This document shows, in pieces, positions 1 to 64,000 of a DNA stretch of 64,000 nt. The notes below the pieces were generated by a model that was not told the origin of the DNA, made no database searches, and was given only the letters and a program-made list of their open reading frames with translations. Both the position numbers and the translations under genes were made by a program. Origin of the DNA: Mumia quercus (GTDB lineage: Bacteria; Actinomycetota; Actinomycetes; Propionibacteriales; Nocardioidaceae); contig NZ_JANZYO010000003.1 of the NCBI RefSeq assembly GCF_025506335.1, positions 372,001 through 436,000 of the forward strand. Reading direction: 5' to 3'. Numbering within the stretch: the stretch's first letter is position 1; each line of letters begins with the position of its first letter.

Positions 1-930
1 GTGCGTGGCGCTCGAGACGTAGGCGATGTGCGGGTCCACGAGCCGCCCACCGGTGAGTGACGCCACGGCGGCGACCAGCCCCGCGCGTACGACCGCGTCG
101 TCCGGCTCGTACCACCACTCGGCGGGCTCACCTACCGGCACGTCCTCGGGCAGGTCCTCGTCGGTGAGGGTGGCGGTCCCGGTCGCCGACAGGACGCTGG
201 CGCGTCGGGAGGCGCCCGCGAACGGGCGGCCCCAGAGGCACGCCTCCACGAGGTCGCCGCGCTCGCTGACCCACTCGGCCTCGACGCCCTCGGGGACGAG
301 GTCGTGCGCGAGCCCCGGGAGCACCTTCGCGACGCCGTTCTGCTCGAGCAGCGCCTCGACGAAGGGCCACGGAGGCGTGAACGCCTGCGGGTCGAAGGTC
401 CGCCCGCGGCCAGAGCGCCGCGCGGGGTCCACGAACGCGACGTCGTACGCGGAGGTGTCGACCGCGGTCGCGTCGGCGACCTCGACCGTCCCGCTCAGGT
501 CGAGCGCCGCAAGGTTCTGTCGGGCCATCGCCGCCCTGACCGGGTCGAGCTCGACGCCGTGGACGTGCAGGCCCGCCCGGGCGAAGGCCGTCAGGTCGGC
601 GCCGATGCCGCAGCCGAGGTCGACGAGCGTGCGCGGGCCGAGCGCTTGGAGGCGCGCCGCGCGGTGGGCAGCGACGGGCGTGCGCGTCGCCTGCTCGAGG
701 GCGTCGGGAGTGAAGTACATCGACGCGGCGTCCGCGCCCATCTTCGACGCGGCGCGGCGGCGCAGCGCGACCTGGCCGATCGCGGCGGCGACCAGGTCCG
801 GAGGGTGGCCGGCGGCCCGCAGCCGGGTCCCGAGCACGAGGTCGTCGACGCGCCCGTACGCCTCGGTCGCCTCGCGGAGCACGTGCTGTCCCTCCGGGCC
901 GAGGAGCAGGTCGAACGTGGCGGGCTCCAT
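1..930 (-). CDS. THUMP-like class I SAM-dependent methyltransferase (3' end outside window)
   Basis: The reading frame runs leftward from an ATG at 930 and is still open at base 1, so 310 residues are visible and the C-terminus is missing. The SAM-binding motif I reads VDLGCGIGADL at about residues 92-102, followed by an acidic loop (HGVELDP) and, further on, VDPARR, the arrangement of actinobacterial methyltransferases with a THUMP-like C-terminal domain. Members are presumed to act on nucleic acid, but the substrate is not known from sequence. It is divergent from groES; the 219-bp gap carries the groES promoter and CIRCE operators. An Asp-Pro-Ala-Arg motif in place of a classic NPPY leaves the target base uncertain. 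The family call is firm, the function is not. Confidence 0.8.
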   Translation of the reverse strand, partial: MEPATFDLLLGPEGQHVLREATEAYGRVDDLVLGTRLRAAGHPPDLVAAAIGQVALRRRAASKMGADAASMYFTPDALEQATRTPVAAHRAARLQALGPRTLVDLGCGIGADLTAFARAGLHVHGVELDPVRAAMARQNLAALDLSGTVEVADATAVDTSAYDVAFVDPARRSGRGRTFDPQAFTPPWPFVEALLEQNGVAKVLPGLAHDLVPEGVEAEWVSERGDLVEACLWGRPFAGASRRASVLSATGTATLTDEDLPEDVPVGEPAEWWYEPDDAVVRAGLVAAVASLTGGRLVDPHIAYVSSATH

Positions 931-955
931 GGGCCCAGTCTGGCAGCGCAACGGG

Positions 956-982
956 CTGGCACTCTGCTTGACCGAGTGCTAG
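956..982 (+). promoter_or_regulatory. CIRCE operator 1 (HrcA site)
   Basis: The left arm CTGGCACTC (956-964), a 9-nt spacer and the right arm GAGTGCTAG (974-982) match the HrcA operator consensus TTAGCACTC-N9-GAGTGCTAA at 15 of 18 arm positions. The spacer contains the -35 box of the groES promoter, so bound HrcA would block RNA polymerase. Confidence 0.88.
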
Positions 983-996
983 CCCCGTCCTACGGT
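968..996 (+). promoter_or_regulatory. groES promoter (sigma-A type)
   Basis: The -35 TTGACC (968-973) and -10 TACGGT (991-996) are separated by 17 bp. The expected transcription start near 1003 falls at the beginning of the second CIRCE element, so both operators overlap the promoter. Confidence 0.75.
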
Positions 997-1001
997 AGGG
1001 G

Positions 1002-1028
1002 CTAGCACTCTCGTATCCTGGGTGCTAA
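1002..1028 (+). promoter_or_regulatory. CIRCE operator 2 (HrcA site)
   Basis: CTAGCACTC (1002-1010), a 9-nt spacer and GGGTGCTAA (1020-1028) match the CIRCE consensus at 16 of 18 arm positions. It covers the expected transcription start of groES, 46 bp centre to centre from the first CIRCE, about four and a half helical turns. Confidence 0.88.
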
Positions 1029-1149
1029 CGGTGCAGCGGCGCACGATCCCCGCGACGGCGTGCGTGCAAGCACCTCGCAGGACACATTCCCAGTCATGTC
1101 GTACGGGTCACCACCGCGTACGGGGTACACCGAAAGGGGAGGTCGACAA

Positions 1150-1449
1150 GTGTCGGTCACCATCAAGCCGCTCGAGGACCGTATCGTCGTCAAGATTCTC
1201 GAGGCGGAGCAGACGACCGCCTCGGGCCTGGTCATCCCGGACACCGCCAAGGAGAAGCCCACGGAGGGCGAGGTCCTTGCTGTCGGTCCGGGCCGTTTCA
1301 ACGAAGACGGTGACGAGCGCATCCCCGTCGACGTCAAGGTCGGCGACGTCGTCGTCTTCAGCAAGTACGGCGGCACCGAGGTCAAGTACGACGGTCAGGA
1401 GTTCCTGATCCTGTCGGCGCGCGACGTCCTCGCGGTCATCGAGAAGTAA
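1150..1449 (+). CDS. groES: co-chaperonin GroES
   Basis: Ninety-nine residues, the usual GroES length, starting [15 protein letters not shown] and containing the mobile loop region ([18 protein letters not shown]). The heptameric lid caps GroEL in the cytosol during ATP-driven protein folding. The GTG at 1150 is preferred over the upstream in-frame ATG at 1060 because a good ribosome site, AAAGGGGAGG, lies just before it and because an ATG at 1060 would add about 30 residues absent from the family. groEL follows after 102 bp in the same direction. Two CIRCE operators upstream predict HrcA repression and heat induction. Identification is secure. Confidence 0.97.
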
Positions 1450-1452
1450 TGA

Positions 1453-3150
<1,698 letters not shown>

Positions 3151-3190
3151 CGCAACGAGGCCGCGCCGGCCAGGCGCGGCGCCTCACCAG

Positions 3191-3226
3191 CGAACGGCCC
3201 ACCCCTCTCCCGGGGTGGGCCGTTCG
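3191..3226 (+). terminator. hairpin terminator after groEL
   Basis: A perfect 15-bp inverted repeat (3191-3205 with 3212-3226) encloses the 6-nt loop TCTCCC, 41 bp after the groEL stop. No T-run follows, as is common for actinobacterial terminators. It separates the heat-shock operon from the sigma factor gene. Confidence 0.8.
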
Positions 3227-3349
3227 ACGTGAAAAGACACCACGACTGGCGTGTCGCGAGCATGTCGTGGGACCGTGTCCTTCGGCGCTGCGGCGCCGTC
3301 TCGGCCCTCGGACCTCGTGTCCCCTGCTCGACCCGGAGGACGACCCCCG

Positions 3350-3949
3350 ATGCTCTCCAGCCACCTCGCCGGTGAGGAAGATCTGACCGACCTCGCTCAC
3401 CGTGCGATGAGCGACCGTGACGTGATGGACGCCCTGATGCGTGACGTCCGTACGGTCTCGCACCGCTACTGCCGTGCACGGCTGTCGGGCTACCGCGACG
3501 GCGGGGCGCTGGCCGACGACGTCGCGCAGGAGATCTGCATCGCCGTCTTCCAGGCGCTGCCGACCTTCCAGGACCAGGGCGTCCCGTTCGAGGCGTTCGT
3601 GTACGCGATCGGCAGCCGCAAGGTCGCCGACGCCCAGCGCAGCGCGTACCGGTCGCGCCACATCTTCGTCGAGGCGGTGCCCGACCTCGGCGACACTGCG
3701 GCGTCCGCGGAGGCCGAGGTCCTCGACCGATTCGAGGCGAAGGACGTCCTCGCCCTCCTCGACTCGCTGCCCGAGCGGCTCCGCGAGGTGCTGGTGCTGC
3801 GCGTCGCGATGGGGCTGAGCGCCGCCGACGTCGGCGTGACGATGGGCATGACCGCAGGCGCGGTACGGATCGCCCAGCATCGCGCCCTCCAACGGCTGCG
3901 AGAGCTGCACCAGGCTCGTGAGGTCACCCGCGGGGAGGTGAGGGCATGA
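3350..3949 (+). CDS. ECF RNA polymerase sigma factor, SigD/ShbA type
   Basis: The 199-residue protein has sigma region 2 (about residues 30-95, with the -10-reading part around [18 protein letters not shown]) and region 4 (about 135-190, with the helix-turn-helix [20 protein letters not shown]). It should direct RNA polymerase to a small regulon. The ATG at 3350 is chosen because CGGAGGA sits 9 nt upstream; an earlier in-frame start at 3251 would add a low-complexity leader. The stop overlaps the next gene by ATGA, which encodes a membrane protein in the position of the anti-sigma factor RsdA. The gene order groES-groEL-sigma-anti-sigma-guaB matches mycobacterial sigD; in Streptomyces the related ShbA drives hrdB. 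Which regulon applies here is unknown. Confidence 0.88.
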
Positions 3950-4794
3950 GCAGCAGGTACGACCCGGTCGCACGCGACGACGAGCTGCTGGACGCCCTGA
4001 TCGCGGGTCGTGTGCCCGACGACCCGGTCCTCGAAGGTCTGGCCTCCTGGCGGTCGGTGCTGCTCGCAGAGGAGCGCGAGGCGACGGCGACCGCGGTGGT
4101 GACGGAGGAGCCGCTGGGCGGCAGGCACGCGAGGCGTCGTCACGTCGCGCCCGTCGCGGCCCGGCAGACTCGTCGCGCGGCGACGATGGGGACGGCCGCC
4201 GCAGTCCTGCTCTCGATGGGGGTGAGCCAGGCGGTGGCCGGCAACCCGGTCGCGCCGCTCCAGTTCGTCGTCGACCGCGCCGTCGGCCTGGGAGAGGGCA
4301 TGGCCGATCCGCGCGCGTCCGACGTACGGGAGCCGCGGACGGTGCCGACCCCGTCGGCGCTCGCCTCGCCGGACGTCCTCACGGGCCGCGCGGACGCCGG
4401 TGCCCTCACCAGCCGCTCGGCGGAGGGACCACAGGCCGACCGCGACGCACCGACGCGTGACGGCGACGACACCAGCAGCGGAGGCGACGACGGGGAGAAG
4501 ACTCCGCGCGAGCCTGCCCCGTCCGACCGGCCGGAGGCGTCCCCGCCGACGACGTCGCCGACCCCGCCGTGGTCCACGCAGCCGCGACCGCCCCGCGAGC
4601 ACGGGGACCACCGCGACCGGGACCGGGATCGTGATCGGGGCGGTGACCGCGACGGTGACCGCGACGGGGACCGCGACCGCGATCGCGACCGTGACCGCAA
4701 CCGTTGGCCCGACGCCGACGACCGTCGGGACGACCCCCGCCGGCCGTGGTGGATGTCCGGACTCACGGTCGAGGAGCCCCGCTCGTCGGAGTGA
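3946..4794 (+). CDS. membrane-anchored anti-sigma factor, RsdA-like
   Basis: A protein of 282 residues with three parts: an acidic N-terminal segment (about 1-60, [22 protein letters not shown]) that would bind the sigma factor in the cytosol, one hydrophobic segment (about 77-98, [16 protein letters not shown]), and a long extracytoplasmic tail. The tail is rich in Asp, Pro and Ser and then becomes an Arg-Asp alternating tract (about 222-255). The start codon overlaps the sigma gene stop, so the two are translationally coupled. Position and architecture equal RsdA of Mycobacterium, which holds SigD inactive until proteolysis releases it. Sequence similarity to RsdA is judged from memory, so the assignment rests largely on context. 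Confidence 0.75.
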
Positions 4795-4838
4795 TCCGTA
4801 CCGCAGACCCACGCGGAAGCCTCACGACGCCCTCGTCG

Positions 4839-6419
<1,581 letters not shown>

Positions 6420-6469
6420 CCGCCCGTGCGGGGTCGGCCGCCTGCGCGGCGCCTCATTAGACTGCGGTC

Positions 6470-7573
6470 ATGGACATCGAGATCGGCGCCGCCAAGCGCG
6501 GCCGCAGGGCGTACGCGTTCGACGACATCGCGATCGTGCCGAGCCGCCGTACGCGTGACCCCGAAGAGGTCTCGACGGCCTGGCAGATCGACGCGTACCG
6601 GTTCGACATCCCGGTGGTCGCGGCGCCGATGGACTCGGTCATGTCGCCCGAGACCGCCATCATGCTCGGCAAGCTCGGCGGACTCGGCGTGATCGACCTC
6701 GAGGGTCTCTGGACGCGGTACGACGACCCGCTCCCGCTGCTGGAGGAGGTCGCCGGTCTGGACGACCGTGAGGCGACCGTACGCCTCCAGCGCATCTACG
6801 AGGAGCCGATCAAGGCCGAGCTCATCCACGAGCGGCTCAAGCAGGTCCGCGACGCCGGCGTGACGGTGGCCGGCGCCCTCTCGCCGCAGCGCACCAAGCA
6901 GTTCGCGCAGACGGTCGTCGACTCCGGGGTGGACCTCTTCGTCATCCGGGGCACCACCGTCTCCGCCGAGCACGTCTCGGGCCAGACCGAGCCGCTCAAC
7001 CTCAAGGAGTTCATCTACGAGCTCGACGTCCCGGTCATCGTCGGCGGCTGCGCGACCCACCAGGCCGCGCTGCACCTGATGCGGACCGGTGCGGCAGGTG
7101 TGCTCGTCGGCTTCGGCGGGGGAGCGGCGCACACGACACGCCAGGTCCTCGGCGTCGCCGTCCCGATGGCCAGCGCGGTGGCCGACGTCGCGGCGGCGCG
7201 ACGCGACTACCTCGACGAGTCCGGCGGCCGCTACGTCCACGTGATCGCGGACGGGTCGGTCGGGCACAGCGGCGACCTCGCCAAGGCGATCGCCTGCGGC
7301 GCCGACGCGGTGATGGTCGGCTCGCCGTTCGCCCGGGCCAAGGAGGCGCCGGGGCGCGGCTTCCACTGGGGCGCGGAGGCCTGGCACTCCGACCTGCCTC
7401 GCGGCCAGCGGATCGACCTCGGCACGGTGGGCTCGTTCGAGTCGGTCCTCTTCGGGCCCTCGACCGCCCCCGACGGCACGATGAACCTCATCGGTGCACT
7501 GCGCCGGGCGATGGCGACCACGGGCTACACCGAGGTCAAGGAGTTCCAGCGGGTCGAGGTCGTCGTCCAGTAG
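6470..7573 (+). CDS. guaB3: GuaB3-family IMP dehydrogenase-related protein
   Basis: At 367 residues it keeps the IMP dehydrogenase barrel (FDDIAIVPSRRTRDPEEV near the N-terminus) but has no CBS insert. At the position of the catalytic SICTT loop it reads GFGGGAAHTTRQVLG, with no Cys at the expected place. The phosphate-binding region IADGSVGHSGDLAKAI and the GADAVMVGSPFA segment are retained. Such genes follow guaB throughout actinobacteria; their activity (GMP reductase-like, IMP dehydrogenase-like or regulatory) is not settled by sequence. The -10 box TAGACT (6458-6463) ends 6 nt before the ATG, so a leaderless mRNA separate from guaB is likely. Confidence 0.9.
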   Translation: MDIEIGAAKRGRRAYAFDDIAIVPSRRTRDPEEVSTAWQIDAYRFDIPVVAAPMDSVMSPETAIMLGKLGGLGVIDLEGLWTRYDDPLPLLEEVAGLDDREATVRLQRIYEEPIKAELIHERLKQVRDAGVTVAGALSPQRTKQFAQTVVDSGVDLFVIRGTTVSAEHVSGQTEPLNLKEFIYELDVPVIVGGCATHQAALHLMRTGAAGVLVGFGGGAAHTTRQVLGVAVPMASAVADVAAARRDYLDESGGRYVHVIADGSVGHSGDLAKAIACGADAVMVGSPFARAKEAPGRGFHWGAEAWHSDLPRGQRIDLGTVGSFESVLFGPSTAPDGTMNLIGALRRAMATTGYTEVKEFQRVEVVVQ

Positions 7574-7621
7574 GAGCCGTTCAGCGCGACAGGCCGCCAC
7601 GGCGGCACTTGGGGGAGAGTC

Positions 7622-9337
7622 ATGGGCGAGGACGCGGACGAGGCACGCAGGGCGGCCGAGGAGGCCGAGAAGGCGGCCGCAGAAGCGGTCGAACGGGCAG
7701 AGGAGGCGCGTCGCAGGGCCGATGCGCTCGCGGCCGCGGACGCCTCCGCGGCGAGCGAGACCGCGGACGACGAGGACGGTGACGGGGACCTCGTCGCCAC
7801 CGTCGCGAAGGCGTACGCGTTCGAGGGCGCCGCTCTCGACATCGGTGCGCTCGTCGACGGCGGCGAGGCTCGCCCGGAGGCGCAGGTACGCATCCCGCTG
7901 GCGATGCTGAACCGTCATGGCCTGGTCGCGGGGGCGACGGGCACCGGCAAGACGAAGACGCTGCAGGTGCTCGCCGAGCAGGTCGCCGCTCACGGTGTGC
8001 CGGTGTTCGCCGCTGACATCAAGGGCGACCTCTCGGGGATCGGTGTGGCCGGTACGCCGAGCGAGGCGCTCACCGCCCGTACCGCGAGCATCGGGCAGGA
8101 CTGGAAGCCGGTGGCCACCCGGACCGAGCTCTTCAGCCTCGGCGGGGTGGGGACGGGTGTCCCGATCCGGGCGACGGTGGAGCAGTTCGGGGCGACCCTG
8201 CTCGCGAAGGTCCTCGACCTCAACGCGACGCAGGAGTCGTCGCTCGGCCTGGTGTTCCACTACGCGCGCAAGCACGAGCTCCCGCTCCTGCGGCTGGAGG
8301 ACCTGCGCGCGGTCGTGCAGCACCTGACCAGCGCCGAGGGCAAGGCGGACCTCGCCGAGCTGGGCGGTCTGTCGAAGGCGACCGCCGGGGTGATCCTGCG
8401 GGAGCTGATCGCCTTCCAGGACGCCGGCGCCGGGGAGTTCTTCGGGGAACCGTCGATCGACGTCGCCGACTTCCTGCGCACCGCCGACGACGGCACGGGG
8501 ATCGTGTCGCTGCTCGAGGTGCCCGGGGTGGCCGACCGGCCTGAGGTGTTCTCGACGTTCCTCATGTTCCTGCTGACGCGCCTGTTCGCCGAGCTCCCCG
8601 AGGTCGGCGACACCGACAAGCCGCGGCTCGTCTTCTTCTTCGACGAGGCGCACCTGCTGTTCAAGGACGCCTCGGACGACTTCCTCGACGTGGTCGTCCA
8701 GACCGTACGGCTGATCCGGTCGCGGGGCGTCGGCGTCTTCTTCGTCACCCAGACGCCGAAGGACCTTCCCGGTGACGTGCTGGCGCAGCTCGGGTCGCGG
8801 GTCCAGCACCAGCTGCGCGCGCACACCCCGGCCGACGCCAAGGCCCTCAAGGCGACCGTGTCGACGTACCCGATCTCCTCGTACGACCTCGCCGAGGTCC
8901 TCACCCAGCTCGCGACGGGTGAGGCGGTGGTCACCGTCATGAACGAGAAGGGGGCGCCGTCGCCGGTGGCGTGGACACGTGTCCGCGCCCCGCAGGGGTC
9001 GATGGACCCGATGCCGGTGGAGACGATGGAGGCGCTCGTCGGCAGCTCGCCGCTGAGCGCGCGGTACGCGACGACGACCCCCACGTCCGGAGCCGCCGAT
9101 GTCCTGGCCCAGCGGGCGGCGCAGCCCCCCGCCCAGGAGGCGCCCGACGCGGACACGCGCAAGGGAGGGCCCGGTGAGCTGATGCCGGAGGGCTGGGACG
9201 CGCCCCCGAAGCGCCGCAAGTCACGCTCTCGTGGCAGCTCCCGGAGCACGCGCATGTCCCCGCTGGACCGCGCGGTGGGGGAGGCGAGCCGTACCTTCGC
9301 CCGTGAGGTCGCGAAGCGCATCTTCGGACGCCGGTAA
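7622..9337 (+). CDS. HerA-like ATPase/helicase, DUF853 (YjgR) family
   Basis: The 571 residues open with an Ala/Glu/Arg-rich predicted coiled coil (about 1-45), followed by a RecA-like ATPase core. Walker A is GATGTGKTKT (about residues 104-113) and Walker B is LVFFFDEAHLLF (about 336-347). A downstream TQTPKDLPGDVLAQLGSRVQHQL stretch is typical of the HerA/FtsK-like DUF853 family. The C-terminus is basic (PPKRRKSRSRGSSRS) and could bind nucleic acid. Enterobacterial YjgR is the named relative; its biological role is poorly defined. The gene lies 48 bp after guaB3. The ATPase call is secure, the substrate is unknown. Confidence 0.88.
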   Translation: MGEDADEARRAAEEAEKAAAEAVERAEEARRRADALAAADASAASETADDEDGDGDLVATVAKAYAFEGAALDIGALVDGGEARPEAQVRIPLAMLNRHGLVAGATGTGKTKTLQVLAEQVAAHGVPVFAADIKGDLSGIGVAGTPSEALTARTASIGQDWKPVATRTELFSLGGVGTGVPIRATVEQFGATLLAKVLDLNATQESSLGLVFHYARKHELPLLRLEDLRAVVQHLTSAEGKADLAELGGLSKATAGVILRELIAFQDAGAGEFFGEPSIDVADFLRTADDGTGIVSLLEVPGVADRPEVFSTFLMFLLTRLFAELPEVGDTDKPRLVFFFDEAHLLFKDASDDFLDVVVQTVRLIRSRGVGVFFVTQTPKDLPGDVLAQLGSRVQHQLRAHTPADAKALKATVSTYPISSYDLAEVLTQLATGEAVVTVMNEKGAPSPVAWTRVRAPQGSMDPMPVETMEALVGSSPLSARYATTTPTSGAADVLAQRAAQPPAQEAPDADTRKGGPGELMPEGWDAPPKRRKSRSRGSSRSTRMSPLDRAVGEASRTFAREVAKRIFGRR

Positions 9338-9390
9338 CCTCCCGGACCCGTACGCGCGGGGTCTCCGGCGTTATCCGCCACTGCACGTGT

Positions 9391-9416
9391 CACATGCGTT
9401 ACCGCGGGGTAGCCAC
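9391..9416 (+). promoter_or_regulatory. shared upstream motif, copy A (before the aldehyde dehydrogenase)
   Basis: A 26-nt element with core GTTACC-N3-GGGTAGC matches the element before the GMC oxidoreductase at 21 of 26 positions. It ends 28 nt before the start codon and 16 nt before the -10 TACAGT, so it covers the -35 region. The regulator is unknown. Confidence 0.6.
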
Positions 9417-9444
9417 CGGTGGGGAGCGGCTCTACAGTGGCGGC

Positions 9445-11061
9445 ATGTCACGCCCCGATCCCCACGCCCCGTCGCACGGCTCGCTCCCCGCGGATCCTGA
9501 GCACGACCCCAAGGCCGCGTTCGCCCTCGACCCCGCCCGGGTACGACGGCTGACCGCGCAGCTCCGGGCGACGTCGGGGAGCTCGGAGACCACGTACGCG
9601 CCGTTCACCGGTCAGCCGATCGCCACGCTGCCGCTGTCGGACGAGGGCGACGTGGCGGACGCGTTCGCCGCTGCGCGTGCGGCGCAGAAGGCGTGGGCAC
9701 GCACCGATCTCGCCCAGCGCTCTGCGCTGCTGCTGGACCTGCACGACGCCGTTCTCGACCACGCGGACGACCTGATGGACCTCGTCCAGTGGGAGGCGGG
9801 CAAGGCGCGCAAGCACGCGTACGACGAGGTCCTGCACGTGGCCCTCACTGCGCGCTACTACGCGCGGACGCTCGAGCGTCATCTCAAGACCCGTCGGGTG
9901 CCCGGGGTCTACCCCCTGCTCACGCAGGCGCGGATCAACCGGGTCCCCAAGGGCGTCGTCGGCATCATCTCGCCTTGGAACTACCCGCTGACGCTCGCGA
10001 TCTCCGACGGTCTGCCCGCCATCGGCGCCGGCAACGCCGTGGTCCACAAGCCCGACAGCCAGACGCCGCTGTCGGCCCTCGCGGCCATCGACCTGTTCCG
10101 TGAGGTCGGCTTCCCCGCCGGACTCTGGCAGGTGGTGTGCGGGCCTGGGCCGCAGATCGGCGGCGCGATCATCGATCACGCCGACTACGTGTGTTTCACG
10201 GGCTCGACGGCGACCGGCAAGGTCGTCGCCGCGCAGGCCGCGGAGCGCCTCGTCTCGTGCTCGCTGGAGCTCGGTGGCAAGAACGCGATGCTGGTGCTCG
10301 CGGACGCGCAGATCGACCGTGCGGTCGAGGGGGCTGTCCGCGGCGCCTACTCGTCGGCAGGGCAGCTGTGCGTGTCGATCGAGCGGTTGTTCGTCGCCGA
10401 CGCGATCTACGACAAGTTCGTCGCCAAGCTCGTCAAGCGGATCGAGCGGATGAAGCTCTCGGCAGCGATCGGCTACGACGGTGACATGGGGTCGCTGGTC
10501 TCCCAGCGCCAGCTCGACACCGTCAGCGCCCACGTCGCCGACGCGGTGAGCAAGGGTGCACGGGTCTTGACCGGAGGCCGCCCGCGCCCCGATGTCGGCC
10601 CGTACTTCTATGAGCCCACCCTCCTCGAGGGCGTCAACCCCTCGATGGAGTGCTTCGCCGAGGAGACCTTCGGTCCGGTCGTCTCCGTCTACCGCTTCGG
10701 CGGGGAGGCCGAGGCGATCGAGCGCGCCAACGCCGGGTCGTACGGCCTCAACGCCTCGATCTTCACACGTGACATCGCGCGCGCCCGTGCGCTCGCCCCG
10801 CAGATCAAAGCCGGCACGGTGAACATCAACGAGGGATTCGCCGCCACGTTCGGCACCATCGAGGCCCCGATGGGCGGCATGCGCGAGTCGGGCATCGGGC
10901 GGCGCCACGGCGCGGAGGGGATCCTCCGCTACACCGAGACGCAGTCGGTCGCCAACCAGCGGCTGCTGCCCCTCACGGCGCCGCGGTTCGTGAGCGACGC
11001 GACGTACCAGAAGGCCGTGACGTCGGCGCTGCGCCTGCTCAAGAAGACCGGGCGCGCGTAG
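9445..11061 (+). CDS. succinate-semialdehyde dehydrogenase-type NAD(P)+ aldehyde dehydrogenase
   Basis: Of 538 residues, about 60-515 form a full aldehyde dehydrogenase fold. The cofactor site is GVVGIISPWNYPLTLAISD, the general base lies in LELGGKNAML, and the nucleophile Cys is in SSAGQLCVSIERLF. Actinobacterial proteins of this subgroup are annotated as succinic semialdehyde dehydrogenases (GabD2-like), converting succinic semialdehyde to succinate; the exact aldehyde cannot be proved here. The -10 TACAGT (9433-9438) ends 6 nt before the ATG at 9445, suggesting a leaderless transcript; an in-frame ATG at 9394 lies upstream of that promoter and inside the regulatory motif and is therefore disfavoured. 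The motif is shared with the next gene, so both are probably induced together. Confidence 0.85.
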   Translation: MSRPDPHAPSHGSLPADPEHDPKAAFALDPARVRRLTAQLRATSGSSETTYAPFTGQPIATLPLSDEGDVADAFAAARAAQKAWARTDLAQRSALLLDLHDAVLDHADDLMDLVQWEAGKARKHAYDEVLHVALTARYYARTLERHLKTRRVPGVYPLLTQARINRVPKGVVGIISPWNYPLTLAISDGLPAIGAGNAVVHKPDSQTPLSALAAIDLFREVGFPAGLWQVVCGPGPQIGGAIIDHADYVCFTGSTATGKVVAAQAAERLVSCSLELGGKNAMLVLADAQIDRAVEGAVRGAYSSAGQLCVSIERLFVADAIYDKFVAKLVKRIERMKLSAAIGYDGDMGSLVSQRQLDTVSAHVADAVSKGARVLTGGRPRPDVGPYFYEPTLLEGVNPSMECFAEETFGPVVSVYRFGGEAEAIERANAGSYGLNASIFTRDIARARALAPQIKAGTVNINEGFAATFGTIEAPMGGMRESGIGRRHGAEGILRYTETQSVANQRLLPLTAPRFVSDATYQKAVTSALRLLKKTGRA

Positions 11062-11091
11062 GCCCACCTGGAGATACGACACTCTTGATGA

Positions 11092-11117
11092 CATATGTGT
11101 TACCCAGGGGTAGCGAC
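11092..11117 (+). promoter_or_regulatory. shared upstream motif, copy B (before the GMC oxidoreductase)
   Basis: The same 26-nt element as at 9391-9416 (21 of 26 identical, core GTTACC-N3-GGGTAGC). It ends 28 nt before the GTG start and 16 nt before the -10 TACGCT, exactly the geometry of the first copy. The conserved spacing argues for a functional transcription-factor site rather than chance. Confidence 0.6.
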
Positions 11118-11145
11118 GGCGTGACCGGAGTCATACGCTGACGCT

Positions 11146-12852
11146 GTGAACGACGACACGGCCCCCCAGCACTACGACGTCCTCGTGATCGGTTCCGGCT
11201 TCGGCGGGAGCGTCACGGCCCTTCGCCTCACCGAGAAGGGATACCGCGTGGGTGTCCTCGAGGCGGGGGCACGGTTCCGTGACGAGGACTTCGCGGCGAC
11301 GTCGTGGGACCTGAGGCGCTACCTCTTCGCTCCTGAGGTCGGCTGCTACGGGATCCAGCGGATCAACCTGCTCAAGGACGTGATGATCATGTCCGGCGCA
11401 GGCGTGGGCGGGGGCTCGCTCGTGTACGCCAACACCCTGTACGAGCCGCTGGAGCCGTTCTACCGCGACCGCGCCTGGGGGCACATCACGGACTGGAAGG
11501 CCGAGCTCGCTCCGTACTACGACCAGGCGAAGCGGATGCTGGGCGTCACCACGTACCCGCACATCACGCCCGCGGACCTGGTGATGCGCGAGGTGGCCGA
11601 GGACATGGGGGTCGGCGACACCTTCCACGCCACGCCGGTCGGGGTGTTCTTCGGCGGGCCGGGTGAGAAGGCGGCCGACCCCTACTTCGGGGGCGTCGGC
11701 CCCGAGCGGACTGGCTGCACCGACTGCGGCGAGTGCATGACGGGGTGCCGCCACAACGCGAAGAACACGCTGGTCAAGAACTACCTCTACCTCGCAGAGC
11801 AGGCCGGGGCGCACGTGCACCCTCTGACGACGGTGACGCGGGTCAGCCCGCGCGCCGGCGGCGGCTACCTGGTCGAGACGCGGCGTACCGACCGTCGCCG
11901 CAAGGTCGTGCGTGCGTTCACCGCCGACCAGGTCGTCTTCGCCGCCGGGGCCCTCGGCACCCAGAAGCTGCTGCACCGGATGCGCTCCGAAGGGGTGCTC
12001 CCGCGGATCTCCGAGCGGCTCGGGGTCCTCACCCGGACCAACTCCGAGTCGCTCCTCGGAGCGATCGCCAACGGCCGCGACGTCGACTACTCCGAAGGCG
12101 TCGCGATCACGTCGTCGTTCCACCCCGACGAGGTGACGCACATCGAGCCGGTCCGCTTCGGCAAGGGGTCCAACGCGATGGCGATGCTCCAGACCGTCCT
12201 CACCGACGGCGACGGCCCGCGTCCTCGGTGGCAGACCTGGCTCCGGGAGCTGTGGGCGCAGCGTCGCAACGTGCGCACGCTCTACGACTTCAAGCACTGG
12301 TCGGAGCGGGTGATCATCATGCTGGTCATGCAGTCGGTGGACAACTCGATCACGACCTACATGAAGAGGAACCCCGTCACCGGTCGTACCCGCCTCACGT
12401 CGAAGCAAGGACTCGGCGAGCCCAACCCGTCGTGGATCCCGAAGGCGAACGAGGCGGTCCGCCGCACCGCGACCAAGATCGACGGGACGCCGGGTGGCAC
12501 CATCGGCGAGCCGTTCAACATCCCGCTCACCGCGCACTTCATCGGGGGCTGCGCGATCGGTGACTCGCCCGACAGCGGCGTCATCGACCCGTACCACCGC
12601 CTCTACGGGTACGACGGCCTCCATGTCGTCGACGGTGCGGCGATCTCGGCGAACCTCGGGGTCAACCCGTCCCTCACGATCACCGCTCAGGCCGAGCGCG
12701 CGATGGCGATGTGGCCCAACAAGGGCGAGACCGACACCCGGCCCGCCATGGGTGAGCCGTACGCCCAGGTCGAGGCCGTCGCGCCCAAGAGCCCGGTCGT
12801 GCCCGCCGACGCCCCCGCCGCCCTTCGCCTGCCCATCGTCGGAGTCAGCTGA
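11146..12852 (+). CDS. GMC-family FAD oxidoreductase, ChoD (cholesterol oxidase)-like
   Basis: The 568-residue protein starts with a dinucleotide-binding motif (VLVIGSGFGGSVTALRL) and a FAD-contact segment (SGAGVGGGSLVYANTLYEP), and ends with the GMC C-terminal domain (HFIGGCAIGDSPDSGVIDP ... GVNPSLTITA). It resembles mycobacterial ChoD, which lies in the same guaB-guaA neighbourhood; a sterol substrate is not proven. At about residues 192-202 it has CTDCGECMTGC, a Cys-x2-Cys-x2-Cys-x3-Cys pattern like an iron-sulfur ligand set. The GTG at 11146 follows the -10 TACGCT by 6 nt, so the mRNA is probably leaderless. It is separated by 84 bp from the aldehyde dehydrogenase with which it shares a promoter motif. 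Confidence 0.85.
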   Translation: MNDDTAPQHYDVLVIGSGFGGSVTALRLTEKGYRVGVLEAGARFRDEDFAATSWDLRRYLFAPEVGCYGIQRINLLKDVMIMSGAGVGGGSLVYANTLYEPLEPFYRDRAWGHITDWKAELAPYYDQAKRMLGVTTYPHITPADLVMREVAEDMGVGDTFHATPVGVFFGGPGEKAADPYFGGVGPERTGCTDCGECMTGCRHNAKNTLVKNYLYLAEQAGAHVHPLTTVTRVSPRAGGGYLVETRRTDRRRKVVRAFTADQVVFAAGALGTQKLLHRMRSEGVLPRISERLGVLTRTNSESLLGAIANGRDVDYSEGVAITSSFHPDEVTHIEPVRFGKGSNAMAMLQTVLTDGDGPRPRWQTWLRELWAQRRNVRTLYDFKHWSERVIIMLVMQSVDNSITTYMKRNPVTGRTRLTSKQGLGEPNPSWIPKANEAVRRTATKIDGTPGGTIGEPFNIPLTAHFIGGCAIGDSPDSGVIDPYHRLYGYDGLHVVDGAAISANLGVNPSLTITAQAERAMAMWPNKGETDTRPAMGEPYAQVEAVAPKSPVVPADAPAALRLPIVGVS

Positions 12853-12865
12853 CGCCTGTGTGGTC

Positions 12866-13194
12866 GGTCGAGTAGCCCGAGCCGCCCCACATGGTTGGTC
12901 GAGTAGTCCGAGCCGCTAGGCGAGGACGTATCGAGACCTGGTCTCGATACGCGGTCTCGGCTAGCGCCTCGCCCGCTACTCGACCGGCCGGGTTTAGTTG
13001 GTCGAGTAGTCCGAGCCGCTGGGCGAGGGCGTATCGAGACCTGGTCTCGATACGCGGTCTCGGCTAGCGCCTCGCCCGCCACTCGACCGGCCGGGTTTGG
13101 TTGGTCGAGTAGTCCGAGCCGCTGGGCGAGGACGTATCGAGACCTGGTCTCGATACGCGGTCTCGGCTAGCGCCTCGCCCGCTACTCGACCGGC
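12866..13194. repeat. palindromic intergenic repeat array: one truncated and three full 103-bp units
   Basis: This array fills most of the 373-bp gene-free stretch between the GMC oxidoreductase and the GIY-YIG gene. Full units begin at 12895, 12998 and 13101 (period exactly 103 bp); a truncated unit start lies at 12866-12885. Each unit opens with GGTCGAGTAG and closes with CTACTCGACC or a close variant, and has a 12+1+12 perfect palindrome at its centre (CGTATCGAGACC, T, and its complement; 12927-12951 in unit 1), so it would fold into one long hairpin. The units differ at only a few positions, so duplication is recent or homogenised. The period and hairpin structure do not fit CRISPR. Confidence 0.9.
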
Positions 13195-13225
13195 TGATGT
13201 GAGGGTGGTTCGTATCGAGACTCCG

Positions 13226-13516
13226 TCACTTTCGCCGACGCCAGCGCTTCTTCGCCAGGCCGTGCAGCGCCTCGTAGTCACCTCGGATCAGTGCTTCCCG
13301 CTTCGCGCGGGACCACCCCTGGACCCGCTTCTCCCAGGCGTATGCCTCGACGACGGTGTCGAACTCCGCTGCATAGACGAGCTCGACCGGACGTCGTCGC
13401 TTGGTGTAGCTGGCTCCGATGCCGTTCTGGTGCTGATGTACGCGGGCGTCGAGGTCGTTGGTGCTGCCGACGTAGTAGCTGCCGTCGGCGCACTGAAGGA
13501 TGTAGGTCCACGGCAT
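13226..13516 (-). CDS. small GIY-YIG nuclease-family protein
   Basis: Ninety-six residues beginning MPWTYILQCADGSYYVGST, the GIY-YIG signature (here YIL and YVG), followed by the Arg helix (NDLDARVHQHQNG), a tyrosine in ASYTKRRRPVELVY and the Glu-containing EAYAWEKRVQGWSRAKREALI. The domain is the whole protein, as in YhbQ/UPF0213-type standalone nucleases. Its cellular role is unknown. The ATG at 13516 is chosen over the ATG at 13564 because the GIY-YIG fold begins at once. It is surrounded by palindromic repeats: the 103-bp array lies downstream and an inverted half-unit lies 60 bp upstream, so the gene sits inside a segment bounded by 43-bp perfect inverted repeats. Confidence 0.88.
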   Translation of the reverse strand: MPWTYILQCADGSYYVGSTNDLDARVHQHQNGIGASYTKRRRPVELVYAAEFDTVVEAYAWEKRVQGWSRAKREALIRGDYEALHGLAKKRWRRRK

Positions 13517-13575
13517 GACCGTGAGTGTCGCGGTGGTGCGCTGCCCGGCGTGACGGTTGTCCACAGGGGTGGACG

Positions 13576-13618
13576 GGTCTCGATACGTCCTCGCCTAGCG
13601 GCTCGGACTACTCGACCA
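13576..13618 (-). repeat. inverted half-unit of the palindromic repeat
   Basis: These 43 bases are the exact reverse complement of 12896-12938, the first half of repeat unit 1, and differ by one base from the matching part of unit 3 (13102-13144). Together they bracket the GIY-YIG gene as terminal inverted repeats about 720 bp apart. It lies just upstream of the guaA promoter. Confidence 0.9.
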
Positions 13619-13662
13619 GCCGCGGAGGGGGAGTGACGGGCGTCGCTCGATAGGATCGAGGG

Positions 13663-15228
<1,566 letters not shown>

Positions 15229-15231
15229 CGC

Positions 15232-15753
15232 ATGGCGATCGTCCCCGACACCAAGGACTGGACCTGGACGGTGCGTGAGCGCTGCCCGGAGTGCGGGTTC
15301 GACCCGGCGGGCGTGGCGCCTGGCGAGGTCGGCGCGCGCGTGCGTGCGAACGCGGCGCTCTGGCCCGCCATCCTCAGGCGCGACACCGCGACCGAGCGGC
15401 CGAACGACAACACGTGGTCGCCGCTGGAGTACGCCTGCCACGTCCGCGACGTGCTCGAGCTCTTCCGGTTCCGTCTGGGGCTCATGCTCGACGAGGACGA
15501 CCCGCGCTATCCCAACTGGGACCAGGACGCCACCGCCGTCGAGGCGCGCTACGGCGAGCAGGACCCCGCGGCCGTCTCCGAGGCGCTCGCCGGCGAGGCG
15601 GCCATGACCGCCGACGCGTTCGACGCCGTGCGCGGCGACCAGTGGTCGCGGACCGGGCGCCGCAGCGACGGTGCCTCGTTCACGGTGACGACGTTCGCGA
15701 CGTACTTCCTGCACGACATCGAGCACCACGCGCACGACGTCGGAGCCGCCTGA
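15232..15753 (+). CDS. DinB-superfamily protein
   Basis: A 173-residue protein with a DinB-like four-helix pattern. A His in the second helix (LEYACHVRDVLELF, about residue 68) and the C-terminal HDIEHHAHDVG could form the usual three-His metal site. An N-terminal CPECGFD segment gives a Cys pair not needed by the fold. Related actinobacterial proteins include metal-dependent thiol transferases and proteins of unknown role, and the substrate cannot be given. It begins 3 bp after the guaA stop and so is probably cotranscribed. It converges with the ECF42 sigma gene, with only 8 bp between stops. Confidence 0.75.
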   Translation: MAIVPDTKDWTWTVRERCPECGFDPAGVAPGEVGARVRANAALWPAILRRDTATERPNDNTWSPLEYACHVRDVLELFRFRLGLMLDEDDPRYPNWDQDATAVEARYGEQDPAAVSEALAGEAAMTADAFDAVRGDQWSRTGRRSDGASFTVTTFATYFLHDIEHHAHDVGAA

Positions 15754-15761
15754 CCCGCCGG

Positions 15762-16988
15762 TCAGCCGGACCGGAGGTCGGCCAGCCGGGTCTTGAGGAA
15801 CCGGCGCTGCGCGTCGTCGCCGGCGACGGCGATCGCTCGCCGGTATGCGGCGGCCGCCTCGCCGGTGCGCCCGAGCTCGGCGAGCAGGCGCGCGCGTACG
15901 GCCGGCAGGTAGGCGTACTCCCGCAGGCTCGGCTCGTCCGCGACCCCCTCGACCTCGGCCAGCGCAGCCTCCGCGCCGTCGACGTACGAGAGCGCCACCG
16001 CCCGGTTGAGCCGGACCACAGGGGTGGGCCAGACCTCGAGCAGCCGGTCGTACAGACGCACCAGCGCGGGCCAGTCGGTGGTCTCGACGCTGGCAGCCTC
16101 GAGGTGGACGCCGGCGATCGCTGCCTGAAGCGCGTACCGCCCGACCCGCTCGCCCCGCGCGAGCGCACCCTCGATCGCCCGGGTCGTGGCGGCCCGTCCG
16201 GCGGCCACCATCTGCGGGTCCCACGCGCCGCGGTCCTGTCCGTCCAGCAGGACGATGTCGGGGGCGCGCCGTGCCGCCGTGCGCGCCTGCGTGAAGAGCA
16301 CGAGCCCGAGCAGCCCGAGGACCGCGGACTCCTCGGGCAGGATCTCCGCGAGGCTCGTCGCCAGGGACCGTGACGCTGCCTCCAGGGCGTCGGTCTCAGG
16401 GCTGGGCGGTCGGTCGTGCGCGGCGGTGGCGACGAGGTGGATCACCTCGAGCACCGCGGCCAGACGGTCGGGGAGGTCGTCGGCCCCGGGGACCGCGTAC
16501 CGGATGCCCGCGTCGGCGATCTTGCGCTTCGCACGGGTGAGACGGGCGGCCGCCGTCGCGGGCCTCAGCAGCAGCAGACCCGCGGCCGTCGGCGTCGGCA
16601 GACCGCACACGACTCTCAACGTCAGCAGCACGCGGTCGGCTTCGGGCAGTGCGGGGTGGCAGCAGGTGAAGACGAGCCGCAGGAGGTCGTCGTTCCACCG
16701 CGCGGCCGGGTCGTCGGCACGCCGGTCCGCCTCGCGCAGCACCAGCTCCGGCTCACGGTCTCGGAACGTCCCGGCTCGCCGGTGGAGGTCGACGGCGTGG
16801 TTGCGCGCCGTCCGCACAAGCCAGCCCACGGGGTTGCGGGGTTCTTCGCCCGGCCGCCACGTCTCGAGCGCCTTCTCGAACGCCCGCTGCGCGCAGTCCT
16901 CGGCGGTGTCGAGGTCCCCGGCCGTCCCGACGGTCGCCGCGACCACCCGCCCCCAGTGGTCGCGGTGCACCGCCGCGAGGTCCGTCAC
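15762..16988 (-). CDS. ECF sigma factor with C-terminal extension (ECF42-type)
   Basis: The 408-residue protein has sigma regions 2 and 4 in the first half (HRDHWGRVVAATVGTAGDLDTAEDCAQ ... LPTPTAAGLLLL) and a roughly 200-residue helical C-terminal extension with TPR-like repeats (RLLAELGRTGEAAAAYRRAI). This is the ECF42 layout, in which the extension is needed for activity and no anti-sigma factor is used. The GTG start at 16988 overlaps the stop of the upstream YCII-domain gene (GTGA), the partner gene expected for this group. The signal and regulon are unknown. Confidence 0.88.
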   Translation of the reverse strand: MTDLAAVHRDHWGRVVAATVGTAGDLDTAEDCAQRAFEKALETWRPGEEPRNPVGWLVRTARNHAVDLHRRAGTFRDREPELVLREADRRADDPAARWNDDLLRLVFTCCHPALPEADRVLLTLRVVCGLPTPTAAGLLLLRPATAAARLTRAKRKIADAGIRYAVPGADDLPDRLAAVLEVIHLVATAAHDRPPSPETDALEAASRSLATSLAEILPEESAVLGLLGLVLFTQARTAARRAPDIVLLDGQDRGAWDPQMVAAGRAATTRAIEGALARGERVGRYALQAAIAGVHLEAASVETTDWPALVRLYDRLLEVWPTPVVRLNRAVALSYVDGAEAALAEVEGVADEPSLREYAYLPAVRARLLAELGRTGEAAAAYRRAIAVAGDDAQRRFLKTRLADLRSG

Positions 16989-17335
16989 GCGCCGACGTCG
17001 AGGACCGGTCGCACCTCGACGACCTGGCTCGGCGCCTGCTTCGCCAGAGCGAGTGCGGCGTCCAGCCCGTCGCACTCGATGACGTAGTAGCCGCCGAAGG
17101 CTTCCTTCGTCTCGACGAACGGCCCGTCGGTGACGACCGGCTCGGCTCCGGTACGGACGGTGGTGGCCGTCGACGTCGGCTGCAGGGCTTCACCACCGTG
17201 GTCGATCGCTCCGGCGGCCTTGATGGCGGCGCTGAACCGGTCGTGCGCGGCCATCATCGCGTCCCACTCCTCTGGGGACGCGTCGACCCACGTCGACTCG
17301 TCATCGAAGAGGAGGAAGAGGTAGCGCTCGGACAT
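16985..17335 (-). CDS. YCII/DGPF-domain protein, ECF42 partner
   Basis: The 116 residues form one YCII-like domain: MSERYLFLLFDDES at the start, the DGPFVETKEAFGGYYVIE motif that names the DGPF group, and a C-terminal strand ending VRPVLDVGA. Family members have a ferredoxin-like fold, and their role beside ECF42 sigma factors is not established; they may sense a small molecule or act as the regulated output. The ATG at 17335 is preceded by GAAGGAGACCCG, a good ribosome site. Translation is coupled to the sigma gene by a GTGA overlap. Confidence 0.88.
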   Translation of the reverse strand: MSERYLFLLFDDESTWVDASPEEWDAMMAAHDRFSAAIKAAGAIDHGGEALQPTSTATTVRTGAEPVVTDGPFVETKEAFGGYYVIECDGLDAALALAKQAPSQVVEVRPVLDVGA

Positions 17336-17415
17336 CGGGTCTCCTTCGGTCGGGTCCCGCTCTTCGGGGCCTTCACTCTGGTGACGAACGGGACGTCGCG
17401 AGATCGAACGCCAGC

Positions 17416-18519
17416 CTAGGCTTCTTCGAGCCTGCGCTGCCACTGTGCGCCGACGCACGAGGGCCGGTAGCCCAGCGCGACGTTGATCGCGAGCATCGGG
17501 GCGTTCTCCTCGGCGTTCCAGGTGTGGATGCGCCGGGCGTGAGGCCGTACGGCGGCGAGAGTCCTCATGAGGTGGGTCTTCACGAGCATCCCGAGGCGGT
17601 GGCCCCGGTGCTCGGGGAGCACCAGGGTGTCTTGTTGCAGGACCGCTTCGGGACGTGTGTCGGCGTACTCGGCGACGGTGTAGCCGGCGAGCTCGCCGGT
17701 GGCGACATGCTCGGCCGCGACGACGACCGCCACCCAGCCCATCTGTCGCTGACGCGCGAGCGCCTCCTGCAACCGGGGGACGTCCCACGGGTCCTCTTCC
17801 TGCTCCAGGCCCGCTGACGGAGCCGCGGTCGACATCCGAGTGAGCAGGCGGGCGTACTGCGCCTGCCGGTCCGCAGGGATGCCCCCCACCCAGGTGTGCA
17901 TCCGGTACGCGGTGCCGGCGACCGCCGACGCGTCCGCGGACAAGCGGTCGAGCAGGTCTGGGGGCATCGGCATGGGGAGCGTCGACATCCGCTCGACCTG
18001 CTCCAACGTGAAGTCGTGCCTGAGCAGGAACCGGGTGGTGGCGGTGTCGGCGGGGACAGCGCCTGCGCCCGTCGGGGCCTCGAGCACCGCCGCGCCGTCG
18101 TCGACGACGGGCGCGTGGGACGTGTCTGCCTGGACGACGGTACGTCCCGCCGCACGCGCGCGGCGTGCGAGCTCCTCGGCCAGCAGGCCGCCGATCCCGT
18201 GCCCGCGCCATCGAGGGGCGACGCCCACGTCGACGAGGGCGACGTTCGTGTGCCCGACCTGCGGCAGGATGATCGACGCGTGCCCGACGACCGACTCCGG
18301 CGTACGGGAGTCGTCCAGGACGGCCACGACGCGTTCCTGCACGCGGTAGCGCCGATCGGCCAGCATCGCGGCCGACCGGGCGAGGTCGGGGACCACGTCG
18401 TGGTGCCCGCGGATCTCGCGGTCGATCGCCTCACGCACGCGGACGACGCCGCGCAGCGCCCATGCCTCCGGCGCGTCCAGCGTTCGCGGGTGGGCGACCT
18501 TCACGAGATGAGGGGGCAT
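17416..18519 (-). CDS. tandem GNAT acetyltransferase
   Basis: This 367-residue protein has two GNAT modules. The first has the acetyl-CoA loop VGVAPRWRGHGIGGLLAEELARRARA (about residues 97-122); the second has TLVLPEHRGHRLGMLVKTHLMR (about 312-333). Double GNATs of this size are common in actinobacteria, and the acceptor is not predictable. The ATG at 18519 is chosen because the protein begins there with a normal N-terminus; much longer upstream reading has no family support. It stands alone, 80 bp from the YCII gene and 56 bp from nhaA, all on the minus strand. Confidence 0.85.
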   Translation of the reverse strand: MPPHLVKVAHPRTLDAPEAWALRGVVRVREAIDREIRGHHDVVPDLARSAAMLADRRYRVQERVVAVLDDSRTPESVVGHASIILPQVGHTNVALVDVGVAPRWRGHGIGGLLAEELARRARAAGRTVVQADTSHAPVVDDGAAVLEAPTGAGAVPADTATTRFLLRHDFTLEQVERMSTLPMPMPPDLLDRLSADASAVAGTAYRMHTWVGGIPADRQAQYARLLTRMSTAAPSAGLEQEEDPWDVPRLQEALARQRQMGWVAVVVAAEHVATGELAGYTVAEYADTRPEAVLQQDTLVLPEHRGHRLGMLVKTHLMRTLAAVRPHARRIHTWNAEENAPMLAINVALGYRPSCVGAQWQRRLEEA

Positions 18520-18575
18520 GTCCGCGAGTCTTGCCCCCGCGTGCGGTCCCGGCAATCGAGTATTCGCCGACCCGG

Positions 18576-19871
18576 TCAGCCCTCGTCGTCGCGCTGGTAG
18601 ACGTCGGGGATGCCGTCGTGGTCGGCGTCGCGCGACTCCTCCTCGTACAGGCGCCGGTAGCGGCGGTTGCGCAGACGGAGGACGACGGTGGCGAGCAGGG
18701 CAGCCAGGAGGGATCCTTCCAGCACGCCGATCTTGACGTAGTCGTCCCACGTCGACGCGAGACCGTACGCGAGGTCGCCGATGAGCAGCGAGACGGTGAA
18801 GCCGATCCCGCCGAGCAGGCCGACGCCGACGACGTCGATCCACCCCAGGGTCGGGTCGAGGCGCGCGTGGGTGAAGCGCGCCATCAGCCACGTCGCCCCG
18901 ACGATGCCGACCGTCTTGCCGACGACGAGGCCGAGGACGATCCCGTACGTGATCGTGCTGCGGTTCGCGTCCACGAACCCGCTGACGCCGCCGACGTCGA
19001 CGCCGGCGGCGAAGAACGCGAAGATCGGTACGGCGACACCGGCGGAGACGGGCCGCCACAGGTGCTCGAAGTGCTCCGCGAGGCCGGGGCCCGCGTCGGG
19101 GCCGCCGGCCTTGGCGCTGCGGACGACCGGGACGGTGAACCCGAGCACGACGCCGGCGATCGTGGCGTGCACGCCGGAGGCGTGGACGAAGGCCCACGCG
19201 AGCAGGGCGAGGGGCAGCAGGAGCCAGGCCGAGCGGACGCGGCGCTGGACCAGCAGCGCGAACAGTCCGATCGGGACGAGCGCTGCCGCGAGCCACCCGA
19301 TCGCGAGGTGGTCGGTGTAGAAGAACGCGATGACGACGATCGCCAGGAGGTCGTCGACGATCGCGAGCGTCAGCAGGAACGTGCGCAGCGCTGTTGGGAG
19401 GAACGATCCCAGGACGGCGAGCACAGCCAGGGCGAACGCGATGTCGGTCGCCGTGGGGATGGCCCACCCGCGCAGCGCGCCCTCGGTGCCGAGGTTGACC
19501 ACGACGAAGATCAGGGCCGGCACCACCATGCCGCCGACGGCGGCCACGATCGGGATCGCTGCCCGTCGAGGGTCGCGAAGGTCGCCTGCCACGAGCTCCC
19601 GCTTGAGCTCGAGCCCGGCGACGAAGAAGAAGATCGCGAGGAGCCCGTCGGCCGCCCACGTCCCGAGGCTCAGGTCGAGGTGCAGGGACTCCGGGCCGAC
19701 GCGGGCGTCGCGCAAGGTCGCGTACGCGTCGCCGAGACCGCTGTTGGCGAGCACGATCGCGAGGGCTGCGGCGCCGATGAGCAGGAAGCCGCCGACGGTC
19801 TCCTGCCGGAGGAGCGCGGCGATGCGGGAGGTCTCTGACCAGGAACCTCTGCCGAGGACGGTGTTGGGCAC
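18576..19871 (-). CDS. nhaA: Na+/H+ antiporter NhaA
   Basis: The 431-residue membrane protein has about 12 helices. Conserved elements include [18 protein letters not shown], the [12 protein letters not shown] segment and the ion-binding pair [17 protein letters not shown], the two adjacent Asp residues that carry Na+ and H+. It exchanges cytosolic Na+ for protons, for salt and pH homeostasis. Unusually, the cytosolic C-terminal tail ends [17 protein letters not shown], a calcium-loop pattern resembling a thrombospondin type-3 repeat. It is a single gene with a 136-bp divergent gap to the VOC gene. Confidence 0.93.
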
Positions 19872-19979
19872 GGCGCTCCTTCAGTGGGGTCGTCGGGACG
19901 GACGCCGACCAGACTTCCCGGCACACCGGGAGCCAGTCTAACGGCCCGTCCGACGTGAGCGGTGGGGGATCAGGCATAC

Positions 19980-19997
19980 TAGATGAAAGTTCAACTA
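19980..19997 (+). promoter_or_regulatory. dyad operator before the VOC gene
   Basis: TAGATGAAAGTTCAACTA is an imperfect 18-bp palindrome (7 of 9 pairs match) ending at the ribosome site AAGGAG. Its AT-rich sequence stands out from the surroundings and has the look of a MarR-family operator. No regulator gene is adjacent. Confidence 0.45.
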
Positions 19998-20007
19998 AGG
20001 AGTCGTC

Positions 20008-20529
20008 ATGCCGATCACCCGTCTCAACCACGCCGTGCTGTACGTCCGCGACGTCGAGCGTTCCGCGCGCTTCTACTCGGAGGTGCTCGGCTTCACGGTG
20101 GTGATGGGCTTCCCCGGAGCCGCGTTCCTCCAGGCCTCGGGGAGCACCAACGACCACGACCTCGGGCTGTTCCAGGTCGGCCCGTCCGCAGGTCCGTCGG
20201 GTGCTGGCCGTACGACCGTGGGGCTCTACCACCTCGCGTGGGAGGTCGACACCCTCGACGAGCTCGAGACGGTGATGGCGCGACTGGCCGAGGCGGACGC
20301 CCTCGTCGGGGCGAGCGACCACGGCACCACCAAGGCGTTGTACGGGCAGGACCCCGACGGGATCGAGTTCGAGGTGAGCTGGCTCGTCCCGGCGGCGCTT
20401 CTCACCCCGGAGGCGCTGGCCGCGCGCGAGCGCATCGTGCCGCTCGACCTGGGGCGCGAGAAGGACCGTTACGGGGCGCGCACCCCCGGCGGGATCGGCA
20501 TCAGCTGGCCCGTCCCCGACGCCGGCTGA
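20008..20529 (+). CDS. VOC (glyoxalase/dioxygenase superfamily) protein
   Basis: The 173 residues form a single vicinal-oxygen-chelate unit. The N-terminal metal His is in ITRLNHAVLYVRDVERSARFY, a second His occurs in LYHLAWEV, and the acidic ligand is in PDGIEFEV. Such proteins include glyoxalases, ring-cleaving dioxygenases and resistance proteins, and the substrate cannot be told. AAGGAG sits 5 nt before the ATG. The AT-rich palindrome directly upstream suggests induction by a small molecule. The gene is transcribed alone. Confidence 0.85.
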   Translation: MPITRLNHAVLYVRDVERSARFYSEVLGFTVVMGFPGAAFLQASGSTNDHDLGLFQVGPSAGPSGAGRTTVGLYHLAWEVDTLDELETVMARLAEADALVGASDHGTTKALYGQDPDGIEFEVSWLVPAALLTPEALAARERIVPLDLGREKDRYGARTPGGIGISWPVPDAG

Positions 20530-20613
20530 GCGGAGCCCCCGAGCCCGGAGACCCAGGTCACACGGGCGATATTCGTTCGCTCACGTCAGGGCCCCTGCCT
20601 AGGCTTGACGGCT

Positions 20614-22338
20614 GTGAAGAACCTCCCGCTCGCCGACCCCGGCACACCAGACATTCGCTCGGCGACGCGGTACATGGCGTGGATCATGCGGGAGCAGGGC
20701 TGGACCCTCGTCGGTGCGATCGGCTTCGGGATCGCCTGGATGGTCGCCCAGGCATCCGTCCCTGCCGTGATCGGCGCGGCGATCGACGCCGTCGTCGACC
20801 AGGGCGCCGGGCGTGCCCTCGTCCTCTGGTCGGCGCTGCTCCTCGTGATCGGGGCGGTACAGGCGTTCTCCGGCATCATGCGGCACCGCTACGCCGTCCA
20901 GATGTGGCTCGACTCCGCGTACCGGACGGTCCAGCTGGTCAGCACCCACACCGGCCGTCTCGGCTCCGAGCTCAACCGCCGGGTGGCGCACGGCGAGGTC
21001 GTCAGCGTCGGCGCGACCGACATCGCCAACCTCGGCAACTTCGTCGACGTCATGGGCCGGTTCATCGGCGCGATCGTCGCCTACCTGGTCGTCGCCGCGA
21101 TCCTGCTCCGCAGCTCCCTCACACTCGGCCTCGTCGTGCTCGTCGGGGTTCCGCTGCTCATGGCCGTCACCGGCCCGCTGCTGCGGCGCCTCAACCGGCG
21201 CAACCAGCAGGCACGTGCCCTGCAGGGACAGCTCAACACCCTGGCCAGCGACATCGTCGCCGGGCTGCGGGTGCTGCGCGGGATCGGTGGAGAGGCGATG
21301 TTCGACCGCCGCTACCGCGCCGCCTCCCAGGACGTCCGGCGGGCCGGCGTACGGGTGGCGCGGGTCCAGTCGGTCCTCGATGCCTTCCAGGTGCTGCTGC
21401 CCGGCGCCTTCGTCGTCCTCGTCGTGTGGCTGGGCGCGCGCTTCGCGGCGAACGGCCAGATCAGCGCCGGTGACCTGGTGGCGTTCTACGGCTACGCGAC
21501 CTTCCTCATGCTGCCCCTCAGGACGTTCACCGAGGCGGCCAACAAGCTGATCCGCGGGCACGTGTCGGCGCGCCACGTCGTGCGCATCCTGCGCATCCAG
21601 CCCAGCGTGAGCGATCCCGCCGACCCGGTCAGCCCGCCCGACGGCGACCTGGTCGACGCGCGTTCGGGATTCGTCGCGCGCAAGGGCGTGCTGACCGCGA
21701 TCGTCAGCGACGACCCCCGTGACGCCGTCGCGCTCGCCGACCGTCTGGGCGGCTACGTCGAGCCCGGTGGGGACGTGGACGCCGTCTCGTACGGGGGAGT
21801 GCCGCTCGGCGGGGTGGCGCGCGAGGAGCTGCGCCGCCGCATCGTCGTCAACGACACCGGGTCCGCGCTCTTCAGCGGGTCGCTGCGCAGCGCACTGGAC
21901 GCCCGTGGCACGGCGAGCACCGAGGAGATCGACCGCGCCGTGACCACAGCGTCGGCCGACGACATCGTCGACGGCCTGACCGAAGGGCTCGACGCGGAGA
22001 TCGCCGAGCGCGGACGCTCCCTGTCCGGAGGCCAGCGGCAGCGCATCGTGCTCGCCCGCGCCCTGCTCACCGACGCCGACGTCCTCGTGCTCGTGGAGCC
22101 GACCTCGGCCGTCGACTCGCACACCGAGGCGAGGGTCGCGACCCGGCTCCGCCGGCACCGGGCCGGCCGTACCACCGTCGTCGTCTCGAGCAGCCCGCTC
22201 GTGCTCGACGTCGCCGACGAGGTGGCGTTCCTGTCCGACGGTCGCGTGGTCGCGACCGGAGACCACCACCAGCTGATGACCACCGACCCGGCGTACCGCC
22301 AGGTCGTGACCCGAGAGGAGGCCGAGGACGTTGCGTGA
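20614..22338 (+). CDS. ABC exporter half-transporter A (degenerate ATPase, intact signature)
   Basis: The 574 residues hold an N-terminal six-helix exporter domain (about 20-300) and an ATPase domain. The ATPase has lost its Walker A (SDDPRDAVALA at about 364-374, where GxxGxGKS/T is expected), its Walker B Asp (VLVEPTSAVD with Val494 before Glu495), and its H-loop His (VVVSSSPLVLD). The signature LSGGQRQR (470-477) is intact. The partner gene, overlapping by 8 bp, has the opposite set, so the two should make a heterodimer with one working ATP site. The substrate is unknown. The -10 TAGGCT lies 8 nt before the GTG, suggesting a leaderless start. Confidence 0.88.
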   Translation: MKNLPLADPGTPDIRSATRYMAWIMREQGWTLVGAIGFGIAWMVAQASVPAVIGAAIDAVVDQGAGRALVLWSALLLVIGAVQAFSGIMRHRYAVQMWLDSAYRTVQLVSTHTGRLGSELNRRVAHGEVVSVGATDIANLGNFVDVMGRFIGAIVAYLVVAAILLRSSLTLGLVVLVGVPLLMAVTGPLLRRLNRRNQQARALQGQLNTLASDIVAGLRVLRGIGGEAMFDRRYRAASQDVRRAGVRVARVQSVLDAFQVLLPGAFVVLVVWLGARFAANGQISAGDLVAFYGYATFLMLPLRTFTEAANKLIRGHVSARHVVRILRIQPSVSDPADPVSPPDGDLVDARSGFVARKGVLTAIVSDDPRDAVALADRLGGYVEPGGDVDAVSYGGVPLGGVAREELRRRIVVNDTGSALFSGSLRSALDARGTASTEEIDRAVTTASADDIVDGLTEGLDAEIAERGRSLSGGQRQRIVLARALLTDADVLVLVEPTSAVDSHTEARVATRLRRHRAGRTTVVVSSSPLVLDVADEVAFLSDGRVVATGDHHQLMTTDPAYRQVVTREEAEDVA

Positions 22339-24079
22339 CGCGCTGCCCATCGCCGGCACCACCCTGTTCCGTTCGTACCTCCGTCGCCTCGGGCGCGACC
22401 ACCGCCGCGACCTGGTCGTCATCGTGCTCCTGCACGGCGCCGCCGCCGGAGCCGGTCTCGTCGTGCCCTGGCTCGTCGGTGACCTCGTCGAGGCCGCTAC
22501 CGAAGGCAGCGGCGGGTACGGCACCATCGATCGGCTCGCGCTGTTCGTCGCGGTGTGCCTCGTCGCCCAGACCGTCCTGACCCGGTACGCCCGGCTGAGG
22601 TCGTCGGTGTTCGGTGAGACCGTGCTCGCGCGCTTGCGGGAGGACTTCGTCGACGAGGCGCTGACGCTCCCGATCGGCGTCGTGGAGAGCGCCGGCACCG
22701 GAGACCTCCTCACCCGGACGTCGCGTGACGTGGACACCCTCGGCTGGTCTGTCCGCTTCGCGGTGCCAGAGACCGTCGTCGCGCTCGTCACCGCGGTCTG
22801 CACCCTCGTCGCCGCGCTGCTGGTCGGCGGATGGGTCGCCTTGCCGCTGGTCCTCGGTGTGCCGGTGCTGTGGGTGGCGACGCGCTGGTACCTCAAGCGG
22901 GCCCGCGACGGCTACATCCGTGAGCACGCCTCGTACTCGCGGATCAACGCGACCCTCGCCGAGACCGTCGAGGGCGCACGCACGGTCGAGGCCCTCGGTC
23001 TGGGCGAGCAGCGCCGGGCGCGCATCGACGAGGACATCGCGGAGTCGTTCGCGGCGGAGTCGTACACGCGCAACCTGCGGACGGTGTTCTTCCCCGCGGT
23101 CGAGATGGGCTACGTGGTGCCCATCGTCGCCACGCTCCTGCTCGGCGGCGTCCTGCTCGACCGCGGGACGATCTCGCTCGCCGAGCTGACGGCCGCGGTG
23201 CTGTACGTCCGTTTCCTCATCGACCCGGTCGACCGCATCCTCAACTGGATGGACAGCCTCCAGGTCGGAGCGACCTCGCTGGCTCGACTGCTCGGCGTCG
23301 CCGAGGTGCCCGACGACCGGACACCCACCGGGCGTACGCCTGAGGGCGAGGACATCGAGCTCGACGACGTGCGCTTCTCGTACGTCGCGGGGCGCGAGGT
23401 CCTGCACGGCGTCGACCTCGAGCTCGCGGCGGGCGAGCGTCTGGCGGTCGTCGGCCCGTCGGGTGCGGGCAAGTCGACGATCGGGCGCCTCATCGCCGGC
23501 ATCCAGGGGCCGACCGAGGGTGCCGTCACGGTCGGCGGCGTGGGCGTGACCGAGCTGGAGCTCGACGACCTGCGGCGCAGGGTCGCCCTGCTGACCCAGG
23601 AGCACCACGTGTTCGTCGGCACGCTGCGCGACAACCTCCAGCTCGCGCTCGACGAGCCGGGCACTGCCGACGACGACCGCCTGTGGGCCGCGCTCGACGC
23701 GGTCGACGCGCGCGAGTGGGTCGAGCACCTCCCGCACGGTCTCGACACGCCGGTCGGCTCCGGCGGGCACCGGCTCACGGACGCGCAGGCCCAGCACCTC
23801 GCGCTCGCGCGCGTCGTGCTGACCGACCCCCACACGCTCGTGCTGGACGAGGCCACGTCGCTCATCGACCCGCGTGCCGCGCGGGCGCTCGAACGCTCGC
23901 TGAGCGCCGTCCTCGAGGGGCGGACCGTGGTCGCGATCGCGCACCGGCTGTACACCGCGCACGACGCCGACCGTGTGGCCGTCGTCGAGGACGGGGAGAT
24001 CAGCGAGCTGGGGAGCCACGACGAGCTGGTCGAGCGCGGCGGGTCGTACGCGGCCTTGTGGAAGTCGTGGCAGAGCTGA
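22331..24079 (+). CDS. ABC exporter half-transporter B (intact Walker motifs, degenerate signature)
   Basis: The 582 residues contain an exporter membrane domain (about 30-310) and an ATPase domain. The Walker A GPSGAGKST (375-383), Walker B LVLDEATSLID (Asp506-Glu507) and H-loop AIAHRLYTA are normal, but the signature reads LTDAQAQHLAL (482-492) instead of LSGGQ. This mirrors the losses in half-transporter A. The TTG at 22331 is taken as start because GAGGAGG lies 10 nt upstream and it overlaps the end of gene A, coupling their translation. The pair may export a lipid, peptide or drug. Confidence 0.9.
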   Translation: MRDALPIAGTTLFRSYLRRLGRDHRRDLVVIVLLHGAAAGAGLVVPWLVGDLVEAATEGSGGYGTIDRLALFVAVCLVAQTVLTRYARLRSSVFGETVLARLREDFVDEALTLPIGVVESAGTGDLLTRTSRDVDTLGWSVRFAVPETVVALVTAVCTLVAALLVGGWVALPLVLGVPVLWVATRWYLKRARDGYIREHASYSRINATLAETVEGARTVEALGLGEQRRARIDEDIAESFAAESYTRNLRTVFFPAVEMGYVVPIVATLLLGGVLLDRGTISLAELTAAVLYVRFLIDPVDRILNWMDSLQVGATSLARLLGVAEVPDDRTPTGRTPEGEDIELDDVRFSYVAGREVLHGVDLELAAGERLAVVGPSGAGKSTIGRLIAGIQGPTEGAVTVGGVGVTELELDDLRRRVALLTQEHHVFVGTLRDNLQLALDEPGTADDDRLWAALDAVDAREWVEHLPHGLDTPVGSGGHRLTDAQAQHLALARVVLTDPHTLVLDEATSLIDPRAARALERSLSAVLEGRTVVAIAHRLYTAHDADRVAVVEDGEISELGSHDELVERGGSYAALWKSWQS

Positions 24080-24117
24080 GGCACCGGACTGTCAGAGGTC
24101 TCGGGCAGGCTGGCGCG

Positions 24118-24504
24118 ATGGATGCTGTGGAGACCGTCAGGGCGCTGGAGGAGCGCATGGAGGCGCGCGACTGGGAGGGGGTCGCGGCGCTCGTGCACCC
24201 CGACGCCGTGATCGAGTGGCCGAGGACCGGGGAGACGTTCACGGGGTCGGCGTACGTCGCGATGAACCAGGCCTATCCCGAGGGCTGGTCGATCACCGTG
24301 CGTGACGTCGTCGGCGCCGGCGACCGGGCCGCGACAGACCTGGAGGTGTCGCAGGAAGGCGTCGACGGCGTGTTCGTCGCCGCCGGCTTCTGGACCGTCC
24401 GCGACGGGCAGGTCGTCGCCGGCCGCGAGTACTGGTCCGGGCCCGCGCTCGACGAGGCGCCGGCGTGGCGCGCGCCGTACGTCTCCGAGGGCCGGCGGCC
24501 CTAG
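24118..24504 (+). CDS. SnoaL/NTF2-like protein
   Basis: The 128 residues form a small alpha+beta cone fold: an opening helix (VETVRALEERMEARDWEGVAALV), then HPDAVIEWPRTGETFTG and the closing strands FWTVRDGQVVAGREYWSGP. This is the pattern of SnoaL-like proteins, which may be enzymes, binding proteins or inert relatives. The substrate is unknown. It lies 38 bp after the ABC exporter and could share its transcript. The ATG at 24118 is chosen because the fold begins there; longer upstream reading overlaps the exporter gene. Confidence 0.75.
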   Translation: MDAVETVRALEERMEARDWEGVAALVHPDAVIEWPRTGETFTGSAYVAMNQAYPEGWSITVRDVVGAGDRAATDLEVSQEGVDGVFVAAGFWTVRDGQVVAGREYWSGPALDEAPAWRAPYVSEGRRP

Positions 24505-24553
24505 GCTTGCTCGCACGCCGTGAGGCGAGAGACGAGAAGGGGCACGAGCCGAC

Positions 24554-24994
24554 ATGGACGCGGTCGACCGGGAGATCATCGGGCACCTGATGCGCGACGG
24601 ACGTGCGACGTTCGCCGAGATCGGCGCTGGTGTCGGCCTGTCCGCCCCTGCGGTCAAGCGGCGGGTCGACCGGATGCGGGCGAGCGGTCAGATCACGGGG
24701 TTCACGGCGCTCATCGACCCGGCGGCCCTGGGGTGGACGACCGAGGCGTACGTCGAGATCTACTACGACGGCAACGTGTCGGCGGCCGAGCTCAAGCGCA
24801 ACCTCGAGGCCATCCCGCAGGTCGTCGGGGCGTGGACCGTGGCCGGCAACCCCGACGCGATCGTGCACGTGATGGCGACCAACATGGCCGAGATCGAGCA
24901 GGTGGTCGAGCGGATGCGGGAGCATGCCCGGGTCGAGCGCACGCGCAGCGCGATCGTCATGTCGCGCCTGTTCGAACGTCCCCGCTCGCGCTGA
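24554..24994 (+). CDS. Lrp/AsnC-family transcriptional regulator
   Basis: The 146 residues combine an N-terminal winged helix (DREIIGHLMRDGRATFAEIGAGVGLS, recognition helix AVKRRVDRMRASGQI) with a RAM/effector domain (about 65-140, AYVEIYYDG ... VVGAWTVAGNPDAIVHVMA). Such proteins form octamers that respond to amino acids. The ribosome site GAGAAGGGGC lies upstream. The neighbouring genes give no clear target, so the ligand is unknown. A strong bidirectional hairpin follows. Confidence 0.9.
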   Translation: MDAVDREIIGHLMRDGRATFAEIGAGVGLSAPAVKRRVDRMRASGQITGFTALIDPAALGWTTEAYVEIYYDGNVSAAELKRNLEAIPQVVGAWTVAGNPDAIVHVMATNMAEIEQVVERMREHARVERTRSAIVMSRLFERPRSR

Positions 24995-25006
24995 CGCCCC
25001 CAGGAC

Positions 25007-25069
25007 CCCGATGTGGGCGGTTCTCCACCTTCTGAGTCGCCTCGGAGGTGGAGAACCGCCCACATCGGG
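25007..25069. terminator. bidirectional hairpin terminator, 24-bp perfect stem
   Basis: The arms 25007-25030 and 25046-25069 are perfect reverse complements over 24 bp with a 15-nt loop. It lies between the convergent Lrp and small PspC genes, 12 and 6 bp from their stops, and would end both transcripts. Confidence 0.85.
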
Positions 25070-25075
25070 ACTGGA

Positions 25076-25270
25076 TCAGGCGTCCTTCGGCATCAGGAGC
25101 CAGGCCGCGAGGTAGACGAGGATCATCGACCCCAGGCCGAGCACGGTGAGGACGACGAACCCGAGACGGACGATCGTCGGGTCGACGCCGAGGTAGCGGG
25201 CGAGGCCGCCGCACACTCCGGCGACCCACTGGTCGTTGGTGGTACGGACGAGCTTCTTGGAGCGGTTCAT
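25076..25270 (-). CDS. small PspC-domain membrane protein
   Basis: Sixty-four residues, essentially one PspC domain: TTNDQWVAGVCGGLARYLGVDPTIVRLGFVVL, then a membrane helix ending VYLAAWLLMPKDA. PspC proteins sit in the inner membrane and sense or transmit envelope stress. The ATG at 25270 overlaps the stop of the upstream gene (25267-25269), so the pair is translationally coupled. It is the last gene of a three-gene minus-strand operon facing the PspC kinase operon. Confidence 0.88.
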   Translation of the reverse strand: MNRSKKLVRTTNDQWVAGVCGGLARYLGVDPTIVRLGFVVLTVLGLGSMILVYLAAWLLMPKDA

Positions 25271-25608
25271 CGCTTGTCTTCTCCTTCGTCGGAGGACCCG
25301 GGCAGGTCCTCCAGGGTGAGGGTGCGGGTCGGGTCGGACGGGGTGTCGTCCGGCAGGGTGTCGTCCGGCGTGCCGTCCTGGAGGGTGCCGTCCTGGAGGG
25401 CCTGCTCGCGGGTGCGACGGCTGGTCTGACGCGCGGACACGATCGTGGCGACGAGGCCGGCGACGCCGAGCGCCACCAGGAGCAGCGGCCCGGCGACGGC
25501 GATCGAGACGGGGTCCCAGCCGGCGTACCACATCGCCCAGACGGCGCCTGCGACGGCGACGAACGTCAGACTGACGAGGGTGAGGGCGTCGAGCGGATGG
25601 CGCTTCAC
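25267..25608 (-). CDS. small two-helix membrane protein of the PspC operon
   Basis: The 113 residues contain two hydrophobic helices (about 7-30, LTLVSLTFVAVAGAVWAMWY, and 35-58, VAGPLLLVALGVAGLVATIV). A charged, low-complexity cytosolic tail follows, containing repeats of the type QDGT and PDDT. I do not recognise a named family. The GTG at 25608 overlaps the stop of the larger PspC gene, and its own stop overlaps the start of the small PspC gene, so all three are coupled. An accessory role in envelope-stress sensing is inference from position. Confidence 0.7.
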   Translation of the reverse strand: MKRHPLDALTLVSLTFVAVAGAVWAMWYAGWDPVSIAVAGPLLLVALGVAGLVATIVSARQTSRRTREQALQDGTLQDGTPDDTLPDDTPSDPTRTLTLEDLPGSSDEGEDKR

Positions 25609-26876
25609 GAGCGGGTCACCTCCACGGTGCCGAGTCGGACGTCGATGTCGAGGGTGAGGTCGGGTCGGGCGGTGTCGACATGGCGTGCGACGTGCGTCCT
25701 GAGCCCGCCCCGTTCCGAGCCGAACGCGAGGACCGCGCCCGCGCCGACGTTGGCGTCCAGGTCGATGTCGAGGCTGGGCGGGACGATCACGCGTACGGTG
25801 CCGACGCCGTTCTCGATCTGGATCCGCCGACCGTCGAGCGCCTGCGGGTCGGTGACGCCGGTGAGATCGACGACGACCTCGCCGAAGCCGATGCCGTACG
25901 CGGCGCGGACGCCCGAAGCCGTCGACGGCGTCGCCTCGACACGGCCGGCGTCCCAGCGCGGCACGACGACCGACACCGCCAGCACCGCCACGGCGACCAG
26001 CGCCGGGAAGATCAGCGGACGCGCGTTGCCGTACATCGTGCCGACGAGCATGCCGAGTGCCAGGGTGCCCGTGGCGACCGCGACGTACACCGACGAGTGC
26101 AGGTCGCCGTCGGTGGCGATGATCATGACGCCGGTGGCGATCAACGCCACCGAGAGCGTGAGGATCGTGAGCAGCCCGCCGTCGTGCCGCGGGTTCGGCG
26201 GCTTGGGCGGTCGCGGCGCCGGGACCGGCGGGGGGACGACCGGCGGAGACGGCGGCCGCGGGGGAGCGGGCGGAACCGGGGCGTACGTGCGGGTCGGTGG
26301 ACCCTGCGCGGCGAGCGGCTGCCCGTACGGGGAGGTGGCGGCGTGCGGCGGCGCCTGCGGTGAGGGGGGCGCTGGGGGGACGACCGGGGCGGCGTTGCGC
26401 CGGCTGCGCTCGCGGTACTCGCGGAGCGCGACCCAGGCGACCACCGCGACGGCGGCGAACCACAACGGGCCGAGCGCCCAGCCCCATCCCCACCCCCACT
26501 GCCAGGTGAGGGCGATCAACGCCGCGGCGCCGAGTCCCACGAGCCGGATCTGAGGCTCGTTGTCACCCAGGCCGAGCCAGCGCTTGAGGTAGCTCTCACC
26601 CGTCTGCTCGTCCGGCAGGAGGATCCATGCCGCCGCGTAGGCGAGCACGCCACCGAAGCCGACGACCGTGAGCACCGCGAAGATGATCCGCGGGATGACA
26701 GGGTCGATGCCGAGGTGGCGTCCGATCCCCGCGCACACGCCGGCGACCACGCGCCCGTCCTCGGTACGTCGGATGTCGGTGAGCGCGCCCGTGCTGGGGC
26801 GTGGAGCGTCCGGGGGTGAGGTCTCGCCGGTGCCTCCTGGGGCGGGAGCGCCCAGCGGCGGGGTCGTGTCGTCCAT
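25605..26876 (-). CDS. PspC-domain protein with LiaF-like C-terminal domain
   Basis: The 423 residues contain, in order, a PspC domain (about 33-92, DGRVVAGVCAGIGRHLGIDPVI), two helices near 105-145, a Pro-rich cytosolic linker (about 160-228), further membrane helices (about 235-310) and a beta-rich C-terminal region (about 325-423, VRAAYGIGFGEVVVDLTGV ... IENGVGTVRVIVPP) resembling the LiaF/toastrack fold. This combination is found beside PspC-type histidine kinases in actinobacteria and probably regulates them. It is divergently transcribed from the kinase with a 127-bp gap. Confidence 0.85.
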   Translation of the reverse strand: MDDTTPPLGAPAPGGTGETSPPDAPRPSTGALTDIRRTEDGRVVAGVCAGIGRHLGIDPVIPRIIFAVLTVVGFGGVLAYAAAWILLPDEQTGESYLKRWLGLGDNEPQIRLVGLGAAALIALTWQWGWGWGWALGPLWFAAVAVVAWVALREYRERSRRNAAPVVPPAPPSPQAPPHAATSPYGQPLAAQGPPTRTYAPVPPAPPRPPSPPVVPPPVPAPRPPKPPNPRHDGGLLTILTLSVALIATGVMIIATDGDLHSSVYVAVATGTLALGMLVGTMYGNARPLIFPALVAVAVLAVSVVVPRWDAGRVEATPSTASGVRAAYGIGFGEVVVDLTGVTDPQALDGRRIQIENGVGTVRVIVPPSLDIDLDANVGAGAVLAFGSERGGLRTHVARHVDTARPDLTLDIDVRLGTVEVTRS

Positions 26877-27003
26877 GCCTCCATCCTGCGGTGCGCGGTC
26901 CCTCCGGAGTATGGGGGAGAGCCCTGATCTGTGCCGGGTCGGCTGCCGTCGGGCCCAGGGTCGCGTCGGGGACGATCCGGCTGGTCCGCGGCACCGTCAG
27001 CGT

Positions 27004-28317
27004 GTGACGATCGGTACCGTGACGACGACTGCGACGCCGGTGCGCCGGCTCTACCGCTCTGCGAGCCCTCGGGTGCTCGGCGGGGTCGCGCAGGGACTCG
27101 CCGACCATCTCGGCGTCCCTGTGCTCTGGGTCCGCCTGGCGTTCGTCGTGACGACGCTCTTCCAGCTTGCCGGGATCCTGGCGTACGCGGCGTTCTGGGT
27201 CTGCGTGCCCCTGGGCAGCGCGGAGGACTCGCCGGGCCTGGCGAGCGCGTCGCGGCGCGGGCTGCGCAAGGACGGGCTCCGCGGTGAGGAGGAGGACGAG
27301 GCCACCTCGAACCGCGGCGCCCTCCAGACGGCCGCACTCATCGTGCTCGGGCTGGGGATCGTCTGGTTCGTGCTCGGCACCGACCGGGTCTCGAGCCTGC
27401 TGTTCCCCGCGGTGCTCGCCATCGCCGGCTTCGGGCTGATCTGGCGTCAGGCCGACGACCGTTCGCTCCGCAGGTGGGTGCGCGAGACCTCCGGGTGGCA
27501 CGCGGTGCTCCGGATCGCCGCTGGTTCGGTGCTCGTCCTCATCGCGTACGCCGTGTTCGTCGCGCAGTTCGGTGGCGGACGACAGATCGCAGAGCTCGTC
27601 GGGGCGCTTATCGTCGCGGTGGCCGGTGCGGGACTCGTGCTGGGGCCGTGGATCATCCGCCTCGTCACCGCGCTGGGAGAGGAGCGGCGCGAGCGGGTGA
27701 GGTCGCAGGAACGTGCCGACGTCGCCGCCCACCTCCACGACTCCGTGCTCCAGACGCTCGCCCTGCTGCAGAAGAACGCCAACGATCCCGCGCAGGTCGC
27801 GACGCTCGCCCGGCGCCAGGAGCGCGAGCTGCGCGACTGGCTGTACGGCGAGCCGTCCAACGACGGGACGACCCTGCGCAAGGGCCTCGTGGCCGACGCC
27901 GCAGAGATCGAGACGACGTACCGGATCCCGATCGAGGTGGTGGGTGTCGGAGACGCCGACCCTGATCCCGACGTCGACGCGCTGCGCGCCGCGGCCCGCG
28001 AGGCGATGACCAACGCGGCCAAGCACTCAGGAGCTGACCGCATCGACGTCTACGTCGAGGTGGGCGGAGCCACGGCGGAGGTCTTCGTACGAGATCGTGG
28101 GCGTGGTTTCGACCCGACCCGGGTCCCGGAGGACAGGCTGGGGGTACGGCGCTCGCTGGTCGCACGGATGGAGCGGCACGGCGGCCGCGCCGTCGTACGC
28201 TCGAGCCCGGGAGACGGCACTGAGGTGCGGCTGACGCTGCCCCTCGTACGCGACCGGTCGCCGAACGGCGGCCGTGACAGTGCGCCCGAGGGCGCGGACG
28301 GAGGATCAGACAGGTGA
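27004..28317 (+). CDS. PspC-fused sensor histidine kinase
   Basis: The 437 residues start with a PspC domain (about 12-66, LYRSASPRVLGGVAQGLADHLGV), followed by about four more helices (95-222). A HisKA_3-type dimerisation segment has the phosphoacceptor in AAHLHDSVLQTLALL (His245), and the ATPase domain has the N-box REAMTNAAKHSGA and the G-box VRDRGRGFDP. It should phosphorylate the response regulator encoded by the overlapping next gene (GTGA). The GTG at 27004 is preferred because the PspC domain begins soon after it; an in-frame GTG at 27019 is also possible. The predicted stimulus is membrane or cell-wall stress. Confidence 0.9.
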   Translation: MTIGTVTTTATPVRRLYRSASPRVLGGVAQGLADHLGVPVLWVRLAFVVTTLFQLAGILAYAAFWVCVPLGSAEDSPGLASASRRGLRKDGLRGEEEDEATSNRGALQTAALIVLGLGIVWFVLGTDRVSSLLFPAVLAIAGFGLIWRQADDRSLRRWVRETSGWHAVLRIAAGSVLVLIAYAVFVAQFGGGRQIAELVGALIVAVAGAGLVLGPWIIRLVTALGEERRERVRSQERADVAAHLHDSVLQTLALLQKNANDPAQVATLARRQERELRDWLYGEPSNDGTTLRKGLVADAAEIETTYRIPIEVVGVGDADPDPDVDALRAAAREAMTNAAKHSGADRIDVYVEVGGATAEVFVRDRGRGFDPTRVPEDRLGVRRSLVARMERHGGRAVVRSSPGDGTEVRLTLPLVRDRSPNGGRDSAPEGADGGSDR

Positions 28318-29000
28318 GCACCACGCCCAGCCAGCCCGGCGGCACGGGACCCACGGGCGGTCGTGACCTGACGGTCCTGCTCGTCGACGACCACGCGATG
28401 TTCCGGACCGGGGTGCGCGCCGAGCTCGGCTCCGCCGTCCAGGTCGTCGCGGAGGCGGGCGATGTCGACGAGGCGGTCGCCGCCGTCGAGACGTACCGCC
28501 CGGCCGTCGTGCTCCTCGACGTGCACCTGCCGGGCGGCGGTGGAGCGGAGGTCCTGCGGCGGGTGGCGACGCGTCACCCGGAGACGAAGTTCCTCGCCCT
28601 CTCCGTCAGCGACGCCGCGGAGGACGTGATCGGCGTGATCCGGGCGGGTGCGCGTGGCTACGTCACCAAGAACATCACCGGCGACGAGCTGATCGACGCG
28701 ATCCGGCGGGTCGCGGGAGGCGACGCGGTGTTCTCGCCGCGGTTGGCGGGCTTCGTCCTCGACGCGTTCGCGGGCACGATCGAGGTGGCGCAGGTCGACT
28801 CCGACCTCGACCGGCTCACGGAGCGCGAGCGGGAGGTCATGCGGCTGATCGCGCGCGGCTATGCGTACAAGGAGGTCGCGAAGGAGCTCTTCATCTCGGT
28901 GAAGACCGTCGAGACCCACGTGTCCTCCGTGCTGCGCAAGCTCCAGCTGTCCAGCCGCCACGAGCTGACACGGTGGGCGAGCGACCGTCGGCTGATCTGA
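28314..29000 (+). CDS. NarL/LuxR-family response regulator
   Basis: The 228 residues comprise a receiver domain (about 19-135, acidic VDD at 24-26, phosphoacceptor Asp69 in VVLLDVHLP, Lys in GYVTKNITGDE) and a LuxR helix-turn-helix (about 160-225, LTEREREVMRLIARGYAYKEVAKEL). The GTG start overlaps the kinase stop, forming a classic two-gene two-component system. The likely targets are the PspC/LiaF-like genes just upstream, by analogy with LiaSR and Psp circuits; this is inference. Confidence 0.93.
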   Translation: MSTTPSQPGGTGPTGGRDLTVLLVDDHAMFRTGVRAELGSAVQVVAEAGDVDEAVAAVETYRPAVVLLDVHLPGGGGAEVLRRVATRHPETKFLALSVSDAAEDVIGVIRAGARGYVTKNITGDELIDAIRRVAGGDAVFSPRLAGFVLDAFAGTIEVAQVDSDLDRLTEREREVMRLIARGYAYKEVAKELFISVKTVETHVSSVLRKLQLSSRHELTRWASDRRLI

Positions 29001-29039
29001 CGGGTCGCCGGTGTCGGTGGCGCGCGGTACGACTGGGAG

Positions 29040-30386
29040 ATGAGCTGCTCCTTCGTCCCGCCCTACCTGCTCGCCCGCATCGCGCAGAGCACCGCGCATC
29101 CCCAGGCGTCCCGGTGCTCGGCCCAGACGCGAGAGCTCGACTCCGGGCTGCGCGCCCGTCGTCGCGCCGCGTCGACGACCGACCTCGCGGTCCCCGAGGA
29201 CGCCGACGGCACCAAGACCGTCTTCACCGCCGCGGGGACGACCCGGCTTCCCGGTGACAAGGCGCGCGGGGACGACGAGCCGCCGACCGGCGACGTCGCC
29301 GTGGACGAGGCGTACGACAGCACGGGGGCGGTCCACAGCCTCTTCGCCACGGAGTTCGGCCGGGACGGGATCGACGGTGCCGGCAGCCCGGTGACCGTGA
29401 CCGTGCACTACGGCCAGCGTTACGACAACGCGTTCTGGGACGGCCAGCAGCTCGTCTTCGGTGACGGTGACGGCGAGGTGTTCGAGCGGTTCACCAAGCC
29501 GCCGGACGTGCTCTTCCACGAGTTCACCCACGGCGTCACCCAGTTCACCGCCGACCTCGTCTACGCCGACCAGCCGGGCGCGCTCAACGAGTCGATGTCC
29601 GACTGCTTCGCGGCGATGGCCAAGCAGCAGCTGCTCGGCCAGACCGCGCAGGAGGCCGACTGGCTGATCGGCGAGGGGCTCTTCGTGCCGGGCGTCGACG
29701 CGGTAGCGCTGAGGTCGATGCTCGAGCCCGGGACGGCGTACGACGACCCTGTCCTCGGTAAGGACCCTCAGGTCGGGTCGATGAGCGACTACGTCGAGAC
29801 CCGGGCCGACAACGGCGGCGTGCACCTCAACTCGGGCATCCCCAACCGGGCGTTCGCGCTGCTGGCGCTCTCGCTGGGCGGGCACAGCTGGGAGGTCGCG
29901 GGGCAGATCTGGTACGCGGCGCTGACCGGGGGATCGGTGGGGCCGAGGACCCAGTTCGCGGGGTTCGGTGCGGCGACCGTCGAGGCCGCCGAGCGGCTCT
30001 TCGGGTCTCGCGAGTCGAAGCTGGTGCGCGACGCGTGGGGCGAGGTCGGGATCGTCCCTGGTGTGGACGTGCCGACGCCCCCACGCGTGGAGACGCCCGC
30101 CGGCGCCGTACGGGTCGTGCGCTCGGGCGGCTTCGCCGGGATCGTCCGCGAGGGGGTCCTCGCGCTCGACGGGCCGGGCGGTGCCGAGGTGGCCGACCTG
30201 CTCGACCGCACCGACTTCGCAGGTCTGGGGGAGCAGCGGCCGGATCCTGACCGGTTCTCCTACACGTTCGTCTACGGCGACGACGAGGTCACGGTGCCCG
30301 AGTCGGCCCTGACGCCGGAGCTCGCGCGCGTCGTGTCGCTGGTCCTGGGCGGGGGCGACTCAAAAGCCTTGTCAGATACCCCCTAG
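29040..30386 (+). CDS. protealysin-like M4 metalloprotease fused to an emfourin-like inhibitor domain
   Basis: The 448-residue protein has no signal peptide. It starts MSCSFVPPYLL, the Pro-Pro-x-Leu motif of the short precursor of protealysin-like proteases. The M4 catalytic domain (about 75-345) has the zinc motif H160EFTHG, Glu184 in ALNESMSD 24 residues later, as in thermolysin, and the second active-site His (262) in DNGGVHLNSG. Residues about 355-440 (VRVVRSGGFAGIVREG ... DRFSYTFVYGDDEVTVPESALT) resemble emfourin, a protein inhibitor normally encoded as a separate neighbour of such proteases. A fused inhibitor would be self-regulating. Release from the cell, if any, is not explained by the sequence. 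Confidence 0.88.
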   Translation: MSCSFVPPYLLARIAQSTAHPQASRCSAQTRELDSGLRARRRAASTTDLAVPEDADGTKTVFTAAGTTRLPGDKARGDDEPPTGDVAVDEAYDSTGAVHSLFATEFGRDGIDGAGSPVTVTVHYGQRYDNAFWDGQQLVFGDGDGEVFERFTKPPDVLFHEFTHGVTQFTADLVYADQPGALNESMSDCFAAMAKQQLLGQTAQEADWLIGEGLFVPGVDAVALRSMLEPGTAYDDPVLGKDPQVGSMSDYVETRADNGGVHLNSGIPNRAFALLALSLGGHSWEVAGQIWYAALTGGSVGPRTQFAGFGAATVEAAERLFGSRESKLVRDAWGEVGIVPGVDVPTPPRVETPAGAVRVVRSGGFAGIVREGVLALDGPGGAEVADLLDRTDFAGLGEQRPDPDRFSYTFVYGDDEVTVPESALTPELARVVSLVLGGGDSKALSDTP

Positions 30387-30397
30387 GGGTATACGTT
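30369..30397 (+). promoter_or_regulatory. copper-ATPase promoter with CsoR-like operator in the spacer
   Basis: The -35 TTGTCA (30369-30374) and -10 TACGTT (30392-30397) are 17 bp apart. Between and overlapping them lies ATACCCC-CTA-GGGGTAT (30376-30392), a perfect 7-3-7 palindrome of the G/C-tract type bound by CsoR copper repressors. The ATG is 7 nt after the -10 box, so the message is probably leaderless. Confidence 0.8.
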
Positions 30398-30404
30398 CGG
30401 CCTC

Positions 30405-32507
30405 ATGAGCACTCACGATCCTCACGGGCACGCGACGGCGACGGAGCACGCTGCGCACAGCGAGCACATGTCCCACGGCGAGCATGGCGGGCACATGACC
30501 CACGGCGGTCACGGGGACCACGTCGCGCAGTTCCGGCGGCTCTTCTGGGTCATGCTGGTCCTCGCCGTCCCGGTGGTGCTCTGCTCGGCGATGTTCGCGT
30601 CGATCCTCGGCTCCGACCTGCCGGACGCGACCTGGGTCGAGTGGGTCTCCCCGCTGCTCGGCACCGTCATGTACGTGTGGGGTGGCCGTCCGTTCCTCAC
30701 GGGAGCGGTGAGCGAGATCCGGTCCCGTCAGCCGGGGATGATGCTGCTCATCGGGCTCGCGATCACGGTCGCGTTCGTGTCGTCGTGGGGTGCGAGCCTG
30801 GGGCTGCTGCACCACGACCTGGACTTCTGGTGGGAGCTCGCGCTCCTTATCGTGATCATGCTGCTCGGCCACTGGATCGAGATGCGCTCGCTCGCGCAGA
30901 CCACGTCGGCGCTGGACTCGCTGGCGGCGCTGCTGCCCGACGAGGCTGAGCGCGTCGACGGCGACGACATCGTCACCGTGGCGCCGGCCGACCTGCGCGT
31001 CGGCGATCTCGTCGTGGTGCGTCCAGGCGCCAGCGTCCCTGCCGACGGGGTGGTGACCGAGGGTGCCGCCGACGTCGACGAGTCGATGGTGACGGGTGAG
31101 TCACGGCCGGTCCGCCGTACCGTCGGCGACGCCGTCGTCGCCGGGACCGTCGCCACCGACTCCGGTCTCCGGGTGCGGGTGGACGCCGTCGGTGACGACA
31201 CCGCGCTTGCCGGCATCCAGCGCCTGGTCGCCGACGCCCAGGCCTCGTCGTCTCGCGCGCAGCGCATCGCCGACACCGCCGCAGCCTGGCTGTTCTGGTT
31301 CGCGCTCAGCGCGGCGGCACTCACCGCACTGGTGTGGTCGCTGATCGGGCAGTCCGACGAGGCCGTCATCCGGGCCATCACCGTGCTCGTCATCGCCTGC
31401 CCGCACGCACTCGGTCTGGCGATCCCGCTCGTCGTGTCGATCGCGACCGAGCGTGCCGCACGGGGTGGCGTCCTCGTGAAGGATCGGTTGGCGCTGGAGA
31501 GCATGCGGACCGTGGACACCGTCCTGTTCGACAAGACGGGGACGCTCACCAAGGGCGAGCCCGCAGTCTCGGCGGTCGAGCCGGCCGAGCCGGCCGAGGG
31601 TGAGGGGGTCGACCAGGTCCTCGCGCTCGCCGCGGCGGCGGAGTCCGACAGCGAGCACCCGCTGGCCAAGGCGATCGTCGAGGCCGCCCGTCATCGTAGG
31701 CTCTCCGTGCCGCAGGCGTCGGACTTCTCGTCGTCGCCTGCGGTCGGGGTCACCGCGACGGTAGACGGCAGGCGTGTCCAGGTCGGCGGCCCCGCGCTCC
31801 TCGAGCAGGAGGGCGCCGACGAGCTCGACGTCGCGCAGGACTGGCGCGCTGGGGGCGCGATCATCCTCCACGTCCTCGTCGACGGTCGTACGGTCGGGGC
31901 GCTGTCGCTCGCCGACGAGGTGCGGCAGGAGTCGCGCGAGGCCGTGGACGCTCTCCACCGGGACGGTATCCAGGTCGTGATGATCACCGGGGACGCCGAG
32001 GCGGTGGCGCGGTCGGTGGCCGACGAGCTGGGGATCGACCGCTACTTCGCCGGCGTACGTCCCGAGGACAAGGCCGCGACCGTGGCGTCGTTGCAGGACG
32101 AGGGGCGCAAGGTCGCGATGGTGGGTGACGGGGTGAACGACGCGCCCGCGCTCGCCCAGGCCGACGTCGGCATCGCGATCGGCGCGGGCACCGACGTCGC
32201 GATCGCCTCGGCCGGGGTGATCCTGGCCAGCGACGACCCGCGTTCGGTCCTCTCGGTGCGTGAGCTGTCGCGGGCGAGCTATCGCAAGATGAAGCAGAAC
32301 CTCTGGTGGGCTGCCGGCTACAACCTGATCTCGGTCCCGCTCGCCGCAGGCGTCCTGGCGCCGGTGGGGTTCGTGATGCCGATGTCGGTGGGGGCGTTGC
32401 TGATGTCGGCCTCCACGGTCGTCGTCGCGCTCAACGCCCAGACGCTGCGCCGGCTCGACCTCAGCCCGGAGGCCTCCGTACGCGCACGGGTCGCAGCCGA
32501 CGCCTGA
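30405..32507 (+). CDS. CopB-type heavy-metal P1B ATPase
   Basis: The 700 residues start with a His-rich cytosolic tail (about 1-45, HGHATATEHAAHSEHMSHGEH) in place of a Cys-x2-Cys metal domain. Eight membrane helices include the metal-binding CPH motif (332-334), which points to copper or silver export of the P1B-3 group. The phosphorylated Asp376 is in DKTGTLTKGEP, and the nucleotide-domain HP is in SEHPLAKAI. The CsoR-like operator predicts derepression by copper. No csoR gene, chaperone or CopZ is adjacent. It follows the protease gene after only 18 bp but has its own promoter. Confidence 0.92.
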   Translation: MSTHDPHGHATATEHAAHSEHMSHGEHGGHMTHGGHGDHVAQFRRLFWVMLVLAVPVVLCSAMFASILGSDLPDATWVEWVSPLLGTVMYVWGGRPFLTGAVSEIRSRQPGMMLLIGLAITVAFVSSWGASLGLLHHDLDFWWELALLIVIMLLGHWIEMRSLAQTTSALDSLAALLPDEAERVDGDDIVTVAPADLRVGDLVVVRPGASVPADGVVTEGAADVDESMVTGESRPVRRTVGDAVVAGTVATDSGLRVRVDAVGDDTALAGIQRLVADAQASSSRAQRIADTAAAWLFWFALSAAALTALVWSLIGQSDEAVIRAITVLVIACPHALGLAIPLVVSIATERAARGGVLVKDRLALESMRTVDTVLFDKTGTLTKGEPAVSAVEPAEPAEGEGVDQVLALAAAAESDSEHPLAKAIVEAARHRRLSVPQASDFSSSPAVGVTATVDGRRVQVGGPALLEQEGADELDVAQDWRAGGAIILHVLVDGRTVGALSLADEVRQESREAVDALHRDGIQVVMITGDAEAVARSVADELGIDRYFAGVRPEDKAATVASLQDEGRKVAMVGDGVNDAPALAQADVGIAIGAGTDVAIASAGVILASDDPRSVLSVRELSRASYRKMKQNLWWAAGYNLISVPLAAGVLAPVGFVMPMSVGALLMSASTVVVALNAQTLRRLDLSPEASVRARVAADA

Positions 32508-32514
32508 CACACGA

Positions 32515-32578
32515 ACCCCTCGGGACGTCATACCGATCGAGGGCCAGAGGCCTCCGTTCGTATGACGTGCCGAGGGGT
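32515..32578. terminator. bidirectional hairpin terminator
   Basis: The arms 32515-32533 and 32560-32578 pair over 19 bp with one mismatch and a 26-nt loop. It sits between the convergent copper ATPase and desaturase genes. Confidence 0.75.
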
Positions 32579-32599
32579 GGGTGTCGGTCGGTCGTACGG

Positions 32600-33883
32600 T
32601 CAGGCGTTGGCCATCGCCTCGCGGGCGGCCTTCTCGGCCTCGCGCTTGGCGCGGCGCAGCGCCTTCGACTCCGGGGAGTTGCCGACCTTGTACGGGTCGG
32701 ACGGCTTCTTGCCGAGTACGGCGAGCTGCCGGGCGACGCTGCCGATCTGCTTCGAGAGGCGGCCGGTGTTGTAGCGCAGCCCGTACTTCTCGACGAGACG
32801 GTGCACGTCCTCGGCGACCTCCGGGTAGCGGCGGGCCGGGATGTCCGGGAAGAGGTGGTGCTCGATCTGGTACGACAGGTTGCCCGACATGACGTGGAAC
32901 CACGGGCGACCGGTGATGTTGGCCGAGCCGAGGAGCTGGCGCAGGTACCACTGGCCGCGCGTCTCGTTGAGCGCCTCCTCCTCGGTGAAGGTCTCGACCT
33001 CGGCGGGGAAGTGGCCGCAGAAGATGATGATGAACGTCCAGATGTTGCGGATGATGTTCGCGACGAAGTTGCCGCCGAGCACCGCGAGCGGCACCCACCA
33101 CGAGGTGAACGGCACCAGCGCGACAGCGGCGAGGGGGAAGGCGACGTAGTCCTTGACGACCTGGCGGCGGACCTTCTGCCACGCGCGCTTCTTGCGGGCC
33201 TTGAACTCCGACTTGCTCATCCGGCCGCCGAGGTACTCGTCGAGCTCGATGCCGTGGTACATCACGCCCCACTCGAAGAAGAGCATGAGCAGGCTGGCGA
33301 GCGGCAGGTTGAAGCGGTGGCTCGGGTACCACGGCTGCTCGTCGTCGATCCGGAACAGGTTGTAGCCGATGTCCCGGTCCATGCCGTGGATGTTCGTGTA
33401 CGTGTGGTGGATGTAGTTGTGGCCGTGCTTCCAGTCCTCGGCCGGCGCCACGTTGTCCCACTCGTACTTCTTGCCGTCGACGAGTGGATCGTTCATCCAG
33501 TCGTACTGGCCGTGCATCACGTTGTGGCCGATCTCCATGTTCTCGAGGATCTTGGAGATTCCGAGGAAGACGATGCCGACGACGAAGACGGGCGGGAAGA
33601 ACGGCATGAAGATGCCGATCCGGCCGAGCACGTCGAAGATGCGCTGGGTCTTGATGACGCGGCGGATGTAGTCGGCATCGGCCTGCCCGAGATCGTCGAG
33701 GACGCGCTGGCGGACCGTGTCGAGCTCGCGCCCGAACTCCTCCAGCTGCTCGTACGTCATGAGGTCGAGGCCGATGGTGGCGCGGGTCGTGGTGTCCTCG
33801 CCGACGAGGGGGACCGGCGCCTTGTTGTGGTTCGACGCGCTGAGCGGCTCGATCGGAGCGCGCTTCTTGCGGTGGTGGGACAT
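32600..33883 (-). CDS. membrane fatty-acid desaturase, DesA3-like
   Basis: The 427 residues have the three His boxes of membrane di-iron desaturases: HNVMH (about 119-123), HGHNYIHH (about 152-159) and QIEHH (about 338-342), between hydrophobic segments. It should insert a cis double bond in acyl-CoA, probably delta-9, as DesA3 of Mycobacterium does. The gene for its electron donor, a ferredoxin-type reductase, lies immediately upstream, 10 bp away. Both are probably controlled by the large palindrome before the reductase gene. The basic C-terminus (RAKREAEKAAREA) is unremarkable. Confidence 0.9.
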   Translation of the reverse strand: MSHHRKKRAPIEPLSASNHNKAPVPLVGEDTTTRATIGLDLMTYEQLEEFGRELDTVRQRVLDDLGQADADYIRRVIKTQRIFDVLGRIGIFMPFFPPVFVVGIVFLGISKILENMEIGHNVMHGQYDWMNDPLVDGKKYEWDNVAPAEDWKHGHNYIHHTYTNIHGMDRDIGYNLFRIDDEQPWYPSHRFNLPLASLLMLFFEWGVMYHGIELDEYLGGRMSKSEFKARKKRAWQKVRRQVVKDYVAFPLAAVALVPFTSWWVPLAVLGGNFVANIIRNIWTFIIIFCGHFPAEVETFTEEEALNETRGQWYLRQLLGSANITGRPWFHVMSGNLSYQIEHHLFPDIPARRYPEVAEDVHRLVEKYGLRYNTGRLSKQIGSVARQLAVLGKKPSDPYKVGNSPESKALRRAKREAEKAAREAMANA

Positions 33884-33893
33884 GGCGTTCCTC

Positions 33894-34985
33894 TCAGAGA
33901 GCGACGTTCACGTCGCCGACGGGGACTTGGACGCAGATCTTGACGGTCTCGTCGGTGTTGGCGGTGACCTCGCCGCTGATGACGTGGCGTACGGCGCCGT
34001 GGTTCTTCTTGGTGGCGCAGGTGTTGCAGACGCCCATGCGGCACCCGTACGCGGGCTTGAGGCCAGCGGCCTCGGCCTGCTCGAGGATGGTCGCGCCGGA
34101 GTTGTCGGCCGCCAGACCGGAGTCCTCGAAGGTCAGCGTGCCGGTGGCGTCGGCGGCGTCGAGGTCGACGGTCGGGACCTTGAAGTACTCCATGCGCAGC
34201 TGGTCGGCGGCGCCGAGCTCCTCGTACGCGGCGCGGACCGTCGCGATCAGGCCGGCGGGGCCGCACACGTACGAGAGGGTGCTCGCGGGGTCGACGCCGA
34301 GGTGCTTGAGGTGGTCGAGGGTGAAGCGGCCGGAGAGCTCGGCGCCTTCGACGGGCTCACGGGTGTAGACGCGTGTCATCTGGACGAAGTCCAGCGAGTC
34401 GGCGAGCGCGTCGAGCTCGGCGGAGAACATCTCGTCCTCGCGGCTGCGCGCGTAGTGCAGGAAGGTCACCCGTCCGCGGTGCCCCGAGTCACGCATCGTG
34501 CGCAGCATCGACATCACGGGCGTGATCCCCGAGCCACCCGACAGCAGCAGGAGGTCGTCCGGGATGCGGTCGGGGAGAACGAACTCTCCGTCGGCCTGCG
34601 AGAGGTGGACGAGCGTGCGGGGAGCGAGCTCGTGGTGGAGGTACTGCGAGACGTAGCCGTCCGGGTGGGCTTTCACCGAGACGCTGAACAGCCCGTCCTT
34701 GCGGCGTGCCGAGCTGGACACGGAGAACACCCGCACGCGTCGCTTGCCGTCGACCTCGACCCCGAACTCGACGTGCTGGCCGGGCTTGAAGCCCTCCCAG
34801 GTGCCGTTGGGGCGCAGCACGACGGTGCTGGCGACGCCGGTCTCGCGGATCACCTCCACGACCCGGGCGCGTACGTGGTGGACCGCCAGCATCGGGTGCA
34901 CCTGGTCGAGGTAGTGGTCGACCGTGTGCGGGGACGTGAAGGCGGCGACCGGTCGCGAGGCGAGTGCCTTGCGGACGAATCCCAT
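33894..34985 (-). CDS. ferredoxin-NAD(P)H reductase with 2Fe-2S domain (desaturase partner)
   Basis: The 363 residues have an FAD domain (about 38-140, RVFSVSSSARRKDGLFSVSVK), a nucleotide domain (about 145-260, LLLLSGGSGITPVMSML and YVCGPAGLI) and a C-terminal plant-type 2Fe-2S domain with Cys ligands in AYGCRMGVCNTCATKK and VKICVQ. This order equals mycobacterial Rv3230c, which reduces DesA3. Electrons pass from NADPH through FAD and the cluster to the desaturase. It is first in the operon, downstream of the palindromic operator at 35018-35055. Confidence 0.92.
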   Translation of the reverse strand: MGFVRKALASRPVAAFTSPHTVDHYLDQVHPMLAVHHVRARVVEVIRETGVASTVVLRPNGTWEGFKPGQHVEFGVEVDGKRRVRVFSVSSSARRKDGLFSVSVKAHPDGYVSQYLHHELAPRTLVHLSQADGEFVLPDRIPDDLLLLSGGSGITPVMSMLRTMRDSGHRGRVTFLHYARSREDEMFSAELDALADSLDFVQMTRVYTREPVEGAELSGRFTLDHLKHLGVDPASTLSYVCGPAGLIATVRAAYEELGAADQLRMEYFKVPTVDLDAADATGTLTFEDSGLAADNSGATILEQAEAAGLKPAYGCRMGVCNTCATKKNHGAVRHVISGEVTANTDETVKICVQVPVGDVNVAL

Positions 34986-35017
34986 GAACGCTCCGAACCG
35001 AATTGAGTGAACGTCTG

Positions 35018-35055
35018 TGCACCCACAACCTACGCAACCGTAGGTTGTCGGTGCA
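35018..35055. promoter_or_regulatory. large palindromic operator upstream of the desaturase operon
   Basis: The arms 35018-35034 and 35039-35055 pair over 17 bp with one mismatch around the 4-nt centre CAAC; the inner 10 bp (ACAACCTACG and its complement) are perfect. It begins 32 bp upstream of the reductase ATG and suits a TetR-family dimer. The regulator is not in the window. Confidence 0.65.
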
Positions 35056-35067
35056 ACCCGACTCGCG

Positions 35068-35083
35068 TGTGAGCCAGGTCACG
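35068..35083. promoter_or_regulatory. CRP/GlxR-like site upstream of zwf
   Basis: TGTGA-GCCAGG-TCACG matches the cAMP-receptor consensus TGTGA-N6-TCACA in 9 of 10 arm positions. Its centre is about 62 bp before the predicted zwf start of transcription, a classical activating distance. Confidence 0.6.
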
Positions 35084-35137
35084 CCTTGCTGCGCGCTCGG
35101 CGCACGACCGGCGGCGCACCGCACTAGGCTGAGCCGC

Positions 35138-36568
35138 ATGGAGTCGCAGCCGTACGTCATCGTGCTCTTCGGTGCGACGGGTGACCTCGCCCGACGCAAG
35201 CTGCTGCCGGGGCTGCTGCACCTGTGGCAGGCGGGGTTGCTCCCGAACGCGCGGATCGTCGGCACGTCGCTCGACGAGATGGATCTCGACAAGTTCCGTA
35301 CGCTCGCCCGCGACGCGGTGGCGGAGTTCAGCACGCCCGCTCCGACGGACGAGGCGTGGGACGACTTCGCCGAGCTGCTGCGCTGGGCGCCCGGGGACGG
35401 CGGAGCCGACGCGCTCGCGACGGCGGTCCACCGCGCGGAGGCCGAGGTCGGTGGGCAGCCGCAGATCCTGCACTACCTGAGCGTGCCGCCCAAGGCCGCA
35501 CTGGCAGTCGTCCACGAGATCGACGAGGCGGGCCTCGCCCCGAGGTCGCGGATCGTCATGGAGAAGCCGTTCGGCACCGACCTCGCGTCCGCCCGCCGGC
35601 TCAACGCCGCGCTGCACGAGGTGTTCCGCGAGGACCAGATCTTCCGGATCGACCACTTCCTCGGCAAAGAGGCGGCGCAGAACATCCTCGCGTTCCGGTT
35701 CGCCAACGGCCTCTTCGAGCCCATCTGGAACCGCAACCACATCGACCACGTCCAGATCGACGTGCCGGAGACGCTCGGGCTCGGGGGGCGGATCGGGTTC
35801 TACGAGGAGACCGGCGCATACAGGGACATGGTGGTCACACACCTCTTCCAGGTGCTCGGGTTCGTCGCGATGGAGCCGCCGACCGAGCTCGCGCCGTACG
35901 CGATCACGGAGGAGAAGAACAAGGTCTTCCGCTCGATGCTGCCGATCGAGCCCGCCGACGTCGTGCGCGGCCAGTACGCGGGCTACCGCGAGGAGCCCGA
36001 CGTCAACGACGACTCCGACACCGAGACGTTCATCGCGCTGCGGTGCTGGATCGACAACTGGAGGTGGGCCGGCGTCCCGTTCTACCTCCGCACGGGCAAG
36101 AAGCTGGCCGAGGGGGCGCGCATCATCTCGATCGCGTTCCGCGAGCCGCCCAAGAGCATGTTCCCCGAAGGGTCGGGGGTCGGCGCCCAGGGCCCGGACC
36201 ACCTGACGTTCGACCTGGCGGACCGGGCGCGGCTGTCGCTCTCGTTCTACGGCAAGAAGCCGGGCCACGGGATGCGGATGGACAAGTACTCGATGCAGTT
36301 CTCGTTCCACGAGGACCCGGGCGCGGTCTCGGCGCTGGAGGCGTACGAGCGGCTCATCTACGACGCCATGCGCGGTGACCACACGCTGTTCACGACCGCC
36401 GACGGGATCGAGCAGCTGTGGGGCCTCTCCCAGAAGCTCCTCGACCACCCGCCGCCCGTGCGCGTCTACCCGGCCGGGTCGTGGGGGCCGAACGCCATCC
36501 ACCAGCTGATCGCGCCGCACGCGTGGCGGCTGCCGTTCGAGCGGCCGTGGCGGGAGAAGCCGGTCTGA
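35138..36568 (+). CDS. zwf: glucose-6-phosphate dehydrogenase
   Basis: The 476 residues make the first enzyme of the oxidative pentose phosphate pathway, giving NADPH and 6-phosphogluconolactone. The N-terminal cofactor motif is LFGATGDLARRKLLPGL (about residues 10-26). The substrate site is RIDHFLGKEAAQN (about 171-183), with Phe in place of the common Tyr in RIDHYLGKE. A conserved KPGHGMRMDKYSM stretch lies in the C-terminal part. The -10 TAGGCT (35125-35130) ends 7 nt before the ATG, suggesting a leaderless mRNA. It is divergent from the desaturase operon and carries a CRP-like site. No opcA, tal or tkt is adjacent, so this may be a stand-alone isozyme. Confidence 0.9.
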   Translation: MESQPYVIVLFGATGDLARRKLLPGLLHLWQAGLLPNARIVGTSLDEMDLDKFRTLARDAVAEFSTPAPTDEAWDDFAELLRWAPGDGGADALATAVHRAEAEVGGQPQILHYLSVPPKAALAVVHEIDEAGLAPRSRIVMEKPFGTDLASARRLNAALHEVFREDQIFRIDHFLGKEAAQNILAFRFANGLFEPIWNRNHIDHVQIDVPETLGLGGRIGFYEETGAYRDMVVTHLFQVLGFVAMEPPTELAPYAITEEKNKVFRSMLPIEPADVVRGQYAGYREEPDVNDDSDTETFIALRCWIDNWRWAGVPFYLRTGKKLAEGARIISIAFREPPKSMFPEGSGVGAQGPDHLTFDLADRARLSLSFYGKKPGHGMRMDKYSMQFSFHEDPGAVSALEAYERLIYDAMRGDHTLFTTADGIEQLWGLSQKLLDHPPPVRVYPAGSWGPNAIHQLIAPHAWRLPFERPWREKPV

Positions 36569-36592
36569 GCGGCTGCGGTCGGGCGACCGGGC

Positions 36593-36982
36593 TCAGCGCC
36601 AGCGGTCCTCGACCATGCGGACGGCCTCGCTGCGAGCGAGGCCGAGGCGACGGAGCTGCGCCACATAGGCGTCGGCCGCGGCGCCCGCCTGCTGCGCGGC
36701 GTCGGATTCGAGGTCACGGGGCTTGATGAACGTCCCGCGCCGCCCGAGCGTCTCCACGACACCTTCGGACTCGAGCACCCGGTACGCCTTGGCGACCGTG
36801 TTGACGGCGAGCCCCAGCGAGTCGGCGAGCGCCCGTACGGTGGGGATCCGGGCACCCGGGCCGAGCGTCCCGTCGGCGGCCTGGGCAGCGACCTGGCGCC
36901 TGACCTGCTCGTACGGGGGTTCGCCAGTGGTGGGATCGATGACGATCCGCATACGGGGCGCAGGTTCGGTGGTGGTGTTCAC
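36593..36982 (-). CDS. GntR-family regulator, short YtrA type
   Basis: The 129 residues have an N-terminal winged helix (PPYEQVRRQVAAQAADGTLGPGARIPTVRALADSLGLAVNTVAKAYRVLE) and only a short helical tail (about 85-129), the YtrA layout. Members usually repress a nearby transporter, but no such gene is adjacent. The GTG at 36982 is preferred because GAAGGAG lies just before it; the ATG at 37018 would add 12 residues. It converges with zwf, with 24 bp between stops. Confidence 0.87.
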   Translation of the reverse strand: MNTTTEPAPRMRIVIDPTTGEPPYEQVRRQVAAQAADGTLGPGARIPTVRALADSLGLAVNTVAKAYRVLESEGVVETLGRRGTFIKPRDLESDAAQQAGAAADAYVAQLRRLGLARSEAVRMVEDRWR

Positions 36983-37100
36983 GTCCCGCTCCTTCACCCT
37001 CGCGTACGTCTCCTCCACCAGGGTAAGTTCCGTGCCGGAGATCCACAGGTGTCACGCGCCTGCCGCCGCTGTCCGAGCGCACCCGTAGGCTGGGACCACG

Positions 37101-39518
37101 ATGAGCTTCTCGTTCCCCGTGCCCCCTGATCGGATGCCGTCCGAGCGTCGCTCCGGCGACCTCCGTACGGCCCATGCCTTCTCCGACGCCGGGGGAGGTG
37201 GCGGTCACGACCGCCCGAGTGACGAGGAGATCGAGGCACGCCGCCAGGCCGACGCCGAGCGCCTGCTCGCCGGTCTCAACGAGCCACAGCGCGCCGCGGT
37301 GACGCACACGGGCGGTCCGCTGCTGGTCGTCGCCGGCGCAGGGTCGGGCAAGACGCGGGTGCTCACCCGCCGGATCGCCTGGATGATCTCCCAGCACCGC
37401 GTCCACCCGGGCTCGATCCTGGCGATCACGTTCACCAACAAGGCCGCTGCCGAGATGCGCAGCCGCGTCGAGGAGTACGTCGGCGGGCGCTCCCGGCTGA
37501 TGTGGGTGAGCACGTTCCACTCGGCGTGCGTGCGGATCCTCCGCAAGGAGGCCCAGCGATTCGGCTTCACCTCGACGTTCACGATCTACGACGCGGCCGA
37601 CTCCAAGCGGCTGATGACGCAGGTGTGCCGCGACCTCGAGCTCGACCCCAAGCGGTTCCCGCCGCGCGGCGTCCTCAACTGGGTGTCCAACCTCAAGAAC
37701 GAGCTGGTCGACCACGAGCAGGCCGCCACCAAGGCGCACAACGACACCGAGCGGGCGTACGCGTCGGCCTATACGGCGTACCAGGAGCGTCTGCGGGCCT
37801 CCAACGCGATGGACTTCGACGACCTCATCATGACGACGGTGCACCTGTTCCAGGCGTTCCCCGACGTCGCTGACGTCTACCGCCGGCGGTTCCGGCACGT
37901 GCTCGTCGACGAGTACCAGGACACCAACCACGCCCAGTACGTCCTCATCCGCGAGCTGTGCACCGAGCCGGACTCCGACCTCCTCGTGGTCGGTGACTCC
38001 GACCAGTCGATCTACGCGTTCCGCGGTGCCAACATCCGCAACATCCTCGAGTTCGAGGCCGACTTCCCGACCGCGACGACGATCCTGCTCGAGCAGAACT
38101 ACCGCTCGACGCAGTCGATCCTCGACGCCGCCAACGCCGTGATCGCGCGCAACGAGGGCCGCAAGAAGAAGAACCTCTGGTCGGCTCAGGGCAAGGGCGA
38201 GCTCATCGTCGGCTACGTGGCCGACGACGAGCACGCCGAGGCGCAGTACGTCGCCGACGAGGTGGACCGGCTCACCGACGAGGGCCTCGCCAAGCCGGGC
38301 GAGGTGGCGGTGTTCTACCGCACCAACGCGCAGTCACGTGTGTTCGAGGAGGTGTTCATCCGCGTCGGCATGCCGTACCGCGTCGTCGGGGGCGTCCGCT
38401 TCTACGAGCGCAAGGAGGTCAAGGACGCCATCGCGTACCTGAGGGTCCTCGTGAACCCTGCCGACGCCGTCTCGCTGCGGCGGATCCTCAACACGCCCAA
38501 GCGCGGCATCGGGGAGCGTGCCGAGGCCGTCGTCGGTGCGCACGCCGACCGCCTCCGCATCTCCTTCTGGGAGGCGCTCCAGCGCGCCCACGAGGCCCCC
38601 GGCATCGCGACCCGCTCGCTGAAGCAGATCAGCGCGTTCGTCGAGACGATGACCGGGCTGCAGGAGCTCGCCGCCTCGGGCGAGCCTGTCGACGCCGTGC
38701 TCGAGGCGACGCTGGCGCGCTCGGGCTACCTCGACGAGCTCGAGAACAGCACCGACCCGCAGGACGAGGCGCGCGTCGAGAACCTCTCCGAGCTCGTGGC
38801 CGTCGCGCGCGAGTTCGTGTCCGACGCGGCGACGCTGGCTGACGCGCCGGTGGCGGCCGACGACGAGCCGGTAGACGACGACGTGCTCGCTCCCGGATCG
38901 GTCGCCGCCTTCCTCGAGCGGGTCTCGCTCGTCGCCGACGCCGACTCCATCCCGGACGCGGGTGAGGGCATGGTGACGCTGATGACGTTGCACTCGGCCA
39001 AGGGCCTGGAGTTCCCCGTCGTCTTCCTCACCGGTCTGGAGGAGTCCGTCTTCCCGCACATGCGCTCGATGGGCGACCCGAAGGAGATGGAAGAGGAGCG
39101 CCGCATCGCGTACGTCGGGCTCACCCGTGCCGAGGAGCGGCTCTACGTCACGCGCGCCCTCGTACGGTCGGCGTGGGGCGCGCCCTCGCACAACCCGCCG
39201 TCCCGGTTCCTCGACGAAATCCCGGCCGAGCTCGTCGACTGGAAGCGCACCGAGTCCGACACGACGACCTGGTCCGGCGGCTACCTGCCCCGCCGCACGA
39301 CGACGCCGATCCGGGCGGCGAGCGCCGACCGGGCGAGCAAGGAGAAGCGCGACGTCCCGAGCCTGTCGCCGGGCGACCGCGTGTCGCACGACGCGTTCGG
39401 GCTGGGCACGGTGGTGGCGCTCGAGGGAGCAGGGGACCGCGCGGTGGCGTCGGTCGACTTCGGCTCCGAAGGCGTCAAGCGACTCCTGCTGCGCTACGCC
39501 CCCGTCGAGAAGATCTGA
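37101..39518 (+). CDS. pcrA: ATP-dependent DNA helicase PcrA/UvrD
   Basis: The 805 residues form a full superfamily 1A helicase. It starts with a roughly 55-residue low-complexity leader, then the Q-motif LNEPQRAAVTHTGGP and Walker A VVAGAGSGKTR (about 78-88). Motif II is VLVDEYQDTNHAQY, motif IV is LEQNYRSTQSILDAAN, motif V is TLHSAKGLEFPVVFL and motif VI is VGLTRAEERLYV. The C-terminal Tudor-like domain is GDRVSHDAFGLGTVVAL. It unwinds DNA in nucleotide excision and mismatch-like repair and clears replication forks. The -10 TAGGCT lies 9 nt before the ATG. It is divergent from the GntR gene. Confidence 0.95.
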   Translation: MSFSFPVPPDRMPSERRSGDLRTAHAFSDAGGGGGHDRPSDEEIEARRQADAERLLAGLNEPQRAAVTHTGGPLLVVAGAGSGKTRVLTRRIAWMISQHRVHPGSILAITFTNKAAAEMRSRVEEYVGGRSRLMWVSTFHSACVRILRKEAQRFGFTSTFTIYDAADSKRLMTQVCRDLELDPKRFPPRGVLNWVSNLKNELVDHEQAATKAHNDTERAYASAYTAYQERLRASNAMDFDDLIMTTVHLFQAFPDVADVYRRRFRHVLVDEYQDTNHAQYVLIRELCTEPDSDLLVVGDSDQSIYAFRGANIRNILEFEADFPTATTILLEQNYRSTQSILDAANAVIARNEGRKKKNLWSAQGKGELIVGYVADDEHAEAQYVADEVDRLTDEGLAKPGEVAVFYRTNAQSRVFEEVFIRVGMPYRVVGGVRFYERKEVKDAIAYLRVLVNPADAVSLRRILNTPKRGIGERAEAVVGAHADRLRISFWEALQRAHEAPGIATRSLKQISAFVETMTGLQELAASGEPVDAVLEATLARSGYLDELENSTDPQDEARVENLSELVAVAREFVSDAATLADAPVAADDEPVDDDVLAPGSVAAFLERVSLVADADSIPDAGEGMVTLMTLHSAKGLEFPVVFLTGLEESVFPHMRSMGDPKEMEEERRIAYVGLTRAEERLYVTRALVRSAWGAPSHNPPSRFLDEIPAELVDWKRTESDTTTWSGGYLPRRTTTPIRAASADRASKEKRDVPSLSPGDRVSHDAFGLGTVVALEGAGDRAVASVDFGSEGVKRLLLRYAPVEKI

Positions 39519-39562
39519 CGCTCGCGAGCCACTCGCGGGTGGGCGCGGAGTGACTTGCGGGA

Positions 39563-40918
39563 TCAGGGGTTGACGTTGTGCGCGCGGAGCGCGGCCAGCG
39601 GATCGACTGGGTTGCCGCCTCCTGGGCGGACCTCGAGGTGAAGGTGCGGGCCGGTGGAGTTGCCCGTCGTCCCCACATAGCCGATCACGGTGCCGGGATC
39701 CACCTTGGTGCCGGGGCTGACCTTGACCGACGACTGGTGGCAGTACCAGATCTCGGTGCCGTCCTCGAGCGTCAGCACGGTCTTGTTGCCGTACGAGCCG
39801 TCGTAGCCGGTGCTCTTGACCGTGCCGCGCGCGATGGCGACGAGCGGGGTGCCCGACGGCGCCGCGAAGTCGAGGCCGGTGTGGACGGTGGACCAGAGCG
39901 AGCTCGACTGGCCGAAGCGAGCGGTGAGTCGGTAGCCGGTGAGCGGCAGGACCCACTGCTTCTTCTTGATCTCCTGCGAGCGTGCCTCGGTACGGTCGGC
40001 GAGCGCGGCCAGCGATGCCGAGAGCTGGGCGGCCTGCTGTTCGGCCTGCTTGTCGAGGAGAGCGCGGTCGAAGTCGCGGGTGACGTCGACGTTGTTCGGG
40101 TCGTACCGCTTGGCGGACGAGCCGCTCACGTCGGCGGAGAGTGCCTGGAAGTCGGCCGTCTCCATCACCGGAGGCTTGGCCGAGGAGACCGCGACGGCAC
40201 CGATCCCGGCGACGACGAGGGCGGCGGCACCGATGACGGCCGGGGTCGGGAGGCGACGCGACTTGCCCGTACGGGTGCGTGCGGAGCGCGAGCCCGGGGG
40301 CGTGGCACGGCGGGCGGGGCGGAGCTCACCCGAGCGCCGCTCGGTGATCGTGGTGTGCTCGGAAACCGCATCGATCTGCGCGGTCGCGTCGGCCGGGATC
40401 GGCGGAAGCTCGGCGACGCGCTTGCCGCGGCTGGGGCTCGGCGGCGGGGTGCTGGGGGAGGAGGTCCGAGGGGCGCTCTCACGTGGGGCGCTCGCCGTCG
40501 GCTCGGGGGAGGTGCGTGCAGCGCGGCGGCCGCCGGAGCGCCGCTCGTCGGCTGCGGACGAGGAGGGGGAGTACGAGGGGGAAGCGGGGGAGGAGGGGAC
40601 GGGGGAGGAGCGGAACGGTGCCGCCTCGGCTGCGGGGAGGGCGGTCAGCGGGGGGCTGACCTCCATATGCGAGGTGATCTCGGTCTGCGCCTCGGTGATC
40701 TCGGTCCGGATCAGCGTCGTCTCGGCGGGCGACGGAGGTGCCATCGGTGTGGCGGAGACCTGCGGGGAGCGGGTCGCTTCACCAGCGGGCGGGACCGTCC
40801 TCCCGGCTACTCGACGGCCGGTGCCGGCGCTGCCGGCGGAGGCGCTGGAGCCGGACGATCGCGAGAGGCCCTTCTTGGGCTTCTCGGCGCGGCGCTTGGG
40901 GGCGGGGCGCGACGTCAC
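39563..40918 (-). CDS. membrane-anchored M23 peptidoglycan endopeptidase
   Basis: The 451 residues have a long basic and Pro/Ser-rich cytosolic region (about 1-220), one membrane helix (about 224-245, VIGAAALVVAGIGAVAV), an extracytoplasmic coiled coil (about 275-315) and a C-terminal M23/LytM domain (about 340-440). The domain motifs HTGLDFAAP and the final GPHLHLEVRP supply the zinc-binding His and Asp set, so it is probably an active cell-wall hydrolase. The unusually long cytosolic tail could tether it to other factors. The GTG at 40918 is the first start in frame. A perfect palindrome lies about 80 bp upstream. Confidence 0.87.
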   Translation of the reverse strand: MTSRPAPKRRAEKPKKGLSRSSGSSASAGSAGTGRRVAGRTVPPAGEATRSPQVSATPMAPPSPAETTLIRTEITEAQTEITSHMEVSPPLTALPAAEAAPFRSSPVPSSPASPSYSPSSSAADERRSGGRRAARTSPEPTASAPRESAPRTSSPSTPPPSPSRGKRVAELPPIPADATAQIDAVSEHTTITERRSGELRPARRATPPGSRSARTRTGKSRRLPTPAVIGAAALVVAGIGAVAVSSAKPPVMETADFQALSADVSGSSAKRYDPNNVDVTRDFDRALLDKQAEQQAAQLSASLAALADRTEARSQEIKKKQWVLPLTGYRLTARFGQSSSLWSTVHTGLDFAAPSGTPLVAIARGTVKSTGYDGSYGNKTVLTLEDGTEIWYCHQSSVKVSPGTKVDPGTVIGYVGTTGNSTGPHLHLEVRPGGGNPVDPLAALRAHNVNP

Positions 40919-41000
40919 GAAACGAGACCTCCAGATGTGGACTGACGGCTGTCGACACTAGCGGAAGCGCCCCCGTTACCGAAGAGTGACAACCGGACCA

Positions 41001-41020
41001 CTGTCCAGCATCTTGGACAG
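41001..41020. promoter_or_regulatory. perfect 7-6-7 palindrome upstream of the M23 gene
   Basis: CTGTCCA-GCATCT-TGGACAG is a perfect inverted repeat of operator size in the 169-bp gap between the hydrolase stop and the M23 start. TGTCCA half-sites suggest a TetR-type repressor. No regulator gene is next to it. Confidence 0.45.
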
Positions 41021-41087
41021 ATGGTCAAGGTTGGCGTCGCGATCCCTGTCATGCCGGGCGAGGACGTGTGCAGGTGTGAAGCCCGCC

Positions 41088-41981
41088 TCATTGCGGCTCC
41101 CGCGCGGTGTGCACCGCGGACCGGACGGTCTCAGCGACCAGGACGGGTTCGGTCCAGGGAATCCAGTGGCCGGCATCGACCTCCCTGCGGGTCAGATCGG
41201 GGACGAAGCGGGAGAGGCCCTCGTACATCGCGGGGGAGAGGAAGGGGTCGCGCATCGCGACGACGAGGGTGACCGGAACGGGGGTGGGCGTCGGCGGAGG
41301 CGTCCGTACGGCGCGGAACGCGTTCGCCCGGTAGAGGTTGACGCCGTGCGCGGCGTCGCGCGCCAACGCTTCCGACCAGTGGGTGTCGTCCGTGCCCTCC
41401 GCGCGCGCCAGCACGCGACGGACGAGGCGCGTCGCACGGCGCATCACCAGCTCGGGGACCAAAGGCACCTGGAACGCCCCGATGTACCAGGACCTCGCGA
41501 GCTGGTTGGCGAGCACGCCGAGCTGCCGCCGTGCGAACGCCGTACGGAGGAAGTCGCCGTACAGGCGGAGGTCGGGCCCGCTCATCGACACGTACGAGGC
41601 GATGCGGCCACGCAGGCGCTCGTCTGTGCCGGCGGCGAACACCGCAGTCCACAGCTGGACCGAGCCCCAGTCGTGGCCGACGAGGTGGACGGGCCCGCCG
41701 TCGGGGCGCACGGCGTCGAGCACGGCGACGAGGTCGTCGACCAGCCGCTCGACGCGATATCCCTCGACACCGGTCGGGGTCGTCGAGCCGCCGGCGCCGC
41801 GGACGTCGTACGTGACGACGTCGAAGTCGTCGAGGAGCGGGGCGACCCGGTCCCACACGTGGTGGTTGTCGGGGTAGCCGTGGACGAGCACGACGGTGGG
41901 CCCCGTCTGGGTGCCCGAGCGTCTGACCGCGAGCGTCACGTCGTCGGAAGGCACACTGAGAGCAGTGCTTTCACCGGCCAT
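41088..41981 (-). CDS. alpha/beta hydrolase, epoxide hydrolase-like
   Basis: The 297 residues carry the oxyanion [10 protein letters not shown] (about 34-43), the nucleophile elbow [10 protein letters not shown] with Asp rather than Ser (about residue 106), and a C-terminal catalytic His in DAGHWIPW. An Asp nucleophile with HGxP favours epoxide hydrolase or dehalogenase chemistry over esterase. The physiological substrate is unknown. It is divergent from sucC, whose promoter lies in the 105-bp gap. Confidence 0.85.
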
Positions 41982-42013
41982 GCGTGGATCCTAGTCCGCG
42001 TACCCCGTCCCGC

Positions 42014-42039
42014 TGTGACGAGGCTCACGGGGCTAGAGT
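42014..42039 (+). promoter_or_regulatory. sucC promoter region with CRP/GlxR-like site
   Basis: TGTGA-CGAGGC-TCACG (42014-42029) matches TGTGA-N6-TCACA in 9 of 10 arm positions and ends just before the -10 TAGAGT (42034-42039). At that position a bound CRP-type protein would more likely repress than activate. Confidence 0.6.
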
Positions 42040-42086
42040 CGCGAAGGTTGTACGGCAGCGTACCTGTACCAAAGGACGGCATCACC

Positions 42087-43250
42087 GTGGATCTGATGGA
42101 GTACCAGGCGAAGGAGCTCTTCGCCAAGCACGGTGTTCCCGTGACGCTCGGCGTCGTGGCGAACACTCCCGAAGAGGCGCGCAAGGGCGCCGAAGACCTG
42201 GGTGGCGCAGTCGTCGTCAAGGCCCAGGTCAAGGCCGGCGGCCGCGGCAAGGCAGGCGGCGTCAAGTTCGCGCCGACGCCTCAGGACGCCTTCGACCGTG
42301 CCAGCGACATCCTCGGCATGGAGATCAAGGGCCTGACGGTCAACCGCGTGCTCATCGCGCCCGCTGCCACCATCGAGGAGGAGTACTACTTCTCCTTCCT
42401 GCTCGATCGCGCGAACCGGCAGTACCTCTGCATCGCGTCGGTCGAGGGCGGCGTCGAGATCGAGGAGGTCGCCAAGACCAACCCCGACGCTGTCAAGCAG
42501 ATCCCGATCGATCCCGGCACCGGAGTCGACGAGGCGATGGCTCGCGCGATCGCGACCGAGGCCGCCTTCCCGGAGCCGATCTTCGAGCAGGCCGTCGAGA
42601 TGATCCAGGCGCTGTGGAAGGTCTTCGTCGAAGAGGACGCCACGCTCGTCGAGGTCAACCCGCTGGCGCGTCTGGCCGGCGACAAGCTCGAGGCGCTGGA
42701 CGGCAAGGTCTCGCTCGACGAGAACGCCGAGTTCCGTCACCCCGAGCACGAGGCGTTCGTCGACAAGAGCGCGGAGAACCCGCTCGAGGCGAAGGCCAAG
42801 GCGCTCAACCTCAACTACGTCAAGCTCGAGGGCCAGGTCGGCATCATCGGCAACGGCGCGGGCCTCGTCATGTCGACGCTCGACGTCGTCGCGTACGCCG
42901 GTGAGGCGCACGGCGGCGTGAAGCCCGCCAACTTCCTCGACATCGGTGGCGGCGCCAACGCCGAGGTGATGGCGAACGGACTCGACGTGATCCTCGGCGA
43001 TCCCGACGTGAAGTCCGTCTTCGTCAACGTCTTCGGCGGTATCACCGCCTGCGACGAGGTCGCCAACGGCATCGTGGGCGCGCTCGACCTGCTCGGCGAC
43101 ACGGCCACCAAGCCGCTCGTCGTCCGCCTCGACGGCAACAACGTCGAGCTGGGCCGGCAGATCCTCAACGAGCGCAACCACCCGCTGGTCACCCTCGTCG
43201 ACACCATGGACGGCGCGGCCGACAAGGCCGCCGAGCTGGCGAACGCCTGA
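42087..43250 (+). CDS. sucC: succinyl-CoA synthetase beta subunit
   Basis: The 387 residues start [19 protein letters not shown], with an ATP-grasp domain (about 5-230, [19 protein letters not shown]) and a CoA-ligase-like domain containing [15 protein letters not shown] and [12 protein letters not shown]. With SucD it converts succinyl-CoA to succinate with formation of ATP or GTP in the TCA cycle. The GTG at 42087 is chosen because AAAGGACG lies about 9 nt upstream; the ATG three codons later is too far from that site. sucD follows after 14 bp. Confidence 0.96.
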
Positions 43251-43264
43251 GAGGGGACGAGGAC

Positions 43265-44158
43265 ATGTCCATCTACCTGAACAAGGACTCCAAGATCATC
43301 GTCCAGGGCATCACCGGCGGGATGGGTGCCAAGCACACCGCTCTGATGCTCGACGCCGGCTCCAACATCGTCGGTGGCGTGAACGCGCGCAAGGCCGGCA
43401 CGACGGTGACCCACACGAAGGACGGCGCTGAGGTCCAGCTGCCCGTCTTCGGGACCGTCAAGGAGGCCATGGCCGAGACCGGCGCCGACGTGTCGGTCGT
43501 GTTCGTGCCGCCGGCCTTCACCAAGGACGCCTGCGTCGAGGCGATCGACGCGGGCATCGGCCTGCTGGTCGTCATCACCGAGGGTGTGCCGGTCCAGGAC
43601 ACCGCCGAGGTGTGGTCGTACCTGCAGGGCAAGCACACCCGCATGATCGGCCCGAACTGCCCCGGCATCATCACGCCGGGGGAGTCGCTGGCCGGCATCA
43701 CGCCGCACACCATCGCCGGCAAGGGCCCCGTCGGGCTCGTGTCGAAGTCGGGCACGCTGACGTACCAGATGATGTACGAGCTGTCGGACTACGGCTTCTC
43801 GACCGCCATCGGCATCGGCGGCGACCCGGTCATCGGCACCACGCACATCGACGCGCTCGAGGCGTTCGAGAACGACCCCGAGACCAAGGCGATCGTGATG
43901 ATCGGCGAGATCGGCGGCGACGCCGAGGAGCGCGCCGCGGCCTACATCAAGGAGCACGTCACCAAGCCGGTCGTCGGCTACGTGGCGGGCTTCACCGCTC
44001 CCGAGGGCAAGACGATGGGCCACGCCGGCGCGATCGTCTCCGGCTCGTCGGGCACGGCGGAGGCCAAGAAGGAGGCCCTCGAGGCCGCCGGTGTCAAGGT
44101 CGGCAAGACGCCGTCCGAGACCGCTGAGCTCATGCGCGAGATCCTCAAGTCGCTCTGA
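43265..44158 (+). CDS. sucD: succinyl-CoA synthetase alpha subunit
   Basis: The 297 residues have a CoA-binding Rossmann domain ([24 protein letters not shown]), an [10 protein letters not shown] loop and the catalytic phospho-His253 in [17 protein letters not shown]. It forms the alpha2beta2 or alpha-beta TCA-cycle enzyme with SucC. The ribosome site GAGGGGACGAGGAC lies just upstream. A strong terminator follows, ending a two-gene operon. Confidence 0.97.
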
Positions 44159-44178
44159 CCTGAGCCCGCGTCGTACGA

Positions 44179-44212
44179 AAGGCGCCCCGACCCTCGCGGG
44201 TCGGGGCGCCTT
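44179..44212 (+). terminator. hairpin terminator after sucD
   Basis: The arms 44179-44193 and 44198-44212 are perfect complements over 15 bp with the tetraloop TCGC, 20 bp after the sucD stop. It also lies 23 bp from the end of the opposing gene and may serve both. Confidence 0.85.
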
Positions 44213-44235
44213 CGTCGTTCGCGCGGCGGAGCCGG

Positions 44236-46089
44236 TCAGCGCCAGTACGCGAGGCGCTGCGCGGCGCGGCTCGCGACGGTGGCGAACTGGCCGGCGCTCA
44301 GGTCGGCACGCTTGTTGCCCGACTGGGCGACCTGCGTCACCGTGGCTCCTCGCCGTACGAGAGCGAGGCGGTACGTCACGGTCGACTTCGGGCCGGTCTC
44401 GAACGACATCCGCCAGGTCTTGCCCACGTAGCCGCTCCCGCGCACCGCGCCGCCCGCACGGACGGTCGCGGCCTGGTTGCGGTCCTCGCACTTGGCGATG
44501 CGCTTCTCGACCTTCCTGACGAACGCGGCAGCCTGACGGGGCGAGCGGAACGTCGCGATCGTCTGGCCGATCCCGAACTGCTTCGGGACGGCCTTGTCGT
44601 TCGGCACGACGTACACGCGGGCGCGGGTCTTGGCGACGGTGCGGTTGAGGAAGTCGGCCTTGTCGCACATCGTGGCGGCCGGGTTAGGGCTCGGCGGCTC
44701 GGGCTCGGTGGCGCCCCACGGCTTGGTCTGGCGTCCCACCGGAGGCAGGTCGGCCGCAGCCAGGAACCCCGGGTTGCTCGACGTCCGGGGGAGCGGGGCT
44801 CCGGCGGTCTTCGTGGAGGTCGTGCACGGCCCGCCGGACGCGGCGCAGGCCAGGCGCATGCTCTCGACGAGCGCGTTGCCGAAGGCGGCGACCGACGGGG
44901 CGGACGTCCCGTCCGTACGGTGCACGAGGACCGAGTTGACGACTCCGGACTGCATGAACCCGACGGTGAGGGTCCGCGCCGGCGAGCCGCTCTCGCGCAT
45001 CCGCAGGATCGTGACCGGCGAGGAGGCGCCCGCGATCGTCGCCGCGCTGGCCATCTGGATGCGGGGGACCGAGCAGTCGGCGTACCACTGGAGTCGCCGC
45101 TTGAACGCCGCCTGGGCCGCGTCCGCGTTGCGAGCGACCTCGAGCACCTGGATGGCGAGCTCGGGCTCGCCGTACGCCTCGAACTCGCGCACGTAGGTCT
45201 TGCGGGGGTCGTCGGTCGCGAAGCGCCGTGGCGTGCACGCCGTGAGGGGCTCGCCGGCGGTGGAGGCCCGCTCGGCGGCCTCGTCGGCGCTCTCGAACTC
45301 CTTCGGCTCGTCGGCGGCCGTGGAGACCGTGGTCCAGTCGTGGGAGGGGTCGATCCGTCCGGCTTCAACGGCGGTCATCAGGGAGCGGGCGGTCACCGCG
45401 TCGCCGGGCCGGGCGGCGCTGACGGGACGCTCACCCACGCGGGTGCGCTCCTGGGCCTCGGCCTGGCTCAGCGGCGCGCTGGGGGCGACGACGAGCCCGG
45501 CGGCGATCACCCCGACGCAGGCGGCGGCGACCGAGACGAGGGTGTGGCGACGGCTGCGGCCCCGCGCCTTGTAGCGCACCCGCGACGCGCTCGGGAGCAT
45601 GATCTGCTCGGAGATCTCCGAGAGCCCCAGCAGGCGGCTCTCGATCTGCCCGATGCTCTGGCCGAGGGCCTGCTCGAGCTCGGTGACGGCGTGCTGGGTC
45701 TCGGCGACGGCCTCGTTGTCCGCGATGCCGACGTCTCGGGCGGCGGCGGAGAGGTCGAGCTCGCCGAGGGTCTGCAGGATGATCAGGCGCCGCGAGCGGC
45801 TGTTGAGCTCCTGGAGAGCCTCGATCAGCGCGAGGTCGCTGTCCTCCTCGTGCCGCCGGCGCCACGGGCGGGTGCCGCGCGACAGCCGGGCCTGGCGGAA
45901 CGCCTCGCTGCGCACGTACGACAGCGGGTCGCGTGCGCGCTGCTTCGCCCACGCCTGCCAGGCCTTCTCGTACGCCTCGGCGACGGCTTCTGCCGTCACG
46001 GAGCGGTCGCCACACTCGGCGTACGTGAGGTGCGTCACGTACCGGCTCGTGGAGTCGTAGAAGGTGTCGAACTCATCCACCTTCGGCAT
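44236..46089 (-). CDS. sigma-factor-like N-terminus fused to a membrane helix and extracytoplasmic sensor-like region
   Basis: The first 160 of 617 residues look like an ECF sigma factor: a region-2-like helix set (about 5-80, FYDSTSRYVTHLTYAECGDRSVT ... AYEKAWQAWAKQ) and a region-4-like segment (about 100-155, LQELNSRSRRLIILQTLGELDLSAAARDVGI). A membrane helix follows (about 184-203, VAAACVGVIAAGLVVA), then about 410 residues outside. These contain two similar-looking alpha/beta modules, each with paired Cys (for example CTPRRFATDD with WYADCSV, and CDKADFL with AKCEDRN), recalling PknH-type sensor domains. I do not recognise a named family. The ATG at 46089 is chosen because the sigma-like part begins there. 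It is divergent from perM. The sigma-like part may no longer bind polymerase. Confidence 0.7.
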   Translation of the reverse strand: MPKVDEFDTFYDSTSRYVTHLTYAECGDRSVTAEAVAEAYEKAWQAWAKQRARDPLSYVRSEAFRQARLSRGTRPWRRRHEEDSDLALIEALQELNSRSRRLIILQTLGELDLSAAARDVGIADNEAVAETQHAVTELEQALGQSIGQIESRLLGLSEISEQIMLPSASRVRYKARGRSRRHTLVSVAAACVGVIAAGLVVAPSAPLSQAEAQERTRVGERPVSAARPGDAVTARSLMTAVEAGRIDPSHDWTTVSTAADEPKEFESADEAAERASTAGEPLTACTPRRFATDDPRKTYVREFEAYGEPELAIQVLEVARNADAAQAAFKRRLQWYADCSVPRIQMASAATIAGASSPVTILRMRESGSPARTLTVGFMQSGVVNSVLVHRTDGTSAPSVAAFGNALVESMRLACAASGGPCTTSTKTAGAPLPRTSSNPGFLAAADLPPVGRQTKPWGATEPEPPSPNPAATMCDKADFLNRTVAKTRARVYVVPNDKAVPKQFGIGQTIATFRSPRQAAAFVRKVEKRIAKCEDRNQAATVRAGGAVRGSGYVGKTWRMSFETGPKSTVTYRLALVRRGATVTQVAQSGNKRADLSAGQFATVASRAAQRLAYWR

Positions 46090-46196
46090 GACTCGGGTCT
46101 CCCTACGGTCGCGGTCGGGGTCGGTGCTCGTGGACGGCCCCCCCAGGCGGCACACGTCGGCGTGCCTCCGTCTCGGCGACCCAGGCTACAGGGACG

Positions 46197-47456
46197 ATGG
46201 TGACGATGATCGAGACCTTGGAAACCTCTATGCGCCCGCTCCGGAACCGTCTCGGCGGCTCCGGTCGACCCGGTTGGGCGGCGGGCGCGACGGCCGCTGT
46301 CGCGGCCGCCCTGCTGGGCCTGCTCGTGTGCGGTGGGCTGACCGTCGTCGTGTGGCTCGCCGCCGACACCGGGACGGCCGGCGGCGCCCTGCGGGGCGGT
46401 GCGATCGCGTGGCTCGCGGCCCACGGGAGCGGGGTGACGGTCGGCCAGACCGTGATCAACGCCATTCCGCTCGGTCTCTTCCTCCTGGCGGTGCTCACCC
46501 TCCACTCGACCGTCGCCCGCGTCAGCGCGGGCTGGGGTGTCGCCAACGGCGTCCGCGAGGTCGGGGTGGTCGCGTCCTCCTGCGCGGTGACGTACGCGGC
46601 GGTGCTCGCGGTCGTGGCGTGGTGGTCCCCGCTCGACGGTGCTGCCGTCCAACCGTGGCGTGCGGCCGTCGCCGGCCTCCTCGTCGGGGCGGTCTTCGGA
46701 GCCAGCGGCGCCGCGCACGGCTCGGGCGTGCTGCGCCGCCAGTACCGCTCGCTCCCGCCGACCGGACGCTCCGCGCTGCGCGGGGGGATCGTCGGCGCGG
46801 TGGCGCTCGTCGCGCTCGCCGGCGTTCTCGTCGTCGGCGGTCTCGTGGCCCGGGCGGACGCCGTCGGCGCGCTCTGGTCCGGTCTGCGGCCGGGTCTCCT
46901 CGGGGGGATCGGTCTGCTCCTCGTGTGCCTCCTGGTGCTGCCCAACCTCGTCCTCTGGACCGTGGCGGCGATGCTCGGACCCGGGTACGCCCTCGGCGCC
47001 GGGACGTCGGTCACCCTGACGTCCAGCACGCTGGGTGCGGTCCCGGCGCTCCCCGTCCTCGCGGCCGTCCCGCCGGCGGGTCCTCGGCCGGGCTGGCTCA
47101 TCGCGTTCGCCGCGGCCCCGCTCCTCGCCGGAGCGCTCGCGGGCTACCTCGCGGTGGAGGGGGCTGAGCGGCGCGCGCTCGGCGAGCTCCGTACCGACGT
47201 CGTGGCCGGTGCCGGTGCCGGGGTCTTCGCCGGATCGCTGGTCGGGCTCGGCCTGCTGCTCTCCGGAGGCAGCCTCGGCCCCGGCCGACTTGGCACCAGC
47301 GGCCCCGACCTGCCGCTCTCGGTGCTCCTCGCGATCAGCGTCCTGGCCGTGGGCGGCGCGGTCGGTGCGGCGGCGGCGCACTATCGTGGTCGCCGTGGAG
47401 CAGACGACGACGCCACCTCGGACCCAGCCTCGCAGGACTCCACCTCCAGCGTCTGA
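46197..47456 (+). CDS. perM: PerM-like multi-helix membrane protein (DUF6350)
   Basis: The 419 residues have about nine or ten hydrophobic helices and a short acidic tail ([12 protein letters not shown]). The gene lies between sucCD and purN-purH exactly where Mycobacterium has perM, a membrane protein tied to cell division and persistence. Function here is inferred from that synteny and topology. Several in-frame starts occur close together (46197, 46206 and 46230), and the first is given. The purN gene begins inside its last 62 bases. Confidence 0.8.
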   Translation: MVTMIETLETSMRPLRNRLGGSGRPGWAAGATAAVAAALLGLLVCGGLTVVVWLAADTGTAGGALRGGAIAWLAAHGSGVTVGQTVINAIPLGLFLLAVLTLHSTVARVSAGWGVANGVREVGVVASSCAVTYAAVLAVVAWWSPLDGAAVQPWRAAVAGLLVGAVFGASGAAHGSGVLRRQYRSLPPTGRSALRGGIVGAVALVALAGVLVVGGLVARADAVGALWSGLRPGLLGGIGLLLVCLLVLPNLVLWTVAAMLGPGYALGAGTSVTLTSSTLGAVPALPVLAAVPPAGPRPGWLIAFAAAPLLAGALAGYLAVEGAERRALGELRTDVVAGAGAGVFAGSLVGLGLLLSGGSLGPGRLGTSGPDLPLSVLLAISVLAVGGAVGAAAAHYRGRRGADDDATSDPASQDSTSSV

Positions 47457-48063
47457 GCGGCCGGCGCGGCTGGTCGTCCTGGTCTCAGGGTCCGGGAGCA
47501 ACCTGCAGGCGCTGCTCGACGCGTGCGCCGACCCGGCGTACGGGGCCGAGGTCGTGGCCGTCGGCGCCGACCGTGACGGGATCGAGGGCCTGGCCCGCGG
47601 TGAGCGTGCCGGAGCGGCGACGTTCGTGCACCGGGTCCGCGACTACGCCGAGCGTGCCGAGTGGGACGCCGCCCTCACCGCCACCGTCGCCTCGTACGAG
47701 CCGGACCTCGTCGTGTCGGCGGGGTTCCTCAAGCTCGTCGGGTCGTCGTTCCTCACGGCGTTCGCCGACCGCTACGTCAACACCCACAATTCCCTCCTCC
47801 CGAGCTTCGTCGGCATCCACGGCCCGCGCGACGCGCTGGCGTACGGGGTGAAGCTCGCGGGAGCCACGCTGTTCTTCGTCGACGACGGGGTCGACACCGG
47901 GCCGATCATCGCCCAGGTCGCCGTCCCCGTCCTCGACGACGACGACGAGGACGCGCTCACCGAGCGCATCAAGGAAGCGGAGCGTCGGCAGCTCGTCGAC
48001 GCCGTCGGAGCGATGGTCCGCGAGGGCTGGACCATCGACGGAAGAAAGGTCACGATCGGATGA
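47395..48063 (+). CDS. purN: phosphoribosylglycinamide formyltransferase
   Basis: The 222 residues transfer a formyl group from 10-formyl-THF to GAR in purine synthesis. After a roughly 26-residue Pro/Thr-rich leader come [17 protein letters not shown], the catalytic [21 protein letters not shown] (Asn-x-His retained; the residue after His is Asn where Pro is usual), and the Asp loop [15 protein letters not shown]. The GTG at 47395 is 7 nt after a TATCGT -10 box that lies within perM, so a nested leaderless start is likely. purH overlaps its stop by ATGA. Confidence 0.94.
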
Positions 48064-49661
48064 GCGACGTCGAGCGCGAGGTGCCGGCCGACGAGGCGGG
48101 GCACGACGACGGGAAGCGGCCGATCAAGCGGGCGCTGATCTCGGTCTACGACAAGACCGGCCTGGAGGCGCTGGCGTCCGGGCTGCAGCTCGCAGGTGTC
48201 GAGATCGTGTCCACCGGGTCCACGGCCGCGCGGATCGCCGACGCCGGCGTCCCGGTGACCAAGGTCGAGGACCTCACCGGGTTCCCGGAGACGCTGGACG
48301 GACGCGTCAAGACGCTCCACCCGAAGGTCCACGCGGGCATCCTCGCCGACCTGCGTCTCGACGCGCACGTGGAGCAGCTGACCGAGCTCGAGATCGAGCC
48401 GTTCGACCTCGTCGTGGTCAACCTCTACCCGTTCCGGCAGACGGTCGCCTCCGGCGCGACCCCGGACGAGGTGGTCGAGCAGATCGACATCGGCGGACCC
48501 TCGATGGTGCGTGCGGCCGCCAAGAACCACCCGTCGGTCGCGGTGGTGGTGGACCCGCGCCGCTACGACGTGCTGCTCGACGCCGTGCGCGAGGGCGGGT
48601 TCACGCTGGCGCAGCGCAAGCGGCTCGCCGCGGAGGCGTTCGCGCACACCGCCTCGTACGACATCGCCGTCGCCTCGTGGTTCGAGAGCGTGTACGCGCC
48701 GCAGTCCGCGCAGCAGTTCCCCGCGTGGGTCGGTGGCGACTGGGCGTTGTCGGCGACGCTGCGCTACGGCGAGAACCCGCACCAGCCGGCCGCGCTGTAC
48801 CACGGGGACCGTCCCGGCATCGCCAACGCGACGCAGCTGCACGGCAAGGAGATGTCGTACAACAACTACGTCGACGCCGACGCGGCCCGCCGTGCGGCCA
48901 ACGACTTCGCCGAGCCCGCCGTCGCGATCATCAAGCACGCCAACCCGTGCGGCATCGCGGTCGGTGACGACATCGTCACGGCGTACGAGAAGGCGCACGC
49001 GACCGATCCGGTCTCGGCGTACGGCGGCGTGATCGCGGCCAACCGCCCGGTGACGGTGGAGATGGCCGAGAAGGTCGCGAAGGTGTTCACCGAGGTGATC
49101 GTGGCGCCGGAGTTCGAGCCGCGGGCGGTCGAGGTGCTGACGCGCAAGAAGAACATCCGCATCCTGGTCGCGCCGCTCGACGAGCACCCGCAGCGGATCG
49201 AGATGCGGCCGATCTCCGGCGGTCTCCTGGTGCAGTCGCGCGACCACGTGGACGCCCCGGGCGACGATCCGGCGAGCTGGACGCTCGCGGCGGGTGAGGC
49301 GGCGGACGACGCGACGCTGGCCGAGCTGGCGTTCGCGTGGACGGCGTGCCGCTCGGTGAAGTCGAACGCCATCCTGCTCGCCAAGGACGGCGGTGCTGTC
49401 GGCGTCGGCATGGGCCAGGTCAACCGTGTGGACTCGTGCCGCCTGGCCGTGGAGCGGGCGGGGGCCGACCGCGCTCGCGGATCGGTCGGCGCGTCGGACG
49501 CGTTCTTCCCGTTCGCCGATGGGCTGCAGGTGCTGATCGACGCCGGTGTCCGTGCCGTGGTCCAGCCCGGCGGGTCCGTGCGCGACGACGAGGTCGTCGC
49601 CGCTGCGAACGCTGCGGGCCTCACGATGTACTTCACGGGGTCGCGGCACTTCTTCCACTGA
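48060..49661 (+). CDS. purH: bifunctional AICAR formyltransferase / IMP cyclohydrolase
   Basis: The 533 residues catalyse the last two steps of IMP synthesis. The N-terminal cyclohydrolase (about 20-220, [31 protein letters not shown]) is joined to the transformylase domain (about 225-533), which contains the catalytic Lys-His in [11 protein letters not shown] and the C-terminal [28 protein letters not shown]. It is translationally coupled to purN (ATGA) and supplies the IMP used by guaB. It converges with the YbaK-like gene with 27 bp between. Confidence 0.96.
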
Positions 49662-49688
49662 CGGACGTCGTGACGCTCGTCGTCTGCG

Positions 49689-50228
49689 TCAGCGGGCGTA
49701 CGGGCCGACCTCGGCGGAGGGGAGCGCGGCGAGCAGGGTGCCGGGGACGACCAGCTTCGACCCGCGGATCCCCGAGCCGATCACCGCCCGCTCCAGAGCG
49801 GCGGCGTGCTCGTCGACGAGCACGGGCCAGGTCGCCGGCACACCGACGGGCGTGATCCCGCCGTACTCCATGCCCGTCGTCTCCGTCGCCCACTCCATCG
49901 GGGCGAACGACAGCTTGCGGACGTCGAGCCGCCTGCGGATCGTGGCGTTCACGTCGGCCCGCGTGTCGGCACGGACCACGCACGCGGCGGCCCGCTCCTC
50001 CCCGGCGCGCCGACCGAGGACCACGACGCAGTTCGCCGAGACCTCGAGCGGCACCTCGTACGCCTCCGAGAAGGCGGCCGTGTCGGCGAGGGCGGGGTCG
50101 ATCGCGCACACCCACGCGTCGCCGGCGGCCGGTCCGAGGGCGTCGAGCGCTGCCGCGACCGGGGCGGCGAGGAGGTCGGGTCGATCGAGTGCGGGGACGA
50201 GGTCGAGGGTTCCGAGGCGCGGGATCAC
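49689..50228 (-). CDS. YbaK/ProX-like aminoacyl-tRNA deacylase domain protein
   Basis: The 179 residues match the YbaK/prolyl-tRNA-editing fold (PF04073 type): [13 protein letters not shown] in the first half, and [28 protein letters not shown], including the GGxxPxG loop, in the second. Family members hydrolyse mischarged tRNAs; which amino acid is corrected here cannot be told. The GTG at 50228 lies 30 bp from the folD start on the other strand, and the two starts are set in a symmetric inverted repeat. Confidence 0.82.
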
Positions 50229-50231
50229 CTC

Positions 50232-50255
50232 CGAAGTCTGGCATGGGAGACTTCG
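50232..50255. promoter_or_regulatory. symmetric divergent promoter between the YbaK-like gene and folD
   Basis: CGAAGTCT (50232-50239) and AGACTTCG (50248-50255) form a perfect 8-8-8 inverted repeat. On each strand the arm supplies a hexamer (GAGACT for folD, CAGACT for the other gene) ending 6 nt before a GTG start, the geometry of leaderless promoters. The -10 match is weaker than TANNNT. Confidence 0.45.
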
Positions 50256-50258
50256 AGG

Positions 50259-51119
50259 GTGAGCGCACAGATTCTCGACGGCAAGGCCACCGCGGCCGCC
50301 ATCAAGGCCGACCTCACCACGCGGGTCGCCGCCCTCGCCGAGCGTGGCGTCAGGCCGGGTCTCGGCACGCTGCTCGTGGGCGACGACCCCGGCAGCCAGA
50401 TCTACGTCGCGGGCAAGCACCGCGACTGCGCCCAGGTCGGGATCGAGTCGATCCGCGTCGACCTTCCGGACACCGCGACGCAGCGCGAGATCCTCGACGC
50501 CGTCGCGGCGCTGAACGCCGACCCCGCCTGCACGGGCTACATCGTCCAGCTCCCGCTCCCCAAGGGCATCGACGAGAACGCCGTCATCGGCGCCATCGAC
50601 CCCGCCAAGGATGCCGACGGGCTGCAGCCGACCAACCTCGGGTGGCTCGTCCTCAACGAGCCCGCTCCGCTCCCGTGCACCCCGCGCGGCATCGTGGAGC
50701 TGCTGCGCGCCGGCGGCGTCCCGATCGCCGGTCAGCACGTGGTCGTCGTCGGCCGTGGCGTGACGGTCGGGCGCCCGCTCGGTCTGCTCCTGACGCGCCG
50801 TACGGAGAACGCCACCGTGACGCTGTGCCACACGGGCACCCGCGACCTTGCCGCCGAGGTCGCCCGCGCCGACATCGTGGTCGCAGCCGCGGGCGTGCCC
50901 TCGATCATCACCGCCGACATGGTCAAGCCCGGCGCAGCCGTCCTCGACGTCGGCGTCAGCCGTGGTGCCGACGGCAAGATCGCCGGCGACGTCGACGCCG
51001 GTGTCGCCGAGGTGGCGGGCTGGGTCTCGCCCAACCCCGGCGGAGTCGGGCCGATGACACGGGCGATGCTCCTCCAGAACGTCGTGGAGGCCGCTGAGCG
51101 CGCCGCCGGCCTGGCATGA
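50259..51119 (+). CDS. folD: methylene-THF dehydrogenase / cyclohydrolase
   Basis: The 286 residues interconvert 5,10-methylene-THF and 10-formyl-THF, supplying formyl groups to purN and purH. Motifs: [15 protein letters not shown] at the start, the catalytic Lys region [38 protein letters not shown], the NADP site [17 protein letters not shown] and the final [17 protein letters not shown] start at 50259 fits the family N-terminus. The next gene overlaps by ATGA. Confidence 0.96.
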
Positions 51120-51400
51120 CCCGCGGGACGGGCGGGATCGGCGGGACGCAGATGTACGCGGCGCTGGTCGCCGCGCTCGTCGTGGGGCTCGCCCTGGTCG
51201 CGTTCGGCGCGTGGCGAGAAGGGATCGCGCTCATCGGCGCCAGCCTGGTCCTCGGCGCCGCGGTGCGCGCGATGCTCCCCGAGGCGCGTGCCGGCCTGCT
51301 GCGCGTACGAGGCAAGGCGTTCGACTGCGGCTGGATGCTGATCCTCGGGTCCGCGCTCGTCACGCTCGCGTTCATCGTGCCGCGCGCATTCACCGGCTAA
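51116..51400 (+). CDS. DUF3017 membrane protein
   Basis: The 94 residues have three hydrophobic helices (about 13-30, 34-51 and 72-90; [23 protein letters not shown] lies around the second). DUF3017 proteins follow folD in many actinobacteria, and their role is unknown. The start overlaps the folD stop, so translation is coupled. Confidence 0.82.
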
Positions 51401-51428
51401 CCCCGGTCCGGGCCGCTACGCTGCGGGC

Positions 51429-51833
51429 ATGATCCGCCTGCTGCTCAACGTCGCGATCGCGCTCGGGTCCAGCGCTGTCGGCATCCTGGTGGCGACCTGG
51501 CTCCTCGAGGACATGACGGTGAAGGCGAGCGGTTTCGTCGTCGCGGTCGTCGTCTTCACGCTGGCGCAGGCCGTCCTGTCGCCCTTCATCACGAAGGTCG
51601 CTGCGCGCAACGCGCCTGCGTTCCTCGGCGGCATCGGCCTGGTCTCGACGCTGGTGGCGCTCGTCATCGCGAACGTCTTCACCGACGGCCTCTCGATCTC
51701 CGGCGTCTCCACGTGGGTGCTGGCCTCGCTCATCGTGTGGCTCGTGACGGCCGTGGCCGCGTTCTTCCTGCCGTTCCTGGTCCTGCGCAACCGCCGCGAG
51801 GGCGACCAGCCGCGGCGCGGGCGTACGACGTAG
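51429..51833 (+). CDS. four-helix membrane protein, phage-holin-IV-like
   Basis: The 134 residues have four hydrophobic segments (about 3-27, 33-52, 63-86, 93-118) and a short basic tail (RNRREGDQPRRGRTT). This resembles the chromosomal holin-IV-like membrane family (PF04020 type), whose members are mostly not phage-derived; no phage genes are nearby. The -10 TACGCT (51417-51422) ends 6 nt before the ATG, so a leaderless mRNA is likely. Function is unknown. Confidence 0.72.
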   Translation: MIRLLLNVAIALGSSAVGILVATWLLEDMTVKASGFVVAVVVFTLAQAVLSPFITKVAARNAPAFLGGIGLVSTLVALVIANVFTDGLSISGVSTWVLASLIVWLVTAVAAFFLPFLVLRNRREGDQPRRGRTT

Positions 51834-51844
51834 GACCCGACAAG

Positions 51845-51891
51845 AGGACCCGACGTCTCACCCCGGATCCGGGGTGAGACAGTCGGGTCCT
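51845..51891. terminator. bidirectional hairpin terminator
   Basis: The outer arms 51845-51854 and 51882-51891 and the inner arms 51855-51864 and 51871-51880 pair with a single bulged A at 51881, giving a 20-bp stem around GGATCC. It lies between the convergent holin-like gene and mdh. Confidence 0.85.
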
Positions 51892-51915
51892 GATGTCGGG
51901 AGGTGCGTCAGGCGC

Positions 51916-52953
<1,038 letters not shown>

Positions 52954-53006
52954 CTAGCAAGCCCGCCCGCCGCCGCCGTGACGGGGTGCGGGCCCGCCGC
53001 TGCGGC

Positions 53007-53759
53007 TCAGCGGTCGCTGTCGCCGACGACGTCGATGTCGCTGCGGTCGACCCCGGTGATGAAGACGAACGTCGCCCCGGCGATGGCGGCACCGATCAGC
53101 GGTGCGAGCAGGAACACCCAGACCTGGGCCAGCGCGTCGACGCCGGCGAACCAGGCGACGCCCAGCGACCGGGCGGGGTTGACGGAGGTGTTGCTGACCG
53201 GGATCGAGATGAGGTGGATGAGCGTCAGCATCAGGCCGATCGCCAGTGGGGCGAACCCGACCGGCGCACGCTTCGACGTCACGCCCAAGATCACGTACAG
53301 GAACATCGCCGTCATCACGACCTCGCAGAGGAAGACGGACCACAGCGCGTACCCGCCCGGCGAGCGGTCGCCGTAACCGTTCGTCGCGAAGCCGCTGTCG
53401 ACCGCCGAGAACCCGTCGACGCCGTTGGCGATGGCGAGCAGCACGGCGCCGGCGAGCGTCGCGCCGATGATCTGGACGATCCAGTACGGGCCGACGTCCT
53501 TCCACGGGAAGCGCTTGGCGACCGCCAGGCCGAAGGTGACCGCGGGGTTGAAGTGCGCCCCGGAGATGTGGCCGACGGCGTACGCTCCGGTGAGGACCGT
53601 CAGGCCGAAGGCGAACGCCACACCGAGGTGACCGACTCCGAGGTTGCCCGCGTCGGTGAGGAAGACGGCGGCGAGGACTGCCGTGCCGCAGCCGCCGAGC
53701 ACCAGCCAGAAGGAGCCGAGCAGCTCGGCGCCGAGTCGAGAGCGAAGATCGGGTGTCAT
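53007..53759 (-). CDS. aqpZ: aquaporin Z-type channel
   Basis: The 250-residue MIP protein has six membrane helices and both half-helix motifs, [11 protein letters not shown] (about 68-78) and SVNPARSLG (about 189-197). Residues around the second NPA, including the conserved Arg, favour a water channel over a glycerol facilitator; selectivity is inference. The ATG at 53759 is chosen because the amphipathic N-terminus [20 protein letters not shown] is typical. It is divergent from the MFS gene. Confidence 0.93.
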
Positions 53760-53891
53760 GCAGGCCCCTTCGTACGAGGCGCCCCCCTGACGCCCGTCCG
53801 TCTCGCATTGTGCTCGCGTCGGCGCCGATGCGCGCGCGGACACGCACGACGGGGGAGCGGGGTGAGCGAGTTCACCCCGCAAGGCCGAGAA

Positions 53892-53915
53892 TTGTTCTGT
53901 CCAACAACTTATGCT
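53892..53915 (+). promoter_or_regulatory. dyad and -10 box before the MFS exporter
   Basis: TTGTT-CTGTCC-AACAA (53892-53907) is a perfect 5-6-5 inverted repeat ending 2 bp before the -10 TATGCT (53910-53915). The arrangement suggests a repressor site over the promoter. No regulator gene is adjacent. Confidence 0.45.
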
Positions 53916-53922
53916 GGGAACG

Positions 53923-55149
53923 GTGACCTTCTCCACCGCATCCCGTCGTACGAGCACCTCCTCTTCGCGACCCCAGAACCTCTTCCTGGCCCTGATCGCG
54001 CTGGCGCTGGGCGGGTTCGCGATCGGCACGACCGAGTACGTCACGATGGGCCTGCTGCCCGAGATCGCCGACGGCATCGACGTCTCGATCCCGAGCGCGG
54101 GCCACGTGATCTCCGCGTACGCGGTCGGTGTCGTCGTCGGCGCCCCGGTCATCGTCTCGCTCACGGCCAGACTTCCGAAGCACGCGCTGGCCATCGGGCT
54201 CGTGGCCGCGCTCGCGCTCGGCAACCTCCTCACCGCGATCGCGCCCTCGTACGAGACGCTGCTCGGCGCCCGGTTCCTCGCCGGGCTGCCGCACGGCGCC
54301 TACTTCGGCGTCGCGTCGCTGATCGCGGCCTCGATGGTCTCGCCGCTGCGTCGCGGACGGGCCGTCGCGACCGTCATGCTCGGTCTCGCCGCCGCCAACC
54401 TGGTCGGCGTCCCCGCGAGCACCTTCCTCGGGCAGCTGCTCGGCTGGCGCTCGGCGTACTGGGTCGTCGTCGCGCTCGCCGTGGTGACGATGGGCTTCAT
54501 CGGCGCCTTCGTCCCGCAGCAGCAGCGCGACACCTCCGCGACCGTACGCCGAGAGCTGAAGGCGCTGCGGCAGCCGCAGGTGCTGCTGACCGCCGGCGTC
54601 GGTGCGATCGGGTTCGGCGGGCTCTTCGCCGTCTACAGCTACATCGCGCCGATCACGACCGACGTGACGATGATGAGCGCCGGCTTCGTGCCGTGGGTGC
54701 TGCTCGTCTACGGCGTCGGGTCTGTCGTCGGCACCGCGCTCGGCGGACGCCTCGCCGACCATGCGCTCTTCGCCTGGCTGTCCGCGATGCTGGTGGCGAT
54801 GGCGCTGCTGCTGGCGGTGTTCGCCTACACCGCCGAGCACGGACTGCTCCTGCTGCTCGGCGTCTTCCTGCTCTCGGCCGCGGCGGCGGCGCTGGGGCTG
54901 CTGCTCCAGATGCGCCTCATGGAGGTCTCCGGCAGCGCGCAGATGCTCGGCGCCGCCCTCAACCACTCCGCGCTCAACGCCGCCAACGCCCTTGGGGCGT
55001 GGCTGGGCGGAGCCTCGATCGCTGCGGGCTTCGGCTACCTGTCGACGGCATGGGTCGGGGTCGGCCTGTCGCTCGCGGGACTGGCCGTCCTCGTGGTCTC
55101 GGCATGGCTCTACCGCGGCGAACGCCTCTCGCTCTCGCTCGCGCACTGA
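53923..55149 (+). CDS. MFS exporter, DHA1 family
   Basis: About 408 residues with 12 helices. The motif A loop after helix 2 is atypical ([14 protein letters not shown]), and an antiporter motif C lies in the fifth helix region ([17 protein letters not shown]). It resembles AraJ/Cmx-type drug or sugar effluxers, and the substrate is unknown. The -10 TATGCT ends 7 nt before the GTG at 53923; an in-frame ATG at 53911 overlaps that -10 box and would lie upstream of the mRNA start, so the GTG is preferred. It ends at a hairpin facing cysA. Confidence 0.82.
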
Positions 55150-55159
55150 TCCCACGGTC

Positions 55160-55203
55160 CACTCTCCGTGGGGCCCCCGCTCGGGTGGGCCCCACGGAGA
55201 GTG
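55160..55203. terminator. bidirectional hairpin terminator
   Basis: The arms 55160-55176 and 55187-55203 are perfect complements over 17 bp with a 10-nt loop, 10 bp after the MFS stop and 5 bp from the cysA stop on the other strand. Confidence 0.85.
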
Positions 55204-55208
55204 TCAGG

Positions 55209-56183
55209 TCAGGCCGGTACGGGGGAGTGGGCGCCGTTGACCCCGGCGGTCTCCCGCAGCCACACGGCGGCACCGTCGGAGACGCCTCGCTGTACCGCCT
55301 CGGAGCGCGTGAGCTGCACCAGGATCGGCTCGCCCCCGTCGGTCGGCGTCACCTCGAGCCGCACCTCGTACCCGATCCGCGTCCATCGCGTGACCGTCCC
55401 CGGTACGGCGTCCGGGACGGGTGCGGTGGTGACCTCGATGTCGTGCGGGCGTACGAGCCGTCCGCCGAGCGTGGTCACCGGGCCGAGGAACGACAGCACG
55501 AAGTCCGACGCCGGCTGGTCGTACAGCTCGTCGGGCGTGCCGATCTGCTCGATCCGCCCCTGGTTGATCACCACGATCTGGTCGGCGACCTCGAGGGCCT
55601 CCTCCTGGTCGTGGGTCACGAACACGGTCGTCACGTGGACGTCGTCGTGCAGGCGGCGCAGCCAGTCGCGCAGCTCCTTGCGGACCTTCGCGTCGAGGGC
55701 GCCGAACGGCTCGTCGAGCAGCAGCACGCTGGGCTCGATCGCGAGGGCGCGGGCGAGCGCCATGCGCTGACGCTGCCCGCCGGACAGCTGTGACGGGTAG
55801 CGGTCGGCGAACTGCTCGAGGTGCACCAGGCGGAGCATCTCGGCGACCCGCTCGGCGACCTGCTGCTTCGGCTGCTTGCGGATCTCGAGGCCGAACGCGA
55901 CGTTGCGCGCGACCGTCATGTGCTTGAACGCGGCGTAGTGCTGGAACACGAACCCGACGTTGCGCTTGCGCGCCGGCAGGCGCGTCGCGTCCGTCCCCTC
56001 GATCTCGACGGTGCCGGAGTCGGCGTTCTCCAGCCCCGCGATGATGCGCAGCAGCGTCGACTTGCCGCCGCCGCTGGGCCCGAGGAGCGCCGTGAGCTTG
56101 CCGGTCGGGACGGAGAGGTTGATGTCTTCGAGGGCCACGAAGTCGCCGAAGCGGCGGCTGACCCCTGCGATCTCGATGCTCAT
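55209..56183 (-). CDS. cysA: sulfate/thiosulfate ABC importer ATPase
   Basis: The 324 residues contain an ABC ATPase domain (about 1-235) with Walker [10 protein letters not shown] (35-43), signature [14 protein letters not shown] and Walker [13 protein letters not shown], followed by a C-terminal regulatory domain ([17 protein letters not shown]) typical of CysA. It energises import of sulfate captured by CysP through CysT/CysW. Its start overlaps the cysW stop by 4 bp, so it is the last gene of a cysP-T-W-A operon. Confidence 0.93.
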
Positions 56184-57043
56184 GCTGGGTCCTTCTCGGT
56201 ACGGAGGGGGGTGGCGGTGGCGCCGGCGGTCTCGGCCGACTCGCTGTGGCCGGGCCGCAGCAGCGTGACGACGATCAGCGCGAGGACGGCCGCGGCCGCG
56301 AGGACGAACGACGAGGCGTACGCGGCGGTCTGCTCGAAGTTCTGGTACTTCTCCTCGACCACCAGGGTCGCCGTCTGCGTCTGGCCGACGACGTTGCCGG
56401 AGACGATCTTGACCGCGCCGAACTCACCCAGCGAACGAGCGAGGCTCAGCACGACGCCGTAGACGAGCGCCCAGCGGATCGCCGGGATCGTGATGCGGCG
56501 GAAGGTCTGCCAGGCGTTGGCGCCGAGGCTGCGCGCAGCCTGCTCCTGCTCGGTCCCGATCTCGGTGAGGACGGGCACGATCTCGCGGATCACCAGCGGC
56601 AGCGACACGAACGCCGTCGCCATGATGATCCCTGGCGTCGCGTAGATGACCTGGAGCCCGGCGCCCTCGAGCGCGGGGCCGAACCAGCCGTTCGTGCCGC
56701 CGTACGCGAGGAGCAGTGCCAGGCCGACGACGACCGGCGACACCGAGAGCGGAAGGTCGATCAGCGCCGAGAGCGCCCTCCGCCCGGGGAAGGTGTAGCG
56801 CACCAGCAGGAGCGAGATCAGAATGCCGAAGACGGTGTTGATGACCACGGCCCACACGGCCACGATCAGCGTGAGCTGGAACGCGTACGCGGTGGTCTCC
56901 TCGGTCAGCGCGTCGAAGAAGGTCCCGAAGCCGTCGGCGAACGCGTTCTTCGCGACCAGCGAGACCGGCCACACGATGAGCAGCCCGAGGTAGACGAGCA
57001 CGATCGTCCGGAGCGTGTAGCGGGTGAGGCGGTTCCCGGTCAT
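56180..57043 (-). CDS. cysW: sulfate ABC importer permease
   Basis: The 287 residues have six or more helices, and the permease EAA loop is in [32 protein letters not shown] (about 166-197). It starts [22 protein letters not shown] and shows the CysW pattern [15 protein letters not shown]. It is encoded between cysT and cysA with overlapping starts and stops on both sides, so all three are translationally coupled. It pairs with CysT as the membrane channel. Confidence 0.93.
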
Positions 57044-57834
57044 CGTCGCGCCACCCTTCGTGCGATGACGTCGAGGACGACGATCGCGAAGAGGGCCACC
57101 AGGAGAAGCAGCGACGCGACGGAGGCGGCGGCCGCCATGTTGCCGTTCTCGATGTAGGTGAGGATGCGGACCGACGTGACCTCCGTACGCATCGGGAGGT
57201 TGCCCGACAGCAGGACCAGCGAGCCGTACTCGCTGATCGCCCGTGCGAACGACAGCGCCGCCCCTGCCGTGATGGCGGGCGCGAGCGCGGGGATGAGGAT
57301 GCGGCGGAAGGTCGTGAACCTGCTGGCGCCGAGCGACGCGGCGGCCTGCTCCGTCTCCGGGTCGAGCTCGAGGAGGACGGGCTGGACCGTACGGACGACG
57401 AACGGGGTGGTCACGAACAGCAGGGCCAGGAAGACGGCGATGCGCGTGTTGGCGACGTCGACGCCGATCGGGCTGTTCGGGCCGTACAGGCTGAGCAGCA
57501 CCAGGCCGGCGACGATCGTCGGCAGCGCGAACGGGATGTCGATGATGACCTCCAGGGCGCGCTTGCCCCAGAAGCGGTCACGGACGAGCACCCAGGCGAT
57601 CAAGGTGCCGAAGACGATGTTGGTGAGGGTGACGAGGAACGCCTCGCCGACCGTGAGCTTGATCGCCGCCCACGTCTGCGGCTGGCGGACGGTGTCGACG
57701 AAGGTCGCCCACCCGCCTTCCGTCGTGGTGAGGACGACCGCCGATAGGGGCAGCAGCACGAGGATGCTGAACCAGATCAGCGCGATCCCCAGCCCTACCC
57801 CGGCAGCGGGGGTGAGGGCGGTTGCCGCGCGGGC
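57040..57834 (-). CDS. cysT: sulfate ABC importer permease, N-terminus lost in a G/C homopolymer block
   Basis: About 264 residues are readable, containing the EAA loop (ELDPETEQAAASLGASRFTTFRRILIPAL) and RAISEYGSLVLLSGNLP, the CysT counterpart of the CysW motif. Reading upstream in the same frame beyond the first possible GTG (57759) gives a convincing first membrane helix (GVGLGIALIWFSILVLLPL) and then PARAATALT, after which the sequence turns into homopolymer G and C at about 57835. No start codon can be assigned, so the true 5' end lies within or beyond the block. The gene is probably intact in the organism; the damage looks like a sequence artefact. It overlaps cysW by 4 bp. Confidence 0.85.
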   Translation of the reverse strand, partial: ARAATALTPAAGVGLGIALIWFSILVLLPLSAVVLTTTEGGWATFVDTVRQPQTWAAIKLTVGEAFLVTLTNIVFGTLIAWVLVRDRFWGKRALEVIIDIPFALPTIVAGLVLLSLYGPNSPIGVDVANTRIAVFLALLFVTTPFVVRTVQPVLLELDPETEQAAASLGASRFTTFRRILIPALAPAITAGAALSFARAISEYGSLVLLSGNLPMRTEVTSVRILTYIENGNMAAAASVASLLLLVALFAIVVLDVIARRVARR

Positions 57835-57917
57835 GGGGGGGGGGGGGGGCCCCCCCCCCCCCCCCCCGGGGGGGGGGGGGGGGGGGGCCCGCGGGGGGGC
57901 GGGGGGGGGGCCCCGGG
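57830..57917. repeat. G/C homopolymer block, probable sequence artefact
   Basis: Runs of about 15 G (57835-57849), 18 C (57850-57867) and 20 G (57868-57887), then further short G and C runs to 57917, with almost no A or T. Such a block does not occur elsewhere in the window and sits in the gap between cysP and cysT, erasing the cysT start. It may replace a hard-to-sequence hairpin. Confidence 0.8.
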
Positions 57918-57945
57918 CGCCGCGCCTGCGTGAGTGCCGGAGAGG

Positions 57946-58971
57946 TCACGACTTGCCCGTCTCCTGCTGGATCTTCGTGACGATGCCGGTGTTCTCGTCG
58001 AAGAACTTCTTGTTGATGGCCTCCCAGCCGCCGAGGTCACCGTCGATGGTGAACAGCTTGGCCGGCGTGGGGAACGGGTTCTCGGGATCGTTCGCGCCCT
58101 CGACCTTGCCGACCTCGACGCTGTCGCTGATCGGACGGAAGCCCTTCGAGACGTACTGCTCCTGGCCCTCGTCGCTCAGCACGAACTCCAGGAACGCCTC
58201 GGCCTTGGGGTCGGCGTCCTTGAGCACCGCGCCCGGGTTCTCGATGAGCAGCGTCTCGTCCGGGACGACGTAGTCGAACTTCTCGCCCTGCTGGCGGGCG
58301 AGGATGGCCTCGTTCTCGTACGAGATGAGGACGTCGCCGGTGCCGGCCTGGAAGGCGGCGGTCGCGTCGCGGCCCGAGCCGGGGAGCGCGGCGACGTTCT
58401 TGAAGAACTTCGTCAGGTACGCGGTGCCCGCGGCGTCACCGCCGTCGGCGGCGGCCTGCTGCCAGCCGGCGAGGATGTTCCAGCGCGCGGCGCCGGACGA
58501 GCCCGGGTTGGGGGTGACGATCGAGACGCCCGGCTTCACCAGGTCGTCCCAGGTCTGGATGTTCTTCGGGTTGCCCTCGCGGACCACCAGCACGACGACG
58601 GAGTCGGTGACGATGCCCTTGTGCTCGCCGTCGTCCCAGGTGTCCTCGACGAGGCCGGCGTCGACGAGGCGGGTCACGTCGGGGGTGACCGAGAAGTGCA
58701 CGTAGTCGGCCTTCAGCCCGCCGGCCACGGCCCGGCTCTGGTCGCCGGACGCGCCGTACGACTCCTTCCAGACCACGCCCTTGCCCTCGTCAGTCTTGGC
58801 GAACTCCTTCTGGGCGGCGTTGTTGCCCGCCTTCGGCACCGCGAACCCCACGAGCGACAGCGTCGTCTTGGAGCTGTCAGCGTCGGCGCCACCGCACGCC
58901 GACAGCCCCAGCGCGGCGGCGAGCGCGGTGGTCGCGGCAATCAGGCGGGTCGACCGCTTGCGTGTGAACAT
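57946..58971 (-). CDS. cysP: sulfate-binding lipoprotein of the ABC importer
   Basis: The 341 residues start with a lipoprotein signal peptide: basic RKRSTR, a hydrophobic stretch and the lipobox LSAC with Cys at about residue 25. The mature part is a sulfate-binding protein, with KESYGASGDQSRAVAGGLKADYVHFSV near the start and PNPGSSGAARWNILAGW in the middle. It captures sulfate or thiosulfate outside the membrane for CysT/W/A. The ribosome site AAAGG lies 8 nt upstream of the ATG at 58971. It is first in the operon. Sbp is the alternative name; specificity between sulfate and thiosulfate is not decidable. Confidence 0.92.
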   Translation of the reverse strand: MFTRKRSTRLIAATTALAAALGLSACGGADADSSKTTLSLVGFAVPKAGNNAAQKEFAKTDEGKGVVWKESYGASGDQSRAVAGGLKADYVHFSVTPDVTRLVDAGLVEDTWDDGEHKGIVTDSVVVLVVREGNPKNIQTWDDLVKPGVSIVTPNPGSSGAARWNILAGWQQAAADGGDAAGTAYLTKFFKNVAALPGSGRDATAAFQAGTGDVLISYENEAILARQQGEKFDYVVPDETLLIENPGAVLKDADPKAEAFLEFVLSDEGQEQYVSKGFRPISDSVEVGKVEGANDPENPFPTPAKLFTIDGDLGGWEAINKKFFDENTGIVTKIQQETGKS

Positions 58972-59020
58972 GTCGTGCCTTTCGGAACGAGCGCATCATG
59001 CGCTGTTGGTAGTGACTTAC

Positions 59021-59070
59021 TAATCCCGAGCAGATTACTCGACTATAGCGAGAGAAAAGACCCGTGTCGC
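59021..59070 (-). promoter_or_regulatory. cysP promoter and operator
   Basis: On the minus strand the -10 TATAGT (complement of 59042-59047) has a weak -35 GCGACA (complement of 59065-59070) 17 bp upstream. TAATC-N7-GATTA (59021-59037) is a perfect dyad covering the expected transcription start, suggesting a repressor that responds to sulfur supply. Confidence 0.5.
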
Positions 59071-59133
59071 GGATTCTCACGATGTGGGCGGGGCGCCGTC
59101 AGGCGTGCTCAGGGCACCGCGACGCCGGTGTCG

Positions 59134-59997
59134 TCAGGGGAAGACGACGGTCCGGGCGCCGTTGAGAAGCACCCGCTGCTCCGCGTGGAGGCCGACGGCA
59201 CGCGAGAGCACGCGGGTCTCGACGTCGCGACCGGCCTGGACGAGCGCGGCCGGGTCCTGCTGGTGACCGACGCGGGTCACGTCCTGCTCGATGATCGGGC
59301 CTTCGTCCAGGTCGGCGGTCACGTAGTGCGCGGTCGCGCCGATCAGCTTGACGCCGCGGGTGTGGGCCTGGTGGTACGGGCGGGCGCCCTTGAAGCTCGG
59401 GAGGAAGCTGTGGTGGATGTTGATCGCACGGCCCTGGAGGCGACGGCACGCGTCGTCGGACAGGATCTGCATGTAGCGCGCGAGCACGACGAGGTCGATG
59501 TCGAGCTCGTCGACCAGTGCGAACATCCGCGCCTCCGCCTCGGCCTTCGCGCCGGACACGACCGGGACGTGGTGGAACGGCACGTCGTACGAGCGGGCGA
59601 GCCGCTCGAGGGTGGTGTGGTTGGAGACGACCGCGCCGATCTCGATGTTGAGCGCGCCGATGCTCTGCCGGAACAGCAGGTCGTTGAGGCAGTGCCCTTC
59701 CTTGGACACCATGACGAGCGTGCGGCACGGCGCCTCGGCGACACCGAGGTCCCACGCCATCGCGTGCTGGTCGGCCACGGGCACGAACGCGTCGCGCAGC
59801 GCCTCCAGGTCGTACGGCTCGGTGACGCTCTCGAAGTGCACCCGCAGGAAGAAGCGGCCGGCGCCGGCGTCGGTGAACTGCTGGGCGTCCAGGATGTTGC
59901 CGCCGCGGTCCACGATCCACGAGGAGATCGCGTGCACCAGGCCCGGTCGGTCGGGGCAGGTGAGGGTCAGGACGTACGTGGCGGCGGCGCTGGACAT
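59134..59997 (-). CDS. purU: formyltetrahydrofolate deformylase
   Basis: The 287 residues begin with an ACT domain (about 8-85, YVLTLTCPDRPGLVHAISSWIVDRGG), followed by a formyl-hydrolase domain with the catalytic Asn-x-His in INIHHSFLPSFKGARPY and the Asp loop ATAHYVTADLDEGPIIEQD. It hydrolyses 10-formyl-THF to formate and THF, balancing one-carbon units made by FolD. The ATG at 59997 gives the usual family start. The upstream MFS gene ends 5 bp before the purU start codon and may be cotranscribed. Confidence 0.94.
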   Translation of the reverse strand: MSSAAATYVLTLTCPDRPGLVHAISSWIVDRGGNILDAQQFTDAGAGRFFLRVHFESVTEPYDLEALRDAFVPVADQHAMAWDLGVAEAPCRTLVMVSKEGHCLNDLLFRQSIGALNIEIGAVVSNHTTLERLARSYDVPFHHVPVVSGAKAEAEARMFALVDELDIDLVVLARYMQILSDDACRRLQGRAINIHHSFLPSFKGARPYHQAHTRGVKLIGATAHYVTADLDEGPIIEQDVTRVGHQQDPAALVQAGRDVETRVLSRAVGLHAEQRVLLNGARTVVFP

Positions 59998-60002
59998 GAT
60001 CG

Positions 60003-61490
60003 CTAGGGTACGGCGCGCTCCGTACGGAGATGACGGGGGCGCTGGTACAGCGCGACGGCGACCAGCCCGACCACCAGGATCGCGGCGGGGAGCAGGAGCG
60101 ACTGCGACATCGCCGCGCTGAACCCGTCGCGTGCGGCGTCGGGGACGGCGGCCGTGCCCGCACCGGTGACGGCGCCTTCGACGCGCAGCTCGGCGGTGAG
60201 CCGGGCCTCCATGAGGGCGGCGATGGCCGCGCTGCCGAGCACGCCGCCCACCTGGCGTGCCGTGTTGTAGACGCCCGCCCCGGCTCCGGCGCTGCTCATG
60301 GGGAGATTGCGGGTCGCGGTCGAGCTGATCGGCGCCCACATGAAGCCGTTCGCGACGCCGAGCAGGGCGATCGGCAGCAGGATCTGCCAGACCGGGACGT
60401 CGGGAGACATCACGAGGGACAGCCACACCAGCGCCACGACGAACGCCGTGAGTCCGGTGGACGCGAGGATCCGGGGGTGCACCCGGTCGGCCATCGTGCC
60501 GACCCACGGGGCGAGTGCGGAGGCGAGGACCGCCATCGGCACGAGCAGCAGGCCTGCCTGCGTCGGCGACCAGCCGCGTACGGCCTGCGCCCACAGCATC
60601 AGCGGGAACGCCATCGCGGTGATCGCGAAGCCCACGCTGGTGATCGCGACGTTCGACAGGGAGAAGTTGCGGTCTTTGAACAGGCCGAGCGGCACCAGCG
60701 GCTCGGCGCGGTTGACCGCCTGCCACGCCACGAACAGGCCCAGGACGAGCACGCCGAGCCCGATCAGCCCCCACACGGTCACGACACCGGTGATCGTGCC
60801 CCAGTCGTACGTCTCGCCCTCCTGGATGCCGAACACCAGCAGGAACATGCCGACGGCGCTGAGCGCGACGCCGAGGAGGTCGAAGCGGTGGGACAGCGTC
60901 GGGAGGTCGGGGACGAGCCGCAGCGCGAGGACGAAGCCGACCACGCCGACGGGGACGTTGATGAAGAAGATCCACTCCCAGCCCAGCGAGTCGACCAGGA
61001 CGCCGCCCAGGATGGGGCCGACGAGCATCGCCACGCCCGAGACCGCACCCCACAGGCTCATCGCGCGGCCGCGCTTGTCGGCCGGGAAGGTCCGGGTGAT
61101 GACCGCCATCGTCTGCGGGGTCATCATCGAGGCACCGAGGCCCTGGAACACTCGGGCCAGGATCAGCTGCTCGATCGTGCCGGTGAGACCGCACCACAGA
61201 GACGAGGCGGTGAAGAGGACCAGGCCCGTGAGGTAGACGCGCTTCGGGCCGAACCGGTCACCGAGCCGGCCCGTGATGAGCAGCGGCACCGCGTACGCCA
61301 GCAGGTAGGCCGACGTCACCCACACCACGGCTGTGACGTCGGCGTCGAAGCTCGCGATCAGGGTCGGCGTCGCGACCGAGACGATCGTCGAGTCGACCAG
61401 GATCATGAAGAACCCGATCACCAGCGCCCACAGCGCCGGCCAAGGGCTGCGGGTCGAGGTGTCGGGCCGGGTCGTTCCGGGTGCGGTCAC
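60003..61490 (-). CDS. MFS multidrug exporter, DHA2 (EmrB/QacA) family
   Basis: About 495 residues with 14 helices. DHA2 features include IGFFMILVDSTIVSVATPTL in helix 1, LLITGRLGDRFGPKRVYLTGL (motif A), and motif C in GAVSGVAMLVGPILGGVL. It should expel cationic drugs or metabolites by proton antiport. The GTG at 61490 is preferred because the -10 TACGGT (complement of 61498-61503) ends 7 nt upstream, indicating a leaderless mRNA; the longer reading up to 61619 would translate through the trxA terminator hairpin. Confidence 0.88.
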   Translation of the reverse strand: MTAPGTTRPDTSTRSPWPALWALVIGFFMILVDSTIVSVATPTLIASFDADVTAVVWVTSAYLLAYAVPLLITGRLGDRFGPKRVYLTGLVLFTASSLWCGLTGTIEQLILARVFQGLGASMMTPQTMAVITRTFPADKRGRAMSLWGAVSGVAMLVGPILGGVLVDSLGWEWIFFINVPVGVVGFVLALRLVPDLPTLSHRFDLLGVALSAVGMFLLVFGIQEGETYDWGTITGVVTVWGLIGLGVLVLGLFVAWQAVNRAEPLVPLGLFKDRNFSLSNVAITSVGFAITAMAFPLMLWAQAVRGWSPTQAGLLLVPMAVLASALAPWVGTMADRVHPRILASTGLTAFVVALVWLSLVMSPDVPVWQILLPIALLGVANGFMWAPISSTATRNLPMSSAGAGAGVYNTARQVGGVLGSAAIAALMEARLTAELRVEGAVTGAGTAAVPDAARDGFSAAMSQSLLLPAAILVVGLVAVALYQRPRHLRTERAVP

Positions 61491-61511
61491 GGCAGAGACC
61501 GTACTCCCGGA

Positions 61512-61554
61512 CGACGACGCCCTCTCGCCCGGTGCGGGCGAGAGGGCGTCGTCG
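61512..61554 (-). terminator. hairpin terminator after trxA, 20-bp perfect stem
   Basis: The arms 61512-61531 and 61535-61554 pair perfectly over 20 bp with only a 3-nt loop (GTG), 15 bp beyond the trxA stop. It lies just upstream of the MFS promoter and separates the two minus-strand genes. Confidence 0.85.
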
Positions 61555-61569
61555 GAGCGGAGGGGCGCG

Positions 61570-61953
61570 TCAGCCCTGGGCGGAACCCTGCTCGGCCTGC
61601 TGCTTGGCGACCTCGGCACGGACCTCGTCCATGTCGACCTCGCGCACGGCGTCGATCACCTGGTCGAGCGCCTGCGCCGGCAGCGCGCCGGGCTGGTTGA
61701 ACAGGAGGATGCCGTCGCGGAACGCCATCAGCGTGGGGATCGACGTGATCTGAAGGGCACCAGCGAGCTCCTGCTCGGCCTCGGTGTCCACCTTGGTGAA
61801 GGCGATGTCGTCGTTCTTCTCCGACGCCGCCTCGAAGACGGGCGCGAACTGGCGGCACGGGCCACACCAGGAGGCCCAGAAGTCCACCAGGACGATGCCG
61901 TCGCCGGAGATGGTGTCCATGAAGGTGTCGGCGGTCAGGGCAGTGGTTGCCAT
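61570..61953 (-). CDS. trxA: thioredoxin
   Basis: The 127 residues have the redox site FWASWCGPC (Cys30 and Cys33) and the cis-Pro loop TSIPTLMAFRDG. The normal thioredoxin fold is followed by an acidic and Ala-rich C-terminal tail (about 107-127, VDMDEVRAEVAKQQAEQGSAQG) not needed for the fold. It reduces protein disulfides in the cytosol. It forms a monocistronic unit bounded by a strong terminator. No thioredoxin reductase is adjacent. Confidence 0.94.
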   Translation of the reverse strand: MATTALTADTFMDTISGDGIVLVDFWASWCGPCRQFAPVFEAASEKNDDIAFTKVDTEAEQELAGALQITSIPTLMAFRDGILLFNQPGALPAQALDQVIDAVREVDMDEVRAEVAKQQAEQGSAQG

Positions 61954-62083
61954 GTCACGTCCATTTCGGTCGGGTACGTCTGTGCTTCTGAAGGCTGCAA
62001 CAGCGGACGGGCCCGCAGGATTCCCGCCCGTACGTCCACCCTAGGCAGACGCCCGGTCCAGGCGCTGGGCGGCGAACCGGATT

Positions 62084-62159
62084 GGGGTACCCGAGCCAAG
62101 CTCATCCGACCCGACCGTGCACGGTCGGGTCAGTGGGGGTTCGTCGGGGTACCCGAGCC
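62084..62159. repeat. 14-bp direct repeats flanking a 24-bp palindrome
   Basis: GGGGTACCCGAGCC occurs at 62084-62097 and 62146-62159. Between them, at 62108-62131, is a perfect 24-nt palindrome (12-bp arms with no loop). It sits in the gap between trxA and the next plus-strand gene, and may be a terminator or regulatory cluster, or a small element scar. Confidence 0.6.
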
Positions 62160-62196
62160 GATTTCCCAGACCTTGTGGCGGCGATAGGGTCCAGCC

Positions 62197-62403
62197 ATGT
62201 CTCGTCGGGGCGATCGACGGCTCGCACGTGCGGGACGACCTAGACGTACGCGAGTCGAGGTCGCGATCCTCGCCCTCGTGACGTCGGGGACAGGGTTGAT
62301 CGTCCTGGTGATGCTGCCGATCGGCTGGACGCGAGCGCATGATCGTGCCGTCCTGAGGAGACGCGCTGGTCGTTCGGCCTGCGGCGAGGCGGGCTGGTGC
62401 TGA
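62197..62403 (+). pseudogene. 5' part of a small membrane-protein gene, probably frameshifted
   Basis: The 68-residue frame starts with an ATG 6 nt after the -10 TAGGGT (62185-62190). It has a basic N-terminus and one membrane helix (EVAILALVTSGTGLIVLVML), then degenerates into an Arg-rich stretch after about residue 50. From 62343 the next frame is open and reads EETRWSFGLRRGGLVLSHGG, straight into the following gene's membrane helix. A one-base error or mutation near 62350 would join the two into one protein of about 168 residues. I do not recognise the family. Confidence 0.5.
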
Positions 62404-62705
62404 GCCACGGCGGGTTCATCGTCTTCGTCACCGGCGCGGCGTTGACGACGGTCTCGTCTGACCCTCCGCTCTGGCTGTGGATGCTCCACCTCGTCGGCGT
62501 CGCCGTCTTCGTCGCCGGTGAGTTCGTCGAGGGCGGAGAGACCCGGGCGGAACGTGCGCAGGGCCGCTGGCGAGACCGGGAGCGATGGGCCTTCGAGCAG
62601 CGGCGATGGGAGGCGGCTCGCGTTGCCGCGGCTGAGGCCGAGCTGGCTGCCGAGACTGCCCGTACGAGGGCCGCCCTCATCGCCGTGGAGAAGCTTCGGC
62701 GGTGA
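62397..62705 (+). CDS. small membrane protein with coiled-coil tail (3' part of the split gene)
   Basis: The 102 residues read from a GTG contain two hydrophobic segments (HGGFIVFVTGAALTTV and WLWMLHLVGVAVFVAG) and a charged Ala/Glu/Arg-rich helical tail (about 47-102), probably a coiled coil. The open frame extends further upstream to 62343 with plausible protein sequence, so this is probably the continuation of the 62197 gene. The stop overlaps the start of the next gene (GTGA). Confidence 0.55.
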   Translation: MLSHGGFIVFVTGAALTTVSSDPPLWLWMLHLVGVAVFVAGEFVEGGETRAERAQGRWRDRERWAFEQRRWEAARVAAAEAELAAETARTRAALIAVEKLRR

Positions 62706-63193
62706 CTGTGCGTCCGGTAGGGTACCCGCCCGTGGTCACGCGAGGCGCCCGCCGTTCGCTGGTGCGTCCGCCTCGACCGAGGTCCGCACCGACGAAGACT
62801 GCCGCGTGGGCCTCGCTGCTGGTGAGCCTGGCCCTGGTGGTGGCCGCGCTGCTGCCGATCGGCGTGGTCGACGAGTACGACCTCGGGCTCCTCGCGGGCG
62901 GACTGGCGCTGGTCGTCGTGTGGAGCGTCGTCGCGGGCTGGACGCTTCCCGCCCGTCCCGGTGAATCGTCCTCGGCTCACGCGGCGCGGCGTGCAGCGTT
63001 GTCCCTGAGCCTCGGCGGCAGCATGGCATTCGCCGTCGCCCTCTTCGGGATGATCACCCTGAAGGTTTCGGCGCTCCTCGCGGTGGGCGTCGTCGCGCTC
63101 TCCGCGCGGGTGGCCGGCCAGATGATGGAGGTGTACCTGACCCGGGGGGAGCGGCGCCTCCAGCGCCTGCGGGATGCCGAGTGGCGGGGCTGA
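62702..63193 (+). CDS. small multi-helix membrane protein
   Basis: The 163 residues carry four hydrophobic segments (about 36-54, 59-80, 98-115, 120-135) after a basic, Pro-rich N-terminus and before an Arg-rich tail. I do not recognise a family. GTG at 62702 overlaps the previous stop, which favours translational coupling; GTG at 62732 lies 8 nt after a TAGGGT box (62718-62723), which favours a separate leaderless message. Either start gives the same membrane part. Confidence 0.65.
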   Translation: MTVRPVGYPPVVTRGARRSLVRPPRPRSAPTKTAAWASLLVSLALVVAALLPIGVVDEYDLGLLAGGLALVVVWSVVAGWTLPARPGESSSAHAARRAALSLSLGGSMAFAVALFGMITLKVSALLAVGVVALSARVAGQMMEVYLTRGERRLQRLRDAEWRG

Positions 63194-63196
63194 TCG

Positions 63197-64000
63197 TCAG
63201 GCGTCGGCGAAGCGGTGCGGGTGGGCGGGGTAGACGCCCATGATCTGCACGTCGGTCGAGAAGAACGCCAGCTCCTCCAGCGCACGCGCCAGCGGCGGGT
63301 CGTCCGGGTGGCCGTCGACCTCCACGAGGAACATCGTCGCGGCGAACGTGCCGCCGACCATGTAGCTCTCGAGCTTCGTCATGTTGATCCCGTTGGTGGC
63401 GAAGCCTCCGAGCGCCTTGTAGAGCGCCGCCGGGATGTTGCGGACGTGGAACACGAACGTCGTCACGGTCGGCCAGTCGCCCGGCGGCGGCACCTCCGGC
63501 TGACGCGAGAGTACGACGAACCGCGTCGTGTTGTGCTCCTCGTCCTCGACGGTGCTCGCCAGCGTCTCGAGCCCGTACGTCCGGGCGGCCAGCGGCGTCG
63601 CCAGCGCGGCCTTCGTCGGGTCGCCCCACTCCGCGACCTCGCGTGCTGCGCCGGCGGTGTCGCCGGCGATGACCGGGGTGAGCCCGTGCTCGCGGATGAT
63701 GCGCCGGCACTGGCCGAGGGCGTGGACGTGGCTGTGGACCTCGGTGATCTGGTCCAGCGTCGCCCCGGGGACGGCGAGCAGGTCGAAGTGGATCGGGAGG
63801 AAGTACTCGCCGACGATGTGCAGCCCGGACGTCGGCAGGAAGTGGTGGATGTCGGCGACGCGGCCGGCGAGCGTGTTGTCGATCGGGATCATCGCGAGCC
63901 CCGCGCTCCCGTCGGTCACCGCCGCGAACGCGTCCTCGAACGACGCGCACGCCATCGGCTCCCAGTCGGGGTACGCGTCGGCGCAGGCGATGTGCGAGTT
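63197..64000 (-). CDS. pheA: prephenate dehydratase (5' end outside window)
   Basis: The frame is open to the window edge: 267 residues are visible, beginning NSHIACADAYPDWEPM, a conserved part of the dehydratase domain, so the true start lies beyond 64000. Other motifs are MIPIDNTLAGRVADIHHFL (about residues 37-55) and the Thr-containing EHNTTRFVVLSR (about 156-167) of the active site. A C-terminal ACT domain (about 178-255, TTFVFHVRNIPAALYKAL, INMTKLESY) gives feedback control by phenylalanine. It converts prephenate to phenylpyruvate. It converges with the preceding membrane-protein gene. Confidence 0.95.
   Translation of the reverse strand, partial: NSHIACADAYPDWEPMACASFEDAFAAVTDGSAGLAMIPIDNTLAGRVADIHHFLPTSGLHIVGEYFLPIHFDLLAVPGATLDQITEVHSHVHALGQCRRIIREHGLTPVIAGDTAGAAREVAEWGDPTKAALATPLAARTYGLETLASTVEDEEHNTTRFVVLSRQPEVPPPGDWPTVTTFVFHVRNIPAALYKALGGFATNGINMTKLESYMVGGTFAATMFLVEVDGHPDDPPLARALEELAFFSTDVQIMGVYPAHPHRFADA

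Follow-up and report, generated by a model that had tools for sequence, protein, structure and literature searches.

A small GIY-YIG nuclease bracketed by inverted REPs as the likely enzyme of a REP-based mobile system

The question raised by this locus is why the gene for a 96-aa GIY-YIG protein lies inside a cluster of palindromic repeats, and whether protein and repeats belong to one system. The window, i.e. the whole 64,000-nt stretch of DNA that was analysed, contains a segment of about 0.8 kb made of three 103-nt units, the minus-strand gene and one inverted REP. The initial annotation, made from the sequence alone, had proposed that the nuclease nicks these hairpins and spreads or homogenises them, an idea to be refuted by repeats equally abundant in genomes lacking the gene or by a lack of co-variation between repeat and protein. 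Its description of the locus, with 43-bp perfect inverted repeats around the gene and three 103-bp units plus a truncated one facing an inverted half-unit, holds; the interruption of a guaB-to-guaA neighbourhood has to be corrected, the immediate neighbours being a GMC oxidoreductase gene (11146-12852) on one side and guaA (13663-15228) on the other.

Next to the GMC oxidoreductase gene lies a REP remnant, left part only (12862-12885, plus strand, GGTCGGTCGAGTAGCCCGAGCCGC), which resembles the REP start. The units start at 12894, 12997 and 13100 and are 100/96/94% alike; unit 1 (12894-12996) consists of a REP at 12897-12938 (plus), 1 nt and an inverted REP at 12940-12985 (minus), unit 2 (12997-13099) has REPs at 13000-13041 (plus) and 13043-13088 (minus), and unit 3 (13100-13202) at 13103-13144 (plus) and 13146-13191 (minus), the units themselves being assigned to neither strand. 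A truncated REP tail (13209-13221, plus strand, GTATCGAGACTCC) lies just past the stop codon of the gene, which occupies 13226-13516 on the minus strand (96 aa plus stop; 112 aa from an upstream GTG start). On the guaA side, the outer inverted REP (13576-13618, minus strand) is the exact 43-bp reverse complement of 12896-12938 (46 nt at 98% in a wider comparison). The pattern GGTYGAG-N(0-40)-TCGARACC finds seven REPs in the 64 kb, all at the GIY-YIG locus.

The REP of the window is about 43 nt long, with the ends TGGTCGAG...TCGAGACC; these ends differ, and the REP therefore has a direction. In the 103-nt unit, a single nucleotide separates a REP from an inverted REP, and the TCGAGACC ends lie inside. 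Inverted REPs bracket the gene likewise, their TCGAGACC ends (TCGARACC) pointing to it, so that the unit looks like a gene-free cassette. The 51 REPs in 15 fetched repeat loci of the window's genome are mostly paired as well: 19 pairs have the TCGAGACC ends facing each other across spacers of 1-8 nt, 12 show the reverse arrangement across 14-17 nt, and 3 are tandem. A lone 43-nt REP is a weak hairpin (z of -1.2 and -0.8), whereas a REP pair is strong (z = -6.4 for the unit 1 stretch 12896-12988 folded as single-stranded DNA). The 103-mer gives 117 BLAST matches on both strands of the genome (4.10 Mb, 13 contigs); this is not a copy number because some of the matches are the two strands of one palindrome and only 40 of the 72 candidates were scored. 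In three loci from other actinobacterial families (L264, L265 and L269), the REP ends TGGTCGAGTAG...CGTATCGA are identical to those of the window, a likeness that thus extends over several families.

The 96-aa protein is a single-domain match to PF01541 (E=1.2e-18), with only a weak T5orf172 match besides in Pfam. No transposase family in Pfam matches it; the Y1 HUH transposase with its catalytic tyrosine, expected of a RAYT/REP system, is missing, and there is no match in NCBIfam, PADLOC or PHROGs; a defence or phage family was dropped as a candidate given the empty PADLOC and PHROGs results. The AF2 model (pLDDT 88.9) has UPF0213 and SLX1 as its nearest folds in the PDB, and the sequence profile agrees. 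Six residues (Y5, Y15, G17, R25, H29 and E62) do not vary across an alignment of 43 homologues; Y, R and E are catalytic in GIY-YIG enzymes, and a GIY-YIG fold with these three residues, as expected of a UPF0213/SLX1-like protein, is present. By family and modelled fold the protein is thus predicted to be a UPF0213/SLX1-like nuclease; that it is active is inferred from the sequence only, with which the invariant residues fit, there being no cleavage data. SLX1 is a structure-specific nuclease, and its family includes YhbQ and YazA according to a review (PMC7017083); for E. coli YhbQ, the annotation is that of a nuclease of the DNA damage response. A protein search of the window's genome finds one gene of this kind, and a PF01541 search adds two GIY-YIG frames of 683 and 746 aa, one of which is presumed to be UvrC.

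The bracketing of the gene by inverted REPs of fixed polarity extends across the family of the window's organism. Among 92 loci, the best-first part of the gene matches in 197 genomes, a typed REP lies no more than 450 nt from the gene in 91. Inward REPs are found on both flanks in 73 of the 85 loci with long flanks, compared with none of 85 windows located 900-1350 nt away, and the inverted similarity of the flanks beats every far control in 79 of 84 loci. It exceeds the direct similarity in only 42/84; the direct similarity is equally high because the arrays hold both orientations, and some loci (L022, L046) sit in long arrays.

The presence of the gene correlates with the abundance of the repeat. 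The gene was found in 104 of the 197 genomes of the family, and a search with a 43-row profile again gave 104; in the same genomes, the pattern GGTYGAG-N(0-30)-TCGARACC was counted, with the reversed pattern as the control (0-3 matches per strand). Genomes that have the gene reach a median REP density of 22.0 per Mb, versus 4.7 per Mb in those that lack it (p = 2.4e-22), so that the first refuting outcome, equal abundance, is not borne out. The difference persists within each of the three largest genera (p = 3e-9, 3e-4 and 2e-3), and none of 5000 within-genus shuffles reached the observed value. There are exceptions in both directions. Among the 93 gene-negative genomes, 14 have at least 40 matches (G002 146, G063 106, G150 94, G176 87, G148 69); search misses were rejected as the cause given that the profile search again finds no gene, and completeness is only 83-90% for G063, G148 and G150. 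G002, with its 146 matches and no detectable GIY-YIG gene, might have lost the gene or might use another enzyme. Conversely, 10 of the 104 gene-positive genomes have fewer than 25 matches, most of which are explained because their REPs escape the pattern. In nine, the flanks contain either REPs not caught by the pattern or REPs of a type that is otherwise scarce in the genome: two belong to a second subfamily (G064, G144), three have REPs with CC as the outer bases (G080, G108, G131), two have GATC-type REPs (G076, G120) and two have REPs that exceed the pattern length (G085, G123); the flanks read provide no explanation for G072.

The repeat also co-varies with the protein. There are five main REP types, which differ in boxes inside the ends. 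When the types are mapped on the protein tree of 86 loci, 18 changes are required versus 50.5 after shuffling, and none of 200 shuffles is as low. The nearest protein from another genome is flanked by the same type in 58 of 76 cases (shuffled mean of 15.9), within genus g7 in 40 of 49 (11.0 expected) and within genus g20 in 9 of 9 (4.1 expected; reached in 9/2000 shuffles). Paralogues within one genome initially differed in REP type in 13 of 13 genomes (122/5000 shuffles as extreme) and, after 19 further loci, in 19 of 24, the exceptions being G033, G046, G075, G126 and G194. The second refuting outcome, lack of co-variation, is therefore not borne out either; linkage of gene and flank alone could nevertheless, at least in part, make REP type follow the protein. 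A prediction made beforehand, that genomes with a GATC-type-flanked gene should be rich in GATC-type REPs, held in one of three genomes (G058, 60 matches) and failed in G076 and G120, each of which has only two exact GATC-type matches, both flanking the gene. Further GATC-type counts are 22 in G129, 23 in G097, where the gene is broken, and 40 in G087, where no gene was detected.

Sites without the cassette exist in related genomes. In G004 and G005, the GMC oxidoreductase gene is directly followed by guaA; in G001, a gene-free spacer separates the two, in G002 a different gene lies upstream of guaA, and in G003 the gene adjoins guaA in the opposite orientation with another REP type. Similarly, Azospirillum lipoferum 4B carries a cassette with CGTC REP pairs between sufB and sufC, and the spacer lacks it in all four relatives compared (A. 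oryzae, A. ramasamyi, Azospirillum sp. B510 and A. argentinense). A target-site duplication could not be resolved at the guaA or the sufB-sufC sites because the spacers differ between relatives.

Near-identical cassettes also occupy several sites of one genome. In G126, four cassettes (L119, L285, L286 and L287) occupy one and the same position in four paralogous genes and are 96-99% alike, with left flanks at 81-93% and right flanks at 90-97%; cassette identity is above that of both flanks in 6/6 pairs. The pattern fits recent spread or homogenisation of the cassette, with duplication followed by conversion as a remaining possibility. The interrupted genes may be of a 13E12/DUF222-HNH-like type, without support from Pfam, in which two short pieces had no match. 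G018 has a pair of genes amid REPs, with start positions separated by 445 nt and 4 differences in 282 nt. Copy number ranges from one in the window's genome to near-copies in G018 (a tandem pair) and G126 (four).

Beyond the family, the gene was found in 30 of 296 genomes of the class of the window's organism, 11 of these outside the family; among the 11 loci read there, the inverted flank score exceeds 38 in 6, and REP ends are visible in another 2. The first ten plasmid-borne relatives to be read are evenly split, with five bracketed by inverted repeats and five not. A genome scan with alphaproteobacterial relatives yielded the best 80 loci from many phyla, many of them metagenome-assembled, with 71 usable. 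In 52 of the 71, inverted similarity exceeds the highest far control, and a loosely defined CGTC-type tag is present on both sides in 43 of these 52, compared with 0 of 60 far windows; the tag occurs on at least one side in 14 of the 19 unbracketed loci. The strict whole-REP CGTC pattern is met on both sides in 21/71 loci, and the tag lies outside in 44 of the 58 flanks with a strict match. A typical flanking repeat is CGTCATTCCCGCGAAGGCGGGAATCCAG; in Novosphingobium aromaticivorans there is a 29-bp exact inverted repeat with a 4-nt tag, 8-bp stem and 5-nt loop. These repeats have the features of CGTC REPs, namely the CGTC tag, 8-9 bp stem, 4-5 nt loop and short tail, and the association of the gene with CGTC-type REPs spans many phyla. 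The same features are absent from the window's REPs, with their TGGTCGAG and TCGAGACC ends. CGTC matches were counted in 50 genomes and found in 44, with no clear difference in copy number between genomes with a bracketed (median 22, n=31) and those with an unbracketed gene (14, n=19), the medians having been taken by hand. None of the eight controls, which are YazA/YhbQ-type or other distant relatives, is bracketed by inverted repeats, and neither are two further distant relatives. CGTC REPs were reported by Di Nocera et al. in 2013 to be a large superfamily with no dedicated enzyme and no transposase gene flanked by them (PMC3733652); N. aromaticivorans and A. lipoferum, which that survey names as hosts, are both among the bracketed GIY-YIG loci.

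The protein is likely to be a nuclease dedicated to a REP-based mobile system, one that resembles RAYT/REP but relies on an unrelated enzyme; neither cleavage nor movement has been observed. The proposed link between nuclease and REPs is supported well beyond the window, and spreading or homogenising fits the near-identical G126 cassettes in less similar flanks; nicking, spreading and homogenising themselves remain inference. In this reading, the cassette would be the gene-bearing form of the system. A small SLX1-like, probably structure-selective GIY-YIG nuclease would recognise its own REP type and cut at hairpins or cruciforms formed by REP pairs, and repair or replication across the break would copy REP dimers (the 103-bp units), and sometimes the whole REP-gene-REP cassette, to new places or homogenise them, each nuclease lineage retaining its own type. 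REP recognition, cutting, strand choice and the copying route are all inferred.

The closest comparison is with RAYTs (TnpA-REP), the Y1 HUH transposases tied to REPs elsewhere (PMC2817692), whose systems are also called REPtrons or REPINs. The features of that system are a gene between two inverted REPs, co-variation of protein and REP, REP abundance that tracks gene presence, and gene-free REP pairs (PMC2817692); the first is met (73/85 near, 0/85 far), the second is met with linkage alone not excluded, the third is met with exceptions, and the REP pairs provide the fourth. Unlike in RAYT/REP, the enzyme is a GIY-YIG nuclease, and the window's REPs lack a GTAG tag at the end. RAYTs cut their REPs as single-stranded DNA (PMC8266576), and their genes are single-copy, with each paralogue distinct (PMC3116915); the one copy in the window's genome and the all-different REP types in 19 of 24 multi-gene genomes agree with this, and the near-copies in G126 and G018 depart from it. 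Given that the features are largely met except for the enzyme, the system functions in the manner of a RAYT/REP system without being one. The flanking repeats in other phyla are mostly of the CGTC type with the CGTC end mostly outside, as in CGTC REPs (PMC3733652); the window's REP, with GGTYGAG..TCGARACC ends and no CGTC tag, differs. The protein shares fold and sequence family with UPF0213/YhbQ/YazA and SLX1, but the controls, of that kind or otherwise distantly related, are unbracketed (8/8).

Among the alternatives, the one that survives best, although unlikely, is host upkeep, in which a host repair nuclease removes or resolves cruciforms of REPs spread by something else and co-varies with the REPs because it must recognise them. 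It is favoured by the UPF0213 and structure-specific SLX1 folds, the annotation of YhbQ and the repeat-rich genomes without the gene; however, it predicts neither the bracketing by inverted REPs nor the absence at related sites or the near-identical multi-site cassettes, and YazA/YhbQ-type relatives are unbracketed. It is very unlikely that a RAYT moves the REPs with the GIY-YIG protein assisting, e.g. in hairpin resolution: RAYTs are tied to REPs elsewhere (PMC2817692), but according to the 2013 survey, CGTC REPs flank no transposase gene (PMC3733652), although a RAYT in the window's genome is not excluded. Least probable of all is a passenger gene that landed by chance in the REP arrays of repeat-rich genomes and is carried by REP recombination, for which the long arrays at some loci (L022, L046) and the high direct-orientation similarity speak, but which is hard to reconcile with the 91/92 loci with nearby typed REPs, the 0/85 far-window pairs, the tie of REP type to protein clade, the sole two exact GATC-type matches flanking the gene in G076 and G120, the repetition of the pattern across phyla, and the far-window, shuffle and distant-relative controls.

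Within the preferred reading, a bolder version appears to have the balance slightly in its favour: the GIY-YIG family would supply the missing enzymes of the CGTC and actinobacterial REPs, and a hydrolytic hairpin nuclease, not a transposase, would copy palindromes and its own cassette by break-induced repair in many phyla. If true, this would be a new chemical class of bacterial mobile element, REP systems would have two separate origins with unrelated enzymes, and a dispersed repeat could perhaps be maintained by a nuclease that lacks transposase chemistry. REPs are common in bacteria, and one of the two large superfamilies in the 2013 survey was left there without a dedicated enzyme (PMC3733652); the system could account for the spread of a class of orphan bacterial repeats, and a named 96-aa nuclease makes the question of the REP enzyme testable. 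Among the titles returned by literature searches, which did not cover bioRxiv and most subscription journals, none joins GIY-YIG with REPs; an earlier description is thereby not excluded.

Homing endonucleases of the GIY-YIG type are another known comparison. Like these, the system has a GIY-YIG domain and, in G126, cassettes at the same site of paralogues; unlike these, it is bounded by dispersed REPs, and the search of the 96 aa gave no second domain. The G126 cassettes interrupt the paralogues at one site, as a homing element would.

In genus g20, 11 loci (L225-L235) belong to a second GIY-YIG subfamily, which is distinct in its C-terminus and in the repeats that flank it; their inverted scores are 26-168, with 8/11 above 38, without a far control.

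Finally, a CTGTGGA box lies about 50 nt upstream of the start codon in the window (13560-13566, minus strand). CTGTGGA, its reverse complement or, in 2 loci, a one-base variant is present within 200 nt upstream of the gene in 84 of the 92 loci, in 83 of them 47-59 nt before the start, compared with 8 of 420 control windows. The box may serve as an operator or as a site of cutting. The box, CTGTGGA or TCCACAG, occurs in one of two orientations at two positions, which would be the halves of one dyad.
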